In this document: positions 1 to 64,000 of the stretch, in pieces
Layout: the number at the start of each line of letters is the position of its first letter
Numbering within the stretch: the first letter of the stretch is position 1
Origin: Ignavibacteriales bacterium
GTDB taxonomy: Bacteria > Bacteroidota > Ignavibacteria > Ignavibacteriales > Melioribacteraceae
Assembly: GCA_016177735.1 (NCBI GenBank)
Contig: JACOUS010000030.1
Span: forward strand, 124,001 to 188,000
DNA: 64,000 nucleotides
Direction: 5' to 3'
Notes under the pieces: generated by a model
Seen by the model: only the letters and a program-made list of their open reading frames with translations
The model's database searches: none
Told to the model about the DNA's origin: nothing
Made by a program: the position numbers and the translations under genes

Positions 1-1
1 T

Positions 2-202
2 TCCATGTTTGTTGGCACTGTCTTAAATATTATTAACCAGGGTCAGCATATAATCAGCCTCGATTTTGGAGGAATAGATTATTTCAAGTTTATACTTACA
101 TTTTTAGTCCCATTTGCCGTTTCGGCATATGCGGCGGGGACAGTTGGAAATAAAAAAGTTAATAGCGATAATTCCGTTGCCACTTTGGATGTAGAGAAAT
201 GA
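2..202 (+). CDS. nrtS: NrtS-like small nitrate/nitrite transporter, 5' end outside window
   Basis: This is the end of a small membrane protein. The reading frame is open to the left edge, so the true start is probably outside the window, although an in-frame ATG lies at base 5. The visible 65 residues hold two hydrophobic stretches (about 1-12 and 25-45). The pattern, a Gly-Thr-x-Leu then Ile-Asn-Gln-Gly and later Leu-Thr-Phe-Leu-Val-Pro-Phe, resembles the roughly 70-residue NrtS family of nitrate/nitrite transporters. Its stop overlaps the start of the next gene by four bases (ATGA), so the two are probably co-transcribed. The family call rests on pattern memory alone; another small two-helix membrane protein is possible. 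Confidence 0.55.
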   Translation, partial: SMFVGTVLNIINQGQHIISLDFGGIDYFKFILTFLVPFAVSAYAAGTVGNKKVNSDNSVATLDVEK

Positions 203-933
203 GTATAAAGTTCCGAACTGAAAATGGTATTGTTGTTCCTTCAGTAACAATGGAACAAATGATTGAAGTGGATAGAATTGCTGTTGAAGAAACCGGACCG
301 AATCTTTATCAGATGATGGAAAATGCCGGACGAAGTTTAAGTCAGCTTACAATTGAAACGCTTGGAGAGAACTGGAAAAATTCAAAGATCATTGTTCTTG
401 CTGGGGCCGGCGGTAACGGAGGCGGGGGAATTTGTGCTGCAAGGCATCTTGCAAACCGAGGTGCCAACGTAAAAGTTTGCTTAACGGAACCGGAAAGATT
501 GAAAGATGTAACTGTATTTCAACTTCACATCTTGAAATCCACAAACGCAAAAATTATTTCAATTGAAGAGTTGCAAAATGGAAAGCCGGATTTGATTATT
601 GATGCAATTATAGGATACAGTTTGATGGGTGAGCCGAAAGGCAATTCGCTTGAATTAATTAAATGGGTATCTAATCAGCAGGGTATAGTTATTTCTTTAG
701 ATATTCCTTCTGGAATTAATTCAACAACAGGAGATGTTGCTTGTAATTATATAAAGCCTGATTTAACATTAACACTCGCTTTGCCAAAGACTGGGTTACT
801 TCCCTCATTAACAGGTGAACTTTATCTTGCTGATATTGGAATTCCAAACAAAGTTTATGAAGAACTGAATCTGAAATATCAACAGCCGTTTAATCATAAC
901 TATTATGTAAAGCTGATAAGTGAAATATTGTAA
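199..933 (+). CDS. nnrE: NAD(P)H-hydrate epimerase (YjeF N-terminal domain only)
   Basis: This enzyme epimerises damaged, hydrated NAD(P)H (NAD(P)HX) so that a partner dehydratase can repair it. The 244 residues are a single YjeF_N domain: an N-terminal helix with Met-x-x-x-Asp-Arg and Met-Glu-Asn-Ala-Gly, a glycine-rich nucleotide loop near residue 70 (GAGGNGGGG), then Asp-Ala-Ile-x-Gly and Ser-Leu-Asp-Ile-Pro-Ser-Gly. The usual loop is closer to GxGNNGGDG, so the loop here is slightly degenerate. The C-terminal dehydratase domain of many bacterial fusions is absent, so a separate dehydratase is expected elsewhere. It starts inside the stop of the upstream small transporter gene. Confidence 0.85.
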   Translation: MSIKFRTENGIVVPSVTMEQMIEVDRIAVEETGPNLYQMMENAGRSLSQLTIETLGENWKNSKIIVLAGAGGNGGGGICAARHLANRGANVKVCLTEPERLKDVTVFQLHILKSTNAKIISIEELQNGKPDLIIDAIIGYSLMGEPKGNSLELIKWVSNQQGIVISLDIPSGINSTTGDVACNYIKPDLTLTLALPKTGLLPSLTGELYLADIGIPNKVYEELNLKYQQPFNHNYYVKLISEIL

Positions 934-975
934 AAGCAATATTAAAAATTGATGAATAAAAAATAAGGAACAAAA

Positions 976-1944
976 ATGAGCTATCTTGAAAAAGTTGAAG
1001 ACGTGTATAAAGAAGCTGCATTAAATCCCGATAAAGGATTATGCTGTACTACTACACCAATCTGGCAATTACCGGGATTGAATATTCCTAAAAAAATGCT
1101 TGAGATGAATTATGGATGTGGAAGCACCGTGCATCCACGCGATTTATCTAACAACCCGACGGTTCTTTATGTTGGAATTGGAGGAGGTATGGAGCTGCTT
1201 CAGTTTTCATACTTCACAAGAAAAAAAACATCTGTAATTGGTGTTGATCCGGTTGAAGAAATGATTACCGCATGTAGAGAAAATTTGATTGATGCAGAAA
1301 AACAAAATGATTGGTTCAAAAAAGATTTTATCAAATTATATAAAGGAAGTGCGTTGCAGCTTCCGCTTGAAAATGAATCTGTGGATGTCGCCGCTCAAAA
1401 TTGTTTATTCAATATTTTTCACGAGGAAGAACTTATACAAGCGTTGAAAGAAATTTATCGCGTATTAAAGTCTCACGGAAGATTGGTTCTTTCCGATCCT
1501 ATCTGTGAAACTGAAATGCCTGAAAACCTAAAAAATGATGCACGTCTGCGCGCACTGTGTTTAAGCGGTGCTCTTCCTTTAAAAAAATATTTAGAATTGA
1601 TCACGTCAATAGGTTTTGGAACAATTGAAATACGTGCAAAGAGACCGTATAGAATTCTTGATCCCGAACATTACAACACATACGAAAATATCTATATCGA
1701 AAGCGTGGAAATCTGCGCGATCAAAGATCCCATTCCGGCTGATGGCCCATGTATCTTTACCGGCAGAACAGCCATTTATTACGGTTCGGACGAATTGTTT
1801 GATGATAAAAAGGGACACGTTCTTTTAAACAATCAACCTCTTGCTGTTTGCGATAAGACTGCTAAAGTGCTTAGTAATTTTGGGCGGAAAAATATTTTTA
1901 TTTCTGAATCAACATATTTTTATGACGGTGGCGGATGCTGTTAA
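976..1944 (+). CDS. arsM: SAM-dependent methyltransferase, ArsM-like (arsenosugar type)
   Basis: This is a 322-residue class I methyltransferase. The SAM-binding Val-Gly-Ile-Gly-Gly-Gly motif is near residue 66, followed by Gly-Val-Asp-Pro and a methyltransferase-11-like core. Features outside the core point to arsenic: a Cys-Cys pair at 23-24 before Thr-Thr-Thr-Pro-Ile-Trp, a Tyr-Gly-Cys-Gly-Ser motif near 47, and a C-terminal Gly-Gly-Gly-Cys-Cys. This fits the arsenite methyltransferase type linked to arsenosugar synthesis, where cysteines bind As(III). An AAGGA ribosome site lies upstream. The next gene is a phosphate/arsenate-type transporter, which fits an arsenic role, but no arsR or arsenate reductase is nearby. 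A methyltransferase for another thiophilic substrate remains possible. Confidence 0.6.
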   Translation: MSYLEKVEDVYKEAALNPDKGLCCTTTPIWQLPGLNIPKKMLEMNYGCGSTVHPRDLSNNPTVLYVGIGGGMELLQFSYFTRKKTSVIGVDPVEEMITACRENLIDAEKQNDWFKKDFIKLYKGSALQLPLENESVDVAAQNCLFNIFHEEELIQALKEIYRVLKSHGRLVLSDPICETEMPENLKNDARLRALCLSGALPLKKYLELITSIGFGTIEIRAKRPYRILDPEHYNTYENIYIESVEICAIKDPIPADGPCIFTGRTAIYYGSDELFDDKKGHVLLNNQPLAVCDKTAKVLSNFGRKNIFISESTYFYDGGGCC

Positions 1945-1966
1945 AATTATTAATTAAGGACAAATA

Positions 1967-3085
1967 ATGATTTTGATACTTCTTTTTCTTGCTACCGCTT
2001 TTTTAGCATATAGTAATGGCGCTAACGATAATTTCAAAGGTGTTGCAACTCTATTTGGCAGTGGAACAACTAATTATAAAAAGGCGATTAGATGGGCGAC
2101 AATTACAACATTTCTCGGTTCTTTAACAGCTATATTTCTTGCGGGGGCTCTAGTAAAAAATTTTTCCGGAAAGGGATTGATACCTAATGCGTTAGTTCAA
2201 ACGCCTGTGTTTGCAGTTTCTATTGCGCTTGGTGCTGCCACAACAGTATTCGTGGCATCCAAAATAGGCATGCCGATTTCAACTACACATGGTTTGGTTG
2301 GGGCGCTGATAGGCAGCGGTATTGTAGCTGGCGGAACATCTTTTAATTTTTCAAAATTAGTAAGTACTTTTTTGACACCGCTGATTGTGAGCCCAATAAT
2401 TGCACTAATACTTAGTATGGTTACCTATGTTTTGTTAAGTAAAGCCAGAATTGCCTTGGGGATTACCAAGGAAACATGCTTTTGTGTTGTTGATGAATGT
2501 GAGCCGATTGTTGATTCTAAATTTCGAAGCGAGGCTATTGCTTTAGGTACAGAGGTTCATAAAAAAGTTGTTGTGGGGACTAACCAAGAATGTGTTACAA
2601 AATATAACGGAACTATTTTTGGAATTGGAGCGCAGACAATTTTAGATTATGCTCATTATATCAGTTCGGGAGTTGTAAGTTTTGCAAGAGGACTGAATGA
2701 CACTCCTAAAATTGTAGGATTACTTTTAGTGATTAATGTATTAGATATAAAATTTGGACTGGTAGCAATAGCCATGGCGGTTGGAGGATTGTTGAATGCG
2801 AGAAAAGTTGGAGAAACGGTTAGCCAGAAAATTACTCCAATGGATCGCGGACAAGGATTCACAGCTAATTTGATCACAGGCATATTAGTTACAACCGCAT
2901 CAATACACGGACTTCCGGTTTCTACAACGCACGTTTCGGTTGGTTCAATTTTCGGAATCGGTACGTCAACTAAAAAAGCAAATATCAAAATAGTGTCAAA
3001 TATTCTTATGTCATGGTTATTAACGCTGCCAATTGCGGCTTTATTTAGCGCTGCTATTTATTGGCTGTTACTTAAACTATTCTAA
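1967..3085 (+). CDS. PiT-family inorganic phosphate (or sulfate) permease
   Basis: This integral membrane permease probably moves phosphate in symport with a cation; arsenate may enter as an analogue. The 372 residues show the duplicated PHO4 signature: Gly-Ala-Asn-Asp-Asn near residue 18, Ser-Thr-Thr-His-Gly near 106, Gly-Leu-Asn-Asp near 241 and a second Ser-Thr-Thr-His near 322. A hydrophilic central loop (about residues 165-210) carries Cys-Phe-Cys and a third Cys, which is unusual. The protein is short for the family; the CysP sulfate permeases are also short PiT relatives, so sulfate is an alternative. It follows the ArsM-like gene by 22 bases with an AAGGA site and is likely co-transcribed. 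Confidence 0.8.
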   Translation: MILILLFLATAFLAYSNGANDNFKGVATLFGSGTTNYKKAIRWATITTFLGSLTAIFLAGALVKNFSGKGLIPNALVQTPVFAVSIALGAATTVFVASKIGMPISTTHGLVGALIGSGIVAGGTSFNFSKLVSTFLTPLIVSPIIALILSMVTYVLLSKARIALGITKETCFCVVDECEPIVDSKFRSEAIALGTEVHKKVVVGTNQECVTKYNGTIFGIGAQTILDYAHYISSGVVSFARGLNDTPKIVGLLLVINVLDIKFGLVAIAMAVGGLLNARKVGETVSQKITPMDRGQGFTANLITGILVTTASIHGLPVSTTHVSVGSIFGIGTSTKKANIKIVSNILMSWLLTLPIAALFSAAIYWLLLKLF

Positions 3086-3197
3086 AGAAATTTGTAATGA
3101 TTCTGATATTATAATAAAATAGACACCATTTGTTTGAATTAAAAAACTTTTTTTCTGAAACTGTTGAAATAGTTTTAAAAAAGTGAGTTGGTTTTTA

Positions 3198-3224
3198 TTA
3201 ACCCACGGCTTAAGCCTGGGTTAA
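3198..3224. repeat. Dispersed palindrome in a 272-base gap
   Basis: A 27-base near-perfect inverted repeat has outer arms TTAACCCA / TGGGTTAA around the palindromic core GGCTTAAGCC. It has no T-run after it, so it looks like a dispersed repeat rather than an intrinsic terminator. Similar gcgggctaaagtcc-type and ggctttagcc-type fragments occur at 51820-51995. The rest of the 3086-3357 gap shows no gene; it presumably holds the promoter of the glucosidase gene at 3358. Confidence 0.6.
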
Positions 3225-3357
3225 CGGAAAAACTGAAGAATAAAAACCGTTTCACCTGTCCGGCGTTCTTTTTGACGGAACGGTTTATAAATTAATTCAC
3301 ACCAGCGGTAATAGACATTTGTTATTAGAGTACGTTACAAATTGGAAATAAAATATT

Positions 3358-5976
3358 ATGAAAAAAGAAATAGAAAGAATAGAATCAATTAAGAACCGCG
3401 GCAAACTCTGGCGTAAATGGGGACCTTATTTAACCGACCGCCAATGGGGCACTGTTCGTGAAGACTATAGTGTGAACGGTACAGCATGGGAATATGTGTC
3501 GCACGATGATGCGCGCAGTAAAGCCTACCGTTGGGGTGAAGAAGGAATTGCCGGAATTAGCGATGACCGGCAATTGATTTGCTTTTCGGTAGCTCTTTGG
3601 AATAAAAAAGATCCAATAATTAAAGAGAGATATTTCGGTTTAACCGGAAATCAAGGCAATCACGGAGAAGACGTCAAAGAGTATTACTACTATCTCGATA
3701 ACACTCCCACTCATTCTTACATGAAGATGCTCTACAAATATCCGCAAGCGGTATTTCCGTATTCATTACTCGTTGAAGAGAATAATAGGAGAACAAAAGC
3801 TGACCCGGAATTTGAATTGATAGATACCGGAATATTTAATGAAGACAAATACTTTGACGTTTTTGTTGAGTATGCAAAAAAATCTGAAGAAGATATTTTA
3901 ATAAAAATTACGGCGCATAATCGCGGGAAAGAAAAAACTTCGATCAATCTCCTTCCACAAATATGCTTTAGAAATACATGGAGCTGGGGAAAAAATAACA
4001 GCAAACCGGAAATGTTTTTAACGGAAAACAGTTCTATAAAAATGGTTCACCAAGAACTTGGCGAATACAATTTGTATTTCGATGAAAATCCCGAAGTGTT
4101 GTTTTGCGAAAACGAAACTAACTATAAACGATTGTACAATGTTAATAATGTTGTTGATTATGTAAAGGATGGTATAAATGAATACATCACCCAAAATGAA
4201 ACTGCAACGGTCAACCCTTCTAAAACCGGTACGAAAGCTGCTTGCAATTATAATCTTGAAATTGATGGCGGTTCATTAGAGTTGGTAAAGCTCCGATTGG
4301 TTAAGAATTCAATTCAAAATCCATTTAACAATTTTGATAAAATATTTACCGAAAGGAAAAAAGAAGCAGATGAATTTTATGCAGATGTTCAGGATGGACT
4401 AATAGATGCTGATGCCAAGAATGTTCAACGACAAGCATTTGCAGGTGTGCTTTGGAGCAAACAGTTTTACTATTACGACGTTGAAGAATGGATTAACGGT
4501 GATAAGGGACAACCTAAACCTCCCGGTCAGCGTGAAAATGGGAGAAATAAAGAATGGCTCCATCTTAATAACGCTGATATTATTTCAATGCCAGATAAAT
4601 GGGAGTATCCTTGGTATGCCACATGGGATTTAGCTTTTCACTGCATTCCTTTCGCGATGATTGATCCGGAATTTGCGAAGGATCAGTTAATACTTTTTAC
4701 ACGCGAATGGTTTATGCATCCAAACGGACAACTGCCGGCATACGAATGGAATTTTTCTGATGTTAATCCGCCGGTTCATGCATGGGCTACGTGGCGTGTT
4801 TATAAAATTGATCAAAAACTTCAAGGAAAATCTGACACTGATTTCCTCGAAAGAGTATTTCATAAACTACTTCTGAACTTTACATGGTGGGTTAATAAAA
4901 AAGACCACGATGGGCATAACATTTTCCAAGGTGGTTTTTTAGGATTGGACAACATCGGTGTTTTTGATAGAAGCTCCAAGCTTCCTACCGGCGGGCATTT
5001 AGAACAGTCCGACGGCACAAGCTGGATGGCAATGTTTTCACTTAACATGCTTCGCATTTCTCTCGAACTTTCTAAAACAAAGCCGATATATCAAGATTTA
5101 GCTACAAAATTCTTCGAACATTTTTTGTACATCGCTCAATCAATGACAAATATGGGGTGCAAAGGTGTAGGGCTTTGGGATGATGAAGATGGATTTTATT
5201 ATGATGCTCTTCATCTTGAAGATAATATTCATCGTTTAAAAATTCACTCGATGGTTGGTTTAATTCCACTATTTGCTGTTGAAGTCTTAGAACCGGAATT
5301 GATGAAGCAGGTTCCGGAGTTCGAGGCTAGATTAAATTGGTTTCTTGACAACAGACCCGAAATGGCTAAACTTGTTTCACGATGGTATGAAAAAGGTTCC
5401 GGTGAAAGAAGTCTTCTTTCATTGCTGCGCGGACATCGCATGAAAGAATTGTTAAAGAAAATGTTGGATGAAACGGAATTCCTTTCGGATTATGGAATAC
5501 GTGCCCTCTCAAAACATCACGAACAAAATCCTTATGAACTAATTCTGGATGGGAAAAAATTTGAAGTGAATTATGCCCCGGCTGAGTCAGACAGCGGATT
5601 GTTTGGAGGTAATTCAAATTGGCGCGGACCGATTTGGTTCCCGGTAAATTTTTTAATACTTGAATCGCTTTATCGTTTCCATCATTACTATGGAGATGAT
5701 TTCAAAATAGAATGCCCGACAAATTCCGGAAATTTTGTAACAGTTAAAAATGTTGCCGACGAACTTGCCTCGAGATTATCAAAAATATTTCTAAAAGATG
5801 AAAATGGTTTGCGTCCGGTATTTAGTTACAATTCTAAAATCCAAAACGATCCTCACTTTAAAGATTACATCTTGTTTCACGAATACTTTCACGGTGATAA
5901 CGGAAGAGGAGTCGGCGCTTCACATCAAACGGGATGGACCGGATTGATTGCCAAAATACTACAACCAAAGAAATAA
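3358..5976 (+). CDS. GH63-like glucosidase (MGH1-type)
   Basis: This 872-residue protein belongs to the bacterial glucosidase family related to mannosyl-oligosaccharide glucosidase (glycoside hydrolase 63 / MGH1-like). It shows the family's N-terminal Arg-x-Trp-Gly-Pro-Tyr-x-x-x-Arg-Gln-Trp-Gly, a Gly-Asn-x-Gly-Asn-His-Gly-Glu-Asp-Val-Lys-Glu-Tyr block near residue 105, a Trp-Tyr-Ala-Thr-Trp-Asp-Leu-Ala-Phe-His block near 420 in the (alpha/alpha)6 barrel, and a C-terminal Tyr-Phe-His-Gly-Asp block. No signal peptide is seen, so it is probably cytoplasmic, acting on an alpha-glucoside such as an oligosaccharide or trehalose-like compound. Its position next to a debranching enzyme suggests storage-carbohydrate turnover. 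Exact substrate unknown. Confidence 0.8.
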   Translation: MKKEIERIESIKNRGKLWRKWGPYLTDRQWGTVREDYSVNGTAWEYVSHDDARSKAYRWGEEGIAGISDDRQLICFSVALWNKKDPIIKERYFGLTGNQGNHGEDVKEYYYYLDNTPTHSYMKMLYKYPQAVFPYSLLVEENNRRTKADPEFELIDTGIFNEDKYFDVFVEYAKKSEEDILIKITAHNRGKEKTSINLLPQICFRNTWSWGKNNSKPEMFLTENSSIKMVHQELGEYNLYFDENPEVLFCENETNYKRLYNVNNVVDYVKDGINEYITQNETATVNPSKTGTKAACNYNLEIDGGSLELVKLRLVKNSIQNPFNNFDKIFTERKKEADEFYADVQDGLIDADAKNVQRQAFAGVLWSKQFYYYDVEEWINGDKGQPKPPGQRENGRNKEWLHLNNADIISMPDKWEYPWYATWDLAFHCIPFAMIDPEFAKDQLILFTREWFMHPNGQLPAYEWNFSDVNPPVHAWATWRVYKIDQKLQGKSDTDFLERVFHKLLLNFTWWVNKKDHDGHNIFQGGFLGLDNIGVFDRSSKLPTGGHLEQSDGTSWMAMFSLNMLRISLELSKTKPIYQDLATKFFEHFLYIAQSMTNMGCKGVGLWDDEDGFYYDALHLEDNIHRLKIHSMVGLIPLFAVEVLEPELMKQVPEFEARLNWFLDNRPEMAKLVSRWYEKGSGERSLLSLLRGHRMKELLKKMLDETEFLSDYGIRALSKHHEQNPYELILDGKKFEVNYAPAESDSGLFGGNSNWRGPIWFPVNFLILESLYRFHHYYGDDFKIECPTNSGNFVTVKNVADELASRLSKIFLKDENGLRPVFSYNSKIQNDPHFKDYILFHEYFHGDNGRGVGASHQTGWTGLIAKILQPKK

Positions 5977-5991
5977 TTTAAGAGAATCAAA

Positions 5992-6849
5992 ATGAATGAA
6001 GAAAATACCAACTTGCCAAACGTAGTAATGCCTGTATGCCCCGAAGTTAAAATGTTGAAAGGCCAAAAGGCTTTAATAACCGGCGCCAATTCCGGTATTG
6101 GAAAAGGAGTTGCCATTGAACTTGCAAAAGCCGGTGCGGATGTTGTTGTTAACTATCGCGGCGGTGAACAAGCAGCAATAGAATTAGTAGAGCAAATCAA
6201 AACAAACTGCGGAGTGAACGCTTTTGCTTATCAAGCAGATGTGTCAAACGAAAACGATGTTAAAGCAATGTTCGAAAAAATGATTAATGAATTCGGAACG
6301 ATTGATATCTTGGTTAACAATGCCGGTTTACAAAAAGATGCGCCAATTGATGAGATGACTCTGGAACAATGGAATACCGTGATTAACGTAAATCTGACAG
6401 GACAATTTTTGTGCGCGCGGGAAGCTATAAAAGAATTTAAAAGAAGAGGAGTCAGGGAAGAGATATCAGTAGCTGCCGGTAAAATCATTCATATTAGTTC
6501 CGTACATGAAGTAATCCCTTGGGCAGGACATGCTAATTACGCAGCATCAAAAGGAGGCGTAATGCTTTTGATGAAAAGTATCGCGCAGGAAGTGGCGCCG
6601 TTTAGAATTCGCGTGAATAATATTTCACCTGGAGCTATACGTACTCCAATTAATACTGATGCATGGAGAACTCCGGCAGCATATAATGACTTAATGAAAT
6701 TAATTCCGTACAAACGTATTGGCGAAGTCGAAGACATTGGGAGAGCCGCAGCATGGCTCGCTTCAGATTATGCAGATTACATAAATGGTACAAGCATCTA
6801 TATTGACGGTGGGATGACTTTGTATCCGGGTTTTGCAACCGGTGGTTGA
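5992..6849 (+). CDS. SDR-family oxidoreductase (glucose 1-dehydrogenase-like)
   Basis: This is a classical short-chain dehydrogenase of 285 residues with an N-terminal extension of about 20. The cofactor motif Thr-Gly-Ala-Asn-Ser-Gly-Ile-Gly starts near residue 30, Asn-Asn-Ala-Gly is near 107, and the catalytic Ser, Tyr and Lys appear in Ile-Ser-Ser and Tyr-Ala-Ala-Ser-Lys around 165-188. The C-terminus has Asp-Gly-Gly-Met-Thr-Leu-Tyr-Pro. The closest family memory is glucose 1-dehydrogenase, an NAD(P)-dependent oxidation of glucose to gluconolactone. It follows the GH63-like glucosidase by 15 bases, so it may oxidise the released glucose. Other sugar or polyol substrates are possible. Confidence 0.8.
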   Translation: MNEENTNLPNVVMPVCPEVKMLKGQKALITGANSGIGKGVAIELAKAGADVVVNYRGGEQAAIELVEQIKTNCGVNAFAYQADVSNENDVKAMFEKMINEFGTIDILVNNAGLQKDAPIDEMTLEQWNTVINVNLTGQFLCAREAIKEFKRRGVREEISVAAGKIIHISSVHEVIPWAGHANYAASKGGVMLLMKSIAQEVAPFRIRVNNISPGAIRTPINTDAWRTPAAYNDLMKLIPYKRIGEVEDIGRAAAWLASDYADYINGTSIYIDGGMTLYPGFATGG

Positions 6850-6889
6850 GTAACTGTTTTTAATTTTTATTAGTGGAGAAATAAATTTT

Positions 6890-8281
6890 ATGCAAAAACA
6901 TTATGACATAGCAGTAATTGGCGCCGGTTCCGCCGGATTGGTAGCGGCTACTTCAGCAAAGCGAGCGGGATTATCAGTTGCTCTCTTAGAAAAGAATAAA
7001 ATAGGCGGTGAATGTTTACACACAGGTTGTGTACCGAGTAAAACTTTTATTAATAGCGCAAAAGTTTATGCTACTGCTAAAAAAACAAATTCATTTGGAC
7101 TACCGTCATTCGTCGAGAAAGATAAATTAGATTTCTCTAAAGTAATGGAACACGTTAACTCGGTTGTTCAGCATATTTATAAAGATGAAAACCCTGAAGT
7201 ATTTCAGAAAATTGGAATTGATGTCTATGTGGATCAGTCCGGAGCGCAATTTGTCAATAGCAAAGAAATTAAAATCGGCAATGAAATTATAACTGCTGAA
7301 CATACTATTATCTGCACGGGCTCGTCACCAAAAAGGATTGAAACTGTGGACGGCTCTTATTTTAAATTCTTTGACAACGAAAATTTCTGGGAAATAAGGA
7401 AACAACCTAAAAATATATTATTCATCGGCGGTGGGATAATTTCTGCCGAAATCGGACAGTCATTAAAATACTTTGGAAGCAAGGTTACTATAATTGATCA
7501 CAATGAGAGAATTCTAAAAGTGGTTGATAAAGATATAACCGATGTTCTTATAAAAAAGTTTAATGAAGATGGAATAAAGATGATCCCTAACGCTGAAGTG
7601 GAATCATTCGAAAAAAAGGGTGATTCAATTATTGCCAGGATTAAAACAACTGAGCATGAAATATTAATAATGGAATTTGATTCGGTATTCCTCACTGCCG
7701 GAAGAATTCCAAACACTAAAGGGATGAATTTGGAAAATGCCGGTATTGATTACGATAGCCGGTGGATTAAAACAAATGAGTACTTTCAGACAACTGCTGA
7801 AAATATTTACGCTTGCGGAGATGTGAGCAGCAAATTTAAATTTACGCACGCAGCTTCTTATCAAGCGGATATTTGTCTTAATAATATTCTAAATGGCAAT
7901 TCAAAAAAAATGAACGTGAATCTTGTACCGTGGGCAATTTTTACAGATCCCGAAATTGCACATACCGGATTAAGCGAAAGCGAATCGAATAAACTCTTCC
8001 CCAATATAAATATATTCAAAGTTGATGCTGCAATCGATAGGTTTATTGCTGAAGGGAAAACGGAAGGATTTCTAAAATTAATCTTTGATGATAAAAATAA
8101 TATAGTTGGTGCTGACGCAATTGGAGCTAGTGCCGGTGAGTGGATACAAATTATTACAGTTGCTATAAAAAATAAAATCTCGATTGAATCCATAGCGGAT
8201 ACAATTTTCATCTATCCAACATTTGCGGAGATTGTTAAAAAATCGTTCACGAGATTTCAAAGAAGTTTGAAACAACAATGA
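6890..8281 (+). CDS. Flavin-dependent pyridine nucleotide-disulfide oxidoreductase (MerA-like core)
   Basis: This 463-residue flavoprotein has a FAD-binding Gly-Ala-Gly-Ser-Ala-Gly at 11-16, the redox-active Cys42 and Cys47 in GGECLHTGCVPSK, an NAD(P) site Gly-Gly-Gly near 180, and Ala-Cys-Gly-Asp near 305. It is neither lipoamide dehydrogenase nor mercuric reductase proper: the C-terminal His-Pro-Thr-x-x-Glu of the former is Tyr-Pro-Thr-Phe-Ala-Glu here, and the vicinal C-terminal cysteines of the latter are missing. It belongs with the numerous MerA-like reductases of unknown disulfide substrate. It overlaps the next gene by four bases (ATGA) and follows the SDR gene by 40. Confidence 0.85.
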   Translation: MQKHYDIAVIGAGSAGLVAATSAKRAGLSVALLEKNKIGGECLHTGCVPSKTFINSAKVYATAKKTNSFGLPSFVEKDKLDFSKVMEHVNSVVQHIYKDENPEVFQKIGIDVYVDQSGAQFVNSKEIKIGNEIITAEHTIICTGSSPKRIETVDGSYFKFFDNENFWEIRKQPKNILFIGGGIISAEIGQSLKYFGSKVTIIDHNERILKVVDKDITDVLIKKFNEDGIKMIPNAEVESFEKKGDSIIARIKTTEHEILIMEFDSVFLTAGRIPNTKGMNLENAGIDYDSRWIKTNEYFQTTAENIYACGDVSSKFKFTHAASYQADICLNNILNGNSKKMNVNLVPWAIFTDPEIAHTGLSESESNKLFPNINIFKVDAAIDRFIAEGKTEGFLKLIFDDKNNIVGADAIGASAGEWIQIITVAIKNKISIESIADTIFIYPTFAEIVKKSFTRFQRSLKQQ

Positions 8282-8976
8282 TTTCAATAATCATCCCGAC
8301 ATATAATGAAGAATCTGTTATTGAAAGGACACTTCAAAATCTTAATGAATTAGAATGTATTTCGGAATCTGAAATTATTGTTGTTGATGGTGGAAGTTCT
8401 GACCAGACTGTAAAAAAAACAAGTAAATATGTAAAATCTATTAGTTCTATTAAGGGGAAAGCCATTCAACTAAACACAGGGGCAAGAACTGCAAATGGCG
8501 ACATTCTCTTTTTTGTTCACGCGGACATGCAATTACCAGCAGATGTATTGAAAGTTGTTGATACGAAAATAAATCGAGACGGATTTGACGGCGGAGGTTT
8601 CTTGAATGAGTTTTCCACTCATAATAAAAAAATTAAAACACTCGGACGAATCTTGAATTTTAGAATTATCAACAAAGAACAGTCGGACAGAAAAATATTT
8701 TACGGCGATAACGGCATCTTCGTTAAAAAATCTGTTTTTGAAAAATTAGGCGGATTCAAAGAAATACCGATAATGGAAGATTATGATTTCTCCATTCGGT
8801 TAAAGAAAGAATTTAATGTTGTTAAAATTGATGAACCTAAAATAATAGTCGATTCTAGACGGCATATAAATTCTGGGTTCATTAAAACACGGTTACAATG
8901 GATTTTGATACGAAAGCTTTACAAACTTGGAGTTTCCCCATTTCTACTTTCTAAGTTGTATAAAGATATTAGGTGA
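8278..8976 (+). CDS. Family 2 glycosyltransferase (TIGR04283-like)
   Basis: This 232-residue GT-A glycosyltransferase starts at once with Ile-Ile-Pro-Thr-Tyr-Asn-Glu-Glu and has Val-Val-Asp-Gly-Gly-Ser-Ser-Asp near residue 37, the metal-binding His-Ala-Asp near 81 and a Met-Glu-Asp-Tyr-Asp-Phe near 164. The short single-domain form resembles TIGR04283, a glycosyltransferase often found with radical-SAM/selenodomain and arsenosugar-type genes. Together with the ArsM-like methyltransferase 6 kb upstream this is suggestive but not proof of an arsenosugar role. It overlaps the upstream oxidoreductase by four bases. Confidence 0.75.
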   Translation: MISIIIPTYNEESVIERTLQNLNELECISESEIIVVDGGSSDQTVKKTSKYVKSISSIKGKAIQLNTGARTANGDILFFVHADMQLPADVLKVVDTKINRDGFDGGGFLNEFSTHNKKIKTLGRILNFRIINKEQSDRKIFYGDNGIFVKKSVFEKLGGFKEIPIMEDYDFSIRLKKEFNVVKIDEPKIIVDSRRHINSGFIKTRLQWILIRKLYKLGVSPFLLSKLYKDIR

Positions 8977-9026
8977 TGCGAACGGTCATCTCTTCCAAAA
9001 TCGAATAATAAATAAGGAATGAGTTT

Positions 9027-10970
9027 ATGATTACTATAAATCAACAAGAGATAAATGACTTTTCAAAATCATCTAGATTAGAATGGATAGAGACGAACGG
9101 CTTAGGCGGTTGGGCAAGCTCAACCATACTTGGTTTGAACACACGGCGATACCATGGATTGCTAGTTGCGGCTAATAATCCTCCGGTTGAAAGAGAAGTT
9201 GTGGTTTCTAAACTTGATGAAAAAATAATTATCAAAAATAAATCATACGAACTGGCAACTAATCAATTCCCCGGTATTGTTCATCCAGAAGGTTATAAAT
9301 ACTTAGTTGAGTTCTGTAATAAAGTGTTTGCTGAGTTTATTTATTATGTAGATTCAATTAAGCTTAAAAAAACTGTAGCGGCAATTAATGGTAAAAATGT
9401 TACTGTAGTATCTTACGAAGTACTTGAAGCCAGGGAAGAATTTGAAATTCAGCTTACTCCTTTTCTTGCGATGCGGGATTACCATTCTTTAAGAAAAGCT
9501 GATAAAAATCTGCAACCTGAATACTCATTCCAAAAGGGTATGCTGAAGCTGACTTTTAAAAATCACCCGACAACATTTTACGCATCAATAAGCAATGGCG
9601 AATTTATCTCGTGCCAGGATTGGTATTATAATTTTGAATATCTCGAAGAGCTTGATCGAGGACTTGATTATCGGGAAGATCTTTTCAAGCCGGGATTTTT
9701 CAAAAGTAAAGTCTCTAAAGGAGATAAAATAGTTGTGGTATTGTCATCGAACCCTATAATCAACGACGGTCTTTTATTAATTGATAAAGAGAGAGTAAGA
9801 CGGGAAAAAATTACTGATGGAACAAATGATGAAGTGATGAAAAAAATGCTTCTTGCTGCCGATCAATTTATAGTTAAAAGAAAAGAGAACGGAAAAACTA
9901 TCATTGCGGGTTATCATTGGTTTTCAGATTGGGGACGAGATACAATGATTTCATTACCGGGATTAACATTGAGCAACAATCGATTTAATGACGCACAAAG
10001 TATTCTTGAAACATTTGCAACTTCTGTTGACAGAGGAATGATTCCGAATAGATTTCCGGATTACGGTGAATTACCGGAATATAATACAGTTGACGCAACA
10101 CTTTGGTTTATAATCGCAGTTAAGAAATATCTCGACAAGGCAAACGATTTTTATTTTGTTCGCGAGACAATCTTCCCCATCGTAAAAAAAATTATTGAAT
10201 GGCATGAGAAAGGAACTCGTCATAATATACATGAAGATTATGACGGTTTACTTTATTCAGGTGAACCCGGTGTACAATTAACATGGATGGATGCCAAGAT
10301 TGGCGATTGGGTTGTTACTCCGCGTCAGGGAAAGGCTGTTGAAATAAATGCTCTCTGGTATAATGCATTGATGATAGGTGCATATTTATCTGATATATTT
10401 AATGACAAAGGATGTGAAATATATTTCAAGGATAAAGCAGCAAAAGTATTAAAGAATTATAAAGATACATTTTGGAATGAAGGGGGTGGTTATTTGTATG
10501 ATTACGTTGACGGTGATTACAAAGATTCTTCATTCCGGCCTAACCAGCTTTATGCTATAAGCTTGCCTCATAAACTTTTAGATGCAGACAAAGCAAAATC
10601 TGTTGTAGATAAAGTATATGAAAAACTATACACTCCATTCGGATTAAGAAGCCTTTCTCCCGATGATAAAAATTACAAACCAATTTATGCCGGCGGTCAA
10701 CACTCGCGTGATGCAGCTTATCATCAAGGAACTGTCTGGAGTTTTCTTCTCGGCGCATTTGCAGACGCTATTGAATATGCATATCCCGATGAGAAAGAGG
10801 GTAGAATCAAAAAGATAATTGAAGAATTCGTTCCGCACCTTTCATCAGCAGGATTGGGGACGATTTCAGAAATATTTGATGGTGATTCCCCGCATAATCC
10901 GAAAGGGTGCATTTCTCAGGCGTGGGGCGTGGCTGAAATTTTGAGAGTTTACAAAAAGTATAGCGGGTAA
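9027..10970 (+). CDS. Glycogen-debranching enzyme, amylo-alpha-1,6-glucosidase
   Basis: This cytoplasmic enzyme hydrolyses alpha-1,6 branch points of glycogen-like polymers. The 647 residues comprise an N-terminal GDE_N domain (Glu-Thr-Asn-Gly-Leu-Gly-Gly-Trp near 23, Arg-Arg-Tyr-His-Gly-Leu near 46) and a C-terminal (alpha/alpha)6 GDE_C domain (Gly-Tyr-His-Trp-Phe-Ser-Asp-Trp-Gly-Arg-Asp-Thr near 300; Gly-Gln-His-Ser-Arg-Asp-Ala-Ala-Tyr-His-Gln-Gly near 558). This is the single-domain-pair bacterial type (GH133). An AAGGA ribosome site precedes the start. It ends the carbohydrate part of the cluster; no glycogen synthase is visible here. Confidence 0.9.
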   Translation: MITINQQEINDFSKSSRLEWIETNGLGGWASSTILGLNTRRYHGLLVAANNPPVEREVVVSKLDEKIIIKNKSYELATNQFPGIVHPEGYKYLVEFCNKVFAEFIYYVDSIKLKKTVAAINGKNVTVVSYEVLEAREEFEIQLTPFLAMRDYHSLRKADKNLQPEYSFQKGMLKLTFKNHPTTFYASISNGEFISCQDWYYNFEYLEELDRGLDYREDLFKPGFFKSKVSKGDKIVVVLSSNPIINDGLLLIDKERVRREKITDGTNDEVMKKMLLAADQFIVKRKENGKTIIAGYHWFSDWGRDTMISLPGLTLSNNRFNDAQSILETFATSVDRGMIPNRFPDYGELPEYNTVDATLWFIIAVKKYLDKANDFYFVRETIFPIVKKIIEWHEKGTRHNIHEDYDGLLYSGEPGVQLTWMDAKIGDWVVTPRQGKAVEINALWYNALMIGAYLSDIFNDKGCEIYFKDKAAKVLKNYKDTFWNEGGGYLYDYVDGDYKDSSFRPNQLYAISLPHKLLDADKAKSVVDKVYEKLYTPFGLRSLSPDDKNYKPIYAGGQHSRDAAYHQGTVWSFLLGAFADAIEYAYPDEKEGRIKKIIEEFVPHLSSAGLGTISEIFDGDSPHNPKGCISQAWGVAEILRVYKKYSG

Positions 10971-11044
10971 GAATGGATATGGTTTTACATACAATAGAAA
11001 TAATTCCAAAGAGGATTTTATGAGGCAAAAATATAAAATAATAG

Positions 11045-11410
11045 GGATTTCCTTCACCTGGTTTTTCTGTTGCATCCAGCTTTTTCTACAAGTATTCCGG
11101 TTCCAATTTAGATGGTTATAAGTTTGGTGATGAATATGTTTTATCAATTATCGGGGAGTATTATCTAATTGACTATTGAACTCTATCATTAAATTTGAAA
11201 TCCCGTTTTTCAAGGGAAGATTTTTCAAGCGGACGGTTTTTACCAAGTACCGGTGGAAGTTATTTAGATGTTATACCGGGAATAATTTATTACGAAGGTT
11301 CATCTCAAGTAAAAGTATTTTATCAATTACCGTTTTATAGAAATGTAAGAGGTATTCAGTTAACTACATCAAGTGCGCTTGGCCTGGAAGTACTTATGAA
11401 TATTAATTAA
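11045..11410 (+). pseudogene. Remnant of an outer-membrane transporter-like beta-barrel gene
   Basis: In one reading frame from 11045, starting right after an in-frame TAG, the sequence reads as the last ~120 residues of a beta-barrel protein. It includes Gly-Tyr-Lys-Phe-Gly-Asp-Glu-Tyr, Ser-Gly-Arg-Phe-Leu-Pro-Ser-Thr-Gly-Gly, and a final Gln-Leu-Pro-Phe-Tyr-Arg-Asn-Val-Arg-Gly-Ile-Gln-Leu-Thr-Thr, which resembles the C-terminal strands of outer-membrane transporter-like proteins. An in-frame TGA near 11177 interrupts it, and no start or N-terminal part is present. It is therefore a truncated, decayed gene. A 71-residue frame from 11195 could in principle still be translated. Confidence 0.65.
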
Positions 11411-11424
11411 AAATAAATTGAAAA

Positions 11425-12219
11425 ATGATAGAGTTTTTAAAAAAACATTATCCTGAATATTTTATGGAAGCTGCCGAGCTCGGTCTATTTATGGTTTCTG
11501 CCGGAGTGTCTGTTTCATTAATTGAAAATAATGGTTCGATTGTAAAGCTAATGATTCCAAATTCTCAAATAAGATTGTTAATGCTCGGAATACTTATGGG
11601 GCTAACCGCCATCATGCTCATCAATTCAAAAATTGGAAAACGATCCGGGGCTCATATGAATCCGGCTTTAACTATAACATTTTATCGATTAGGTAAAATA
11701 AAATTTTGGGATGCGGCATTTTATGTCCTCTTTCAGTTTATCGGAGGAACTGTAGGTGTTTATCTGGTCTATTTTATTTTTGGCAAAGTGTTCGCAAATC
11801 CGCCAGTAAATTATGTTATAACAATTCCAATGATTAATTCTATCGTAATTCCATTCATTGCAGAAACAATAATGTCTTTTCTGTTAATGGCAATGGTATT
11901 ATACACTACAAACAAATTTGGTCTGGCTAAATACACGGGAGTAATAGCCGGGATAATGCTCGCAATTTTTATTTCAATTGAAGCTCCCATTTCGGGAATG
12001 AGCATTAATCCTGCTCGCTCTTTCGCATCGGCATTCCTTTCGAATATTTGGACTGCATTCTGGATTTACTTAACTGCGCCGACAATTGGAATGCTGCTGG
12101 CAGCTCAATTATATATTACAATAAAAGGTAAAAAAAATGTTATCTGCGCAAAATTAAATCACGATAACAAAGTGCGTTGCATTTTTAATTGTGGATATGA
12201 AAAAGCAATAAAAGTTTGA
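11425..12219 (+). CDS. MIP-family aquaporin
   Basis: This is a six-helix major intrinsic protein of 264 residues. Both half-helix pore motifs are present: Met-Asn-Pro-Ala-Leu near residue 74 and Ile-Asn-Pro-Ala-Arg-Ser near 194. Serine rather than aspartate after the second NPAR fits a water channel more than a glycerol facilitator. The C-terminal tail (about 235-264) is hydrophilic, lysine-rich and has three cysteines, which is unusual for the family. It lies 15 bases after the barrel remnant and 11 bases before the GMC oxidoreductase gene, whose AGGAG site overlaps its end. A role in osmotic balance alongside the sugar genes is inference. Confidence 0.85.
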   Translation: MIEFLKKHYPEYFMEAAELGLFMVSAGVSVSLIENNGSIVKLMIPNSQIRLLMLGILMGLTAIMLINSKIGKRSGAHMNPALTITFYRLGKIKFWDAAFYVLFQFIGGTVGVYLVYFIFGKVFANPPVNYVITIPMINSIVIPFIAETIMSFLLMAMVLYTTNKFGLAKYTGVIAGIMLAIFISIEAPISGMSINPARSFASAFLSNIWTAFWIYLTAPTIGMLLAAQLYITIKGKKNVICAKLNHDNKVRCIFNCGYEKAIKV

Positions 12220-12230
12220 TAGGAGAATAA

Positions 12231-13772
12231 ATGGAAAATCCTTATGACATTATAATTATTGGAACTGGAGCCGGAGGGGGAACATTAGCTCTTAAATTAG
12301 CACCATCAGGAAAGAAAATATTAATTCTTGAACGCGGTTCTTTTCTACCAAAAGAAAAAGAAAACTGGAACACAAAAGAAGTGTTTCAGCATGATCGTTA
12401 CCACACAAAAGAAATATGGTATGAAAAGGATGGAAAAGAACTTCATCCCGGAACAGGTTATTGGGTTGGCGGAAATACAAAAGTTTACGGCGCTGCTCTT
12501 TTCAGGTTACGTGAAAAAGATTTTGAGAAAGTAATTCACAAAGACGGCATATCACCCGAATGGGAATTAAAGTATAAGGATTTTGAGCCATATTATACTG
12601 AAGCGGAAAAACTATATCATGTTCATGGTAAACAAGGATTGGATCCAACAGAGCCCAAGAGAAGTGCGGAATATCCTTTTGATAAAGTTTCGCACGAGCC
12701 AAGGATTCAAGAAATTCATAACGATTTATCGAAAAAAGGTTTAAACCCCTTTTACATTCCCATTGGTGTTAAACTAAACGAAGCAAACCGGTTATTGAGT
12801 GATTGCCTCCGATGCGATACATGCGATGGATTCCCTTGTCTTGTCGATGCAAAAGCTGATTCAGATTTAGTTGGAGTTCGTCCAGCCGTTAAATATCCTA
12901 ATGTAACTTTACTAACGAATGCAAAAGTTAATCGAATCGTTACCAATGAATCCGGGAAGAAAGTTAAATACATTGAAACAGAAATTAATGGAAAGATTGA
13001 ATTTTTTTCTGCAGATATTTTTGCTTTATGTGCTGGTGCGATTAACTCCGCGGCGCTGCTATTAAAATCTGCAAATGATAAACATCCAAATGGACTTGCA
13101 AATAGTTCCGACCAGGTTGGAAGAAATTTCATGAAACACCAGAACGGAGCTATACTTGGTCTAACAAAAAAACTTAATCCAACCATTTTTCAAAAAACAC
13201 TTGCAGTAAATGACTTTTACTGGGGAGAAAAAGATTTTGAATTTCCGATGGGACATATTCAACTATTAGGAAAAGCGAATAAAGAAATGTTGAAAAGTGA
13301 CGCCCCGCCGTTAACACCTGATTTGGCTTTAGATGAAATGGCAAAACATTCAATTGATTGGTGGATTACGGCAGAGGATTTACCCGATCCTAACAATCGT
13401 GTTACATTAAAAAACGGAAGCATTCAATTAAGTTACACCGATAACAACACAGAAGCTTATGATAGATTGTTAAAAAGATGGACTGAGGTTTTAAAATCAA
13501 TAGATTGCGGTGATAAAATAATCCCTTGTTCCATTTATTTAAAAAAGAAAATTCCGTTGGAAGGAGTTGCGCATCAAGTCGGCACTTGCAGATTTGGAAG
13601 CGATCCGAGAACAAATGTACTAGATCTGAATTGTAAAATACACGATGTGGATAACCTTTATATTGTTGATGGAAGTTTCTTCCCTTCCAGCGCGGCTGTT
13701 AATCCTTCACTTACTATTATGGCCAACGCTTTAAGAGTTGGCAACCATTTAATTGAGCTGGTATCAAAATGA
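12231..13772 (+). CDS. GMC-family FAD-dependent oxidoreductase
   Basis: This 513-residue flavoprotein oxidises an alcohol or sugar. It has an N-terminal FAD motif Gly-Thr-Gly-Ala-Gly-Gly-Gly at 11-17, Glu-Arg-Gly near 38, a Gly-Gly-Asn-Thr-Lys-Val-Tyr-Gly-Ala segment near 80, and the C-terminal GMC_oxred_C block His-Gln-Val-Gly-Thr-Cys-Arg-Phe-Gly plus Asp-Gly-Ser-Phe-Phe-Pro-Ser near 450-490. A Cys-Leu-Arg-Cys-x-x-Cys-x4-Cys cluster near 190-202 is a visible extra feature. No signal peptide is seen. With the SDR and glucosidase upstream it could belong to a sugar-oxidation route; the electron acceptor is unknown. Confidence 0.85.
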   Translation: MENPYDIIIIGTGAGGGTLALKLAPSGKKILILERGSFLPKEKENWNTKEVFQHDRYHTKEIWYEKDGKELHPGTGYWVGGNTKVYGAALFRLREKDFEKVIHKDGISPEWELKYKDFEPYYTEAEKLYHVHGKQGLDPTEPKRSAEYPFDKVSHEPRIQEIHNDLSKKGLNPFYIPIGVKLNEANRLLSDCLRCDTCDGFPCLVDAKADSDLVGVRPAVKYPNVTLLTNAKVNRIVTNESGKKVKYIETEINGKIEFFSADIFALCAGAINSAALLLKSANDKHPNGLANSSDQVGRNFMKHQNGAILGLTKKLNPTIFQKTLAVNDFYWGEKDFEFPMGHIQLLGKANKEMLKSDAPPLTPDLALDEMAKHSIDWWITAEDLPDPNNRVTLKNGSIQLSYTDNNTEAYDRLLKRWTEVLKSIDCGDKIIPCSIYLKKKIPLEGVAHQVGTCRFGSDPRTNVLDLNCKIHDVDNLYIVDGSFFPSSAAVNPSLTIMANALRVGNHLIELVSK

Positions 13773-13792
13773 GGAAGATAGATTATTTAAAA

Positions 13793-14412
13793 ATGAAAAT
13801 ACCATCAATGAAAATTGTAATTCTTTTTATAGCGTTTAATCTTACAATAAATGCACAGTCCAAAATAACGGGGATAGTGTCTGTTGGAATTACGATTTCT
13901 GATATGAAAATTGCGCTTACTTTTTATACAAAATTGACGGGACCGAAATTGATATTAAAGATATAGTAAAAAACAAAAGGACAGTTATTATTTTCTATAG
14001 AGGTTGTTGGTGTCCATATTGCAATTTGCAGTTAAGTGAACTGCAGAAAATAGAAGATCAAATGATTGAGCTTGGTTATAAAATAATTGCAATAAGTATG
14101 GACAATCCGGAAAAGATTTCTTCTACTTTGGATAAATACAAAATGAAATATGAACTTTTCTCAGACAGCAAAACTAATGTCTCTAAAGCATTCGGAATAG
14201 CTTGCTATGTTGAGAATGCTTATATGCAAAAATTAAAAAGTTATAATATGGATTTAGAAAAAAGCTCAGGCGAGGCGCATCACATCCTTCCCGTTCCGAG
14301 TGTGTTCATTGTTGACGGGAAAGGTGTTATTCAATTTGAATATGTTAATCCGGATTATAAAGTGAGGATAAGCTCAAAGCTTCTTTTAGAGACAGCTAAA
14401 ATCCTAAAATAA
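13793..14412 (+). pseudogene. Exported peroxiredoxin-like (AhpC/TSA) gene with one frameshift
   Basis: The first part (ATG at 13793; 13769 is also in frame) encodes a signal-peptide-like segment (Lys-Ile-Val-Ile-Leu-Phe-Ile-Ala-Phe ... Asn-Ala-Gln) and the first strand of a redoxin domain, then stops at 13966. The second part continues in another frame from about 13924: Leu-Tyr-Lys-Ile-Asp-Gly-Thr-Glu, then Phe-Tyr-Arg-Gly-Cys-Trp-Cys-Pro-Tyr-Cys and a full C-terminal thioredoxin fold to 14412. The two frames join sensibly at the five-T run near 13921-13925, so one base appears to be missing there. It could be a real lesion, strain variation or an assembly error. An ATG at 14026 could give only a fragment lacking the active site. 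Confidence 0.75.
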
Positions 14413-14430
14413 TTAATGTACGAGGTCTTT

Positions 14431-15978
14431 ATGAAACTCTGGATTCGATTAGCCATTGTAATATTTGTCATTACTACTATCGTCATTGAAATAGTTCTCT
14501 TTGTAGTTAAACCGCAAGTAAAAAACCGTTATTCTTCTCTCCTTGGCGAAAAACTGAAATCAACAGCCGCTGCTTCAGCAGTTGCTATTAATGGAGATGA
14601 ATTCAAAGAACTAAACTTTTCTGATCGCTCTATTCTTAGTCATCCATCATTTCTTCATATTAAAAATCAGTTGAGCAAGACACGATCCAATCTTAGTCTG
14701 AAAGAAGATATTTATACATTGACACTCATTAATTCGGGCACTGCAATATTCGGTATAACGACAAATCCAAAATCATACACAGGGGACACGTTACATCTGA
14801 TTAATGTTATACATAAAGATGCGCTAAATGAAACTTACAACCAGAATAAATGTATTTATACTGAACTGTATACAGATCAATATGGAACATGGATAAGCGG
14901 TTTAGCTCCAATTTTGGATAATAGAGGGAAAGTTGTCGGTATTGTACAAGTTGATAATTCTCTTGCAACAGTACAAGCTCTACTTTCACAAATTGATAAA
15001 TCTATTTTATTGGTACAAATTATTTTCATCCCATTTACAATTCTTTTAAGCATTACAATAGCAATGTTTTTTACAAAGCCAATAAAAGAGGTTTCTAAAA
15101 GAATTAACAAACTTTCATTGGGAGATTATTCCGAAAACATTAAGACTAAATCCAGTGGTGAAATAAAAGAAATCTATGATGCTGCCGAAAATTTAAGAAC
15201 AACAATACTAGAGCAGCAAAGAAAAATATTTGAAACAGTCACAAATTTACAAACCGCAAAAGAAAAAGCCGAAGCAGCATCAAGAATGAAAAGCGAATTC
15301 TTGGCGATGATCTCTCATGAAATACGGACTCCCTTAAATTTAATTTTAGGTGGATTAGAGGTAATCAAATACGAATTAGAAGACGATAAGCTGAAAGAGA
15401 TCGAGGATATTCTTGATTCAATTAAACAGGGCAGCGAGCGGCTTATTAGAACAGTTGAAATGATTGTGCTTTATAGTGACTTGGCTTCCGGCAGTTATAA
15501 TGTGAAGGTAAAACCAGTGAACATTAATAAATTGTTTTTTGGGTTGGTTGAAAATTATAAAAAGGTTGCAGAAGAAAAAAAACTTATGCTTAATACAGAT
15601 TGCACCTCCACAACAGGAATTATAAAAACGGATGAAAGACTTCTTGAAGAATCACTACGCCATATTATTGATAATGCTTTTAAGTTTACAAAGAACGGTT
15701 CGATTACTTTATGTATAGAAAAAGAAGGGGAAGGGATCAAGATTATTGTACAAGATACTGGAATTGGAATTTCCAAAGAATTTATGGGTGAGTTTTATAA
15801 GCCATTCCGTCAAGAAGATATGACGATTGGAAGAGGGTTTGAGGGGAATGGATTAGGATTAGCTATTGCAAAAAAATGCTGTGATGCAAATGGATTTGAT
15901 TTACAGGTGGTAAGTGAAAAAAATGAAGGTACAAATGTTATGATCCACATTGGTAAAGAAAAATTATTTCATGAATAA
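14431..15978 (+). CDS. Membrane sensor histidine kinase
   Basis: This is a transmembrane sensor kinase of about 515 residues. A first membrane helix is at about 5-25, an extracytoplasmic sensing region spans about 26-188, and a second helix lies near 190-212. A HAMP linker follows, then HisKA with Ser-His-Glu-Ile-Arg-Thr-Pro-Leu-Asn near residue 296 and an HATPase with Asp-Asn-Ala, Asp-Thr-Gly-Ile-Gly and Gly-Leu-Gly-Leu. I chose the ATG at 14431 because GAGGT lies just before it; an in-frame ATG at 14416 adds five residues. No partner response regulator adjoins it. Ligand unknown; its position beside redox genes gives only a hint. Confidence 0.85.
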   Translation: MKLWIRLAIVIFVITTIVIEIVLFVVKPQVKNRYSSLLGEKLKSTAAASAVAINGDEFKELNFSDRSILSHPSFLHIKNQLSKTRSNLSLKEDIYTLTLINSGTAIFGITTNPKSYTGDTLHLINVIHKDALNETYNQNKCIYTELYTDQYGTWISGLAPILDNRGKVVGIVQVDNSLATVQALLSQIDKSILLVQIIFIPFTILLSITIAMFFTKPIKEVSKRINKLSLGDYSENIKTKSSGEIKEIYDAAENLRTTILEQQRKIFETVTNLQTAKEKAEAASRMKSEFLAMISHEIRTPLNLILGGLEVIKYELEDDKLKEIEDILDSIKQGSERLIRTVEMIVLYSDLASGSYNVKVKPVNINKLFFGLVENYKKVAEEKKLMLNTDCTSTTGIIKTDERLLEESLRHIIDNAFKFTKNGSITLCIEKEGEGIKIIVQDTGIGISKEFMGEFYKPFRQEDMTIGRGFEGNGLGLAIAKKCCDANGFDLQVVSEKNEGTNVMIHIGKEKLFHE

Positions 15979-16059
15979 TAAGCTTTGAGAAAAAGCAAAT
16001 GTTAGCTTTGTATAAAAAAATATTCAACCTTTCAATGTTAGTTATGCCGAATTGAATAA

Positions 16060-16617
16060 CTAATATTTGTATCCAGTTACTTCTTCTTTGCCGAATTCAA
16101 CACCAAGTCCAAGAGCAATTCTATTTACAAAATTGAAGTAACTAATTATTAGATTTACTGTAAGAATATCCTCATCACTCCAGCCGGAGGACTTAATTTC
16201 ATCAATGGTTGTTTGGGTTATTTGGTTCGGAGAAATAGTTAGCTCAGTTGCATACTCAAGCAGTAATTTAATTCTAGGTTCAGCATCAATACTTCTGAAA
16301 TCTTTAATAAAGCTGTTTAGCCGATTTTTATTTTTCCAGTAGAAGTTAAGTGCTTCTGCATGATGATTGATACAATAATCACATTTATTTGAAACAGAGA
16401 CAACCACTGCAATCATTTCTTTAAGCTCGCGGGAAAGATTTGATTTACCGAATATAATTGATTTATACAAGTTCATATGCTCAACCATGGTATCAGGTAG
16501 TAAACTATGAATTTTCATAATATTAGATAATTTACCACGAGTTTTTATAATATCGTCGTAAATTTCTTTTAGCTTATCTCTCGCATATACTTCATCAATA
16601 ACTTTAATAAAGGTCAT
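16060..16617 (-). CDS. AhpD/carboxymuconolactone decarboxylase-like peroxidase-related protein
   Basis: This 185-residue alpha-helical protein belongs to the AhpD-like / CMD family. The redox motif Cys-Asp-Tyr-Cys-Ile-Asn-His-His near residues 94-101 matches the Cys-x-x-Cys-x3-His arrangement used by alkylhydroperoxidase AhpD, and the length and the later Asp-Glu-Asp-Ile segment match the 'peroxidase-related' subgroup. It probably handles peroxides or disulfides in the cytoplasm. It is the last gene of a reverse-strand set, eight bases after a thioredoxin-like gene and downstream of a Crp-type regulator. The physiological reductant is unknown. Confidence 0.8.
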   Translation of the reverse strand: MTFIKVIDEVYARDKLKEIYDDIIKTRGKLSNIMKIHSLLPDTMVEHMNLYKSIIFGKSNLSRELKEMIAVVVSVSNKCDYCINHHAEALNFYWKNKNRLNSFIKDFRSIDAEPRIKLLLEYATELTISPNQITQTTIDEIKSSGWSDEDILTVNLIISYFNFVNRIALGLGVEFGKEEVTGYKY

Positions 16618-16624
16618 TGAAATC

Positions 16625-16849
16625 TCAATTTAATCTCGAAAGCAATTTATTTTCGTCAATATCGCCGTATGAGAACAGTTCGTTGTTTAGTAAAAGAGCC
16701 GGAGTTATAAAGATACTTCGGTCTTTGAATAAATTTATATGAATTATTTCTACTTTGATTTTAGGATTATCAGTTTGAATTCTTTGCAATTGTTTTTTTG
16801 CTCTTTCACATGCGGCACAATTGGATGATATAATTAATTTTAGATACAT
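16625..16849 (-). CDS. Small thioredoxin/glutaredoxin-fold protein
   Basis: This small protein of about 74 residues begins Met-Tyr-Leu-Lys-Leu-Ile-Ile-Ser and has the active-site motif Cys-Ala-Ala-Cys at about residues 10-13. Later Phe-Ile-Thr-Pro-Ala-Leu corresponds to the cis-proline loop of the thioredoxin fold. It is a likely electron donor or regulator of disulfide state. I chose the ATG ending at 16849 because the fold begins there; an in-frame ATG at 16879 would add ten charged residues, and neither has a strong ribosome site. It sits between the Crp-type regulator and the AhpD-like gene and could reduce the latter; this is inference from order only. Confidence 0.7.
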   Translation of the reverse strand: MYLKLIISSNCAACERAKKQLQRIQTDNPKIKVEIIHINLFKDRSIFITPALLLNNELFSYGDIDENKLLSRLN

Positions 16850-16912
16850 TTTCTTTTTTGACTCAAACATATACAACAAAACAAAATTTCATTGTCAACT
16901 TTTTGACAATTC

Positions 16913-17602
16913 TTAAGTAATGAATGCCCTGAGCTTATCTACCTTATTAATGACTAGCCTGCTTCTATCGAAATCAATTATTCCCTTATTTCGCAGATCA
17001 GTTAATATGTAATTAACAGTTTGTCTTGAGCATGCAGTTAACTCACCAATGTTTTGATGTTTTAAGAATGGTTTAACAAATATCTGATCACCAATCTTTT
17101 TACCGTTCTTTTCTGCATATCTTAAAACAAAAGATGCAACGCGTTGATTAGCATCCTTAAAGATTAGATCTTCAATTCTTTCTGAAAAGCTGCGAAGTTT
17201 GAGCCCCAATAATTTTGTTAGTCGTAAATTTAATTCCGGGTTCTTTACTATAAACGAAGCGAGGTCATTTTTGTTAATTGCACAAATTAAAGAAGGTTCA
17301 ACTGTAACCGCATAATCAGTTCTTTGTCCTTCATCCAGGTAAGCCATCTCACCAAAAATTTCTCCTGGATTAATAATGGCAATTATTTTTTCACTTCCGT
17401 CCGTAAGATATTTGGTGATCTTAACTCTTCCTGTCTTTAGGAAGAAAATTGTTTTTGATGGTTCATTAGCAAAGTAAATTGGTTCATCACGATTTACATT
17501 CTGATCACTTATAAATGAATTTAGTTCCATCATTTTTTCTTTGCTAAGATTACTGAAAAGATTGAAACTTTCTAAGTGCCAAAGTTTTGTTCTCTCAGCC
17601 AT
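16913..17602 (-). CDS. Crp/Fnr-family transcriptional regulator
   Basis: This 229-residue regulator has an N-terminal cyclic-nucleotide-binding-type beta-roll (about 12-130, with Pro-Gly-Glu-Ile-Phe-Gly-Glu-Met near 80), a long dimer helix (about 130-150) and a C-terminal winged helix-turn-helix with Ile-Gly-Glu-Leu-Thr-Ala-Cys-Ser-Arg-Gln-Thr-Val near 189-200. It lacks the N-terminal cysteine cluster of oxygen-sensing FNR, so the signal is not an iron-sulfur cluster of that type. It leads a reverse-strand set with the thioredoxin-like and AhpD-like genes, which it may regulate. Effector unknown. Confidence 0.85.
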   Translation of the reverse strand: MAERTKLWHLESFNLFSNLSKEKMMELNSFISDQNVNRDEPIYFANEPSKTIFFLKTGRVKITKYLTDGSEKIIAIINPGEIFGEMAYLDEGQRTDYAVTVEPSLICAINKNDLASFIVKNPELNLRLTKLLGLKLRSFSERIEDLIFKDANQRVASFVLRYAEKNGKKIGDQIFVKPFLKHQNIGELTACSRQTVNYILTDLRNKGIIDFDRSRLVINKVDKLRAFIT

Positions 17603-17651
17603 TTTTTAATCCTAAAATATTTTATTTGTTAAATAATATAATAAGGAAAAA

Positions 17652-18499
17652 TTATAATAACTTAACTGCCTCAATCAAACTTTGCTGCTGAAGGTGACTG
17701 TAAATTTGAGTAGTTGCTAAATCTTCATGCCCCAATAATTCTTTTATGATGTATAGAGAAATTCCTTTCTGAGCGAGCAAAGAAGCAAACGAATGACGTA
17801 ATGAATGGAAGTGGATTTTTTCATTCAGGTTGGATTTTCTTACAACTTCTTTGAATTACTTGCTAATTGTTTCTTGATGAAGCTTTCTTTCTTTGATTCG
17901 ATAGAATACAACTTCACCGGGTTGATGAACAGCAAGATTGAAACGGTTAATCAGAATTGATTTAACTTTCTCACTCATCGGAACGATTCGTTCTTTCATG
18001 CTTTTAGTAATAAAATCATCAAAGCATTTTACAGCAATATGATTTTGAAAAAAATCTATCCAATTCCATTTCATATTTATTAATTCACCTAGACGTAAAC
18101 CAGTATAAAACCGACAGTAAAAATATCTTTGAGATATTGATAAGATGTATTTGTTAAGATGATAAGTAATTCGTCTTCTGAAATAAAAGCTGGAAACGAT
18201 TTTGATATTTTGTGAAACCTAACATTTATAAATGGATTTGCAGAAAGGTAACCCTATCCAATTGCTTTATTGAAAGATGCTTTAAGAGTGCGGTAATAAT
18301 GATGAGCGCCACGTTGTGTTCGAGCAAATGAAGTAATGATGAATTTATAAAGTGCGCGATTATCAATTTCATGTATCGGGGTATCTCCACAAAAAGAAAT
18401 GAATTGCCTAAATGAAAAGGAAATTGACTCAAGGTAACTTTTTGATTTGACTAGACGGGTGAATTCTAGATACTCTTCTTGGAATTTTGAAAGTGAGGG
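17652..18499 (-). pseudogene. Decayed tyrosine recombinase (integrase)
   Basis: On the reverse strand the pieces of a phage-type integrase can be read. The N-terminal SAM-like domain comes first (Lys-Phe-Gln-Glu-Glu-Tyr-Leu-Glu-Phe ... Tyr-Tyr-Arg-Thr-Leu-Lys-Ala-Ser-Phe-Asn-Lys-Ala), then Tyr-Thr-Gly-Leu-Arg-Leu-Gly-Glu-Leu with the first catalytic Arg. The C-terminal part has His-Ser-Leu-Arg-His-Ser-Phe-Ala, Leu-Leu-Gly-His-Glu and the nucleophile region Thr-Thr-Gln-Ile-Tyr-Ser-His-Leu, ending in TAA at 17652. In-frame stops near 18256 and 17856 and a frameshift near 18106 break it. All catalytic positions remain recognisable, so decay is recent or slow. No attachment site or cargo is evident. 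Confidence 0.8.
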
Positions 18500-18701
18500 A
18501 GAATGATTTTCTTCCGGCTTCCGATAAACTGCTCCTTCACTTTTCTAATTTCGCTTCAAGGGGTTTTAAGAGTTCTTTCCAGTTAATCTTTTTATCTATG
18601 ATTTCTAAGCTTCGTTTGCTTTGTGTTTTTATATGACTTTCAAATTGTTCATTGGCTCTTTGAGTAAACAAGTCTGCGTTATTGATTTTGTTACCTCGCA
18701 T
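18495..18701 (-). pseudogene. N-terminal fragment of an IS5/IS1182-type transposase
   Basis: Upstream of the integrase remnant on the same strand is a frame starting Met-Arg-Gly-Asn-Lys at 18701. It reads Asp-Leu-Phe-Thr-Gln, then Ile-Asp-Lys-Lys-Ile-Asn-Trp-Lys-Glu-Leu-Leu-Lys-Pro-Leu-Glu, a stop at 18537-18539, and then Glu-Ala-Gly-Arg-Lys-Ser-Phe-Ser-Leu. This pattern is typical of the N-terminus of IS5-like transposases, just before the catalytic region. The match ends abruptly around 18495, where the integrase frame begins, so the two remnants are joined. No terminal inverted repeats were found. The family assignment rests on pattern memory. Confidence 0.5.
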
Positions 18702-19109
18702 TTCTATGACTCTCTATTTTGTTTACTCCCTTAACATCTATATTCTATAAAAAGTTTTTAAATACTCAATAATTTTTCAGAGGTTTCTAAAAATAAAACA
18801 ATTGTTTTTGTGGAAAAGGTTCGTTAAATTTTAACAGAGTCAATTACATAGCTGTCTGGTAACTGCGATATAATGATTATTGGTGTGCAGACAAATTATG
18901 TATCTTGGTATAAAATTTCTTTTTCCAATTTCATTTCCGCAATATTTCTTTTAATCACAAATTTCCCGGCGCTTGTGGCGGGAATTCCATTAGTCCTTTT
19001 CACATTTTGCTTCAGTGGATGAGGGCAGATTTCCACTGTATGCACATAAGATAATCTAAAAATACCAAACTGCTTGAGATGAGAAGTTTCATTAAAGCCA
19101 GGTATAAAA
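18702..19109. other. Gene-free stretch upstream of the NtrB-like kinase
   Basis: These 408 bases hold no convincing gene. They include a hairpin-like element at 18963-18984 with arms TTCCCG / CGGGAA, similar in style to the GC-rich palindromes elsewhere in the window. The promoter of the kinase gene at 19110 must lie here or be absent, but I cannot single out a -35/-10 or -24/-12 pair. Confidence 0.5.
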
Positions 19110-20249
19110 ATGTCTTTAAGTGAAAAGTCGTTGTCGCGAGAACAAAATAATTTATTTGAGATAAGCTGTTTTTCAAAAAGTGTTTGTACAGCACTGGAAG
19201 ATTTGGATGATGGAATAGCTATAATAAATCGAGAGTACGAGATTGTCTGGGCTAATAAAAGTTTTGTAAATATTTTTAGCAAAAAGTGCTCAAATCAAAT
19301 CTTGGGCGCTAAATGTTTTGATTTGTTAAACAACAATAAATCCATTTGCAACGACTGTCTAGCGCAAAATACTTTTGAAGGCTGCCATATTGATAAACAT
19401 GTAATAATGAGACAAGCCCGCCTTGGCGGGCAAGTATTGGATGGGAAGAAAATTGTTTTGAAAGAAATGAATTTCCCTTTGATAGATGAAAACGGCACAA
19501 TAACTCATGTACTTATTTATTTAAAAGATTTTACCTATGAAGCTGCGTTGGAAGAACAACTGAGAAGTTCAGACCGCTTAGTTGGAGTTGGTAAACTTGC
19601 AGCCGGCATAGCACACGAAATAAGGAATCCGCTTGGAAATATTACTGCAGCTGCACAATATTTTTTAAAAAAAGCCGAGGCTGATAGTGAGATTAAAAAA
19701 TACTTAAAGATTATTTTGAGAAATTCCGAGAGGATGAACAAGATTATAAAAGAACTACTAAACTTTGCAAAACCACATGAAGTTTCTTTTACAATTGGTT
19801 CGGTTGATAAAGTTATTGATAATGTTTTCAGGCTTGTTAAGGCAAGATTATTAAAACAGCATATTCAGTTTTATAGAAATTTTTCAAAACACCAGCCCAA
19901 AATGTTGCTGGATGAAAAAATTCTGGAAGAGGTGTTTCTAAATTTAATACTGAATGCAATCGAGGCGATGCCTAAAGGCGGAAAACTTGCTGTCACAGTT
20001 CATGCCGGGGAGAATGATAATAAAGTTGTAATTAATATTGCCGATACAGGTGTTGGTATCTCGGAGGATAACTTAAATAATATATTTGAACCTTTCTTTA
20101 CCACAAAAAAAGATGGGACGGGATTCGGACTTTCTTTTGTTCAACATAGTGTGGATATGCATAATGGCAAGGTTGAAGTAAAGAGTAAGCTTGGTTATGG
20201 AACAGAAGTAACGATTATTTTACCATCATATCAGGAGGTCGTTTTATGA
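19110..20249 (+). CDS. NtrB-like PAS sensor histidine kinase
   Basis: This 379-residue soluble kinase has one PAS domain (about 28-145) and then HisKA with Ala-His-Glu-Ile-Arg-Asn-Pro-Leu-Gly near residue 168 and an HATPase with Asn-Ala-Ile-Glu-Ala and Gly-Phe-Gly-Leu-Ser. The PAS domain carries cysteines in Lys-Cys-Phe-Asp and Cys-Asn-Asp-Cys, so a redox or metal signal is possible. No membrane segment is present. It overlaps the following sigma-54 activator gene by four bases (ATGA), and the two form a clear pair. Because they sit just before a gas-vesicle operon with a sigma-54-type promoter, they probably control buoyancy. A short palindrome is embedded in its PAS coding sequence (separate entry). 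Confidence 0.88.
   Translation: MSLSEKSLSREQNNLFEISCFSKSVCTALEDLDDGIAIINREYEIVWANKSFVNIFSKKCSNQILGAKCFDLLNNNKSICNDCLAQNTFEGCHIDKHVIMRQARLGGQVLDGKKIVLKEMNFPLIDENGTITHVLIYLKDFTYEAALEEQLRSSDRLVGVGKLAAGIAHEIRNPLGNITAAAQYFLKKAEADSEIKKYLKIILRNSERMNKIIKELLNFAKPHEVSFTIGSVDKVIDNVFRLVKARLLKQHIQFYRNFSKHQPKMLLDEKILEEVFLNLILNAIEAMPKGGKLAVTVHAGENDNKVVINIADTGVGISEDNLNNIFEPFFTTKKDGTGFGLSFVQHSVDMHNGKVEVKSKLGYGTEVTIILPSYQEVVL
19416..19431. repeat. Palindrome GCCCGCC-TT-GGCGGGC inside the kinase gene
   Basis: A perfect 7-bp inverted repeat with a two-base spacer lies in frame within the PAS-coding part of the kinase and encodes roughly Ala-Arg-Leu-Gly-Gly (about residues 102-108). Its high GC content contrasts with the AT-rich gene. 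A related half-site (TTGCCCGCC) occurs near 51883, which suggests a dispersed repeat that inserted without breaking the frame. Confidence 0.6.
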
Positions 20250-21619
20250 AAGAAAAAATACTTGTAGTTGATGATGATCGGGATATGTGTCAATTGCTCT
20301 CCGATATTTTAACAACGGAAGGATACGAAGTCTTTACTGCAGAATGCGGAAAAATAGTTCTTAAAGAAACAGAAAAAATTCGACCTGAAATAATTTTGCT
20401 GGATATCAGGCTGCCGGATAAAAACGGTCTTGAAGTTTTAAAAGAGATTAAAAAAAGTGATGAAAATATAATTGTAATTATGCTTACTGCTTCAGAGGAA
20501 GTTCATAATGCGGTTAACGCAATGAAGTTAGGAGCGTTTGATTATTTTACTAAACCGTTTAACAATGAAGAAATAATTTTAGATGTGAAAAAAGCTCTTC
20601 AAAATAGACGTCTTAAAATTGAAGTTGAGGAACTAAGGAAGAAATTAGAGAAGAGTGGAAATCATGAATTATTTATAGGGGAAAGTCCGCAAGTAAAACA
20701 AATGTTAAATCAGATAAAAACAATTGCTCACACAAATGTAACCATTAGTATTCAAGGTGAAAGCGGAACCGGGAAAGAATTAGTTGCACGGTTAATACAT
20801 CAAAACAGTGTTCGAAGCGGTGCTCAATTTGTAGCTGTTGACTGTGGCACTCTGCCGGAAAACTTAGTAGAGAGTGAATTATTTGGTTATGAAAAGGGAG
20901 CTTTTACCGGTGCCGCAGCTAAAAAAGAAGGGAAATTTGAAACAGCAAATAAAGGGACAATATTTTTAGATGAGATCACAAATTTACCCCTTTCGCTTCA
21001 ACCAAAACTTTTAAGAATAATTCAGGAGCGGAAGATTCAACGGTTAGGAAGTACAAAAGAAATAAGTGTTGATATAAGAATTGTTACCGCTACTAATAAA
21101 GTTTTATCTGAAGAGGTCAAAAAAGGGAAATTCAGAGAAGATCTTTACCATAGAATCAATGAATTCAATATTATTCTTCCGCCTCTAAGGGAAAGAAAAG
21201 AGGACATACCGCTGTTGGCAAACTTCTTTGTTGAAGAATCTAATCGGGAGTTCAGAAAAAATATTGAAGGTCTTTCGGGTGAAGCAATGAAATCATTATT
21301 AAACTATTCTTTGCCCGGTAATGTGAGAGAGTTAAGAAACATAATTAGAAAAGCGGTGCTCTTATCGGATTCGGATTACATTAAAGAAATAGTTCTAGAT
21401 GGTGGATTTATTTCCGGTGCAGAAAGATTTGATTATTTGTCTGAATTGGGGAAAGGAATTCCACTTCGAGAAATAACTCATAAAGCCATCAAAGAAATAG
21501 AAAAAAATGTTATTAAAAAAGTGCTGACTCAAACAAAAAATAATAAAGTAATGGCTGCTAAAATTCTCAAAATCGACAGAATGACTTTATATTCAAAAAT
21601 AAGATCTCTCGGACTGTAA
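20246..21619 (+). CDS. Sigma-54-dependent response regulator (NtrC family)
   Basis: This 457-residue activator has the standard order: a receiver domain (1-120, phosphoacceptor Asp in Leu-Leu-Asp-Ile-Arg-Leu-Pro), a linker, an AAA+ domain (Walker A Gly-Glu-Ser-Gly-Thr-Gly-Lys-Glu near 171; the sigma-54-contacting Gly-Ala-Phe-Thr-Gly-Ala near 218) and a C-terminal Fis-type helix-turn-helix (about 415-455). It should bind DNA upstream of -24/-12 promoters and drive open-complex formation after phosphorylation by the overlapping kinase. An AGGAGG site within the kinase tail precedes it. The likely target is the gas-vesicle promoter 140 bases downstream. Confidence 0.93.
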   Translation: MKEKILVVDDDRDMCQLLSDILTTEGYEVFTAECGKIVLKETEKIRPEIILLDIRLPDKNGLEVLKEIKKSDENIIVIMLTASEEVHNAVNAMKLGAFDYFTKPFNNEEIILDVKKALQNRRLKIEVEELRKKLEKSGNHELFIGESPQVKQMLNQIKTIAHTNVTISIQGESGTGKELVARLIHQNSVRSGAQFVAVDCGTLPENLVESELFGYEKGAFTGAAAKKEGKFETANKGTIFLDEITNLPLSLQPKLLRIIQERKIQRLGSTKEISVDIRIVTATNKVLSEEVKKGKFREDLYHRINEFNIILPPLRERKEDIPLLANFFVEESNREFRKNIEGLSGEAMKSLLNYSLPGNVRELRNIIRKAVLLSDSDYIKEIVLDGGFISGAERFDYLSELGKGIPLREITHKAIKEIEKNVIKKVLTQTKNNKVMAAKILKIDRMTLYSKIRSLGL

Positions 21620-21625
21620 AATAAT

Positions 21626-21642
21626 TTCTACAAAGTGTAGAA
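21626..21642. promoter_or_regulatory. Inverted repeat, candidate activator-binding site
   Basis: The sequence TTCTACA-AAG-TGTAGAA is a perfect 7-bp inverted repeat centred about 130 bases upstream of the -24 element of the candidate sigma-54 promoter. That is a usual distance for an enhancer bound by an NtrC-type dimer. No T-run follows, so it is unlikely to be a terminator of the upstream gene. Binding by the adjacent regulator is inference. Confidence 0.45.
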
Positions 21643-21761
21643 TCACAGTTACAAATCTCTATAGTTTTTCAACTCACCAAAATATTTCCGGCAACTGCTT
21701 CTCAAATAGAGCAAACACATTACAACCGGTGTTAAACTTTTTACATTAAGTAAAAATCTAC

Positions 21762-21777
21762 TGGCGTATTTATTGTA
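21762..21777 (+). promoter_or_regulatory. Candidate sigma-54 (-24/-12) promoter of the gas-vesicle operon
   Basis: TGGCGTATTTATTGTA matches the consensus TGGCAC-purine-N4-TTGC-A/T in spacing and at TGGC, the purine, TTG and the final A; the -12 C is replaced by T. It lies about 85 bases before the receiver gene that begins the locus and directly after an NtrC-type activator gene. No comparable element was noticed in the other gaps of the locus. Confidence 0.5.
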
Positions 21778-21860
21778 TGATAGCTATGAGGGCAGAATAA
21801 ACACAATAAACTTTTTACTATGAGAAAAGAGTGTGCAGCAACATAATAGAGTAATAAAAT

Positions 21861-22274
21861 ATGAATAAAATATTAATAGTGGATGATGATAAAGACATGA
21901 GTAAAATAATCTCGACGATTCTAAAACAAGAAGGTTATAGAATATTTAAGGCGAGCAGCGGTGAAGAGGCAATAACACAGATTTGTTCTAAGAATTATAA
22001 TCTAATTATACTGGATTATAAACTGCCTAATAAGAACGGGATAGAAGTTCTTGAAGAAATCCGAAATATGGATTTATCAATTAACGTAATAATGATCTCA
22101 GCCTATGGAAATAATTTCATAAAATCGAAAGCAAAGGAATTTGGCGTCCATCAATTTTTGGATAAACCATTCAATCTGAATAAACTACTCAATGCGGTCA
22201 AAAATACGTTATCAAAAAATTCAAGCGAGGCATCCCGCTCCCTCGAAACAAAGCAGCGGTTAATAAAAACATAG
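21861..22274 (+). CDS. Single-domain response regulator (CheY-like)
   Basis: This 137-residue receiver protein has no output domain. It shows the acidic triad Val-Asp-Asp-Asp near residue 7, the phosphoacceptor Asp in Ile-Leu-Asp-Tyr-Lys-Leu-Pro near 53, a Ser near 80 and the Lys of Asp-Lys-Pro-Phe near 102. A basic, serine-rich tail follows. It is the first gene after the candidate sigma-54 promoter and lies nine bases before gvpA, so it is probably co-transcribed with gas-vesicle genes. It might take part in the same phosphorelay as the upstream kinase or link vesicle production to another kinase. Confidence 0.85.
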   Translation: MNKILIVDDDKDMSKIISTILKQEGYRIFKASSGEEAITQICSKNYNLIILDYKLPNKNGIEVLEEIRNMDLSINVIMISAYGNNFIKSKAKEFGVHQFLDKPFNLNKLLNAVKNTLSKNSSEASRSLETKQRLIKT

Positions 22275-22283
22275 GAGGTTACC

Positions 22284-22487
22284 ATGGTAGAGAAAGCTAT
22301 CGGCTCATCCAGCCTTGTTGAAGTTATAGACAGGATACTGGATAAAGGTGTTGTTCTAGACACCTGGGTAAGAGTCTCGTTAGTAGGTATTGAAATACTT
22401 GCTATCGAAGCAAGAGTAGTTATAGCTTCTGTTGAAACTTACTTAAAGTATGCAGAGGCTATCGGTTTAACTGCTACCGCAGCATGA
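22284..22487 (+). CDS. gvpA: Gas vesicle structural protein GvpA
   Basis: This 67-residue protein is the main shell subunit that polymerises into the gas-vesicle ribs. It has the near-invariant GvpA sequence: Val-Ile-Asp-Arg-Ile-Leu-Asp-Lys-Gly, then [10 protein letters not shown], and [12 protein letters not shown]. It is closer to the cyanobacterial/bacterial type than to GvpJ or GvpS. A perfect AGGAGG ribosome site at 22273-22278 gives six bases of spacing, the strongest in the locus, as expected for the most abundant product. It is the only true gvpA copy here. Confidence 0.97.
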
Positions 22488-22596
22488 AATAGTTAAGCGG
22501 AATTCTTGCTGGGTTATCCTTTAATCCATAAAAAGGAGTAGAAGCATAATCCCCCAAGATGTTCCTTTGTTGTATATAGTATTGGAAGGATAGAAT

Positions 22597-23292
22597 ATGA
22601 ATGATGCCGCTAAGAAGGATGATTATTTTTTTGAGAATGAGATTAATTGTATTAAATCAATCTTTGATGTTACTCATCAACTTGTAGAAGATTTGCAAAA
22701 TTCTTTTATAGACTTAAAGCAAGAACGGGAAAAAACCAGCATTGAGCTGAGGGATAATCTTGCTAAGAATAATTCTTTACGCAAGAAAGATTTTGATGAA
22801 ATGGTAAAGGATACGTTATTACTGCAAGAAGAAAGTGAAAAAGAAATGAAAAATTTGGTGAAAGTATATCTTGATGAGCAAAAGGAATTAACGCTTTCTT
22901 TAATTGCGAATCTAGAGAAATTTAAAAATGACTCTGCTAACACCGGGTTGATAGAAAATAAGGAACTACATGAACTTGTTAATCAATTCCTTTCTAAACA
23001 AGAAGAAAAAAAAAGTGCTGTGACCTCAAAGCTGAAAGAGTTCCAAAAAGAACAACAGAACTTTACTTCTAAGTTTAGAAAATTTTTAACCAAGGAAAAT
23101 AATCTCAGGGTTCAAGACTTTAAAATGATGCTCAATGAATTTAGAAAAAATCGTGAAAAGAGATTGGCTTTACGAAAAGAAAGAAAGGAAGATGTTGCAA
23201 GAATGCTTTCCACCTTTAAAAAAGAAAGACAGGAAACTCATCCGCATTTGAGAAATTCTGATATAAATCATAATGAAAAAATTTTTCACTGA
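22597..23292 (+). CDS. Gas-vesicle-locus coiled-coil protein, related to the following GvpC-like protein
   Basis: I recognise no named family. The 231 residues are almost entirely charged alpha helix (Lys/Glu/Arg-rich, no proline core, no membrane segment), so long coiled coils are likely. A motif of the form Asp-hydrophobic-x-x-Met-hydrophobic-x-x-Phe-Arg/Lys-Lys recurs, clearest at residues 174-186 and 199-211, 25 apart, and weaker at 65-77. The same motif sits at 33-residue spacing in the next protein, so the two look related. Position between gvpA and gvpN suggests a shell-surface or assembly role. Start ATG at 22597 has GGAAGG nearby. Confidence 0.6.
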   Translation: MNDAAKKDDYFFENEINCIKSIFDVTHQLVEDLQNSFIDLKQEREKTSIELRDNLAKNNSLRKKDFDEMVKDTLLLQEESEKEMKNLVKVYLDEQKELTLSLIANLEKFKNDSANTGLIENKELHELVNQFLSKQEEKKSAVTSKLKEFQKEQQNFTSKFRKFLTKENNLRVQDFKMMLNEFRKNREKRLALRKERKEDVARMLSTFKKERQETHPHLRNSDINHNEKIFH

Positions 23293-23372
23293 AACGGGGC
23301 GGTAAATTATAATTAATGATATGTCTTTAGGCAAAGAAAATAAATTAGCTTAACATAAATAAGAGGTATAAA

Positions 23373-23993
23373 ATGGGCATAGCGGAAGGAATGAAGACGC
23401 TTAGCGAAAATATTGTTGCTGCCAATGATAGGCGGGCAAGAATAACAAATAACTTAACTGCCGATATCCAGAACATGTTAAATGATCTCTCCACAGTTAG
23501 AAAGAAAATGTCGGATGATCAAAAAAATGCTTTGAACATATTTACGAAGAATTTATTTAACAAGGTTAAGAACCTTCGCGAGAAGTTTCAAAAGGAACGA
23601 AAACATATGGGTGAAGCACAAGCCAAAGGTTTATCTGATTTTGCAAAAAATCTCGATAAGGACGTAAACTCAATGATAAATAGTTTCAGGAAAGAGAGGG
23701 GCGAGAAATCTAATGAATTAAAAAAGAAGCTAACTAAAGAAATAAGCAACCTTAAATTTCATGTTAAGTTACTGAAGAGCGAATCTGAAAATCTTATGCA
23801 AGAGTTTAGAAATGATTTTAAAAAAGCTCATCATACATGGCGCGAGATGTCGGTAAATTTAGTTAAATCCAGAAAAGCCGGCTTAACTTCAACTTCAGGA
23901 ACAAAAGAAAAAGGTTCCCGCATTGAAGAGTTTATTGAAAGGAAAAGAAAAAAAGAAAGAAAGCTGCCGAGTTTTCAAGAAGTTATGGAATAA
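23373..23993 (+). CDS. GvpC-like protein with 33-residue repeats
   Basis: This 206-residue helical, highly charged protein contains tandem repeats of exactly 33 residues. Each begins Asn-Leu, at residues 27, 60, 93 and (weaker) 126, with pattern Asn-Leu-x4-Val/Ile-x-x-Met/Leu-x3-Phe/Leu-x-Lys-Glu-Arg and a second half Gln-x3-Leu-x-x-Phe-x-Lys. Cyanobacterial GvpC, the outer protein that stiffens gas vesicles, is also built of 33-residue helical repeats, so length, repeat size and position after gvpA argue for the same role. Sequence similarity to known GvpC is not obvious. A basic tail (about 180-200) follows the repeats. Confidence 0.6.
   Translation: MGIAEGMKTLSENIVAANDRRARITNNLTADIQNMLNDLSTVRKKMSDDQKNALNIFTKNLFNKVKNLREKFQKERKHMGEAQAKGLSDFAKNLDKDVNSMINSFRKERGEKSNELKKKLTKEISNLKFHVKLLKSESENLMQEFRNDFKKAHHTWREMSVNLVKSRKAGLTSTSGTKEKGSRIEEFIERKRKKERKLPSFQEVME
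23451..23747 (+). repeat. Three tandem 33-codon repeats in the GvpC-like gene
   Basis: The repeats cover residues 27-59, 60-92 and 93-125. They diverge at the DNA level and are visible only in the protein: Asn-Leu at the start of each, a hydrophobic residue at positions 6, 9/10 and 13, and Arg at position 17 of each. A fourth, weaker unit begins at 126. Confidence 0.65.
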
Positions 23994-24028
23994 ACTAAAT
24001 AAGCCTGGTACTTATTTCTAAGGCTTCG

Positions 24029-24043
24029 AGCTGCAGAGCAGCT
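24029..24043. other. Palindrome in the gap before gvpN
   Basis: AGCTGC-AGA-GCAGCT is a perfect 6-bp inverted repeat, followed seven bases later by another AGCTGC that could pair alternatively. It lies 36 bases after the GvpC-like gene in a 230-base gap. No T-run follows, so it may be an RNA hairpin that protects or attenuates the upstream message rather than a full terminator. Nothing else is seen in this gap. Confidence 0.3.
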
Positions 24044-24223
24044 AAATATAGCTGCACTTACTAACTATTAACGTTAGATATAAAAAGTATCAAAAAAACT
24101 GGCAATCGTTTTTTGTTTGTGAATGTACGATGAAAGACAAAGTAATCATTCGGCAGTTTGGCGGATGCTATTACTACCACAAAAAAAACTAACAAATAAT
24201 TTTGAAGAAAGATTGAGCCGGAT

Positions 24224-25150
24224 ATGCTAGACGAGATGACCACTGTACTTGAACCAACACCGATGCCCGATTTTGTTGAAACAAAATATATAAAAGAAAT
24301 TACCGGCAGAGCACTGGGATATATAAAAGCAGGTTTCCCGGTTCATTTTAGAGGAGGTTCCGGTACCGGCAAAACGACGCTTGCTATGCACATAGCAAGT
24401 AAAATAAACAGACCGGTTGTAATGATTCATGGCGATGAAGGATTTACTACTTCCGATTTGGTTGGCGGCGAATATGGTTATAGAATTAGAAAAGTGGTGG
24501 ACCGTTTTATTTCGAGAGTTATGAAAACGGAAGAAGATATGGTCAAATGCTGGGTAGATAATCGTTTAACAATTGCCTGTAAATATGGATTTACTTTGAT
24601 ATATGATGAGTTCACACGTTCCCGACCCGAAACTAATAATATTCTCCTTTCAGTACTGCAAGAAAAAATTATGGACCTTCCCAGCGGCAGAAACGGTGAT
24701 GGTTCGTATCTAAAAGTTGATCCGGCATTTACGGCAATCTTTACTAGCAACCCCGAAGAATATGCCGGCGTGCATAGAAGTCAGGATGCACTTCGGGATA
24801 GGATGATTACAATGGATCTGGACTTTTTTGATTATGAAACCGAAGTTGCAATCACCCAATCTAAGGCGAAGATTTCTAAAAAGAGTGCGGAGATTATTGT
24901 GAATATTGTTAGAGGATTAAGGGAGTCCGGGAAATCCGAATTTGCCCCAACTATACGTGGATGTATAATGATTGCAAAAGCTCTTAAAGTACAAGCATCT
25001 TCGCCGGAAAGTGCAAACGGAGCTTTTGTACAAATATGTCAGGATATATTGGCGTCCGAAACAAGCCGGGTCGGTTCGAAAACAAATCAGAAGAGAGTTA
25101 AAGAAATTGTCAAAGAGTTGGTAGAACAGCACAACAAAAAAATATTATAA
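24224..25150 (+). CDS. gvpN: Gas vesicle protein GvpN, MoxR-like AAA+ ATPase
   Basis: GvpN is an AAA+ ATPase needed for vesicles to grow from small bicones to full size. This 308-residue protein has Walker A Gly-Gly-Ser-Gly-Thr-Gly-Lys-Thr-Thr near 44-52, the GvpN-typical His-Gly-Asp-Glu-Gly-Phe-Thr-Thr-Ser-Asp-Leu-Val-Gly-Gly near 70-83, Walker B Leu-Ile-Tyr-Asp-Glu-Phe-Thr-Arg-Ser-Arg near 125, and a sensor Phe-Thr-Ser-Asn-Pro-Glu-Glu near 175. Length and motifs match the family. A second in-frame ATG at 24236 is an alternative start; neither has a strong ribosome site. It opens the second half of the locus after a 230-base gap. Confidence 0.95.
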   Translation: MLDEMTTVLEPTPMPDFVETKYIKEITGRALGYIKAGFPVHFRGGSGTGKTTLAMHIASKINRPVVMIHGDEGFTTSDLVGGEYGYRIRKVVDRFISRVMKTEEDMVKCWVDNRLTIACKYGFTLIYDEFTRSRPETNNILLSVLQEKIMDLPSGRNGDGSYLKVDPAFTAIFTSNPEEYAGVHRSQDALRDRMITMDLDFFDYETEVAITQSKAKISKKSAEIIVNIVRGLRESGKSEFAPTIRGCIMIAKALKVQASSPESANGAFVQICQDILASETSRVGSKTNQKRVKEIVKELVEQHNKKIL

Positions 25151-25182
25151 CTTTTTGATTCATTACCGATAAAGAGGGTGAT

Positions 25183-25287
25183 ATGGAAGACTGGTTGATA
25201 ATACTAGTTGTGATAATGGTTGCGGTGTTTGTTATCTATCCTTTTATCAAAGATTATTTCCAAAATAGGAACCGTTATAATTATTAG
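25183..25287 (+). CDS. 34-residue single-pass membrane peptide in the gas-vesicle locus
   Basis: A short frame starting Met-Glu-Asp-Trp and ending in TAG encodes 34 residues. Residues 5-22 form one very hydrophobic helix (Leu, Ile, Val, Met, Phe) and the tail is Lys-Asp-Tyr-Phe-Gln-Asn-Arg-Asn-Arg-Tyr-Asn-Tyr. An AGAGGG ribosome site lies six bases before the ATG, and the gene fills the space between gvpN and the next gene. I know of no family for it. It may anchor an assembly factor to a membrane or cap a hydrophobic shell surface; both ideas are inference. Confidence 0.5.
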   Translation: MEDWLIILVVIMVAVFVIYPFIKDYFQNRNRYNY

Positions 25288-25368
25288 CATTTGTCCCGGG
25301 ATTGACATCAGCAGCGGAGATAATAAACGAGATGTCAATTACTATTGACAGTAATGGAGGAACTTTTA

Positions 25369-25674
25369 ATGAAAAATATTCTGAATGTAACCGGATTTAG
25401 AGATGTGAAAAATATTCACTCTATTAATGCAAGAAGTATTCCTAAAATTATGAGATCGAGTTACCTGGAATTATACTTGCTTAAAAAAGAAATGGACAGG
25501 CTGGAAAAAGAAATTTTTCTGTTAGACAAAAAAAGAAACAATGCCGGTGCACAACTGGAAATTATCGGCAAACAGGTTAAAAAATTGCATAAAGAAATTA
25601 TCGCGGGACAGAAAAGAAAATCGGTTAAAACTTCTTCTGCCGGACAGATTAGAACAATACCGATCAGATATTGA
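25369..25674 (+). CDS. Small coiled-coil gas-vesicle protein, GvpV-like
   Basis: This is a 101-residue protein counted from the ATG at 25369, chosen because GGAGG lies seven bases upstream; an in-frame ATG at 25345 has no such site. The N-terminal ~30 residues are polar. Then Tyr-Leu-Glu-Leu-Tyr-Leu-Leu-Lys-Lys-Glu leads into a heptad-like helix (about 35-85) and a basic tail. The layout of a short variable N-terminus, a Tyr-Leu-x-Leu-Tyr motif and a coiled coil is like that of small GvpV-type accessory proteins, but I cannot confirm homology by eye. It lies between gvpN and the Hsp20-like gene. Confidence 0.5.
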   Translation: MKNILNVTGFRDVKNIHSINARSIPKIMRSSYLELYLLKKEMDRLEKEIFLLDKKRNNAGAQLEIIGKQVKKLHKEIIAGQKRKSVKTSSAGQIRTIPIRY

Positions 25675-25733
25675 CGGAACAGAAAAATATTAATGATAAT
25701 TAAATATCTATCCACAATAAAAAGGATTGGGAT

Positions 25734-26273
25734 ATGAAAAAGAAAAATGATAACAAGAAAAAAGAAGAAGAGAATTTTGATTTTGATTTCGGGATAGGGA
25801 AAATAAGTTTAAGTGGTTTATTTAATGGTGTTGAACAACTTGTTGATCTGGCAGCTAAGTTAAAAGATGAAGGTGAAGAAATAAAAAAGGAAGGTGAAAT
25901 TAATCTTGATCATCTTAAAAAAGGAATGAAGGGTGTCTTTGGTGTTTCAATAAAAACCGGCTTGGGCGGAAAGACGGTTGTTGAGTCTTTTGGAAATATT
26001 AAGAAGACGGCTAAAGGTCCGAAGGTTGAAGAAGAGAGAGAACCGCTTACAGATTTGTTTGATGAGAAAGAGGAAATACGCATCTATGCTGAAATGCCCG
26101 GTGTAAACGAAGATGAAATTAAGCTGGATTTATCGGGCGATATATTGGACCTTTCTGCCCGGAGCCGTGATCGGAAATATCACAAAGAAATTTTGCTTCC
26201 TTCAAAAGTAAAAACAGAAACACTTACTTCGAATTATAAAAACGGAATTTTAGAAGTAAGAATAAAAAAATAA
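25734..26273 (+). CDS. gvpH: Hsp20/GvpH-like small heat-shock protein
   Basis: This 179-residue protein has a long N-terminal region rich in Lys, Glu and Gly (1-95) and a C-terminal alpha-crystallin-type domain (about 96-179): Glu-Glu-Ile-Arg-Ile-Tyr-Ala-Glu-Met-Pro-Gly-Val-Asn-Glu-Asp-Glu-Ile, and a final Asn-Gly-Ile-Leu-Glu-Val-Arg-Ile. GvpH proteins of gas-vesicle clusters have this Hsp20-like form and act as chaperones. The terminal Ile-x-Ile anchoring motif of ordinary Hsp20 is reduced. An AAGGA site precedes the ATG. It ends two bases before the Get3-like ATPase gene. Confidence 0.8.
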   Translation: MKKKNDNKKKEEENFDFDFGIGKISLSGLFNGVEQLVDLAAKLKDEGEEIKKEGEINLDHLKKGMKGVFGVSIKTGLGGKTVVESFGNIKKTAKGPKVEEEREPLTDLFDEKEEIRIYAEMPGVNEDEIKLDLSGDILDLSARSRDRKYHKEILLPSKVKTETLTSNYKNGILEVRIKK

Positions 26274-26275
26274 AG

Positions 26276-27220
26276 ATGGCTTTAATCGGGCTTGAAGATA
26301 TTCCGTTAAAATTAATTTTGTTTGGCGGTAAAGGTGGCGTAGGAAAAACTACATGTGCGGTAAGCACTGCGTTGTCTTTATCAAAGAATTTTAAAACACT
26401 GCTGATTTCGACCGATCCGGCACATTCTCTTTCCGATAGTATAGAGCAGGAAGTAGGCACTCAAATAAAAGAACTGAGAGGAATAAAAAATTTATATGCT
26501 CTTGAAATAAGCGCCGAAAAAGCCCTTTGCGAATTTAAATTGAAATATAAAGATGAAATAAAAAATATTTTGGATTCGTCAACTAAATTAGATGAAGAAG
26601 ACATTGATTTAATACTTGATCTGCCGATACCGGGTATTGATGAAGTTATGGGGTTTAAAACTATTCTTGATTTGATTGAAGAAGCAAAGTTTGAAAAATA
26701 TGTTGTAGATACTGCACCAACCGGTCATGCATTAAGGCTGATAACTCTGCCGGCTTTACTTGATGATTGGATTAAAGTTCTTGCAAGGATGCGATGGAAA
26801 TATAGATTTATGGTTGAACGATTTTCAGGCAAATATAATCCGGATAGCAGTGATGATTTTTTGTTGAACATGAAAAAGACCACAAAAAAGATTGAAAAAC
26901 TTTTGCGGAATAATCTAATGTGCGAATTTATTCCGGTAACCATACCGGAAGATATGGCAATTTTAGAAACAGAAAGATTAATAAATGTTTTATACAACTA
27001 CGGGATCAAAGTAAAGCAGTTGGTTATTAACAATGTTTTTAATTCGCACGGCTGCGAGTTTTGCAGAACCAGAAGTAATGAACAAGAAAAGCATGTTAAA
27101 CTGATAGCGGAAAAATTTCATAATCTTACAACAACTATCGCTCCATTGGAATCAAAGGAAGTTAAAGGGATAGAAAGTTTAGAAAATTTTAAAAAGCGGT
27201 TATTTAGTAATGGAAAGTAA
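26276..27220 (+). CDS. Get3/ArsA-family ATPase of the gas-vesicle locus
   Basis: This is a 314-residue deviant P-loop ATPase. [10 protein letters not shown] occupies residues 17-26, [10 protein letters not shown] (switch I) follows near 46-55, and [10 protein letters not shown] lies near 145. A Cys-Glu-Phe-Cys pair near 261-264 matches the zinc-binding dimer contact of Get3. A single ATPase domain and this motif fit the Get3 (TRC40) targeting factor better than the two-domain arsenite pump ATPase, and no arsB is nearby. Its place among gvp genes suggests it shields or delivers hydrophobic Gvp proteins. It overlaps the CDC48-like gene by 11 bases. Confidence 0.85.
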
Positions 27221-29381
27221 CGACAGGTTAATACTAAAAGTTAAAGAAGCTTTGCCGAAAGATGTTGGCAGAGGTGTTGTTAGAATAGATCCGGACGATA
27301 TTCGGTATTTAGGATTAGAAATAGGTGCTATTGTAGAGATAGAAGGGAAACGAAAAACACCTGGTAAAATAATGCCGTGTTATGCCGATGAAAGAGGCAA
27401 GAGCATCATACAGATGGATGGTATCTTAAGAGAAAACGCTCAGATCGGTTTGGATGAAAAAGTTAATATCCACAAAACAGATTATAAACCGGCTAATAAA
27501 ATTCTGCTCACTTCTTTAACATCATCTTCGCCGCTTCAAAAGAGTAAAGACACACAATATATCTGCTCGCTTATTGAAGGGTTCCCGGTTTCTGCCGGCG
27601 ATAGAATTAGAGCAACATTGTTCGGTGCAAAATTTTATGATTACAAAGTAATCAATACTAATCCGGCTGGTGTTGTAGTGATAAATCCGGCTACCATAAT
27701 AACAATAGAATCGAAAAGTGCTGCCGAGCCGGATCGCATTAAAATTTCTTATGAAGATATCGGCGGGCTTAGCAATCAGATTCAAAGAATAAGAGAGATG
27801 ATAGAGCTGCCTTTGAAATATCCTCAAGTTTTTGAAAGATTAGGTGTTGATGCACCAAAAGGTGTTTTCCTTTACGGACCTCCGGGCACTGGCAAAACTT
27901 TAATTGCCCGTGCTGTTGCAAATGAAACTGAGGCTTACTTTACACATATATCCGGTCCCGAAATAATGGGCAAATTTTATGGAGAAAGTGAAGAACGATT
28001 AAGAAGAGTTTTTGAGGATGCACAAAGGCATGCGCCGGCAATTATTTTTATTGATGAAATTGATGCTATCGCTCCCAAAAGAGAAGATATGGGTGGTGAA
28101 AAGCAAGTTGAAAGACGCGTTGTTGCTCAGCTTTTGTCGCTCTTGGATGGATTGGAATCAAGGGGACAAATTATTGTTATTGGCGCTACTAACATTCCGA
28201 ATACAATTGACCCGGCACTTAGAAGACCCGGAAGATTTGATCGTGAAATTTCTATCCCAATCCCTGATAAAAACGGCAGATTGGAAATTTTGTTGATTCA
28301 CACAAGAGGTATGCCGTTATCCAAAGATGTTAATCTGGAAAAATTGGCTGAGATAACGCACGGCTTTGTAGGTGCAGATTTGCAGTCACTGGCAAGAGAA
28401 GCGGCTATGCGCGCTTTGAGAAATATTTTACCAAAGATCGATTTTGAAATGTCTGATATTCCCTATGAAACTTTAATGACGCTTGAAGTAACGATGGATG
28501 ATTTTTTAGAAGCGATGAAAGATGTTGAACCCTCTGCAATACGCGAAGTATTTGTTGAAGTACCGGATGTGAAATGGGGAGATGTAGGCGGACTTGATTT
28601 CATTAAAGAAGAACTGAAAGAAGCTATCGAGTGGCCCCTAAAATATTCGGATGTTTTTAAAAAATTAGAGACTAATCCATCTAAAGGGATTTTACTTTAC
28701 GGAGCGCCGGGCACCGGGAAAACGTTATTAGCTAAAGCGGCAGCTAATGAAAGCGGAGTCAATTTTATTTCAGTAAAAGGTCCAGCCCTCGTCTCCAAAT
28801 ATATAGGTGAAAGCGAAAGAGCAATCCGTGAAATATTCAAAATTGCAAAACAAGCTGCGCCCACAATTCTATTTTTAGATGAAGTGGACAGCTTAATGCC
28901 GCAGCGCGGTATTGTTTCCAATGGTGCTCATGTATCAGAGAGAATGATAAGTCAGTTTTTAGCTGAGATGGACGGGATTGAAGAGCTAAAAGGGGTCGTT
29001 GTTTTAGCGGCAACCAACAGAGTTGATTTAATTGATCCGGCACTTTTAAGAAAAGGACGATTTGATTTATTACTTGAGCTGCCTAAACCGGATGAAAAAG
29101 CAAGAGAAAAAATATTTAATATACACACGCGCAATAAACCTCTTGCAAATGACGTTGATATGAAAAAAATAATAAAACAAACCGAAGGAAAAGTAGGTTC
29201 CGACATTGCTTTTATTTGCCGCAAAGCTTCTATGCTGGCAATAAGAGAGTACATCGAAAAGCAAAAAGATTCTCATGCATCACAAGAAAGTTCTGAGATA
29301 ACTGAAAGCAGTGATACAGCACAGACGGGATATAGATTCTCTATTTCGAAAAAACATTTTGAGGCGGCTCTTTTATTATGA
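27210..29381 (+). CDS. CDC48/VCP-like double AAA+ ATPase
   Basis: This 723-residue protein has the CDC48 layout: an N-domain of a double-psi barrel type (about 1-185), D1 AAA (Walker A Gly-Pro-Pro-Gly-Thr-Gly-Lys-Thr near 224; Walker B Phe-Ile-Asp-Glu-Ile-Asp) and D2 AAA (Gly-Ala-Pro-Gly-Thr-Gly-Lys-Thr near 497; Phe-Leu-Asp-Glu-Val-Asp). Arg-fingers are visible in Arg-Arg-Pro-Gly-Arg-Phe-Asp and Lys-Gly-Arg-Phe-Asp. Such enzymes unfold or disassemble protein complexes. CDC48 proteins are common in archaea and sporadic in bacteria, including some gas-vesicle clusters. Overlap with the Get3-like gene implies coupled translation. A role in remodelling vesicle proteins is inference. Confidence 0.9.
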
Positions 29382-29409
29382 ATAACGTATGATTTATTTG
29401 TTTGTTCTT

Positions 29410-29427
29410 TCTCATGAAACATTTCAT
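29410..29427. other. Inverted repeat between the CDC48-like and GvpF/L genes
   Basis: TCATGAAA-CA-TTTCATGA is a perfect 8-bp inverted repeat in the 147-base gap. It has no following T-run. It could be an operator or an RNA hairpin separating two parts of the locus; nothing in the sequence decides which. Confidence 0.35.
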
Positions 29428-29528
29428 GACCACATAAACTGTATTGGTATCAAGTTGTAAGAGAAATCATATTGACCGGTGTTTCATTGACAGCTTTTGA
29501 GATTAATTACAAACCGTGAGAAAATAAT

Positions 29529-30587
29529 ATGAATGCGAGCGGGCTTTATATTTACGGAATAATTAATTCCGATTCGGGTAAAATTCTTGCCAACTTTAGT
29601 ACTACGGATGGAGATAAAGTTTATTGCATTCCCTACCAAGAAATTTCTGCGGTAGTATGCCGGTCAAAAGTGATAAATTATTCTTACATGCCGAAAGATG
29701 CTTTGGTGCGTCTGCTGTTAAAACATCAGTTGTTAATTGAAGAGATTATGAATCTTGGAAGTCCCATCATACCAATGAAGCTGGGAACTTTTGTATCTGA
29801 CGAAAAAGAAGCAAATAATTTTTTGAGCAAAGGATATGCTCTTTCCAAAGAGATATTAAAAAAAATAAATGATAAAATAGAAATTGATGTTGTTGTTACA
29901 TGGAATGATTTAACATCCGTTCTAAAAGAGATAAGCGAAGACAATGTAATTAAAGATATTAAGCAAAGTATGCTGGCTGAACAGAAAGGAATTACAGTAG
30001 AGAACCAAATAAGAATAGGAACTTTAATTAAAAATGAACTCGATCAAATAAGAGGAATAATATCTTCCAATATTTTTACCTCACTCAAAGATTGCTGCGA
30101 TGATATCAAAACTCATGCACCTATGGATGATAAAATGATCGCAAATTTTGCATCGCTGATTAAAAAAGAAAAACGCAAAGAATTTGAGGAGAAGGTGGAC
30201 AAATTAAATTCTACATTTTCCGGCAAGCTGAATTTTAAGTGTGTGGGACCTTTACCCCCTTATAGTTTTTATACTCTCGAAATGAAAAAACTTCTGCAAA
30301 AAGATTTAGAGTGGGCATTGAATTTACTTGAATTGAAAAATTCAACTATAACTAAGGATGAAATAAAAAAAGCTTATAGACGTTTGTCCTTTTCTTCTCA
30401 CCCGGATAAAAATCCAAAAGCTGGGAATAGTGAAAAAGAATTTGATCAATTGAACAAAGCTTACAAAGTACTTTACGAATTTTGTCATTCACAAGAACAA
30501 ATTGAAAGCGGTAAAAGCAAATTCTGCTATCTAAATAATTTTGAAGACTCTGCTATTGTAGTGAGGGTAAGAAATCAGCATGATTAA
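29529..30587 (+). CDS. GvpF/GvpL protein fused to a DnaJ J domain
   Basis: This 352-residue protein has an N-terminal GvpL/GvpF domain (about 1-255): Gly-Leu-Tyr-Ile-Tyr-Gly-Ile, Ile-Ser-Ala-Val-Val, Pro-Met-Lys-Leu-Gly-Thr, and the closing Phe-Lys-Cys-Val-Gly-Pro-Leu-Pro-Pro-Tyr-Ser-Phe. It is followed by a J domain (about 258-320) with the Hsp70-stimulating His-Pro-Asp at 291-293 and Ala-Tyr-Arg-Arg-Leu-Ser upstream. A short tail ends the protein. GvpF/L proteins bind GvpA and help nucleate vesicles, so the fusion would bring Hsp70 to nascent shell protein. It overlaps the next GvpF/L gene by eight bases. Confidence 0.88.
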   Translation: MNASGLYIYGIINSDSGKILANFSTTDGDKVYCIPYQEISAVVCRSKVINYSYMPKDALVRLLLKHQLLIEEIMNLGSPIIPMKLGTFVSDEKEANNFLSKGYALSKEILKKINDKIEIDVVVTWNDLTSVLKEISEDNVIKDIKQSMLAEQKGITVENQIRIGTLIKNELDQIRGIISSNIFTSLKDCCDDIKTHAPMDDKMIANFASLIKKEKRKEFEEKVDKLNSTFSGKLNFKCVGPLPPYSFYTLEMKKLLQKDLEWALNLLELKNSTITKDEIKKAYRRLSFSSHPDKNPKAGNSEKEFDQLNKAYKVLYEFCHSQEQIESGKSKFCYLNNFEDSAIVVRVRNQHD

Positions 30588-31350
30588 AGAAGGCAAATAT
30601 ATTTACTGCATTATTTGTGCAGAGCATGATAGATATTTTAAAACTGGCGGCGTTGGCAACAGAGGAGATGAAGTTCAGACGATAGGCCACGAGGATTTAA
30701 GTATGGTAGTGAGCAGTCATCCTCTTACTAAAATAAACGTTAACCGGGAAAACATGCTGACTCATGAAAAAATAATTGAAGTGGTAATGAAAGAATATGA
30801 TTCTGTTCTTCCGCTAAGGTTTGGAACCATTGCCTCTAGTGCCGAAGAGATACGCAATTTACTTGATAGAAGATATTCAGAATTTAAAAATATACTATGG
30901 GATGTGAAGCATAAAATAGAACTCGGGGTAAAAGGACTTTGGACGAACATAGATGCAATATTTAATGAGATTGTTGAAGAGAACATAGAAATAAAAAGAG
31001 CAAAAGAGATGATTCAGCAAGAAGAGTGCAAAGAGAATGTCCAATTAAAAATGGAGGTTGGGAAGCTGGTGTATAAAGCTCTTCAGAAGAAAAAAAGAAA
31101 AGAGACACAAAATATTATCGAACAATTACAAGGAGTTTTTGCGGATATAAAGCTTAATAAAACCGTAAGCGACGAAACATTTATGAACGCTGCTTTCCTT
31201 GTTGATAAAGGGAGGGAAAAAGAGTTTGATAATATTATGGATGATCTGGGTGACAAATACCGGAATAAAATTATGTTCAAATATGCCGGTCCTCTGCCGG
31301 CATTTAACTTTACTAATATTGTTATGCATCCCGAAGCATGGGAAAGATAA
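30580..31350 (+). CDS. GvpF/GvpL family gas-vesicle protein (second copy)
   Basis: This 256-residue GvpL/GvpF protein has Gly-Lys-Tyr-Ile-Tyr-Cys-Ile-Ile near the start, Asp-Leu-Ser-Met-Val-Val-Ser near 42, His-Glu-Lys-Ile-Ile-Glu-Val then Leu-Pro-Leu-Arg-Phe-Gly-Thr-Ile near 80, and the end motif Phe-Lys-Tyr-Ala-Gly-Pro-Leu-Pro-Ala-Phe-Asn-Phe. The family has two alpha/beta halves and attaches to the growing vesicle or to GvpA. It is most similar by eye to the following copy at 31396, suggesting a local duplication. It is translated from within the end of the J-domain fusion gene. Confidence 0.92.
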   Translation: MIKEGKYIYCIICAEHDRYFKTGGVGNRGDEVQTIGHEDLSMVVSSHPLTKINVNRENMLTHEKIIEVVMKEYDSVLPLRFGTIASSAEEIRNLLDRRYSEFKNILWDVKHKIELGVKGLWTNIDAIFNEIVEENIEIKRAKEMIQQEECKENVQLKMEVGKLVYKALQKKKRKETQNIIEQLQGVFADIKLNKTVSDETFMNAAFLVDKGREKEFDNIMDDLGDKYRNKIMFKYAGPLPAFNFTNIVMHPEAWER

Positions 31351-31395
31351 ATGAACCCGATGCAGATTTAGATTATAAAAAAAATAAAAAATGAC

Positions 31396-32148
31396 ATGCC
31401 GGTAAAAGAAGGTAAATATATTTATTGCATTATAGCCGCTGATAAATATCAAATATTTGGTGAGTGCGGAATCGGAGGCAGAGGCGATAAATTATATACT
31501 ATTTGTTTTAACGAACTTGCGGCGGTTGTCAGCGATTCGCCGGTAATTAATTATTCGGTATCAAAAGTAAATTTGCTCTCACATACAAAAGCGATTGAAT
31601 TGGTAATGGGAGAATTTACGGTATTACCCGTTCGCTTTAGTACAATTGCCGAAGATGAAAATAAGGTTAAAAAAATTTTGGAAAAAGAATACGATAAATT
31701 CAAAAGCATGATTACAAAACTCGAAGGGAAAAAAGAGCTTGGCTTGAAAGCGGTACTAAACAGCGATGTTATTTATAAAGATATTCTTGAGAAACATAAA
31801 GACATTAATATGTTGAAAAAAAAACTTGAGCGCTCGAAAGCATATAATGAACTTGTTGAAATTGGAGAGATGGTTGAAAATGCATTGGAAGCGGAGAAAG
31901 AGATTTATAAAGAAGAAATTCTTAATACTCTTTCTCCGTTAGCAGAAGAAATAAGCATTAATAAAGTTTTTGAAAAAATGATGGTTCTAAACGCTGCATT
32001 CTTAGTCGAAAAAAATAGAGAAGCAAAATTTGACCAAAATATACATGAACTCGATTCCAAATTCAGTTCCAAAATAAAATTCAAATACGTAGGAACAGTT
32101 CCTCCTTTTAACTTTGTGAACCTAAAAATAGAAACGAGAAATTATTAA
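31396..32148 (+). CDS. GvpF/GvpL family gas-vesicle protein (third copy)
   Basis: This 250-residue paralogue begins Met-Pro-Val-Lys-Glu-Gly-Lys-Tyr-Ile-Tyr-Cys-Ile-Ile, shares Leu-Pro-Val-Arg-Phe-Ser-Thr-Ile near 77, and ends with Phe-Lys-Tyr-Val-Gly-Thr-Val-Pro-Pro-Phe-Asn-Phe. The close match of its N-terminus to that of the gene just upstream points to tandem duplication followed by divergence in the helical middle. No strong ribosome site is seen before the ATG. Its stop overlaps the gvpG start by one base (TAATG). Confidence 0.92.
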   Translation: MPVKEGKYIYCIIAADKYQIFGECGIGGRGDKLYTICFNELAAVVSDSPVINYSVSKVNLLSHTKAIELVMGEFTVLPVRFSTIAEDENKVKKILEKEYDKFKSMITKLEGKKELGLKAVLNSDVIYKDILEKHKDINMLKKKLERSKAYNELVEIGEMVENALEAEKEIYKEEILNTLSPLAEEISINKVFEKMMVLNAAFLVEKNREAKFDQNIHELDSKFSSKIKFKYVGTVPPFNFVNLKIETRNY

Positions 32149-32393
32149 TGTTTTTGATTGACGACATACTGCTCTCTCCGCTGAAAGGTATAATATGGCT
32201 TTCCGAAAAACTGGAAAATTTTGTTGAAAAAGAATTGACCGATCAGGATAAAATTAAAGAAAAACTGATGGCGCTGCAGTTGCAGTTCGAACTTGATGAA
32301 ATAAGTGAAGAAGACTACGATAAACAGGAGTGTGAACTTTTGGTTCGTTTGGACGAAATTCAGAAACAAAAGGAGGAACAAATGTATGTCTGA
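32148..32393 (+). CDS. gvpG: Gas vesicle protein GvpG
   Basis: This 81-residue accessory protein matches GvpG: Phe-Leu-Ile-Asp-Asp-Ile-Leu-Leu-Ser-Pro-Leu-Lys-Gly at the start, a short amphipathic region, then a charged helix with Leu-Gln-Leu-Gln-Phe-Glu-Leu-Asp-Glu-Ile-Ser-Glu-Glu-Asp-Tyr-Asp. GvpG takes part with GvpF/L proteins in the early assembly complex. It starts on the stop codon of the upstream GvpF/L gene and overlaps the gvpO start by eight bases, so translation is likely coupled. Confidence 0.92.
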   Translation: MFLIDDILLSPLKGIIWLSEKLENFVEKELTDQDKIKEKLMALQLQFELDEISEEDYDKQECELLVRLDEIQKQKEEQMYV

Positions 32394-32649
32394 TATCAGA
32401 GAAGTTAATTATACAGTAGGAGAATTTCTAAAAAGTGTTCTGAATGCTAAAGAAGTGAAAATTATTAAGGTAATACAAAAAAGCGGCGGATGGGAAACAG
32501 AAGCTGAAGTGTACGAAGAGAGTTCGTTTATTAAAGCTTTGGGGCTGCCTACCAGAGTAATGGACAGAAATTTGTACACAGTTGTACTGGACCAAAATCT
32601 TGGAATCGAATCTTATGCGAGAAAAGAAAGAGTGGAACAAGAGGAGTGA
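32386..32649 (+). CDS. gvpO: Gas vesicle protein GvpO
   Basis: This 87-residue protein has the GvpO core: Gly-Gly-Trp-Glu-Thr-Glu-Ala-Glu-Val-Tyr-Glu-Glu near 36-47, then Leu-Pro-Thr-Arg-Val-Met-Asp, Tyr-Thr-Val-Val-Leu-Asp and Glu-Ser-Tyr-Ala-Arg near the end. I chose the ATG at 32386 because GGAGG lies 10-14 bases upstream inside gvpG and the family core starts shortly after; an ATG at 32305 in the same frame would add 27 residues unlike the family. GvpO is an accessory protein whose exact role is unsettled. Confidence 0.88.
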   Translation: MSDIREVNYTVGEFLKSVLNAKEVKIIKVIQKSGGWETEAEVYEESSFIKALGLPTRVMDRNLYTVVLDQNLGIESYARKERVEQEE

Positions 32650-32652
32650 CTA

Positions 32653-33465
32653 ATGGACGCGCTGTATCTTTATTGTATTAGGAAAAAAAATATTTTTTTA
32701 CCTTTTCTTGCACAAGGATTGGAAGAAAAAAAAGAAATATTCGCAATACCGTATAAAAAAATTGAAGCTGTTGTAAGCAGGATATCGGTCGAGGATTTTA
32801 GTTCCGATGAAATAAAAATTAAAGCACAAGAAAATTTAAACTGGATAAAGGAAAAGATTTTAATCCACGAGAAGGTAATTGAAGAAGCTATGAAAAAGGA
32901 TGACATAACGCTCAGTGTGATCCCCATGAAATTCGGGACGATCTTTACTGAAGAAAAAAGATTATTAGAGACTTTAGATAAGCATTATCTGCAGTTCAGA
33001 ACTGCGTTGGATAAGCTCGAAGGGAAAGAGGAGTGGAGCGTGAAAATTTATCTTTCCGACGAAAAAAAATTTGAGGAAATAATAAAAACTAACTGCGGAA
33101 CGATAAAAGAGTACCAAAATAAAATTGCCGGTCTGCCTGAAGGTTTGGCATATTTTCATGAATTGGAATTGAAAGAAGTAATTTCAAATGAGATCGAACA
33201 AAGATTAGAAGACATAAAAAAAGAAATATTTTTCGAAATGAAACTTGACACTGAAGAGGCAAAAGAATGCAAGTTGCTTGAAAAAGAAATAACCGGAAGA
33301 GTTGAACCAATGATCTTAAATTCCTCATTTCTTATCAGTGATAAAATGGTAAATCAGTTTATTCAAAAAGCAGAGAGAAAAAATAAAGAACTTAATATAA
33401 AGGGACTTGTACTTGAATTTTCCGGTCCATGGCCCCCTTATTATTTTAGCGAGCAATATGTTTGA
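32653..33465 (+). CDS. GvpF/GvpL family gas-vesicle protein (fourth copy)
   Basis: This 270-residue copy starts Asp-Ala-Leu-Tyr-Leu-Tyr-Cys-Ile-Arg, has Ile-Glu-Ala-Val-Val-Ser near 37, His-Glu-Lys-Val-Ile-Glu-Glu then Ile-Pro-Met-Lys-Phe-Gly-Thr-Ile near 91, and ends Leu-Glu-Phe-Ser-Gly-Pro-Trp-Pro-Pro-Tyr-Tyr-Phe. It is more divergent from the second and third copies and shares Ile-Pro-Met-Lys with the J-domain fusion. It follows gvpO by three bases and overlaps the next gene by eight. Confidence 0.92.
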   Translation: MDALYLYCIRKKNIFLPFLAQGLEEKKEIFAIPYKKIEAVVSRISVEDFSSDEIKIKAQENLNWIKEKILIHEKVIEEAMKKDDITLSVIPMKFGTIFTEEKRLLETLDKHYLQFRTALDKLEGKEEWSVKIYLSDEKKFEEIIKTNCGTIKEYQNKIAGLPEGLAYFHELELKEVISNEIEQRLEDIKKEIFFEMKLDTEEAKECKLLEKEITGRVEPMILNSSFLISDKMVNQFIQKAERKNKELNIKGLVLEFSGPWPPYYFSEQYV

Positions 33466-33991
33466 TAGCGGAAAAAATGTAACATTAGTTGATGCTCTCG
33501 ATAAAGTTATCGAGAAAGGTGCTGTTGTTAACGGCGAGGTAGTGATTAGTATTGCCGATGTTGATTTGATTTTTGTCGGTTTGAGATTAATTCTTACTTC
33601 CATATCAAAAGCAGAAGAAGTAAGCGGAAAAAGTTTTTCACCTTTGACAGAAGTTCCTACGCCCGAAGAGTTGGAATACATAAATAAGCTTCAGATGGAA
33701 ATTAAAAAGTCTGAAAAAAATATTTCTCAAATACTGGACTCGAATGACCCAAGAGAAACAGAAAAAGGTATAGCAAAATTAATTTTAACCTTAGTTGAAC
33801 TTATCAGAAGACTGATGGAAAAAGAAGCATTTAGAAGAGTTAAAAATGCATCGCTTTCTTCAGTAGAAATTCAAAAATTGGGTCTAAGTCTTAAGGCAAT
33901 AGAAAAGAAAATCAAAGAAGTACAACTAATTTTTGGGCTTGAGAATGAAGAATTAAATTTGGATTTAGGTCCACTGGGAAACCTTATGTAA
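33458..33991 (+). CDS. GvpS-GvpK fusion protein
   Basis: This 177-residue protein joins two gas-vesicle families. Residues about 5-55 are a GvpA-like/GvpS segment (Leu-Val-Asp-Ala-Leu-Asp-Lys-Val-Ile-Glu-Lys-Gly, then Val-Val-Ile-Ser-Ile-Ala-Asp-Val-Asp-Leu-Ile). Residues about 85-177 are GvpK (Glu-Lys-Gly-Ile-Ala-Lys-Leu-Ile-Leu-Thr-Leu-Val-Glu-Leu-Ile-Arg, ending Asn-Leu-Asp-Leu-Gly-Pro-Leu-Gly-Asn-Leu). The two are normally separate, adjacent genes. I chose the ATG at 33458, which overlaps the upstream stop; an ATG at 33407 lies deeper inside the previous gene. Confidence 0.82.
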   Translation: MFDSGKNVTLVDALDKVIEKGAVVNGEVVISIADVDLIFVGLRLILTSISKAEEVSGKSFSPLTEVPTPEELEYINKLQMEIKKSEKNISQILDSNDPRETEKGIAKLILTLVELIRRLMEKEAFRRVKNASLSSVEIQKLGLSLKAIEKKIKEVQLIFGLENEELNLDLGPLGNLM

Positions 33992-34040
33992 AAAGATGAT
34001 AGTCCGCTTAATAATGATTTAGCTCAATAAGGATAAAAAA

Positions 34041-34310
34041 ATGTCAACACAAAAATTGACTCATGCAACCGAAGCAACAAACTTGGCGGATATTCTGGAA
34101 AGAGTTTTGGATAAAGGGGTTGTGATTGCCGGCGACATCCAGATACGAATTGCTGATATTGAATTACTAACTATTAAAATAAGATTACTGATAGCTTCTG
34201 TTGATAAAGCAATGGAGATAGGAATTAACTGGTGGCAGCAAGATTCGTTTCTATCCCCAAATTCGATAAATAAAAATAATAGAGTTACAAATCTCGAGCC
34301 GGGTCAGTAG
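34041..34310 (+). CDS. gvpJ: Gas vesicle protein GvpJ (minor GvpA-like shell protein)
   Basis: This 89-residue GvpA relative has Leu-Ala-Asp-Ile-Leu-Glu-Arg-Val-Leu-Asp-Lys-Gly-Val-Val near 17-30, Ala-Asp-Ile-Glu-Leu-Leu-Thr-Ile-Lys-Ile-Arg near 40-50, and Gly-Ile-Asn-Trp-Trp near 66, which is typical of GvpJ rather than GvpA. GvpJ proteins are thought to form the conical tips or nucleate the shell. The C-terminal 20 residues are polar. An AAGGA site precedes the ATG. It is the last gene of the gas-vesicle locus. Confidence 0.9.
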   Translation: MSTQKLTHATEATNLADILERVLDKGVVIAGDIQIRIADIELLTIKIRLLIASVDKAMEIGINWWQQDSFLSPNSINKNNRVTNLEPGQ

Positions 34311-34403
34311 AATTTTGCGGGCTTTGCTTTCTCTGCAGACTATGTTTTTTTCTAACGCATTCTTTTCATGATTTTTTAAAAATGAAATAAACCCGCCGCT
34401 ATG

Positions 34404-34440
34404 GAATTCGACGGACACAAATTTTTTTTCTGTTGAATTC
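34404..34440. other. Long stem-loop downstream of gvpJ
   Basis: GAATTCGACGG pairs with CTGTTGAATTC across all 11 positions in RNA, with two G-U pairs and a 15-base loop containing eight T. It lies about 95 bases after gvpJ in a 296-base gap without genes. There is no T-run after the stem, so it may be a transcript-end stabiliser or a weak terminator. The rest of the gap is AT-rich and presumably carries the promoter of the regulator at 34607. Confidence 0.35.
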
Positions 34441-34606
34441 ATACTTCAATTACAAAAATGATTAAGCCGGTTACCTACCCAAGTATGCAGTGCAAATTTT
34501 TTTTATACAAAAAATCGCAGAAGAAAAAAATTTTAAACACTCACGGTACAACTATTTCATGAACTTCGCCGTCCAATAACATTGGAAAAATTTTTGGCGA
34601 ACTATC

Positions 34607-35242
34607 ATGATTAATCTTGCAATTGTTGGGCGTGACGGAGTTCTGAAAAATGGGCTCAAATATTTAGCAGAGCAAACCGATGGATTAAACTGCACTGCAA
34701 TCCTAAATAATTATGAAGAACTTTCCCATATATTTCAAAAAGAAAATCCCGGTGTTCTATTGATAGATATCGATATCGCTCCTGAAAAAGCTTTTAAACT
34801 TATCAGTGAAATCAAAGAGAAGCATCCGCAGACTTTAATGCTTGTATTGAGCGGAAGCCACAGCCGCGATATTATTTATAAAGCACTGCAATGCGGTGCT
34901 GCCGGTTTTTTGTTGGACGACACATCACCACTTCAGCTTATTCAAGCTGTACAAGATGTTTATGAAGGTGGTGCGCCGTTAAGTTCGAAAGCCGCACGCA
35001 ATCTCGTAGATTATTTCCAAGAGAACAACACAAACTTGCAGACGAAAGATTATAGTTTATCATCACGCGAAAAAGAAGTGCTCGGCACTTTGATTAACGG
35101 GAAGAACGTTAAAGATATTGCCGGCAAACTTTTTATCAGCATCGATACCGTACGTTTTCATTTCAAAAATATTTATAGAAAACTTAACGTACGAAATCAA
35201 GCAGAGCTTGTTGCAAAAGTGTTGAGAGAAAAAATTATCTAA
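34607..35242 (+). CDS. NarL/FixJ-type LuxR-family response regulator
   Basis: This 211-residue regulator has a receiver domain (1-120, phosphoacceptor in Leu-Leu-Ile-Asp-Ile-Asp near 52, Lys replaced in the usual Lys-Pro position by Asp-Asp-Thr-Ser-Pro) and a C-terminal LuxR helix-turn-helix (about 147-208): Leu-Ser-Ser-Arg-Glu-Lys-Glu-Val-Leu, Asn-Val-Lys-Asp-Ile-Ala, Thr-Val-Arg-Phe-His-Phe-Lys-Asn-Ile-Tyr-Arg-Lys-Leu. The missing conserved lysine of the receiver suggests altered phosphorylation. It stands alone, between the gas-vesicle locus and the TonB receptor operon; which of them it controls is unknown. Confidence 0.85.
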   Translation: MINLAIVGRDGVLKNGLKYLAEQTDGLNCTAILNNYEELSHIFQKENPGVLLIDIDIAPEKAFKLISEIKEKHPQTLMLVLSGSHSRDIIYKALQCGAAGFLLDDTSPLQLIQAVQDVYEGGAPLSSKAARNLVDYFQENNTNLQTKDYSLSSREKEVLGTLINGKNVKDIAGKLFISIDTVRFHFKNIYRKLNVRNQAELVAKVLREKII

Positions 35243-35447
35243 AAAATCTTTCTGCGTAAAAATTGTCTTCCTACATCATCATGTAGTATCTGGCACATCA
35301 AAAAAGACTTTTCAACAAAAAACACTCCATATGTGCGGTAGATGTTAGCCGCGGCATGTAATAATTTTTTTATCAAGAAAAGGGGAGTTATAAAAATCAT
35401 CAGCTCAATAATTAACTTCATTCACTAACAAAAATACGGGGGGACCA

Positions 35448-38402
35448 ATGAAAAAAGTCTTTACACTTTTTTCCCTTCTAATTTTACTCCCAGTAATACT
35501 CAATGCAGCATCAACCGGAAGAATTAAAGGTAAAGTAGTAGATGTAACTACAGGTGAGCCTTTAATTGGAGCCAACGTTCTTGTGATGGGCTCGTCATTC
35601 GGTGCCGCAACTGATGTAAACGGCGAGTATGTAATTGCAAATCTCGAAGCCGGTACATATGAAGTACGCGCTTCATTTATCGGCTATCGTTCGATCACGA
35701 TTTCGAATGTGAGAGTGTTTTCGGATTTAACAACCGATCTCGATTTCAATCTTCCATCGGAAGATATCTCCATTTCTGAAATTTCTATTGTAGCGCAGAA
35801 ACCGCTCGTGAATAAAAGCAATACAAATGCGGTGCGTGTTACAACCGGAGAAGATATTGAAGCACTGCCGGTAAGAGGAATGGCAAACATTATCGGTCTT
35901 TCTGCCGGAGTGGTTATAAAAGACAACACAATATTTGTGAGAGGCGGTCGTCTCGATGAAGTTGGTTATTATCTCGAAGGAATTTCAGTTCGAAATCCGA
36001 TAACCGGAGGTAATGCCGTTACTGTTATTCAAGACGCTGTTGAAGAAGTGCAAGTGCAAGCCGGCGGTTATACTGCAGAATACGGCGGTGCAAATGCCGG
36101 TATCATTCGTCAGCAGTTGAAAAGCGGTACAAAAGATTTGAAAGCTTCTTTCGAATTTGTTACCGATAACGTTACATTCAAAAGTAAAGATGATGCATAC
36201 GACGGCGAAAAAAGACTTGGTGCTTACTGGTTTGGTTATAATGAAATGACCGGAACTATTAGTGGCCCGGTATTAACCGATAAAGTAAAGTTCTTCGGTT
36301 TGGTAAATTATAATTATCAACGGGACGCTAATCCTCAGCCATATCCCGGAATTAATATCGGTTGGCTTAAAGATCAAGTATCCGGCGATTCATTGAATCT
36401 TGTTTATCCGTCCGGCCCGGTTTACGGCAATTCAATTCAAGCTTATACATACACCGGTACACTTACAATGGATCTTATGCCGTTCCAAGTACGAGTTGCC
36501 GGAACATATTCTACAAACACAACTCACAACCCTTTTAATACGCATAGAAACTCCGGTAATATTTCCAACATTCTTAACACCGGCAGAATTGAGCAACTCG
36601 ATGGAACAAACGGAACCGGCAGTATAAAACTTACTCATGTTCTGAGTGATAAAATGTATTACGATGTTACCTTCGGCTACTTCCGACAAACTTCGAATAG
36701 ATTTGATCCTTTACTCAAAGATAATTTTTGGGGATATGGTGACAGCCTTGCAAATGCTGCCGTTGGTGTAACCAACTTTGCAAGCAGATATATCAGACCC
36801 GGTCGTGTTAGCATATACGATTTTTCATTCAACGGATCGGGAGATGTTTTAGCCGGTTATCAAAAATTCAAAAGAGAAAATCTCACTTTCAATTTCGGAT
36901 TTTCATGGATTCCGAACAAAGAACATTCGATAAAATTCGGTGGAGACTATCAAGGATATTCCATTCGTAACTATGGCTGGGGTAATGAGAATGCTTTCTC
37001 GCTCGCCGGTTTGCTTGCTAATCCAGGCGATAGAACACCCGAGCAAATCATTTCGTCTTTGGGTCCCAATAATTACGGTTATGATATATGGGGAAATGAA
37101 ACTGACGAAGACGGTATCTTCGGTGCAAAACACCCGATCTTTGCTGCTGCTTACATCCAAGATAAAATTGATATGGACGATATTATTCTTAACGTGGGTT
37201 TGCGTTACGATTATATCGACAGTGATAATTATGAATTTATTAATCCGGCGATGCCTGATCTTGCAATTGATTTTAACAGCGGTGCAATTAAGCCGGAAGG
37301 TTTGAAAAAAGTTTCTACATTCCAGGCGCTGAGTCCGAGGATCGGATTCTCATTCCCGGTTACAGACCAAACAATTTTCCATGCTCAGTACGGAAAATTT
37401 GTTCAGCAAACACGTCTTGCAGACATTTATCAGGGACTCCTGGCAACTGCAAGCAATTTGCGGGGTGGTTTTTTTATACCAACTCCGGTTGGCTTCAATT
37501 TGCGCCCGACAAGAACAACACAGTATGAAATCGGTTTCACACAGCAAGTTGGTGATTTCGCCTCGTTTGATATTACCGGATATTATAAGGATGTAAAAGA
37601 TCAAGTTGTGCTCGATCTTCAGCAAGTGGAAAAAAATTCATCGTTCAAAAGTTACAATGTTTTACGCAATGGAGATTTTGCAACAACGAAAGGTCTCGAA
37701 ATATCTTTCAACATGCGTAGAACAAAACGGATTGCCGTCAATGCTTCTATGTCGTTTCAGGATGCACAAGGCACCGGTTCATTCCCGAACTCGAATAGAG
37801 GAATTGTAGGTGCGCCGCTTGACGGTGTTACAATTTTCCGTCCGCAATATATCTCGTCTCTTGAATTTAATAATGCAATAAGAGGCAACTTGAATCTTGA
37901 TTATCATTTCGGAATAGATGACGGTCCTTCAATTCTTGAAGAAGCCGGTGCTTCACTTCTTGTAAAATTCACAAGCGGTCATCCGTACACAAGAGGTATT
38001 GGCGGAGCTGATCTTGAAGGCGATGCACGCGACCGTCAGCCGGTAGAAGCTTTAAATTCTTCAACGACCCCTTCTACTTTGCAAGCTGATTTACGAATCG
38101 ATAAAACAATTCACTTGTTCAATAAAGTTAAGCTGAATATTTATCTCTTTGTTATCAATTTGTTCGATACAAGGAATGTTGAAAACGTATTCTTAAGAAC
38201 CGGCAGTACCGATGACGATGGATATATCAGCAATCCAAACTTAAGCGGCGAGCTTGTTAAACAACCTCATTACATTGATATGTACAAAGCAATCAATATT
38301 GATTACTACGAAGCATATCAAAATGCTGGAGCTTTATTGACAACACCAAATTTTTACGGACAGCCGAGACAAATTCGGCTTGGTCTTAAACTAGAATATT
38401 AA
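35448..38402 (+). CDS. TonB-dependent outer-membrane receptor with carboxypeptidase-like N-terminal domain
   Basis: This is a 984-residue outer-membrane transporter. A signal peptide (about 1-21) is followed by a carboxypeptidase-regulatory-like beta domain (Gly-Arg-Ile-Lys-Gly-Lys-Val-Val-Asp near 24; Gly-Ala-Asn-Val near 42), a plug domain (about 110-220, Ile-Phe-Val-Arg-Gly-Gly near 166) and a beta-barrel to the C-terminal Leu-Gly-Leu-Lys-Leu-Glu-Tyr. It energises uptake of an unknown substrate through TonB. It is not a clear SusC protein, and no SusD follows. A GGGGGG ribosome site precedes the start. It lies 37 bases before a large secreted protein gene and likely forms one operon with the two following genes. 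Confidence 0.88.
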   Translation: MKKVFTLFSLLILLPVILNAASTGRIKGKVVDVTTGEPLIGANVLVMGSSFGAATDVNGEYVIANLEAGTYEVRASFIGYRSITISNVRVFSDLTTDLDFNLPSEDISISEISIVAQKPLVNKSNTNAVRVTTGEDIEALPVRGMANIIGLSAGVVIKDNTIFVRGGRLDEVGYYLEGISVRNPITGGNAVTVIQDAVEEVQVQAGGYTAEYGGANAGIIRQQLKSGTKDLKASFEFVTDNVTFKSKDDAYDGEKRLGAYWFGYNEMTGTISGPVLTDKVKFFGLVNYNYQRDANPQPYPGINIGWLKDQVSGDSLNLVYPSGPVYGNSIQAYTYTGTLTMDLMPFQVRVAGTYSTNTTHNPFNTHRNSGNISNILNTGRIEQLDGTNGTGSIKLTHVLSDKMYYDVTFGYFRQTSNRFDPLLKDNFWGYGDSLANAAVGVTNFASRYIRPGRVSIYDFSFNGSGDVLAGYQKFKRENLTFNFGFSWIPNKEHSIKFGGDYQGYSIRNYGWGNENAFSLAGLLANPGDRTPEQIISSLGPNNYGYDIWGNETDEDGIFGAKHPIFAAAYIQDKIDMDDIILNVGLRYDYIDSDNYEFINPAMPDLAIDFNSGAIKPEGLKKVSTFQALSPRIGFSFPVTDQTIFHAQYGKFVQQTRLADIYQGLLATASNLRGGFFIPTPVGFNLRPTRTTQYEIGFTQQVGDFASFDITGYYKDVKDQVVLDLQQVEKNSSFKSYNVLRNGDFATTKGLEISFNMRRTKRIAVNASMSFQDAQGTGSFPNSNRGIVGAPLDGVTIFRPQYISSLEFNNAIRGNLNLDYHFGIDDGPSILEEAGASLLVKFTSGHPYTRGIGGADLEGDARDRQPVEALNSSTTPSTLQADLRIDKTIHLFNKVKLNIYLFVINLFDTRNVENVFLRTGSTDDDGYISNPNLSGELVKQPHYIDMYKAINIDYYEAYQNAGALLTTPNFYGQPRQIRLGLKLEY

Positions 38403-38439
38403 TAACTCTTTTTGAGAATAAAGATAGGAGTTATAAAAA

Positions 38440-41400
38440 ATGATAAAGAGTTTGAAAATTTTCACAGTCGTTCTTCTTGCGGTTCTATTAACTCTTCCCC
38501 AGCAGCAATTTGCAAAAGAGAAAGACGGGAAAAATCGTTTGAAGAAAACGCTTGGTGTTCCGAACACAACCAAGCTTAACATCAATAATATCTCAACATA
38601 TTTCAGAAGCAGCGGAGATTCTGATCTCGACAACAATACTAACTCCGGTTTCGTTTTCCCCAAAGGAAGTGGTAAGACTGCATTCTTTGAATCGGGTTTG
38701 CTTTGGGGCGCTAAAATTAACGGGCAAGACTTAAGAGTTGGTGGTTCTGCTTATACTTCAGGTTTACAACAAGGCAAAATTTTAAGCCCCGGAGTTTTTG
38801 AAGATCCGAATCTTGATAAAGTTAGAATCTATCGGGTTCGACCTGATTATTCTACTGCTTCATTAGCAAATGAGGCACAAGATGAAGGTGTTCCAGAAGC
38901 GGAGGTTTTTGCTCAATATGAAAAAGATTGGAACGAATGGCCCGCAGTAGATGGTGCACCTTACGAAGATATAGACGGGAATGGAATTTACAATCCTTCG
39001 GTTGATATTCCGGGCGTAGCCGGTGCAAGCCAAACGATCTGGTTTGTTGCAAACGATCTCGATGCATCTTTAACAAGTGGCCTGTACGGTTCGCTGCCAA
39101 TGGGAATTGAAATGCAAGCAACTATTTGGGCTTACTCGCAAGCCGGTCCACTCGGTAACATGCTCTTCAGAAAATATCTTCTCATCAATAAAAGCAACGA
39201 TATTTTCGACGACATGTATATTACAATGTGGTCTGACCCGGATCTCGGAAATGCAAGTGATGACCTTGCCGGATGCGATACAACATTAAGTCTCGGTTAT
39301 GTTTATAATGCCACTGCAACAGATGCTGTTTATCGCGAAACTCCTCCTCCGGCAGCCGGCTTCGATTTTTTCCAGGGACCAATTGTTAGTTCACCCGGCG
39401 ATACTGCTATCTTCAAAGGTGCAAAAGTTCCCGATATGAAAAACCTTCCGATGACCGCTTTCTATTACTTTGCACGCGGCGATCTTTCCGTAACCGATCC
39501 AACGAGAGAATCTTATGAAGGTACAGTTCAATTCTATAATTTTATGCAAGGCAAGATTGGCAGAACCGGCGAATATTTTAAAACGCCGGCAAACATGGGT
39601 GCAGTACCTACTACATTTGCTCTCTCCGGCGATCCCGTTAACGATATCGGCTGGGTTGACGGTACACTTGTACAAGCAGATGATAGAAGAATCGGGCTTT
39701 CCTCCGGTCCATTTACGATGGCTCCGGGTGACGAACAAGAAGTTGTAGTTGCACAAATAGCAGCAATCGGAAGCGACAGACTCAACTCAATTTCTGTATT
39801 GAAAGCATACGATCAAGTTGCACAAGAAGCATACAATAACTTTTTTAAAATTCCGAAAGGTGCTGATCAACCGATTGTTTCCTCTACCGGTTTGGGTAAT
39901 GAAATTATTCTTTCTTGGGGAGATAACGGTTCTGCCTCTAAATCAGAAAGCTATAGCGAACGCGGTTATAAATTTCAGGGGTATAATGTTTATCAATTGC
40001 CTTCATCATCGGCTGCAAAAGCCGAAGGGAAGTTAGTTGCCGTTTACGATATTATAGATGGCAACAAATCTTTGTACGATTATGAATTTGATACCCGTAC
40101 AGGCAATAATGAACTTGTACCGGTTCAGTTTGGAACAGATTCCGGTTTGAAAAGATCAATAAAAATTGATAAAGACTATTTATCAGGCGGTGCGTCATTA
40201 AGAAACGGTTCGAGATATTACTTTGCAGTTACAACTTATTCTTATAATGAAGATCCGCTTGCTGTTCCCCGTGTTCTCGAAAATCCTATGCAGATAGTTA
40301 CTATTGTTCCCCATGATGAAAATCCGGGAACGAGATACACAACTATTTACGGTGATGCAATTGAAAATGTTACACACACATCTACCGCTGCTAAATCTGA
40401 TGGTAACGTTGTTGCTATTGTTCAAGACCCAACCAAACTTACCGGTCACGAATACAAAGTAACATTCCATAATTCAGAGAACGGCATTTACTGGAAACTT
40501 ACTGATATAACTGCCGGAGTAGTTAAGCTCGATAATCAGTATAATCAAACAGTAGATGACAACTACTACATTGTTGACGGCTTGCTTGTAAAAGTAATCG
40601 GTCCGCCAAAAGATTTTAAAAACTTTTTGGTTCTCTCAAATGCAAATGGTCCGTTGGACCCTCCTGAATATGGTGCATTCGCATTCAATGATAGTAAATT
40701 CCCGCATCCAACAACTGAAGGTAATCCTTCTGAAAACCAGCAAGTTGGGGATGGTGAATGGGGAATTCATACCGGAAATACCGATGACGTAACAAGCGAT
40801 TATACATTCTTTAAAAACAGAGTTACACAAAACGGTGCCCGCTGGTCCAAATTAATTCCGAATGATTTTGAAATTAGGTTCACACAATCAGGCGGAAAAG
40901 CTTTTATTTATCCAGGAAGTGATTACAGCGGACACGGACATTTAAAAGATGTTACGTTTGAATTATGGAACATCGGTAATGCAGATGATCCAAACGATGA
41001 CATAAGATATTTCCCGTACATTTTAGACAGCGATGAAAACGGTGAGTTCGGATTAACAAATATTGATCACCCGATTTCCGGTGGCGACAACGATCCTGAA
41101 ACAGATTGGATTTATTGGGTAGTTCCGAAAGATCATACACCGGGTCAAAGCGGTTACAATGCAATCGTAAGTAAAATTCAATCTTCAGACGACTCAAATC
41201 ATGTTTATCTCGATTCCGAAATTATGAACGGTGATGCAATCAGAAGAATGGTGTTTGTTAATTGGAACGGCGGCTCGGTAGCTGATTTCCCGAATTATGA
41301 TCAAGCTTTACCTGAAACCGGAACAGTTTTCAGAATAGTAACCAACAAAGTAAATTTAACTGTTGATGAATTCCGGTTCACAGCTCCGGCAATTGTGAAT

Positions 41401-41739
41401 GATACAGAACTTGCCAAACAAGATGTTCAAAAAGTTAATGTATTCCCGAACCCGTACTATGGTGCTCACTCCGAAGAACTAAACAAGTACCAGAGATTCG
41501 TTACATTCAACCATCTGCCGAACGAAGCAGTGATAAGAATCTTCAACATTGCCGGCGAAATGGTACGCACGATTAGAAAGAACAGTACTTCGCAATTCGA
41601 GAGATGGGATCTTGCTAATGAAAGCGGTTTGCCGGTTGGCAGCGGATTATATCTTGCTTACATAGATATGTCCGGCTTGGGAACAAAAATTCTAAAGTTC
41701 ACAATCATTCAAGAACAACAGATTCTCGATAGATTCTAA
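38440..41739 (+). CDS. Large secreted protein with C-terminal type IX-like sorting domain
   Basis: I do not recognise a catalytic family in this 1099-residue protein. It has a signal peptide (about 1-25), long beta-rich regions with Asp/Asn-Gly-Asp calcium-like loops (for example Asp-Ile-Asp-Gly-Asn-Gly near 170 and Asp-Ser-Asp-Glu-Asn-Gly near 863), a fibronectin-like stretch near 480-600, and a C-terminal domain with Val-Phe-Pro-Asn-Pro-Tyr-Tyr, Val-Ile-Arg-Ile-Phe-Asn-Ile-Ala-Gly-Glu and Gly-Leu-Tyr-Leu-Ala-Tyr. That end is typical of cargo of the type IX secretion system. It is probably exported to the cell surface and linked functionally to the TonB receptor before it and the barrel after it. 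Confidence 0.65.
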   Translation: MIKSLKIFTVVLLAVLLTLPQQQFAKEKDGKNRLKKTLGVPNTTKLNINNISTYFRSSGDSDLDNNTNSGFVFPKGSGKTAFFESGLLWGAKINGQDLRVGGSAYTSGLQQGKILSPGVFEDPNLDKVRIYRVRPDYSTASLANEAQDEGVPEAEVFAQYEKDWNEWPAVDGAPYEDIDGNGIYNPSVDIPGVAGASQTIWFVANDLDASLTSGLYGSLPMGIEMQATIWAYSQAGPLGNMLFRKYLLINKSNDIFDDMYITMWSDPDLGNASDDLAGCDTTLSLGYVYNATATDAVYRETPPPAAGFDFFQGPIVSSPGDTAIFKGAKVPDMKNLPMTAFYYFARGDLSVTDPTRESYEGTVQFYNFMQGKIGRTGEYFKTPANMGAVPTTFALSGDPVNDIGWVDGTLVQADDRRIGLSSGPFTMAPGDEQEVVVAQIAAIGSDRLNSISVLKAYDQVAQEAYNNFFKIPKGADQPIVSSTGLGNEIILSWGDNGSASKSESYSERGYKFQGYNVYQLPSSSAAKAEGKLVAVYDIIDGNKSLYDYEFDTRTGNNELVPVQFGTDSGLKRSIKIDKDYLSGGASLRNGSRYYFAVTTYSYNEDPLAVPRVLENPMQIVTIVPHDENPGTRYTTIYGDAIENVTHTSTAAKSDGNVVAIVQDPTKLTGHEYKVTFHNSENGIYWKLTDITAGVVKLDNQYNQTVDDNYYIVDGLLVKVIGPPKDFKNFLVLSNANGPLDPPEYGAFAFNDSKFPHPTTEGNPSENQQVGDGEWGIHTGNTDDVTSDYTFFKNRVTQNGARWSKLIPNDFEIRFTQSGGKAFIYPGSDYSGHGHLKDVTFELWNIGNADDPNDDIRYFPYILDSDENGEFGLTNIDHPISGGDNDPETDWIYWVVPKDHTPGQSGYNAIVSKIQSSDDSNHVYLDSEIMNGDAIRRMVFVNWNGGSVADFPNYDQALPETGTVFRIVTNKVNLTVDEFRFTAPAIVNDTELAKQDVQKVNVFPNPYYGAHSEELNKYQRFVTFNHLPNEAVIRIFNIAGEMVRTIRKNSTSQFERWDLANESGLPVGSGLYLAYIDMSGLGTKILKFTIIQEQQILDRF

Positions 41740-41758
41740 AAAAGTTTGAGGAGAAAAA

Positions 41759-42787
41759 ATGAAGAAGATATTTACACACAAACTGGTTTTGCTTCTCCTT
41801 CTATCTTCGGTTGTAATTTATGCCGGCGGCGGTACCCGTAATGGCACCGGAGGAGCGGCACAACTTTTAATTCCGGTCGGTGCCAGAGGTATCGGGCTTG
41901 GCGGTTCTGATTTATCTTCAATGAAAGGAATCGAAGCTCTCTATTGGAATCCGGCTGGTATTTCAAGAGTAGATAACGGTGTTGAAGCAACATTCTCTCG
42001 CATGTCATATCTTGCCGATATTGGCGTTAATTACGGCGCTGTTTCGTTTCAGCTTGCGGATATCGGCGTTGTTGCAGTGAGCTTAAAATCACTTGCTGTT
42101 GGTGACATTAATGTAACTACAATTCAAAACCCGGATGGAACCGGACAAACTTACGCGCCGCAATTAATGACTGCCGGCATTACTTATGCAAGAAATCTAA
42201 GTGATAGAATTTCTGTTGGTATCACCGGTAATTTAATTTCTGAAAAACTTGGGTTAGTAAGCAGTACCGGCATAGCATTTAATATTGGTGTAATGTACAC
42301 CGGTCTTGGAGGCTTTGATGGTTTGAGTTTCGCTATCGTCATGAAAAATATCGGACCACAAATTAAATTCAACGGTTCGGGATTGAATGTGCTCGGCAGT
42401 GCAAACGGATATCACCGTCCGTCGCAATATTATACTATCGATGCTGCGGCTTACGAACTTCCTTCATCACTGGAACTTGGACTTGCTTACACACCGATCG
42501 TGACCGAAAATAACATGCTCTCAATTTCCACAACATTCCAGAATAATAATTTCTCCGGCGATCAATACAAGCTTGGCGCAGAGTACACCTTTAATAATTT
42601 ATTCTCGCTTCGCGGAGGATATACTCTCGCTCCGGAATATGATGATGAAGAATTTATTTACGGTTTAACTGCAGGCTTCGGAATTAATTACGAAATCGAG
42701 GGATTAAAGGTGCGATTTGATTATGCGTACCGGGACGTTGACTACTTTGACAGCAACCATACATTTGCACTTACCTTTGGTCTATAA
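41759..42787 (+). CDS. PorV/PorQ-family outer-membrane beta-barrel protein
   Basis: This 342-residue protein has a signal peptide (about 1-21), Ile-Pro-Val-Gly-Ala-Arg-Gly-Ile-Gly-Leu-Gly near 37, Ala-Leu-Tyr-Trp-Asn-Pro-Ala-Gly near 60, and regularly alternating barrel strands to the C-terminal Ala-Leu-Thr-Phe-Gly-Leu. The Trp-Asn-Pro-Ala-Gly motif marks the FadL-related PorV/PorQ family of the type IX system. It follows the secreted protein gene by 19 bases and could be its dedicated shuttle or surface partner. A strong terminator lies 70 bases downstream, closing the operon. Confidence 0.82.
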   Translation: MKKIFTHKLVLLLLLSSVVIYAGGGTRNGTGGAAQLLIPVGARGIGLGGSDLSSMKGIEALYWNPAGISRVDNGVEATFSRMSYLADIGVNYGAVSFQLADIGVVAVSLKSLAVGDINVTTIQNPDGTGQTYAPQLMTAGITYARNLSDRISVGITGNLISEKLGLVSSTGIAFNIGVMYTGLGGFDGLSFAIVMKNIGPQIKFNGSGLNVLGSANGYHRPSQYYTIDAAAYELPSSLELGLAYTPIVTENNMLSISTTFQNNNFSGDQYKLGAEYTFNNLFSLRGGYTLAPEYDDEEFIYGLTAGFGINYEIEGLKVRFDYAYRDVDYFDSNHTFALTFGL

Positions 42788-42855
42788 CAAATTTGAGGCT
42801 AACAAGTAAGGGCTAAAAGGGAGCCCGATCCTTCGATGCATATTTTAGCCTCTCC

Positions 42856-42888
42856 AAAACCCCGGGGTTACTTCTCCCGGGGTTTTTT
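42856..42888 (+). terminator. Rho-independent terminator
   Basis: The arms AAAACCCCGGG and CCCGGGGTTTT enclose a nine-base loop and run into seven T. It lies 70 bases after the PorV/PorQ-like gene and ends the receptor operon. Pairing is symmetric, so it could act on either strand, but no converging gene is present. Confidence 0.9.
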
Positions 42889-43003
42889 TATTTGCTTTCA
42901 ACTTTCCTAAATAAAAATTGAATTTCTTATTATTAATTACGATAATTAGATACACTAAAGTCTCTTTTAAGAAAATGCTGTCTGAATAAATTAAAATACA
43001 GCT

Positions 43004-46000
43004 ATGGCTCTTATTCTGTTTCTTAACAAATTGCCGATCTATTTTATCCTTCAAGGTAAGATTGTTTTATTATCATCTTCGATAACGACATTCCTAGGTG
43101 TTTTCATTTTAACTGCTGTTTATTTCTATCTGTATGCAAAGGAAAAGGAAGTGTATTTAAAAACTTTTGCCTATGCATTCACGGCTTCTCTTCTAAAATA
43201 TATTTGCGATGCGGCTGTTTATAGTTTGTACAATAATTTGTTTTTTGATTTGATGAGGGAATACTTTGCTTTTCTCAATGGCTTGCTGATACTTTTAGGA
43301 ACTTATCAATTAATAAAAAAAGACTTACCGAAACGGTTCAACATTTTAGCGGTTGCTTTTGTTGTGTGGATTACTTTTTCTCATTTCACCCCAAACAAAT
43401 CATCTTTCTGGTACACCACGCCGGTCTATTTTTTTACGGCGGCTGTGTACATTTGGGCTGGTATAAAATTTTTAAGCTTTCCGAAAAAAAATATTGGGAA
43501 GCATATTGCCGGAATCACTTTGATAGTTTGGGGAATTCATAAAGCCGATTATCCTTTTCTAATTTCTGTTGACTGGCTCGCACAGTTTGGCTATGCATTG
43601 ACTATGATAATGTCTTTATTTGTGGCGCTCGGTACAATAATTTTTTATTTCCAAAAAATTAGGGATGATTTAGCCGAAAGTAAAAATTCATTTCAGCTTA
43701 TTGCGCAGAATGCTCAGGATATTGTTTTCCGTTTGCGGATTTATCCTGAAAAAAAATTTGAGTATGTGAGTCCCGCCGTTACAAAAATAACCGGTTACAC
43801 GCCCGAAGAATATTATAGAGAACCGGAAATTTATAACAAGCTTATAGATGACGCCGGCACTATTCAAGAATATTATTCTTTAATGCCGGGTGAAAGAACT
43901 GTTGTGCAAAAATGGAAAAGAAAAGACGGCGCAATAATTTGGGTCGAACAAAAAATTAATGCGGCTTTTGAAGAAGATAGACTAATAGCTATTGAAGGAA
44001 TTGCAAGGGATATCACGGAACTCAAATCAGCGGAAGAAAATTTGAAGGGGATAGAGAAACGATTCCGCGAGATAACGATGCAAATTCCGGGTTTGGTTTT
44101 TCAATTTCTTCTTACGAAAAACGGCGGGATGAAAATTTTGTATATAAGCGATCGCTTTTCCGAAATGTCAGGAATGGATTCTATTTTAGCATATAATGAT
44201 GTCAATAATATCATCAACGCTATTCACCCGGAAGACAAACAAAAATTTTGTGATAAGATCCGGGAATCTGCGCGCCGATTGAAAGAATACCGTATTGAGT
44301 TTAGATTTATTACAGCATCGGGAGAAGTAAGGTGGGCTAAAGAAGCAGCAAATCCGCATCGTCTTCCGAACGGTGATACAATTTGGAACGGAGTTGTGCT
44401 CGATATTACCGACCGGAAAAATGCTGAAGAAGCTGTTAGAATTTCAAAACAAGATTATGAAACACTTGTTGATACTATTGACGGCATTGTTTGGGAAGCC
44501 GATGCACGGACTTTTGAATTCACATTTGTAAGCAAACAAGCCGAGAAAATTCTCGGTTATCCGGTGCAAAGCTGGATTGATAATCCCGTTTTTTGGAAAA
44601 ATCATATTCACCCGGATGATAGAGTATGGGTTGTTAAATTTTGTGTAGATGCCACATGCAAAAAAACTCCCCATCAATTTGAATACAGAATGATTGCCGC
44701 AGATGGCAGAATTGTTTGGCTGAGGGATATTGTTAGTATTATTCTTGAAAATAATGAACCGGTTCTTTTAAGAGGAATAATGGTCGATATTACAGAACGC
44801 AAAAATGCCGAACTGGAAATTATCAGCTCAAAAATATTTTTGGAGAATGTGTTAAATACAACACCGAGTGCAGTCTTTACGGTTGATCTAAACCGCACTA
44901 TTACAAGCTGGAATGCTACTGCAGAGAGAATTACCGGTTATAAATATGAAGATGTTGTCGGGAAAAAATGCGATCTATTTGCATCGTCAATGTGTAAAGA
45001 TGAATGCCGGTTGTTTGACGACAAAGTAGAAAAGCCCGGAGTTTATGCCGAATGTGATTTCCGCACAAAATACGGGAACAAAATTACAACACTAAAAAAC
45101 TTTGATCTGCTTTGTAATCAGGAAGGGAAAATTACCGGCGGTATTGAAAGCTTTATAAATATTACGGAGCGTAAACGTTCCGAACAAGTGCTGCATCAAA
45201 GCGAAGAACGGTACCGCAAACTTGTTGAAATGTCTCCCGATCCGATCGTTATTCATCACGAGGGAATTATTTTGTTTGCCAATCCGGCGGCAAAAAAAGT
45301 TTTAGCCGCTTACGATATTAATCAGATTATCGGCAAACCGGTGCTAACTTTTGTCCATCCCGATTATCGTGAAGTCGTGAAAGAGCGCGTCAAAAATATG
45401 ATGGAAGGCGAATCCGCAAATCTGATCGAAGAAAAATTTATTCGTCTCGACGGTGCAGTGATAGATGTTGAAGTTGCGGCAAGCCCTTTTATGTATGATG
45501 ATAAATTATCTGTGCAAGTTTTTTTCAAAGACATCACCGAACGAAAACGCGTTGAGGAAGAATTAAAATTATCGGAAAAGAAATACAGAAACCTTGTGGA
45601 AAATACAACGGTGGGCGTTTACAAGACCAACATCAAAGGTGATATTATTTATGTGAACAGTGCTTTTGCAAAAATGCTGCAGTTTGATTCGCCCGACGAT
45701 ATGATTAAACACGGGATTTGGCGGAGATATATTAGCCCGGAAGACAGAGAACTTCTGCTCGATAAATTAAATGAATCGGGTTACGTAGAAAATTTTGATG
45801 TTGAATATTCAACAAAGTACGGCAATACAAAAAATATTTTGTTAAGTGCTGTTTTAGAGGGCGATGTTTTATCCGGCATCGCAATAGACAACACAGAGAG
45901 AAAAAATGCCCAGCAAGCTTTGCAAGAAAGCGAGGCAAGATACCGCAGTATGTTTGAATCAACATCTGCTGCAATGCTGTTAATTAACCCAAATGACGGC

Positions 46001-47434
46001 ATGATTTGGGACGCCAACAAATCGGCTTGCGAATTTTACGGCTATTCTAAAAAGGAATTGATTAATAAAAAAATTACGGAGATTGATCTTACAATCGAAT
46101 CCCCGATACTTGATAAATATATTCTGTTCCTTAAAAAACAAAAACAGAGCCAGTTCTTTTTCAAACACAAACTCGCTTCCGGGGAAGTGAGAGATGTTGA
46201 AGTTCACAGCGGAGTAATTCTTGTCGGCGGCAAAGAATTTCTATATTCTATAATTCACGATATAACAGAAAGAAGAAAAGCGGAAGAAGAATTACTGAAG
46301 TACAAACTTTATCTTGAAGACCTTGTTGAAGAAAGAACAATCGAAGTACAGCACTCGGAGGAAAGATTCAGATCTTTAGCCGAACACACGGACGATATGA
46401 TAATTCGTTTTAATGATAGAATGCAATTCCTTTATATGAATCCCGTTGTCGAGAAAAATATCGGAATGAGCAAGGATGATTTAATTGGTACTGCCATTAC
46501 AGAAATAACAAACGAGAAAATTTCTTTTGGAAGAACTATAGAAGCTTTGGAAAAAGTATATGAGTCAAAAAAACTTTTTCGTGCAGAATTTGAAGTCTTG
46601 TACAATGCTTGGTTTGATTGGCATTTCCTTCCGGAGTTCGATTCATCTGGAAATGTTTCGACTGTTGTTGTTTACGGACGCGATATAACCGAACGGAAAA
46701 AACTTGAGGAAACGATAAAAGAATCTCTGCAGAAAGAAAAAGAATTGAACGAATTAAAAACAAGATTTATCTCTACGGCTTCTCATGAATTTAGAACGCC
46801 GTTGACTGCAGTGCTTTCTTCGGCAGAACTTTTGGAAAGATACGGAAGGAGATGGAACGAAGATAAATATAACGAGCATATTAATCGTATCCGTAATTCG
46901 GTAGATTATTTAACACAGCTTATGAATGATGTATTAACGGTTAACAAAGCCGAAGCCGGAAAGATTGAGTTCAGCCCCTCTAATATTGATCTTGCCGTGC
47001 TTTGCTCTTCCGTTATTGATGAAATCAATCCTCTGCTTTCTTCGTCAAAACATAATTTGTCTTTCGATTACAATAGCGAACGGAAAATTGTTAGACTCGA
47101 TAAGAAACTGATCAGATTTATTCTGTTGAACTTGCTCTCTAATGCCGTTAAATATTCGCCATCGGGAGGGAATATCCGCTTTACCGTAAGTTTTGAAAAT
47201 AAATCTATGATTATAAATATATCCGATGAAGGAATTGGAATCGGCGAAGACGATTTAACAAAACTTTTTGAACCGTTTCATAGAGGGAACAATATTCAAA
47301 ATATTAGAGGAACCGGTTTGGGGCTTTCAATCGTAAAAAAATCCGTTGAATTACACGGCGGCAAAATAGATGTGCAAAGCAAATTAAATGAAGGTTCAAT
47401 CTTTACCGTTCACATTCCGTTCTCGGAAGGTTAA
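43004..47434 (+). CDS. Membrane histidine kinase with eight PAS domains
   Basis: This 1476-residue sensor kinase has an N-terminal membrane domain of about seven helices (1-225), then eight PAS/PAC units, each closed by an Asp-Ile-Thr-Glu-Arg-Lys-type linker (around residues 345, 475, 600, 725, 850, 970, 1090 and 1235). It ends in HisKA (Ser-His-Glu-Phe-Arg-Thr-Pro-Leu near 1263) and HATPase (Asn-Ala-Val-Lys-Tyr, Asp-Glu-Gly-Ile-Gly, Gly-Leu-Gly-Leu). The fourth PAS has cysteines (Met-Cys-Lys-Asp-Glu-Cys). It probably integrates several signals and passes phosphate to the LytTR regulator next to it. The start at 43004 is the first ATG before the membrane part; no strong ribosome site is seen. 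Confidence 0.9.
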   Translation: MALILFLNKLPIYFILQGKIVLLSSSITTFLGVFILTAVYFYLYAKEKEVYLKTFAYAFTASLLKYICDAAVYSLYNNLFFDLMREYFAFLNGLLILLGTYQLIKKDLPKRFNILAVAFVVWITFSHFTPNKSSFWYTTPVYFFTAAVYIWAGIKFLSFPKKNIGKHIAGITLIVWGIHKADYPFLISVDWLAQFGYALTMIMSLFVALGTIIFYFQKIRDDLAESKNSFQLIAQNAQDIVFRLRIYPEKKFEYVSPAVTKITGYTPEEYYREPEIYNKLIDDAGTIQEYYSLMPGERTVVQKWKRKDGAIIWVEQKINAAFEEDRLIAIEGIARDITELKSAEENLKGIEKRFREITMQIPGLVFQFLLTKNGGMKILYISDRFSEMSGMDSILAYNDVNNIINAIHPEDKQKFCDKIRESARRLKEYRIEFRFITASGEVRWAKEAANPHRLPNGDTIWNGVVLDITDRKNAEEAVRISKQDYETLVDTIDGIVWEADARTFEFTFVSKQAEKILGYPVQSWIDNPVFWKNHIHPDDRVWVVKFCVDATCKKTPHQFEYRMIAADGRIVWLRDIVSIILENNEPVLLRGIMVDITERKNAELEIISSKIFLENVLNTTPSAVFTVDLNRTITSWNATAERITGYKYEDVVGKKCDLFASSMCKDECRLFDDKVEKPGVYAECDFRTKYGNKITTLKNFDLLCNQEGKITGGIESFINITERKRSEQVLHQSEERYRKLVEMSPDPIVIHHEGIILFANPAAKKVLAAYDINQIIGKPVLTFVHPDYREVVKERVKNMMEGESANLIEEKFIRLDGAVIDVEVAASPFMYDDKLSVQVFFKDITERKRVEEELKLSEKKYRNLVENTTVGVYKTNIKGDIIYVNSAFAKMLQFDSPDDMIKHGIWRRYISPEDRELLLDKLNESGYVENFDVEYSTKYGNTKNILLSAVLEGDVLSGIAIDNTERKNAQQALQESEARYRSMFESTSAAMLLINPNDGMIWDANKSACEFYGYSKKELINKKITEIDLTIESPILDKYILFLKKQKQSQFFFKHKLASGEVRDVEVHSGVILVGGKEFLYSIIHDITERRKAEEELLKYKLYLEDLVEERTIEVQHSEERFRSLAEHTDDMIIRFNDRMQFLYMNPVVEKNIGMSKDDLIGTAITEITNEKISFGRTIEALEKVYESKKLFRAEFEVLYNAWFDWHFLPEFDSSGNVSTVVVYGRDITERKKLEETIKESLQKEKELNELKTRFISTASHEFRTPLTAVLSSAELLERYGRRWNEDKYNEHINRIRNSVDYLTQLMNDVLTVNKAEAGKIEFSPSNIDLAVLCSSVIDEINPLLSSSKHNLSFDYNSERKIVRLDKKLIRFILLNLLSNAVKYSPSGGNIRFTVSFENKSMIINISDEGIGIGEDDLTKLFEPFHRGNNIQNIRGTGLGLSIVKKSVELHGGKIDVQSKLNEGSIFTVHIPFSEG

Positions 47435-47489
47435 TCGGTGAAGTTAGCAGATAAAAAAATCAGTAATCGCAAAAAATCTTTGTACCTTA

Positions 47490-47575
47490 GTGCCAAAGAT
47501 AAGGTAGTAAAAACATTTAATTGCCGCTCACATAGTGATGCCTTCGGCATAAATCACGAAGGCACAAAGAGAATA
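47490..47575. repeat. Dispersed repeat fragments in the gap after the kinase
   Basis: The gap holds CTTTGTACCTTAGTGCC near 47480-47496, the palindrome ATGCCTTCGGCAT at 47539-47551 and CACGAAGGCACAAAG near 47558-47572. The outer pieces are inversely related (cttagtgcc / cacgaaggcac-type) and resemble the 'cttagtgcctttgtg' dispersed repeats common in this bacterial group. No gene is present. Confidence 0.5.
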
Positions 47576-47610
47576 TTTTTAGAAAAGACTTCTTTGGGAT
47601 GGGCAGTTAT

Positions 47611-48384
47611 ATGAAAAAAAAGATTCTCATCATTGAAGATGATAACGATGTTAGAGCAGACCTTCAAACACTTTTTGAAGAAGAAGATTTCGAAGTCTCC
47701 GCCGCTTCAAACGGTGTGGAAGGAATCGATATTGCCAAATCTATTTTGCCGGATGTAATAATCTGCGATATACTTATGAACGGTCTGAACGGTTACGATG
47801 TCCTGAAAAAACTTTCGCATACACAAGAAACATCGAGCATACCGTTTATATTTCTCACAGCTAAAATCGAACAAGAAGATTTGAGAAAAGGAATGGAACT
47901 GGGTGCCGATGATTATATTTTTAAGCCGTTCACTTCGGAAGATTTATTGAAAGCTGTTAACACGCGGCTGAAAAAATATGAAGTACTCAAAACGGGAATC
48001 TTTGCCAAAGTAAAGAAGGAACGCGGCACCGGTTCAGCCAAAAAGAAATTTACGGAAAATGACCGCTTCTTTCTGGACATTAATAATAGACCGGAGTTCA
48101 TTAAAGTAAGCGAGATAAAATTAATTAAAGCAGAGAATCAATATTCAAAACTATATATGCATGATAACCGTTTATTCCTTACACGTAAAGCACTTACTTC
48201 GTGGGAAAAAGTTCTTCCGCCGGAACTGTTTCTGAGGATTCACCGCTCGACAGTCGTTAACATGAATTTTATTTTAAAGGTAGAAAAGTGGTATGGCAGT
48301 TCATTTAGAATTTATATCCGGGAAATCGAAGAACCTTTTGTTATCAGCAGAAGATATTCTTCCAAAATAAGATCGCATCTCTAA
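47611..48384 (+). CDS. LytTR-type response regulator
   Basis: This protein has about 257 residues from the ATG at 47611 (an in-frame ATG at 47599 adds four). It has a receiver domain (1-120; Ile-Cys-Asp-Ile-Leu-Met-Asn-Gly near 53 with the phosphoacceptor Asp; Lys-Pro-Phe near 103) and a C-terminal LytTR DNA-binding domain (about 155-255; Ala-Glu-Asn-Gln-Tyr-Ser-Lys-Leu-Tyr, Leu-Arg-Ile-His-Arg-Ser-Thr-Val-Val-Asn). It lies 176 bases after the eight-PAS kinase and is its likely partner. LytTR regulators bind direct repeats; none is assigned here. Confidence 0.88.
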   Translation: MKKKILIIEDDNDVRADLQTLFEEEDFEVSAASNGVEGIDIAKSILPDVIICDILMNGLNGYDVLKKLSHTQETSSIPFIFLTAKIEQEDLRKGMELGADDYIFKPFTSEDLLKAVNTRLKKYEVLKTGIFAKVKKERGTGSAKKKFTENDRFFLDINNRPEFIKVSEIKLIKAENQYSKLYMHDNRLFLTRKALTSWEKVLPPELFLRIHRSTVVNMNFILKVEKWYGSSFRIYIREIEEPFVISRRYSSKIRSHL

Positions 48385-48533
48385 TCGTTTATTTCCGGCA
48401 TTTGCCGTGTAATTCATCCGCATACATTTTATAACCGTTTACTCACAATAAAAACCGTCTGCAACATTTTCTTCAACAAAAATCTAAATTTCAACGAATA
48501 TAGCATGTAAGTATTGCGTCAAGTTGGAGTTGT

Positions 48534-49616
48534 ATGAATAAAATAATGATCGTTGAAGACGACAACGCTTTGAGAACAAACATAGTAGAACTTTTGGAGG
48601 CAGAGGGTTATTCTGTTATTTCTGCCGGCAACGGGCTTGAAGCACTTAATTATATGAAAAAAGAAATTCCCGATCTTATCATTTCGGATATTATGATGCC
48701 TTACATCGATGGAATAGAATTATTGAGAAGAATACAATCCGACCCGGTTACAAATTCTGTCCCTTTCATATTTCTCACGGCAAGGATTGATTCGAACGAT
48801 GTGAGAAAAGGAATGAATGAAGGTGCGAACGATTATTTAATCAAGCCTTTCAAAACGGGAGAACTGCTTGCGGCGGTAACAACACAACTAAAAAAGAAAG
48901 AACATGTGATGAATCGTTTTGAAGAGATGAAAAAGTTCATCGCTCAAAAAGTACCGCATGAATTAAGAACGCCGCTCATTCCAATTTTCGGGTACACGGA
49001 TATCATCATCGATGAGATTGATTCACTCGATAAAAAAGATATTCTTAAAATGGCGAAGACGATTAAAAAAGCCGGCGAAAGAATTCACGATAGAATTGAA
49101 AAATTTTTGAGCTACACGGAAATAGAACTTCTCTACAAAGAAGTGAGTCTCTGCAAAAAAATTGATAATCGTATTTATCAGATTAATCAGGAAAAAGTCG
49201 AAAAAAATTTGATAACGACATTTAATAATAAAGAACGTGCGGATGATCTTGCAATTTCTATTGAGCCGGCATCACTAAAAATAGGAGAGGAACATTTAAT
49301 GATGCTGATGAACGAACTTTCGGATAACGCATTAAAATTTTCGGAGAAGAACACGCAAGTCAAAATTATGGGAATCTGTGCCGGCGATAATTATAAAATT
49401 ATTTTTGACGACAACGGAAGCGGAATGTTTGAAAACGAAGTTGTGCAGATTGAAGCCTTCAAACAATTCAGGCGTGAAATCTACCAGCAAACCGGCATTG
49501 GTTTGGGATTAACAATCGTGAAAAGAATACTTGATATATGGAAAGGAAGGCTTGAGATAAAAAGTAAAACATCGGGCGGAACAATTATTACCGTATTTAT
49601 TCCGGTTAAAAATTGA
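48534..49616 (+). CDS. Receiver-histidine kinase hybrid
   Basis: This 360-residue soluble protein has an N-terminal receiver (1-120; Ile-Ile-Ser-Asp-Ile-Met-Met-Pro near 53, Lys-Pro-Phe near 103) followed by HisKA (Pro-His-Glu-Leu-Arg-Thr-Pro-Leu near 144) and HATPase (Asp-Asn-Ala-Leu-Lys-Phe near 265, Gly-Ile-Gly-Leu-Gly-Leu near 331). The order receiver-then-kinase means it may be phosphorylated by the neighbouring kinase and relay to a further regulator. Its receiver resembles that of the LytTR regulator upstream, suggesting duplication. Confidence 0.87.
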   Translation: MNKIMIVEDDNALRTNIVELLEAEGYSVISAGNGLEALNYMKKEIPDLIISDIMMPYIDGIELLRRIQSDPVTNSVPFIFLTARIDSNDVRKGMNEGANDYLIKPFKTGELLAAVTTQLKKKEHVMNRFEEMKKFIAQKVPHELRTPLIPIFGYTDIIIDEIDSLDKKDILKMAKTIKKAGERIHDRIEKFLSYTEIELLYKEVSLCKKIDNRIYQINQEKVEKNLITTFNNKERADDLAISIEPASLKIGEEHLMMLMNELSDNALKFSEKNTQVKIMGICAGDNYKIIFDDNGSGMFENEVVQIEAFKQFRREIYQQTGIGLGLTIVKRILDIWKGRLEIKSKTSGGTIITVFIPVKN

Positions 49617-49699
49617 TAGAAAAAATTTCATGATGAATGTAACGGAAACAAAAACGATAGATTCCCAAAATTTTTTCATCAAGAAAAACAGAGATCTAT

Positions 49700-51793
49700 A
49701 TGCTGAAGAATTTAAGAATAAAAACTAAACTGCTTCTGGCTTTTGGAATAATCGCTTTGATAGCCGGTGTTATCGGATATCTAAACTTTAGTAAAATTGT
49801 TGAGATCAGTGCGAACAGTCATTCGATTTACGCAAACAGACTAATACCGATCAGAGATTTAGGCGAGATGAGAGTGCTTGCACAGAAAATAAGAGTGGAA
49901 ACAAGGCAACTGATGCTTGTGCAAAATACCGAAGAGCATCATCAAATAGTAAACAACATGAAAGATTTTGGCGGGCAGCTGGAAAAGTTGTTTGATGATC
50001 TCAGAAAAAACAGCCTCATCGAATCCGAACAAGAACTTGTGCCTAAATTTAAAGAGAGCTGGGAAAATTATGTTTCGGAACGTGAAAAAGTTTTTATGCT
50101 TATCTCGGAAAATAAAATCGGCGAAGCTTATGCTTTTCTCAAAACAAGTCCGCTCAAATATTATAACGAAGCGTTGAATGCTTTGGAAAAACTAAGCGAG
50201 ATTAATCAGTCGGAAGCAGAAAAATTAAGAGCCCGTAACGAAGCCGTTGAATCGAGTTCATTAACACTTACAATCATTCTTGTTTTAGCCGGCGTAGCTT
50301 CGGCAATGGGAATGGGGTTATTGATTTCGAGTATGATAGGAAAGCCTTTGCAGAACCTCGAGAAGATATCCGATAAATTGGCTCAAGGTGATGTTGATGT
50401 TCAAGTTAATCCGGCAACCAACGATGAAATCGGTAATCTCGAACGCTCATTTGCAAAGATGATCGACAATATTAAAAATTATTCTAATGCTGCAGACGAT
50501 ATTGCACACGGCGTTTTAAATACAAGCGTTACAATTAATTCTGAAAAAGATATTCTCGGAAAAAGTTTGGCAAATGTTGTTGATTCGCTGAACACACTTG
50601 TACGGGAAACAAATGCGCTCACCGATGCGGCGGCAAACGGTAATCTTTCAACCCGCTCAAATATAAATAAGGTTGAAGGAGGTTATTCCGAAATACTCAA
50701 AGGCATTAACAGTACACTCGATGCAATAATTAATCCGGTAAAAGAAGGAGCGGATGTGCTGGAGATAATGTCTCGCGGAGATTTAACTGTTCGTGTTACC
50801 GGCGCATACAAAGGCGATCATCAAATGATTAAAAATAGTATCAATCAATTGGGTGAATCATTATCAATAGTAATAGGAAAAGTTACCGAAGCGGTTCATG
50901 CTACAGCGAGTGCGAGCAGCCAAATTTCATCGAGCTCGGAAGAACTCGCAGCCGGTGCGCACGAACAAAGTTCGCAAGCCGGGGAAGTTGCAACTGCTGT
51001 CGAACAAATGACATCAACAATTTTAGAAACTGCAAAGAATGCCGATGATGCATCCGGTGCCGCTAAAAATGCCGGCACGGTTGCAATTGATGGCGGCAAA
51101 GTTGTTAACGAAACTATTGAAGGAATGATAAAGATTGCCGGTGTTGTTCAAAAATCTGCAGAGACTGTTCAAGCATTGGGAAAAAGCAGTGATCAAATCG
51201 GTGAGATTGTGCAAGTGATTGATGATATTGCCGACCAAACAAATCTGCTTGCATTAAATGCTGCAATTGAAGCCGCGCGTGCCGGTGAACAAGGAAGAGG
51301 ATTTGCTGTTGTTGCCGATGAAGTCCGCAAACTTGCAGAACGCACAACAAAAGCTACCAAAGAAATTGCCGGAATGATAAAACAGATTCAAAAGGATACT
51401 CACAACGCTGTTGAATCGATGCAGCAAGGAACTGTTGAAGTTGAGAAAGGAAAACTTCTTGCAGATAAAGCCGGGGAATCCTTAAAAGAAATTATTAATG
51501 AAGCGTCGCAAGTGGGCAATATAATTTCTCAAGTTGCCGCCGCCAGTCAGGAACAATCGAGCGCAGCCGAACAGATCAGCAAAAACATTGAGTCAATCAA
51601 CAGTGTTACTCATCAGAGTGCCGCCGGTATTCAGCAGATTGCTCATGCCGCAGAAGATTTGAATCGATTGACCGACAATCTTCAAAATCTTGTTGCAAGA
51701 TTTAAAATAAATGTTTTAGCAAAAGCCGATAAAAATTTAGAGACATCAGGCAGTTATTCCGTGAGAACAAACGGTGTACTCGTTAGAGCATGA
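49700..51793 (+). CDS. Methyl-accepting chemotaxis protein
   Basis: This 697-residue chemoreceptor has a first membrane helix (about 10-30), a four-helix-bundle-type periplasmic domain (about 31-185), a second helix (about 190-212), one clear HAMP and probably further HAMP-like repeats (about 213-400), and a cytoplasmic signalling domain with the hairpin tip [16 protein letters not shown] near 507-522. It should report to CheA/CheW, which are not in the window. A motility or type-IV-pilus output is possible. It ends the signalling block. Confidence 0.92.
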
Positions 51794-51819
51794 TTTCGTA
51801 ATTGATGATGAGTTAGTTG

Positions 51820-51995
51820 CTCAAATGCGGGCTAAAGTCCGGAATTATGGGTTAGCTCATCTCCCACTATCTAAAGCTTGCCCGCCGAAGGCTGAGCTTT
51901 TTCGCTGATAAGCGGGATAGTATTCATCAATAATTGCCACGGCGTTCACGCAGTGGGATTAAAAAAAAATAATAAAAGGCTTTAGCCACAATTAG
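51820..51995. repeat. Mixture of dispersed palindromic repeat fragments
   Basis: The 376-base gap after the chemoreceptor gene has no gene. It contains gcgggctaaagtcc near 51827, TTGCCCGCC near 51883 (the same half-palindrome as inside the NtrB-like kinase gene) and ggctttagccac near 51978. These look like pieces of dispersed repeats rather than regulatory signals. Confidence 0.45.
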
Positions 51996-52048
51996 TAGCG
52001 CAGAGAGCAGAAAAAAGATATCCCCTAATATATCCCAAGCACCCCCCC

Positions 52049-52080
52049 AAGCCGGTTCTTCCCTCGGAGCCGGCTTTTTA
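52049..52080 (+). terminator. Rho-independent terminator
   Basis: AAGCCGG and CCGGCTT form a 7-bp stem around a 14-base loop, followed by TTT-A-TTTT. It closes the transcript of the chemoreceptor gene, and lies about 93 bases before the aldo/keto reductase start. Confidence 0.85.
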
Positions 52081-52172
52081 TTTTACAAGAGCGTTTTTAA
52101 TTATTTCATCTAAAATTGTATTTTGATCACCGCATTGTTAAAAATTTCTAAACAAAAAATTATGAGGGATTG

Positions 52173-53120
52173 ATGCAGAAAAGAGAACTTGGTAAAAACG
52201 GTCCACAGTTAACCGTGATCGGATTCGGCGCATGGGCTATCGGCGGTTCGTGGCAATGGGGCTGGGGCAAAGTTGATGACAACGAATCAATCAAAGCAAT
52301 ACATGCAGCGCTGGATAACGGAATAAATTGGATCGATACTGCGGCTGTTTACGGATTTGGTCATTCCGAAAATGTTGCTGCCGAAGCCGTGAAAGGAATC
52401 CGCGAAAAAGTTTTTATAGCAACCAAATGCGGTTTGATAAATGACGGAACCGGGAATGCAGTTAATAACAACAAACCCGAAAGCATCCGAAAAGAAATTG
52501 AAGCAAGTCTGCGCAGACTTCAAACAGATTACATCGATTTATATCAAATCCATTGGCCCGATCCGAAAACAGAAGTTGAGAAATCATGGGAGATGATGGC
52601 GCAATTAAAAGCCGAAGGAAAAGTGAAGTACATTGGTGTGAGCAATTTTGATGTTGACTTGCTGAAGCGGTGTATGAAGATCGAACATGTGCAGTCGCTT
52701 CAACCGCCGTACAGCATGTTAAGTCGCGGTGTTCAAAATGAAATATTGCCTTATTGTTTGCACAATGGAATCGGTGTGGTTGCCTACAGCCCGATGCAAG
52801 CCGGATTATTAACCGGGAAATTTGATATCAATAAACTTGCAGAAGATGACTGGCGCAGAAAATCCAGCAATTACAGCGAACCGTATCTTTCGCAAGCTTT
52901 GCAGTTTGTAGAAAAGATTAGACCGGTTGCAGAAGAAAATAATATTACGGTTGGAAATCTCGCGGTCGCGTGGGTTCTCAAAAATTCTGCATTAACTTCT
53001 GCAATAGTCGGCGCGCGCAATGAAACACAAACTTTGGAAAATGCCGCTTTTGCAAACTACCAGATGAGTGATGAAATTTACTCTCAAATAAATAAACTGC
53101 TTACTGAAAACAATCTTTAA
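52173..53120 (+). CDS. Aldo/keto reductase
   Basis: This 315-residue NADPH-dependent reductase has the AKR barrel: Gly-Phe-Gly-Ala-Trp near 16, Asp-Thr-Ala-x-Val-Tyr-Gly-Phe-Gly-His-Ser-Glu near 52-63 with catalytic Asp and Tyr, the catalytic Lys in Thr-Lys-Cys-Gly near 87, and His in Gln-Ile-His-Trp-Pro near 127. I chose the ATG at 52173, three bases after a GAGGGA-type site; a TTG directly before it is an alternative. The substrate is unknown; the family reduces sugars and aldehydes. It lies 21 bases before the membrane protein gene. Confidence 0.88.
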   Translation: MQKRELGKNGPQLTVIGFGAWAIGGSWQWGWGKVDDNESIKAIHAALDNGINWIDTAAVYGFGHSENVAAEAVKGIREKVFIATKCGLINDGTGNAVNNNKPESIRKEIEASLRRLQTDYIDLYQIHWPDPKTEVEKSWEMMAQLKAEGKVKYIGVSNFDVDLLKRCMKIEHVQSLQPPYSMLSRGVQNEILPYCLHNGIGVVAYSPMQAGLLTGKFDINKLAEDDWRRKSSNYSEPYLSQALQFVEKIRPVAEENNITVGNLAVAWVLKNSALTSAIVGARNETQTLENAAFANYQMSDEIYSQINKLLTENNL

Positions 53121-53141
53121 TTATTTGCTGATGAATAAGAT

Positions 53142-54683
53142 ATGAGCAAAAGAGTGCACGGGACGGGAGATAGAAAAATATTTTTCGTTCTGTGCATTAT
53201 AGTTATAACACTTCTTTCAAGATTCTTTTTTGCTGAAACTTTATTCTACGATGCCGATACAATCGGTGTTGCGCTGGCAGCAAAATCCTACTCGCTTGCA
53301 GATACTCGTCCGCATTTACCCGGATATTTTTTACACGTGCAGATTATTAAGTCACTCAATTTTTTTATTGCCGATCTGCATCTCGTAATGATTCTGCTCA
53401 GTGTATTTTATTGTACTGCCGGTGCAGTTTTCGTATTTAATTTTTTAACGAAATGGTTCAACAAAATAGATTCACTATTAATCGTACTTTTGATTTTAGC
53501 CAATCCGCTGGTTTGGTATCAAACTGCAGCTCCCGAAGTTTACGCTTTTGATTTTCTATTCAGCGCGTTAACAGTAACATTCGGCACAAATAAAAAATTG
53601 ATTTACTTACTTCCGCTTTTATTTGGACTTGCAGCCGGCGTGCGGCAGACTTCCGGCGTTTTATTATTTCCGCTTTATGTTTTTTTGTGGTATGATTTTT
53701 TTAAGCATGATAAAATTTCGTTGCCCAAATTTTTTGCCGCTCATCTCACCGGCATAATTTTGTTTTGTTTGTGGTTTATCCCGATGATTAATTCAGCCGG
53801 GGGGTTATCAGCCTATATTAAATTGTATCAAACCAACAGCCCGGTACCGCGGATTTCATTGCTTCAACACTTATTTCAATTCTCTTCGTACGTTGTTTAC
53901 ATGATTGTGCCGTTGTTGCCAATCCTAATTTTTTACATGATAAGGAAGAAGAGCGGAAGAATGTCATACCACAAATATCCTCTCAAACTTTTGTTGTTAT
54001 GGATAATCCCGCCAATGCTTGTTTTTACATTCTTTACTTATCACAAGGGATACTTTTTATTGATTGTTCTTCCGATTTTCTTTTTTGCCGGAATATTATT
54101 GAATGAAAAAAAACTTACGCGCACTTTTATAATTTTTGTAATCGCTTTGCAAAGTCTGTTCTTTATCTTTTTCCCGTATAGTGAAAATTCTTTGGAGTCT
54201 TTGTCCACACCATCAATCCGCAAGCAAAGTTTATCATCAGTGTGGTTAGAGAGAACTTTCACATCTTACCTGATGTCTGCGCAGAGAATCAGAACTCAAG
54301 AAAAAAATCTTGTTGAACTTGCCGGCATTGTGGGAAAAATAAATTCAACCAATAAGAATAGAACTATCCTACTCGATCCGACTGTTCATCTTTATGCACG
54401 CGCTTTGCAAATGATGTTTCCCGGTATAAAATTTATTACAATGGATTTGCTGAACAAAAATCATTTTGTAGAATATCTCGGTATTGATATCAGTGTTAAA
54501 GATAGTCTAAGTGATGTGTTTACGAATTCAGTTATTATCACCCGCAAAGAATTTTACGAAAAATATTTATCGGAACTAAGCCATGCAGTTTTTATCGGCA
54601 ATAATTATTCTTCAGTTGAAGTAGAAGAAAAAAATAATGTTGATTTGGTGGAGACTTACTACAAACTTTTCTTAAGGAAATAA
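53142..54683 (+). CDS. Multi-pass membrane protein, probable GT-C glycosyltransferase-like
   Basis: This 513-residue membrane protein has about ten hydrophobic helices up to residue 345, then a soluble C-terminal part (about 350-513). An acidic pair occurs early in the first outside loop (Tyr-Asp-Ala-Asp near 38-41), and Pro-Gly-Tyr-Phe lies near 66, a layout like GT-C enzymes that use lipid-linked sugars. No family-defining motif is certain, so the enzyme class is inference. It may be co-transcribed with the aldo/keto reductase gene. There is no sugar-polymer cluster nearby to specify a role. Confidence 0.5.
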   Translation: MSKRVHGTGDRKIFFVLCIIVITLLSRFFFAETLFYDADTIGVALAAKSYSLADTRPHLPGYFLHVQIIKSLNFFIADLHLVMILLSVFYCTAGAVFVFNFLTKWFNKIDSLLIVLLILANPLVWYQTAAPEVYAFDFLFSALTVTFGTNKKLIYLLPLLFGLAAGVRQTSGVLLFPLYVFLWYDFFKHDKISLPKFFAAHLTGIILFCLWFIPMINSAGGLSAYIKLYQTNSPVPRISLLQHLFQFSSYVVYMIVPLLPILIFYMIRKKSGRMSYHKYPLKLLLLWIIPPMLVFTFFTYHKGYFLLIVLPIFFFAGILLNEKKLTRTFIIFVIALQSLFFIFFPYSENSLESLSTPSIRKQSLSSVWLERTFTSYLMSAQRIRTQEKNLVELAGIVGKINSTNKNRTILLDPTVHLYARALQMMFPGIKFITMDLLNKNHFVEYLGIDISVKDSLSDVFTNSVIITRKEFYEKYLSELSHAVFIGNNYSSVEVEEKNNVDLVETYYKLFLRK

Positions 54684-54779
54684 TTTTTGCTGGAGTCCGC
54701 CCGGCATTGGTCTGACGGGCGACAGCATCGTCCAAAGCAATTAGCCACAAGGAGAGAATTTTTTTGCTTTTTGTTTTTC

Positions 54780-54798
54780 GTCGAAGCTTCGCTTCGAC
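54780..54798. repeat. Perfect hairpin GTCGAAGC-TTC-GCTTCGAC
   Basis: An 8-bp perfect inverted repeat with a three-base spacer lies in the 199-base gap between the membrane protein gene and the decayed tRNA. It has no T-run and resembles a REP-type element. The preceding segment (54707-54730) has a further imperfect GC-rich palindrome with gcccg / cgggc arms. Confidence 0.5.
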
Positions 54799-54882
54799 TT
54801 ACAATTTCAAATGAGGCTGCGGCTTCAAAAAGAAACGTTGGTATTTAAAATTGAGTGTGTTATTTTTACACAGCAAATAAGC

Positions 54883-54984
54883 GGCGCGTTCGTCTAGTGG
54901 TCCACGACGCCGCTCCCGACAAGTCGGGACGGAGATCACGGGTTCTCCCGAAGGGACTCCTATGGAAGACTCCCGTATGTGTTA
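54883..54984 (+). pseudogene. Decayed tRNA-Glu copy with two palindromic insertions
   Basis: The sequence repeats the tRNA-Glu at 55027: identical through the acceptor strand and D arm (GGCGCGTTCGTCTAGTGG), then GACGCCGC. The anticodon loop is replaced by the palindrome TCCCGACAAGTCGGGA, followed by an identical CGGAGATCACGGGTTC. The T loop is interrupted by about 25 bases containing TCCC-GAA-GGGA. The 3' end has drifted (GTATGTGTTA for GTACGCGCTA), so the acceptor stem no longer pairs well and no anticodon remains. It cannot be a working tRNA. Confidence 0.8.
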
Positions 54985-55026
54985 TAAAAAATTTTTTTTA
55001 ATGATGAGCAATAAATAGTTTTAGCT

Positions 55027-55100
55027 GGCGCGTTCGTCTAGTGGTCCAGGACGCCGCCCTCTCAAGGCGGAGATCACGGGTTCGACCCCCGTACGCGCTA
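55027..55100 (+). tRNA. tRNA-Glu (anticodon CTC)
   Basis: A complete cloverleaf can be drawn over 74 bases. The acceptor GGCGCGT pairs with ACGCGCT (first pair G-U), with discriminator A. The D arm contains TAGTGGTCCA, the anticodon stem is CCGCC / GGCGG with loop CTCTCAA, giving anticodon CTC, and the T arm is CGGGTTCGACCCCCG. CCA is not encoded (CAA follows). It decodes GAG. A decayed copy lies 43 bases upstream. Confidence 0.95.
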
Positions 55101-55203
55101 CAACAATTAGAAAATAAATTTGAAGAAAAGGGAAGTTGATTCCCTTTTTCTTTATGCAAAATTTTATTTGAAAAGGGTAAATTAAATTCAGCTTGTTTAT
55201 TTT

Positions 55204-55530
55204 ATGCCGCGGTTTGAAAAACATATTTTTATCTGTGAGAACAAACGACCGGATGAGGATCCGCGGGGGTGCTGTTTAAACAAAGGTTCTGCAGAAGTGA
55301 AAGAGCATTTTAAAAAGAGGCTAAAAGAACTCGGGCTGAATTCAAAAGTAAGAGCAAATTCTTCAGGCTGTTTGGATGCATGTGAGTTCGGTGTCTCTGT
55401 TGTTATTTATCCCGGTCAAGTTTGGTACGGCGGCGTTACAATCAATGATGTCGAAGAAATTATTCAAAGCCACATCATAAATAACAAACCGGTAGAGCGG
55501 TTAATCATAAAAGACAAAAGGTTTTTATGA
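55204..55530 (+). CDS. Thioredoxin-like [2Fe-2S] ferredoxin
   Basis: This 108-residue electron-transfer protein has a thioredoxin-like fold. Four cysteines are placed for a [2Fe-2S] cluster: Cys11 in Phe-Ile-Cys-Glu-Asn, one of Cys23/Cys24 in Arg-Gly-Cys-Cys, and Cys56 and Cys60 in Gly-Cys-Leu-Asp-Ala-Cys-Glu-Phe-Gly. Pro-Gly-Gln-Val-Trp-Tyr-Gly-Gly follows near 70-77. The family resembles the NuoE-like domain and the cyanobacterial/Clostridium small ferredoxins. Its partner is unknown. Its stop overlaps the start of endonuclease III (ATGA). Confidence 0.88.
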   Translation: MPRFEKHIFICENKRPDEDPRGCCLNKGSAEVKEHFKKRLKELGLNSKVRANSSGCLDACEFGVSVVIYPGQVWYGGVTINDVEEIIQSHIINNKPVERLIIKDKRFL

Positions 55531-56168
55531 TGAACGATAAAAAAGAAAAACAGAGAGCAGAAAAAATTTTTGATATTCTTTCGAAAGAATATCCGCAAGC
55601 AAAAAGTGCACTCGAATATTCTTCTCCATTCGGATTATTAATTTCAACAATTCTTTCGGCGCAATGTACCGATGCGCGGGTTAACATTGTTGCTGAAACA
55701 CTTTTCAAGAAGTACAAAAAGCCGGAAGACTTTTTGAAAGTGCCGGTTAACGAATTAGAGAAAGATATTTTTTCAACCGGCTTTTACCGGCAGAAAGCAA
55801 AAAGCATTAGAAACTGCTGCGAAACTTTGATCGAAAAACATAAAGGAAAAGTGCCCGCAGATTTTGAAGCATTGTGTGAACTTCCAGGTGTTGGAAGAAA
55901 AACAGCTTCCGTTGTTGCCGGCAACGCGTTCGGTATCCCGGCAATTGCCGTTGATACTCACGTAAAAAGATTATCAAACTTGCTCGGATTTATTAAAGCG
56001 GATGATCCTGAAAAAATTGAACAAAGGCTGAAAGAATTGCTGCCGGAAAAACATTGGGTAATTTCTTCACACTGGCTGATGAGCCACGGAAGAAAAATTT
56101 GCATCGCACGAAAACCAAAATGTTCCGAATGCAGAATCGGGAAATTGTGCCCGTCGTTTAATCCGTAA
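55527..56168 (+). CDS. nth: Endonuclease III
   Basis: This 213-residue DNA glycosylase/AP lyase removes oxidised pyrimidines in base-excision repair. It has the helix-hairpin-helix Leu-Pro-Gly-Val-Gly-Arg-Lys-Thr-Ala near 116-124 with catalytic Lys, the catalytic Asp in Val-Asp-Thr-His-Val near 139, and the C-terminal [4Fe-4S] motif Cys-x6-Cys-x2-Cys-x5-Cys at about 191-207. All key residues are present. Two successive ATGs at 55527 and 55530 are possible starts. It is translationally coupled to the upstream ferredoxin, which is a suggestive pairing with its iron-sulfur cluster. Confidence 0.96.
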   Translation: MMNDKKEKQRAEKIFDILSKEYPQAKSALEYSSPFGLLISTILSAQCTDARVNIVAETLFKKYKKPEDFLKVPVNELEKDIFSTGFYRQKAKSIRNCCETLIEKHKGKVPADFEALCELPGVGRKTASVVAGNAFGIPAIAVDTHVKRLSNLLGFIKADDPEKIEQRLKELLPEKHWVISSHWLMSHGRKICIARKPKCSECRIGKLCPSFNP

Positions 56169-56185
56169 TAATTGTACGGGGTGTT

Positions 56186-56755
56186 ATGCCGCAAGAAATT
56201 ATGAGAGATAGAAATTTTTGTTTGTCGATTCTTCAAGAATATACAAAGAGCGACAGCCTGCTGAAACATGCTTATGCTGTTGAAACTTGTGTGAAAACAT
56301 ACGCCGCAAAATTTAATGGAGATATTCAATACTGGGGCAATGTTGCTTTACTTCATGATTTCGATTACGAAAAATTTCCGACCGCCGAAGAACATCCTTT
56401 CAAAGGTTCTGAGATTTTGAAAGAAAAAGGTTTCGATGAAGAATTCCGCAGAACAATTTTGTCGCATGCCGAATACAGCGGTGTTCCGCGCGATACGCTT
56501 CTTGCAAAAGTATTGTTCGCTTGCGATGAACTTGCCGGTTTTATTACCGCAGTTGCGTATGTCCGTCCAAGCAGAACAATTGATGAAGTTGAAGTAAAAT
56601 CAGTTATAAAAAAAATAAAAGATAAAGCGTTTGCACGTTCGGTAAGTAGAGAAGATATTACCAAAGGTGCCGAAGAACTCGGGGTTCAATTAGAAGAGCA
56701 TATTCAATTTTGTATCGATGCAATGAAGTCCCAAAAAGAATTGCTCGGTCTGTGA
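56186..56755 (+). CDS. HD-domain protein (phosphohydrolase-like)
   Basis: This 189-residue protein has an HD domain with His-Ala-Tyr-Ala-Val-Glu near 28, Leu-Leu-His-Asp-Phe-Asp near 55 with the metal-binding His-Asp, and later Ser-His-Ala-Glu-Tyr near 93 and Ala-Cys-Asp-Glu-Leu-Ala near 112. It is of the small HDIG-type family seen in many bacteria, whose substrate is unknown; nucleotides are likely. It lies 17 bases after endonuclease III and probably belongs to the same operon. Confidence 0.82.
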   Translation: MPQEIMRDRNFCLSILQEYTKSDSLLKHAYAVETCVKTYAAKFNGDIQYWGNVALLHDFDYEKFPTAEEHPFKGSEILKEKGFDEEFRRTILSHAEYSGVPRDTLLAKVLFACDELAGFITAVAYVRPSRTIDEVEVKSVIKKIKDKAFARSVSREDITKGAEELGVQLEEHIQFCIDAMKSQKELLGL

Positions 56756-56826
56756 ATCACAAAAGCTAAAATATTGTCAGATTCTTGTGCAATGAAGATG
56801 TTTATTAAAGTAATAAATTTATTGCC

Positions 56827-56856
56827 TTGACAAATAGTATGTATCTTGCCTAAATT
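56827..56856 (+). promoter_or_regulatory. Possible promoter upstream of porU
   Basis: TTGACA and TAAATT are separated by 18 bases in the 202-base gap before porU, about 100 bases upstream of the start. This fits a housekeeping -35/-10 layout, but Bacteroidota relatives often use another consensus, so the call is weak. Confidence 0.25.
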
Positions 56857-56957
56857 TTGCGTGTAAAATTGGAGAAGTACTATAGAGAATTTGGCTACTA
56901 TACTTATCTTGAAAATTTTTTAACATAATTTTTTTATAAAGATTAAAAGAAGCCATA

Positions 56958-59900
56958 ATGAACAAGAAATTCTCTATAATATTTCTCTTTTTTATTTTAA
57001 ACATTTCTTTGTCTGCTCAAGATATTAAAATCCTTTCTTCGAGCACGTCTTCCATCGTAATCGAATACCACCCGGTTTATCTGGATACTATTTCACGTTC
57101 AATTCAAGGCGAGAAATATTTGGAATTGGTTATTGCCGGGACTACCGTTGATAATGCGGAAGAATTTGGGTTGACACAGAGACTCGTTAAAGAGATTAAT
57201 GTCGGTGTGCCGACCGAGTTCGGAAGTACGATTCAAATTATTTCGTCCGATTATTCGTTGCTCGAAGGCAAATATGTCCCGAATCCAACTTATGTAAAAG
57301 ATTCTGTTGCATTAACACCGCTTTACAATATTTCGGAAGCTAATGGCGGTGCGGATATTAATCATGAATTAGTTTCATTCGGCGAATTTGGTTTGGTGAG
57401 AAATCTTCATGTGCAGAGTATAAAAATCAGACCGGTTGAAACGGATAATGTCAACAACAAAATAAAAGTATATAATAAGATTGTTTTCAGTATCAATTTT
57501 GGCAGTGCAACTTCTGCTGTTGAAACAATTGAAAATGATTTGTTGAGCGGTGCTGTCATCAACTGGGATGTTGCAAAGAAATGGGGAATCAAAGAAGAAA
57601 AAAAATTATCGAAAGTGAATTCCGTGTTTACGGTTGGTGATTGGTACCGGTTCGAAACGCCGGAAGAAGGCATTTATAAAATTGATAGAAGTTTTTTACA
57701 AAATCTCGGAATTGACATAAGCTCTATCGATCCGCGCACGATTCAAATATACAGTAACGGAGGATATACACTGCCGGAAAGTACAATTGCAAACGGCAGC
57801 CGCAAATTTCAGGAAGTTGCAATTAATGTTATCGGCGAATCGGACGGCTCGTTCGATGCAAACGACTATATTCTTTTTTACGGAAGAAGCGTTGAGTTTT
57901 GGGAATATAATTCTTCAACCAAAAAAAATGAGAGAGTTAAAAATCCATACAGCAAAAAAAATTATTGCTGGTTAACATACGGCACAACAACCGGAAAGCG
58001 TATTGCAGATAAACCTTCTGTAGAATCACAAAATATTTTCGTACAACCCTATACTTATTCTTATATCACTTTGGATAAAGACAGCGTAAACGTGGGCAAA
58101 ACGGGACGCGATTATTACGGCGATGAATTAAATGTTTCTACAAAAAGCAGAGTTTATACAAATCAATTAAATGGGCTTGTACCGGGCAGCATAATCAATT
58201 ACAGATTTAGATTTGCAAATGTTTCCGATCCGGTAATGGGATTCAAAGCGGAAGAAACGAACACTTTAATTTATTCCACTAATATTTACGGCACAGCCGA
58301 TACTGATTATATATTTGGAAGAAGCATTACGGCAGCTTCGGTTTATAACGGCATTCTCACGGATAACAGAAGCAATCTCAAGTTTTCAATTATTACAAAC
58401 GCTTCCAATGCAAAACTTTTGATCGACTTTTTTGAAATTGAATATCAGCGGCAGTTGAATGCTGTGAATGACAATCTTCTTTTCTTATCGAAAGATACGA
58501 CTGCAGTTATTCGTTATGCAGCCGGAGGATTTTCAAACGGAACTCTTCAAGCCTTTGATGTAACAAATTTTGCCGATGTAAAATTAATTTCCGGATCGGT
58601 AATCAGCGGCGCACAAATTAATTTTCAGGCAAATGAAATTTCAGGAAACGTTTCGAGATATCTCGCTGTAAGCTCTGCCGGATTTAAAACTCCATCGAAC
58701 GGAACAAAAGTTGAAAACTCCAATATAAAAGGGAACACAAGCGGTACCGAATTAATCGTAATCACACATAAAAGTTTGAAATCGCAAGTGGAACGTTTTG
58801 CCAATTACCGTTCAAACGAATCGCCGTATAAAGTTTCTACTTCAATTTATTACGTTGATGAAATTCTTAACGAATTCTCTGCCGGTATGATGGACCCGAC
58901 AGCAATCAGAGATTTTATAAAATTTGCTTACGAAAACTGGCTGACAAAGCCGAATTATGTTTTCTTATTCGGTGACGGCGACTTCGATTACTTGAATACC
59001 ATCAAGGAAACGACCGATAAAAATTTAGTCCCAACTTATCAAACCGTAGAATCATTGAATGAATTAGCTTCTTATCCGATGGATGATTACTATTCAAGAA
59101 TTGCCGGGAATGATCTCAAAGCTGATCTCGCAATCGGACGTTTGTGCGTACAAAACGAAGAAGAAGCAAAATATGTTGTTGATAAAATAATTAAATACGA
59201 GACCGGTCTCGAAAGAGATATGTGGCGCACAACGGTAACACTTGTTGCAGATGACGGACCGGCTGCTCTTGGACGAGATGACGAAAGTACTCATACGGCA
59301 CAATCTGAAACTATATCTAGAATTAAAATTCCTTCCTATTTTGATCAAAAGAAAATATATCTTGTTGCTTATCCAACTGTTATTTCCGGTTTGGGCAGAA
59401 GAAAGCCAGCAGTTAACACTGCAATAATTGATGCGGTCAATAACGGAACATTGATACTCAATTATATTGGTCACGGCAACCCCGGTGTTTGGGCGCATGA
59501 AAGCGTTTTTGAAAGAGCAAGCACGATCCCCCAATTAAAAAATGAAGATTACTTTTTCCTAACTGCCGCTACTTGCGATTTCGGTAAGTACGATGATCCC
59601 GAAGAACAGAGTTCGACCGAGCTAATGCTGAATATGGAAAATGCCGGTGCCGTCGGTGCATTTACTGCGGCAAGAGTAGTGTATGCAAGTTTAAACGCGG
59701 CTATTAACGAACTTTTTTACACAAATCTTTTTTCCAAAAATGGTGAAAGCAATTTGCCGGTAAGAATTGGGAAAGCTTATTTCTGGACCAAACAAGTGAA
59801 AAGCGGTACCAACGATGAAAAATTTCATCTCTTCTGCGATCCAACTTTGCGGCTTGCAGTGCCTGTCCTTCCGGTTTCAATAGATTCGGTTAATGATCAA

Positions 59901-60926
59901 TCTCTGCAAGCATCCGTTCAAATCAATGCACTCGGCAATGTGAAGATTGAAGGCACTGTAAAAAATCTTGACGGGACAAAATCCAATTACGACGGCGAAG
60001 CAATTGTAAGTGTTTATGATTCCGATAGGCAGCAATATTTTGCAGAAATGTTTTACACCGTCACATATCCGGGCGGATTGATTTACCGCGGCAGAACAAA
60101 TGTAACCAGCGGAAATTTCCAAACGGAATTTGTTGTGCCGAAAGATATTGCGTACGAAAATAAAAACGGAAAAATTTCGGCATACATTTTTAATGATGAA
60201 TCCGACGGCACCGGCTACACAAATAATATAGTTGTGGGTGGAACAAATCCGAATGCAGTCAATGACGGCAAAGGTCCAGAAATAGAAATTTTCTTTGATG
60301 ATGAAACTTTTGAAAATTCTTATCTCGTCAATCCCGATTTTACACTTATTGCAAAACTTTCCGACCAGACCGGACTCAATACAACGGGCACCGGCATAGG
60401 GCACAAGCTTGAGGCAATTCTAAATGAAGATGAAAACAGCACGATTGATCTCACAAATTATTTTGTTGGTGATTTAAACTCCGGCGGCAAATCGGGATCT
60501 GTGAAATATAAATTCACATCTTTGGAGCCGGGCGATTATAAAATCAAATTGAAAGCTTGGGATGTATTCAATAATTTTTCATCACAAGAAACGCAGTTTA
60601 CGGTTATTTCGCCTGAAGCCGGATTGGCTGTAAGAGAAGTTTATAATTATCCAAATCCTTTTTCTTCGAATACAACTTTTACATTTCAGCACAACATTAA
60701 CGGAACAATAAACGTTAGAATAAAAATTTATACAATTGCCGGGCGTTTAATAAAAGAACTTGGTGAGCACGATCTGCTCGATAAATTTGTTCGTATAAAT
60801 TGGGATGGACGCGACGACGACGGCAACTCTATTGCAAACGGTACTTATCTTTATAAAATTTTGGTTGAATCTTCAGATGGAAATTATAAAGACAACGTAC
60901 TTGGTAAAATAGCTGTAATTAAATAA
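56958..60926 (+). CDS. porU: Type IX secretion system sortase PorU (C25 peptidase)
   Basis: PorU cleaves the C-terminal signal of type IX cargo at the cell surface and attaches the cargo to lipopolysaccharide. This 1322-residue protein has a signal peptide (about 1-21), a long N-terminal region (to about 590) and a gingipain-type C25 peptidase domain (about 595-985) with His839 in Ile-Gly-His-Gly-Asn-Pro and Cys873 in Ala-Thr-Cys-Asp-Phe. A C-terminal part ends in a FlgD-like/sorting-type domain (Tyr-Pro-Asn-Pro-Phe near 1233; Asn-Gly-Thr-Tyr-Leu-Tyr-Lys-Ile near the end). Both catalytic residues are present. It is followed by porV. Confidence 0.9.
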   Translation: MNKKFSIIFLFFILNISLSAQDIKILSSSTSSIVIEYHPVYLDTISRSIQGEKYLELVIAGTTVDNAEEFGLTQRLVKEINVGVPTEFGSTIQIISSDYSLLEGKYVPNPTYVKDSVALTPLYNISEANGGADINHELVSFGEFGLVRNLHVQSIKIRPVETDNVNNKIKVYNKIVFSINFGSATSAVETIENDLLSGAVINWDVAKKWGIKEEKKLSKVNSVFTVGDWYRFETPEEGIYKIDRSFLQNLGIDISSIDPRTIQIYSNGGYTLPESTIANGSRKFQEVAINVIGESDGSFDANDYILFYGRSVEFWEYNSSTKKNERVKNPYSKKNYCWLTYGTTTGKRIADKPSVESQNIFVQPYTYSYITLDKDSVNVGKTGRDYYGDELNVSTKSRVYTNQLNGLVPGSIINYRFRFANVSDPVMGFKAEETNTLIYSTNIYGTADTDYIFGRSITAASVYNGILTDNRSNLKFSIITNASNAKLLIDFFEIEYQRQLNAVNDNLLFLSKDTTAVIRYAAGGFSNGTLQAFDVTNFADVKLISGSVISGAQINFQANEISGNVSRYLAVSSAGFKTPSNGTKVENSNIKGNTSGTELIVITHKSLKSQVERFANYRSNESPYKVSTSIYYVDEILNEFSAGMMDPTAIRDFIKFAYENWLTKPNYVFLFGDGDFDYLNTIKETTDKNLVPTYQTVESLNELASYPMDDYYSRIAGNDLKADLAIGRLCVQNEEEAKYVVDKIIKYETGLERDMWRTTVTLVADDGPAALGRDDESTHTAQSETISRIKIPSYFDQKKIYLVAYPTVISGLGRRKPAVNTAIIDAVNNGTLILNYIGHGNPGVWAHESVFERASTIPQLKNEDYFFLTAATCDFGKYDDPEEQSSTELMLNMENAGAVGAFTAARVVYASLNAAINELFYTNLFSKNGESNLPVRIGKAYFWTKQVKSGTNDEKFHLFCDPTLRLAVPVLPVSIDSVNDQSLQASVQINALGNVKIEGTVKNLDGTKSNYDGEAIVSVYDSDRQQYFAEMFYTVTYPGGLIYRGRTNVTSGNFQTEFVVPKDIAYENKNGKISAYIFNDESDGTGYTNNIVVGGTNPNAVNDGKGPEIEIFFDDETFENSYLVNPDFTLIAKLSDQTGLNTTGTGIGHKLEAILNEDENSTIDLTNYFVGDLNSGGKSGSVKYKFTSLEPGDYKIKLKAWDVFNNFSSQETQFTVISPEAGLAVREVYNYPNPFSSNTTFTFQHNINGTINVRIKIYTIAGRLIKELGEHDLLDKFVRINWDGRDDDGNSIANGTYLYKILVESSDGNYKDNVLGKIAVIK

Positions 60927-61055
60927 AACGATAGCCGCAATCTTTAGAGTGCGGTATTAAAATTTTTTGCAGCCTGAAGAGCGGACTGCAATTTAAGTAA
61001 CGTATTTTTGTAGAAATTCTTAATAAGAAAATAATTTCCATTAGGAGGAAGATAA

Positions 61056-62261
61056 ATGAAAAAAGCAGTGATGATTCTTATGATTTTACTATCGGTCATT
61101 GGATTAAATAAAATTAATGCGCAAGGTGAAGCCGCAGTTCCGTTTCTACTTTTAGCCCCAGATTCACGCGCCGGCGGTATTGGCGAATCGGGATCCGGCT
61201 TGGCAGATAATTCTTCTGCAATTTTTTGGAACCCGGCCGGTATTGCTTTTTTATCCGGTTCCGAAGTTGGAGTTACGCACAGTAACTGGCTGCCGCAATT
61301 CAATCTCGATATTTTTTATGATTACCTTACTTACCGCCAGTATATTGAAGATATTAGCGGAAGCGTAACCGCAAGTGTTACATACATGAACTACGGTGAA
61401 TTTGTGCGTACCGGTTCGAACGATCCTACACCGCTTGGAACATTCAGATCTTTTGACGCGGCTTTTACTGCCGGTTATGCTACAAAGCTTAGCAATGATT
61501 GGGGACTCGGTGTAAACTTCAGATTAATTTACAGCCGTCTTTCCGATAAACCGACTGAAGCTGAGCAGGGCTCCGGAACTGCTACCACTATCAGTTTTGA
61601 TGTCAGCACAATGTGGAGACCTGAAAGTTTATATGTTCCGTTCATCGGAGAAATGGGAAATCGTTTCAGTGTTGGTGTCAACTTGAGCAACATCGGTCCA
61701 AAAATTTATTATATCGATCAAGCGCAAGCAGATCCGATTCCGCAAAATTTCAGACTCGGATTTGCTGTTCGTGTTTTCGAAGATGAATTTAATTCATTGA
61801 CTTATACATTGGATTTCAGCAAACTTTTGGTTGATAAAGGAGTTTCAAAAACAGATTCCGGATTGACCGGCGAAAATGCAGAGGATGATACTACTACAGT
61901 TAAAAGAAAAGATTTTTATGAAGCTCTTTTTACGGCTTGGGCAGATCAATCTTTCGGTGAAGAGCTGCGGGATATTGTAACATCGATGGGTTTGGAATAT
62001 TGGTACGGAGTTTCCGGAGATTTTATGTTTGCGCTCCGCGCCGGATACTTTTATGAAGACCCTTCATTCGGCAACAGAAAATTTGTTACACTCGGCGCCG
62101 GTATTCGTTATGATCTTTACGGATTTGATTTTAGTTACCTCACAACAGATATGTTCAAGAACGGCGAGAACCATCCATTGAATAACACACTCCGCTTCAC
62201 GTTATCGATCGGGTGGGGCGGGCAGCCGCAAAAGAACATCGGTTTTCCACGCGGAATTTAA
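61056..62261 (+). CDS. porV: Type IX secretion system outer-membrane protein PorV
   Basis: PorV is a FadL-like barrel that carries cargo from the translocon to PorU. This 401-residue protein has a signal peptide (about 1-23), Leu-Ala-Pro-Asp-Ser-Arg-Ala-Gly-Gly-Ile-Gly near 33, Ile-Phe-Trp-Asn-Pro-Ala-Gly-Ile-Ala near 56, and a Thr-His-Ser-Asn-Trp-Leu-Pro-Gln-Phe near 75 that is typical of PorV. The C-terminal strands end with Thr-Leu-Ser-Ile-Gly-Trp followed by a short tail. An AGGAGG site precedes the ATG. Its order after porU matches known por clusters. Confidence 0.88.
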   Translation: MKKAVMILMILLSVIGLNKINAQGEAAVPFLLLAPDSRAGGIGESGSGLADNSSAIFWNPAGIAFLSGSEVGVTHSNWLPQFNLDIFYDYLTYRQYIEDISGSVTASVTYMNYGEFVRTGSNDPTPLGTFRSFDAAFTAGYATKLSNDWGLGVNFRLIYSRLSDKPTEAEQGSGTATTISFDVSTMWRPESLYVPFIGEMGNRFSVGVNLSNIGPKIYYIDQAQADPIPQNFRLGFAVRVFEDEFNSLTYTLDFSKLLVDKGVSKTDSGLTGENAEDDTTTVKRKDFYEALFTAWADQSFGEELRDIVTSMGLEYWYGVSGDFMFALRAGYFYEDPSFGNRKFVTLGAGIRYDLYGFDFSYLTTDMFKNGENHPLNNTLRFTLSIGWGGQPQKNIGFPRGI

Positions 62262-62267
62262 TCTGAT

Positions 62268-64000
62268 ATGAAAAAAATAATCTCTCTCGCTTTTTTCGTG
62301 CTTGGATTGGGCAGTTTATCTGCCCAATCTTTTGTTTGGAAACTTAACCATCATTCTTATGATAGCCCAAAAACTTTTGCGGAAAGCGATACGCTCAAAA
62401 TTTTAGCAGTGATGGTGGAATTTCAAAAAGATAATGACGGCAATACTTACGGAGACGGCAAGTTCGGTTCAATTTATACGAAAGAATACGGCGATACAAT
62501 TTTGGATCCGCTTCCGCACAACGCTCAGTATTTTGAAAATCATCTCGAGTTTGCAAAAAATTATTTCCAGAAAGTTTCCAGCGGCAAATTGAATGTTGCC
62601 TACAAAGTTCTTCCGCAAGTTTTGACAGTTTCAAAAATTATGAGAGAATATTCTCCGTCTCCAACAAATCAAACTGATTATACAAATCTCGGAAATTTTG
62701 CCGAAGAAGTTTGGCAGTTAGCCGGAACAACATTCGGCAATGTTGATTTTTCCAAGTACGATCTCTTTACAATTTTTCATGCCGGGGTAGGAAGCGATAT
62801 AGCGAAAACTTCTGTTGCCGCAAATAGAGATTTGCCGTCGCTCTATTTAGGATCGAAGGCATTTAAAAAAATCTTTGGAGAAAACTTCTCCGGCTTCCCG
62901 GTTAATTCTGGAAATTTTTTCATTACCAACACGATGATTCTGCCGTCAACCGAATCGTACGAACAAAAAATTAACGATGAAGTTTTTCTAACTGAAGTCA
63001 CTACCAACGGACTCATTGCGGCAAACATCGGAAGTTTTCTCGGCTTGCCGGATTTATTCAATACCGCTACCGGTGCAACCGCAATCGGCAGACTTGGTTT
63101 GATGGACGGCGAAGCAATTTTTGCGTACGGTGGAGTTTTTCCGCCGGAACTTTCTGCGTGGGAAAAAATTTATCTCGGATGGGCTGAACCGGTTGTAGTA
63201 AATCCTGGTACTGTTAATTTAAGTGTTGCCGCAAATCTTGCCGCATCTGCAAACGATACAACAATTTTAAAAATCCCGATCAACTCAACGGAATATTTTT
63301 TAGTGGAAAACCGCCAGCGCGATGTTAACAAAGATGGGGTGCAGATCAACTATAAAATTGGAAGCCAAACATTCACGTTCAAAGCCGAAAAAGATACGGG
63401 AAGATTTCGGTACTACGATGTAGATACTCTTCGTGGAGTAATTATTGATATTGATGAATTTGACTGGGCAGTACCGGGCAATGGAATTGTAATCTGGCAC
63501 ATTGATGAAAATATTATCAACGAAAAAATTGCGGATAATAAAATTAATGCCGACCTCGATAGAAAAGGTGTTGATCTTGAAGAAGCGGACGGTATTCAGG
63601 ATCTTGGCGAAAAGTTTACTCTGATTACCGGCGAAACTGTGTATGGTTCTGCCGAACAAAAAGATATGTGGTATGCCGGCAATAATTCGCGGTATTACAA
63701 AAACAAATTCTCGACCGATACAAAGCCGAATACAAATTCAAACACCGGCGCTAATAGTTTGATAACGATGGAAAATTTTTCAGCACCGGCAAACAAAATG
63801 TCGTTCAGTGTTAACTTCACAAGTGGGGGTATCAAACTGCTTGCCTCCAAACAATTGGAATTGAAGTCCACGCCGAAATCATTAATTGCAACAGAAAACC
63901 TTTTCTATTTTTTGGATGGCAATGATTTGGTTCAACTCGACAGCGCCGGAAATATTTTGAAGAGAATAGAAAACTTTAGCAATGTACAATTAACCGTATT
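62268..64000 (+). CDS. M6-peptidase-like secreted protein with degenerate zinc motif (3' end outside window)
   Basis: The frame from ATG 62268 stays open to the right edge (577 codons and two bases). A signal peptide (about 1-19) precedes a domain like M6 family metalloproteases: Ile-Leu-Ala-Val-Met-Val-Glu-Phe near 45, Phe-Gln-Lys-Val-Ser-Ser-Gly-Lys near 100, Gly-Leu-Pro-Asp-Leu-Phe near 259, and Leu-Ser-Ala-Trp-Glu-Lys-Ile-Tyr-Leu-Gly-Trp near 300. The position of the HEFGH zinc motif, residues 252-256, reads Ala-Asn-Ile-Gly-Ser, so both histidines and the glutamate are lost. It is probably a non-catalytic relative exported with PorU/PorV, which it follows by six bases. Confidence 0.7.
   Translation, partial: MKKIISLAFFVLGLGSLSAQSFVWKLNHHSYDSPKTFAESDTLKILAVMVEFQKDNDGNTYGDGKFGSIYTKEYGDTILDPLPHNAQYFENHLEFAKNYFQKVSSGKLNVAYKVLPQVLTVSKIMREYSPSPTNQTDYTNLGNFAEEVWQLAGTTFGNVDFSKYDLFTIFHAGVGSDIAKTSVAANRDLPSLYLGSKAFKKIFGENFSGFPVNSGNFFITNTMILPSTESYEQKINDEVFLTEVTTNGLIAANIGSFLGLPDLFNTATGATAIGRLGLMDGEAIFAYGGVFPPELSAWEKIYLGWAEPVVVNPGTVNLSVAANLAASANDTTILKIPINSTEYFLVENRQRDVNKDGVQINYKIGSQTFTFKAEKDTGRFRYYDVDTLRGVIIDIDEFDWAVPGNGIVIWHIDENIINEKIADNKINADLDRKGVDLEEADGIQDLGEKFTLITGETVYGSAEQKDMWYAGNNSRYYKNKFSTDTKPNTNSNTGANSLITMENFSAPANKMSFSVNFTSGGIKLLASKQLELKSTPKSLIATENLFYFLDGNDLVQLDSAGNILKRIENFSNVQLTV

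Follow-up and report, generated by a model that had tools for sequence, protein, structure and literature searches.

A divergent GvpC-type protein with 33-residue repeats, probably homologous to cyanobacterial GvpC, in an Ignavibacteriales gas-vesicle gene cluster

Gas-vesicle gene cluster and its gene order

The window analysed here, a stretch of 64,000 nucleotides from an Ignavibacteriales bacterium (GenBank assembly GCA_016177735.1, contig JACOUS010000030.1, positions 124,001 to 188,000), carries a gas-vesicle gene cluster (Table 1). Genes for a histidine kinase, a sigma-54 activator and a receiver protein precede gvpA, which is followed by two genes for long-helix proteins, here termed C1 and C2, and then by gvpN, X109, Hsp20, ArsA and CDC48; the order continues with a GvpF/L-DnaJ fusion, three GvpF/L genes and a GvpJ-GvpK fusion. 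Hsp20, ArsA/GET3 and CDC48, along with the GvpF/L-DnaJ fusion, give the cluster an ample set of chaperones for assembling vesicles. The ORF at 32305 was at first guessed to be GvpO; it has no Pfam match and the assignment was dropped. A scan for sigma-54 promoters yielded matches at the level of chance (6 against 6.9 expected), among them a one-mismatch site at 21762 and a sole exact match at 32269.

According to the ORF list and its translation, C2 starts with ATG and encodes 206 amino acids. It sits between gvpA and gvpN, the gene position of cyanobacterial gvpC. The putative target is well preserved: the 14-residue alpha2 stretch of the window's GvpA keeps both glutamates modelled as GvpC contacts, and differs from that of Tolypothrix by a single change, V to I.

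Table 1. Features of the gas-vesicle cluster and of C2 (positions in the window)
Feature	Coordinates	Strand	Remarks
Histidine kinase, NtrC-type sigma-54 activator, single-domain response regulator	19110..22274	+	directly before gvpA
gvpA, shell ribs	22284..22487	+	alpha2 stretch by alignment
C1, paralogous long-helix protein, 231 aa	22597..23292	+	no Pfam/NCBIfam family over cut-off; profile match to C2
C2, probable divergent GvpC-type protein, 206 aa	23373..23993	+	repeat, motif register, profile homology
C2 repeat 1, residues 25-57	23445..23543	+	6/9 GvpC residues: L28, L36, R43, Q50, L54, F57
C2 repeat 2, residues 58-90	23544..23642	+	5/9: L61, R76, Q83, L87, F90
C2 repeat 3, residues 91-123	23643..23741	+	3/9: L94, R109, L120
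C2 unit 4, degenerate, residues 124-156	23742..23840	+	Asn-Leu at 126; motif scan gives no support
gvpN, AAA ATPase	24224..25150	+	TIGR02640, 334.7 bits
X109, small helical-looking ORF	25345..25674	+	no family; control
Hsp20/GvpH-like	25734..26273	+	
ArsA/GET3 ATPase	26276..27220	+	
CDC48-type AAA ATPase	27210..29381	+	
GvpF/L fused to DnaJ domain	29529..30587	+	
Three more GvpF/L genes (30580, 31396, 32653) and ORF at 32305	30580..33465	+	
GvpA/J-type domain fused to GvpK	33407..33991	+	single ORF

A GvpA scan of named genomes gave 495 confirmed relatives, the best 80 of which were kept as loci; 71 of these are non-cyanobacterial, and 50 of the 71 reach gvpN within 6.5 kb. Among these best 80, all 50 such loci have a non-C1 ORF of at least 150 aa between gvpA and gvpN, and 45 of the 50 show the order gvpA-C1-ORF-gvpN, and in 33 of these 45 some ORF of the locus has C2 as its best match (BLAST, 1e-3). 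The 45 C1-bearing loci include Bacteroidota, Chlorobiota, Elusimicrobiota, Omnitrophota, Planctomycetota and Syntrophaceae; the other five (L057, L073, L079, L081 and L085) lack C1, and the nine cyanobacterial loci among the best 80 have gvpN and no C1. Over 87 loci, the window's included, 62 ORFs best match C1 and 48 best match C2. From set A1 the rows L061 (masked residues), L014 and L028:8437 (replaced by L028:7701) were dropped, as was L068:5944 from set A3.

Within the window's phylum, gvpN was found in 29 of 395 sampled genomes, and in 28 of these the gene is immediately preceded by an ORF of 190 aa or more; none of the other genomes of the window's family among the 395 has gvpN. In the GvpN tree the window's sequence falls in a clade of 11 rows (support 98/84) with members from Saganbacteria, Desantisbacteria, Omnitrophota, Lentisphaerota, Elusimicrobiota, Nitrospinota and Planctomycetota and no further row from its own phylum; some same-phylum sequences (f39, f51) are the next neighbours, with weak support. 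Horizontal acquisition of the gvp cluster (19110-25150) is plausible.

Repeats, contact residues and profile comparison of C2

The initial annotation had described a GvpC-like protein whose Asn-Leu pairs recur every 33 residues. These pairs do lie exactly 33 apart, at residues 27/28, 60/61, 93/94 and 126/127, and the period also emerges from self-comparison, as had been anticipated: when lags 5-79 were compared with 1000 shuffles preserving the hydrophobic/polar pattern, lag 33 was the strongest of the 75 lags (z = 5.0, 31 identical pairs, 0/1000 shuffles as high), followed by lags 73 (z 3.2), 66 (z 3.0) and 48 (z 2.6). Lags 7 and 11, expected to rise in any amphipathic helix, reached a z of only 1.6-1.7. 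Tandem 33-residue repeats, as in cyanobacterial GvpC, are present in C2; residues 25-90 show them clearly, the third unit less so, and the fourth (124-156) only in degenerate form.

A peak at 33 in homologues had been set beforehand as one of the tests on which the reading could fail. In the close set A4, which comprises ten close C2 proteins (the window's and nine others), lag 33 has the highest pooled mean z of the lags tested (4.8). Of the 55 C2-position proteins from outside cyanobacteria, among them the window's, just eight have it as their sole top lag, because the long Bacteroidota members have other helix-compatible lags; the top lags of the C2-position proteins of about 400 aa from Bacteroidota are mixed, for example 65, 58, 7, 18 and 47. 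The mean z at lag 33 is 5.9 for cyanobacterial gvpC-position proteins (n=9), 2.8 for C2-position proteins (n=55) and 1.3 for C1 (n=59), against control values of 0.7 for GvpN (n=64), 0.55 for CDC48 (15 of 40), 0.25 for X109 (n=39), -0.5 for GvpF (n=91) and -1.0 for HSP20 (n=43).

Other spacings were also noted. Among the 205 internal gap runs counted pairwise in the A4 alignment, which are not independent, a length of exactly 7 residues is the commonest (73 runs), as if insertions preserve the helix face. Two C2-position proteins, L062:7253-8497 and L064:1977-3221, have very strong 51-residue repeats (z 14-15), and a third, L049:1572-2744, repeats strongly every 56 residues (z 10.8), a spacing outside both the 33-residue period and the helix-compatible lags seen in the other relatives.

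For the contact residues we relied on the consulted portions of Huber et al. 2023 (PMC9994262), which give an Anabaena repeat consensus with nine residues conserved at >90% in 91 sequences, and a docking model that sets one GvpC repeat on four GvpA with the conserved residues placed against GvpA. C2 keeps six, five and three of the nine residues in the units starting at 25, 58 and 91, with positions 11 and 15 changed. The sum over this register is 15, compared with 7.9 +/- 1.1 in the null (0/2000 shuffles); the third repeat counts by register alone, because two positions outside the register, 130 and 160, score 3/9 as well. The register sum has p < 0.05 in eight of the nine other close C2 proteins, L010 being not significant. 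A 33-mer with at least 6/9 residues occurs in 6 of 53 C2 proteins, the remaining 47 never reaching 6/9. The 335 further gvp proteins compared (58 C1, 39 X109, 91 GvpF, 43 HSP20, 64 GvpN and 40 CDC48) contain no such 33-mer. Two C2-position proteins from Chloroflexi (L059 and L073) have 8/9 residues in one 33-mer.

The consensus of 21 C2 repeats of the close set is VKELTADVQKMLKGFQKDRKKMSEEQAKDLADF and that of 57 cyanobacterial GvpC repeats is HKELEQTTQEFLSETAKARIAQAQKQAQELLAF; the comparison of the two is biased to agreement, since the C2 repeats had been picked at 4/9 residues or more. At position 11, Phe is replaced mostly by Met, Thr or Leu, and at position 15, Thr mostly by Phe. An HMM of the single repeat, built from the 57 cyanobacterial 33-mers, proved too narrow and was set aside: it gave the window's C2 only 4.1 bits (E 2.2), and gave one C1 protein 15.6 bits, with shuffles scoring up to 8.5.

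Neither PF01304 nor TIGR02641 matches the window's C2 at E up to 1, and PF01304 has no match anywhere in the genome of the window protein. The curated models are narrow, with PF01304 matching two and TIGR02641 five of the nine cyanobacterial gvpC-position proteins at the E-limits used. When C2 and C1 were scanned with Pfam and NCBIfam, only coiled-coil-type and scattered matches came up; the absence of GvpC models is sure for the window protein alone, because the families seen were 25 of the 257 matching for the 53 C2 members and 25 of 28 in a further C2/C1 scan.

The profile-profile search proposed for C2 did return a match to cyanobacterial GvpC far above column-shuffled nulls. The close set against 18 cyanobacterial GvpC sequences, gathered with PF01304 (L088, L112 and L096 were dropped from the profile), gave a probability of 92.5, an E-value of 4.8e-7 and a score of 50.5, a score reached by none of 120 shuffles that kept hydrophobic and polar columns (12.5 +/- 2.2, maximum 19.3). 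All 53 C2 proteins gave a probability of 95.0 and a score of 59.5 against the same profile, and the X109 control a score of 13.2. The alignment of C2 with cyanobacterial GvpC spans 164 match columns almost without gaps, at 16% identity.

A C-terminal domain, lacking in the window's C2, is present in 35 of the 53 C2 proteins. A model of it matches five of ten cyanobacterial proteins (the nine in gvpC position and L112) with E-values, for about 120 sequences, from 3.9e-9 to 3.9e-4; the cyanobacterial L077/L088 and L112, which have the domain, exceed the PF01304 cut-off. The domain also occurs in one of 58 C1 proteins (L015, 5e-5). It resembles winged helices, and TrmB matches three of the nine cyanobacterial proteins; since the winged helix is a common fold, the argument for homology from this domain is weakened. 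An AlphaFold2 model of C2 from ten sequences predicts helices at 3-76 and 81-171, with low confidence (mean pLDDT 58.5, pTM 0.28); a structure incompatible with binding GvpA ribs would have spoken against the annotation, and the predicted fold is all-helical and thus compatible, if weakly supported.

The paralogue C1 and a second period

C1 and C2 match strongly at the profile level (99.1%, score 125; null maximum 35.1), which marks them as paralogues. A direct relationship of C1 to cyanobacterial GvpC was considered and found unsupported (score 20.6, with 1/120 shuffles as high). The window's C1 has no signal at lag 33 (z 0.25); its strong lags are 25, 14, 58 and 26, and the commonest top lags in the C1 family are 58 and 51 residues. 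Members of this family follow gvpA in many phyla and carry a conserved 'AKN.SLRKKDFD.MM' block.

All four gvp groups have a helical period of 3.63-3.645 over lags 12-110, compared with 3.505 for SMC coils. A second period appears at 8.15 residues in long C2 proteins (16 clustered; r 0.83, 0/150 helix-phase surrogates) and at 8.40 in C1 (33 clustered; r 0.67, 1/150), where surrogates favour about 9.6-9.9. It did not exceed the surrogates in the close C2 (107/150) or other C2 (98/150) groups; an 8.2-residue period is not established for the window's own subgroup, because the close C2 group fails this comparison. The cyanobacterial consensus repeat has no 8-residue sub-period (lag 8, z 1.1).

When a clear helical period was required, the best second period fell within 8.0-8.5 in 28 of 45 C2 and 28 of 55 C1 sequences, as against 0 of 14 apolipoprotein-like segments, whose helical period is the same, 0 of 20 SMC and two of five PspA (4/28 unfiltered); sequences are related within each family and these counts are not independent. 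With another window length and no filter, the counts were 21/32 for C2, 25/42 for C1, 1/53 for SMC, 2/12 for RmuC and 1/8 for RecN. Of the two usable segments in a first control set, L181 (position 15158) was at 8.25; L340, being a C2 gene, was excluded from the apolipoprotein-like controls, and the other 29 loci gave the 14 usable segments. Taking 1.5 A per residue, a period of 8.2-8.4 residues corresponds to 12.3-12.6 A. In the consulted portions of PMC9994262, GvpA is spaced by 12.1 A when measured at the inner hairpins, and by about 12.7 A at the radius of GvpC on a vesicle of 87 nm; the modulation fits this published side-by-side spacing of 12.1-12.7 A, with some controls mixed.

These observations suggest a broader reading, which we hold only tentatively and consider rather doubtful: that many phyla have a two-protein GvpC system, C1 and C2 having arisen by duplication, that is lattice-matched to GvpA by a general unit rule. 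The second period of C1 and long C2 would then be the side-by-side GvpA spacing, and the 33-residue cyanobacterial repeat, covering four GvpA, would be one solution among several. Units of 25, 33, 40, 58 or 65 residues would register with whole GvpA subunits, heptad insertions would preserve the helix face, and C1, though unmatched to the cyanobacterial GvpC profile, might bind ribs too.

Identity of C2 and relation to known systems

C2 shares with cyanobacterial GvpC (PF01304/TIGR02641; Anabaena flos-aquae) the 33-residue repeats with L4, L12, R19, Q26, L30 and F33, the gene position between gvpA and gvpN and a long helix, predicted in C2; some cyanobacterial GvpC also have the C-terminal domain common to C2 relatives. 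It differs in being unreported by the curated models, in the altered positions 11 and 15, in having two good repeats and a weaker third, and in the paralogue C1 in front. Nearly all gas-vesicle clusters encode GvpC, as stated in the passages seen of Dutka et al. (PMC10185304). That C2 lies outside cyanobacteria, as the initial annotation stressed, is true, but it is no surprise, GvpC being already known from Serratia (PMC4982088) and haloarchaea (PMC9501494) in the excerpts available of both papers; the novelty of C2 is accordingly moderate. In the former, Serratia GvpC strengthens vesicles (mutant collapse pressure 0.1435 vs 0.4334 MPa), and C2 can be likened by description to this non-cyanobacterial, proteobacterial protein. 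BLAST finds a C2 relative (1.3e-11) in a Desulfobacterales locus, L085; L079 is assigned by position only. The latter describes haloarchaea as having their own GvpC with repeats of 32-39 aa. GvpC of Halobacterium pNRC200 resembles C2 in gene position and helical repeats; unlike C2, it has a z of -0.9 at lag 33 and of 4.4 at lag 32. It was rejected as a C2 homologue (hhalign probability 1.45 with the close set, 2.46 with all C2) and has no match to the cyanobacterial GvpC profile. An Octadecabacter plasmid ORF was likewise rejected as a relative, profile comparison giving no match. The equivalent of C2 on a Methylocella plasmid, a 'hypothetical protein' in RefSeq, matches the all-C2 profile (96.9%) as well as that of the close set (88.9%), and does not match the cyanobacterial GvpC profile (probability 1.4).

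Divergent homology is the best-supported explanation of C2, over chance or a generic coiled coil, and we regard C2 as very probably a diverged homologue of cyanobacterial GvpC, a long helix lying along the GvpA rib and stiffening the shell. The helix would extend over about residues 3-171, possibly broken at 77-80, and would run on the outside of the rib, one 33-residue repeat (about 49.5 A) covering four GvpA monomers; its conserved Leu/Arg/Gln/Leu/Phe face would pack on GvpA helix alpha2 and thereby confer resistance to buckling. We infer that C2 is made, binds the vesicle and stiffens it.

The initial annotation had left open whether C2 is a distant homologue or the product of convergence, and the first of these is now favoured, on account of the residue register, the profile score, the C-terminal domain of relatives and the position before gvpN. 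Convergence would mean that an unrelated helical protein was forced to the 33-residue period by the spacing of GvpA ribs; helical low-complexity sequence does drift readily, many C2 relatives have other spacings, and the 16% identity in the profile alignment is low. We nevertheless consider it improbable: that alignment is nearly gapless over its 164 columns, identical GvpC residues stand in register, and the two Chloroflexi proteins with 8/9 residues are possible intermediates. Convergence would also not predict that C2 relatives and PF01304-positive proteins share a C-terminal domain, which speaks against it.

The same GvpC signature bears on the idea that C2 is an assembly factor or a soluble coiled-coil chaperone off the shell, with C1 as the stiffener. 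C1 is matched more widely (62 against 48 best-match ORFs in 87 loci), and the location of C2 on vesicles is itself deduced; yet the signature sits in C2 and is absent from C1, and C2 occupies the place before gvpN, where the five C1-less loci among the 50 non-cyanobacterial ones (best 80) still have an ORF. Such a role for C2 seems quite improbable. A generic coiled coil of SMC or apolipoprotein type, in which 33 would be three hendecads, is disfavoured as extremely improbable. C2 does have weak, sub-cut-off Pfam matches to Apolipoprotein and BAR, and shares with the apolipoprotein-like bacterial helices (PF01442) an amphipathic helix of period 3.63; lag 33 ranks sixth among their top lags. 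However, lags 22, 18 and 29 come first there, the window protein scores 17.8 bits against a PF01442 cut-off of 90, and these helices lack the 8.0-8.5-residue modulation (0/14). In addition, class-preserving shuffles leave lag 11 of C2 at z 1.7, and the helical period of 3.63 in the gvp families stands against 3.505 in SMC. In three sampled genomes of the Chlorobium-containing family (G044, G048 and G157), C2 genes next to gvpN match the apolipoprotein model weakly, and the part consulted of PMC10158934 lists a Prosthecochloris gvp cluster with gvpC and an 'apolipoprotein'; given these matches, C2 may be what that paper calls by this name.

With C2 read as a diverged GvpC, what is new here is the residue-level link, the C1/C2 paralogue pair and the modulation of about 8.2-8.4 residues in two of the four groups; the titles and abstract openings of the open papers surveyed describe neither such a pair nor an 8-residue period. 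GvpC governs vesicle strength and offers a handle for the engineering of acoustic reporters, according to the portions seen of PMC10344784. Recognition of the C2 family points to candidate stiffeners of the shell, so far unannotated, in many phyla, and supplies a paralogue pair that can be tested. If the modulation of about 8.2 residues is confirmed, the design of the GvpC repeat would become a readable rule, in residues per GvpA subunit, which could account for the differences in repeat length among lineages.
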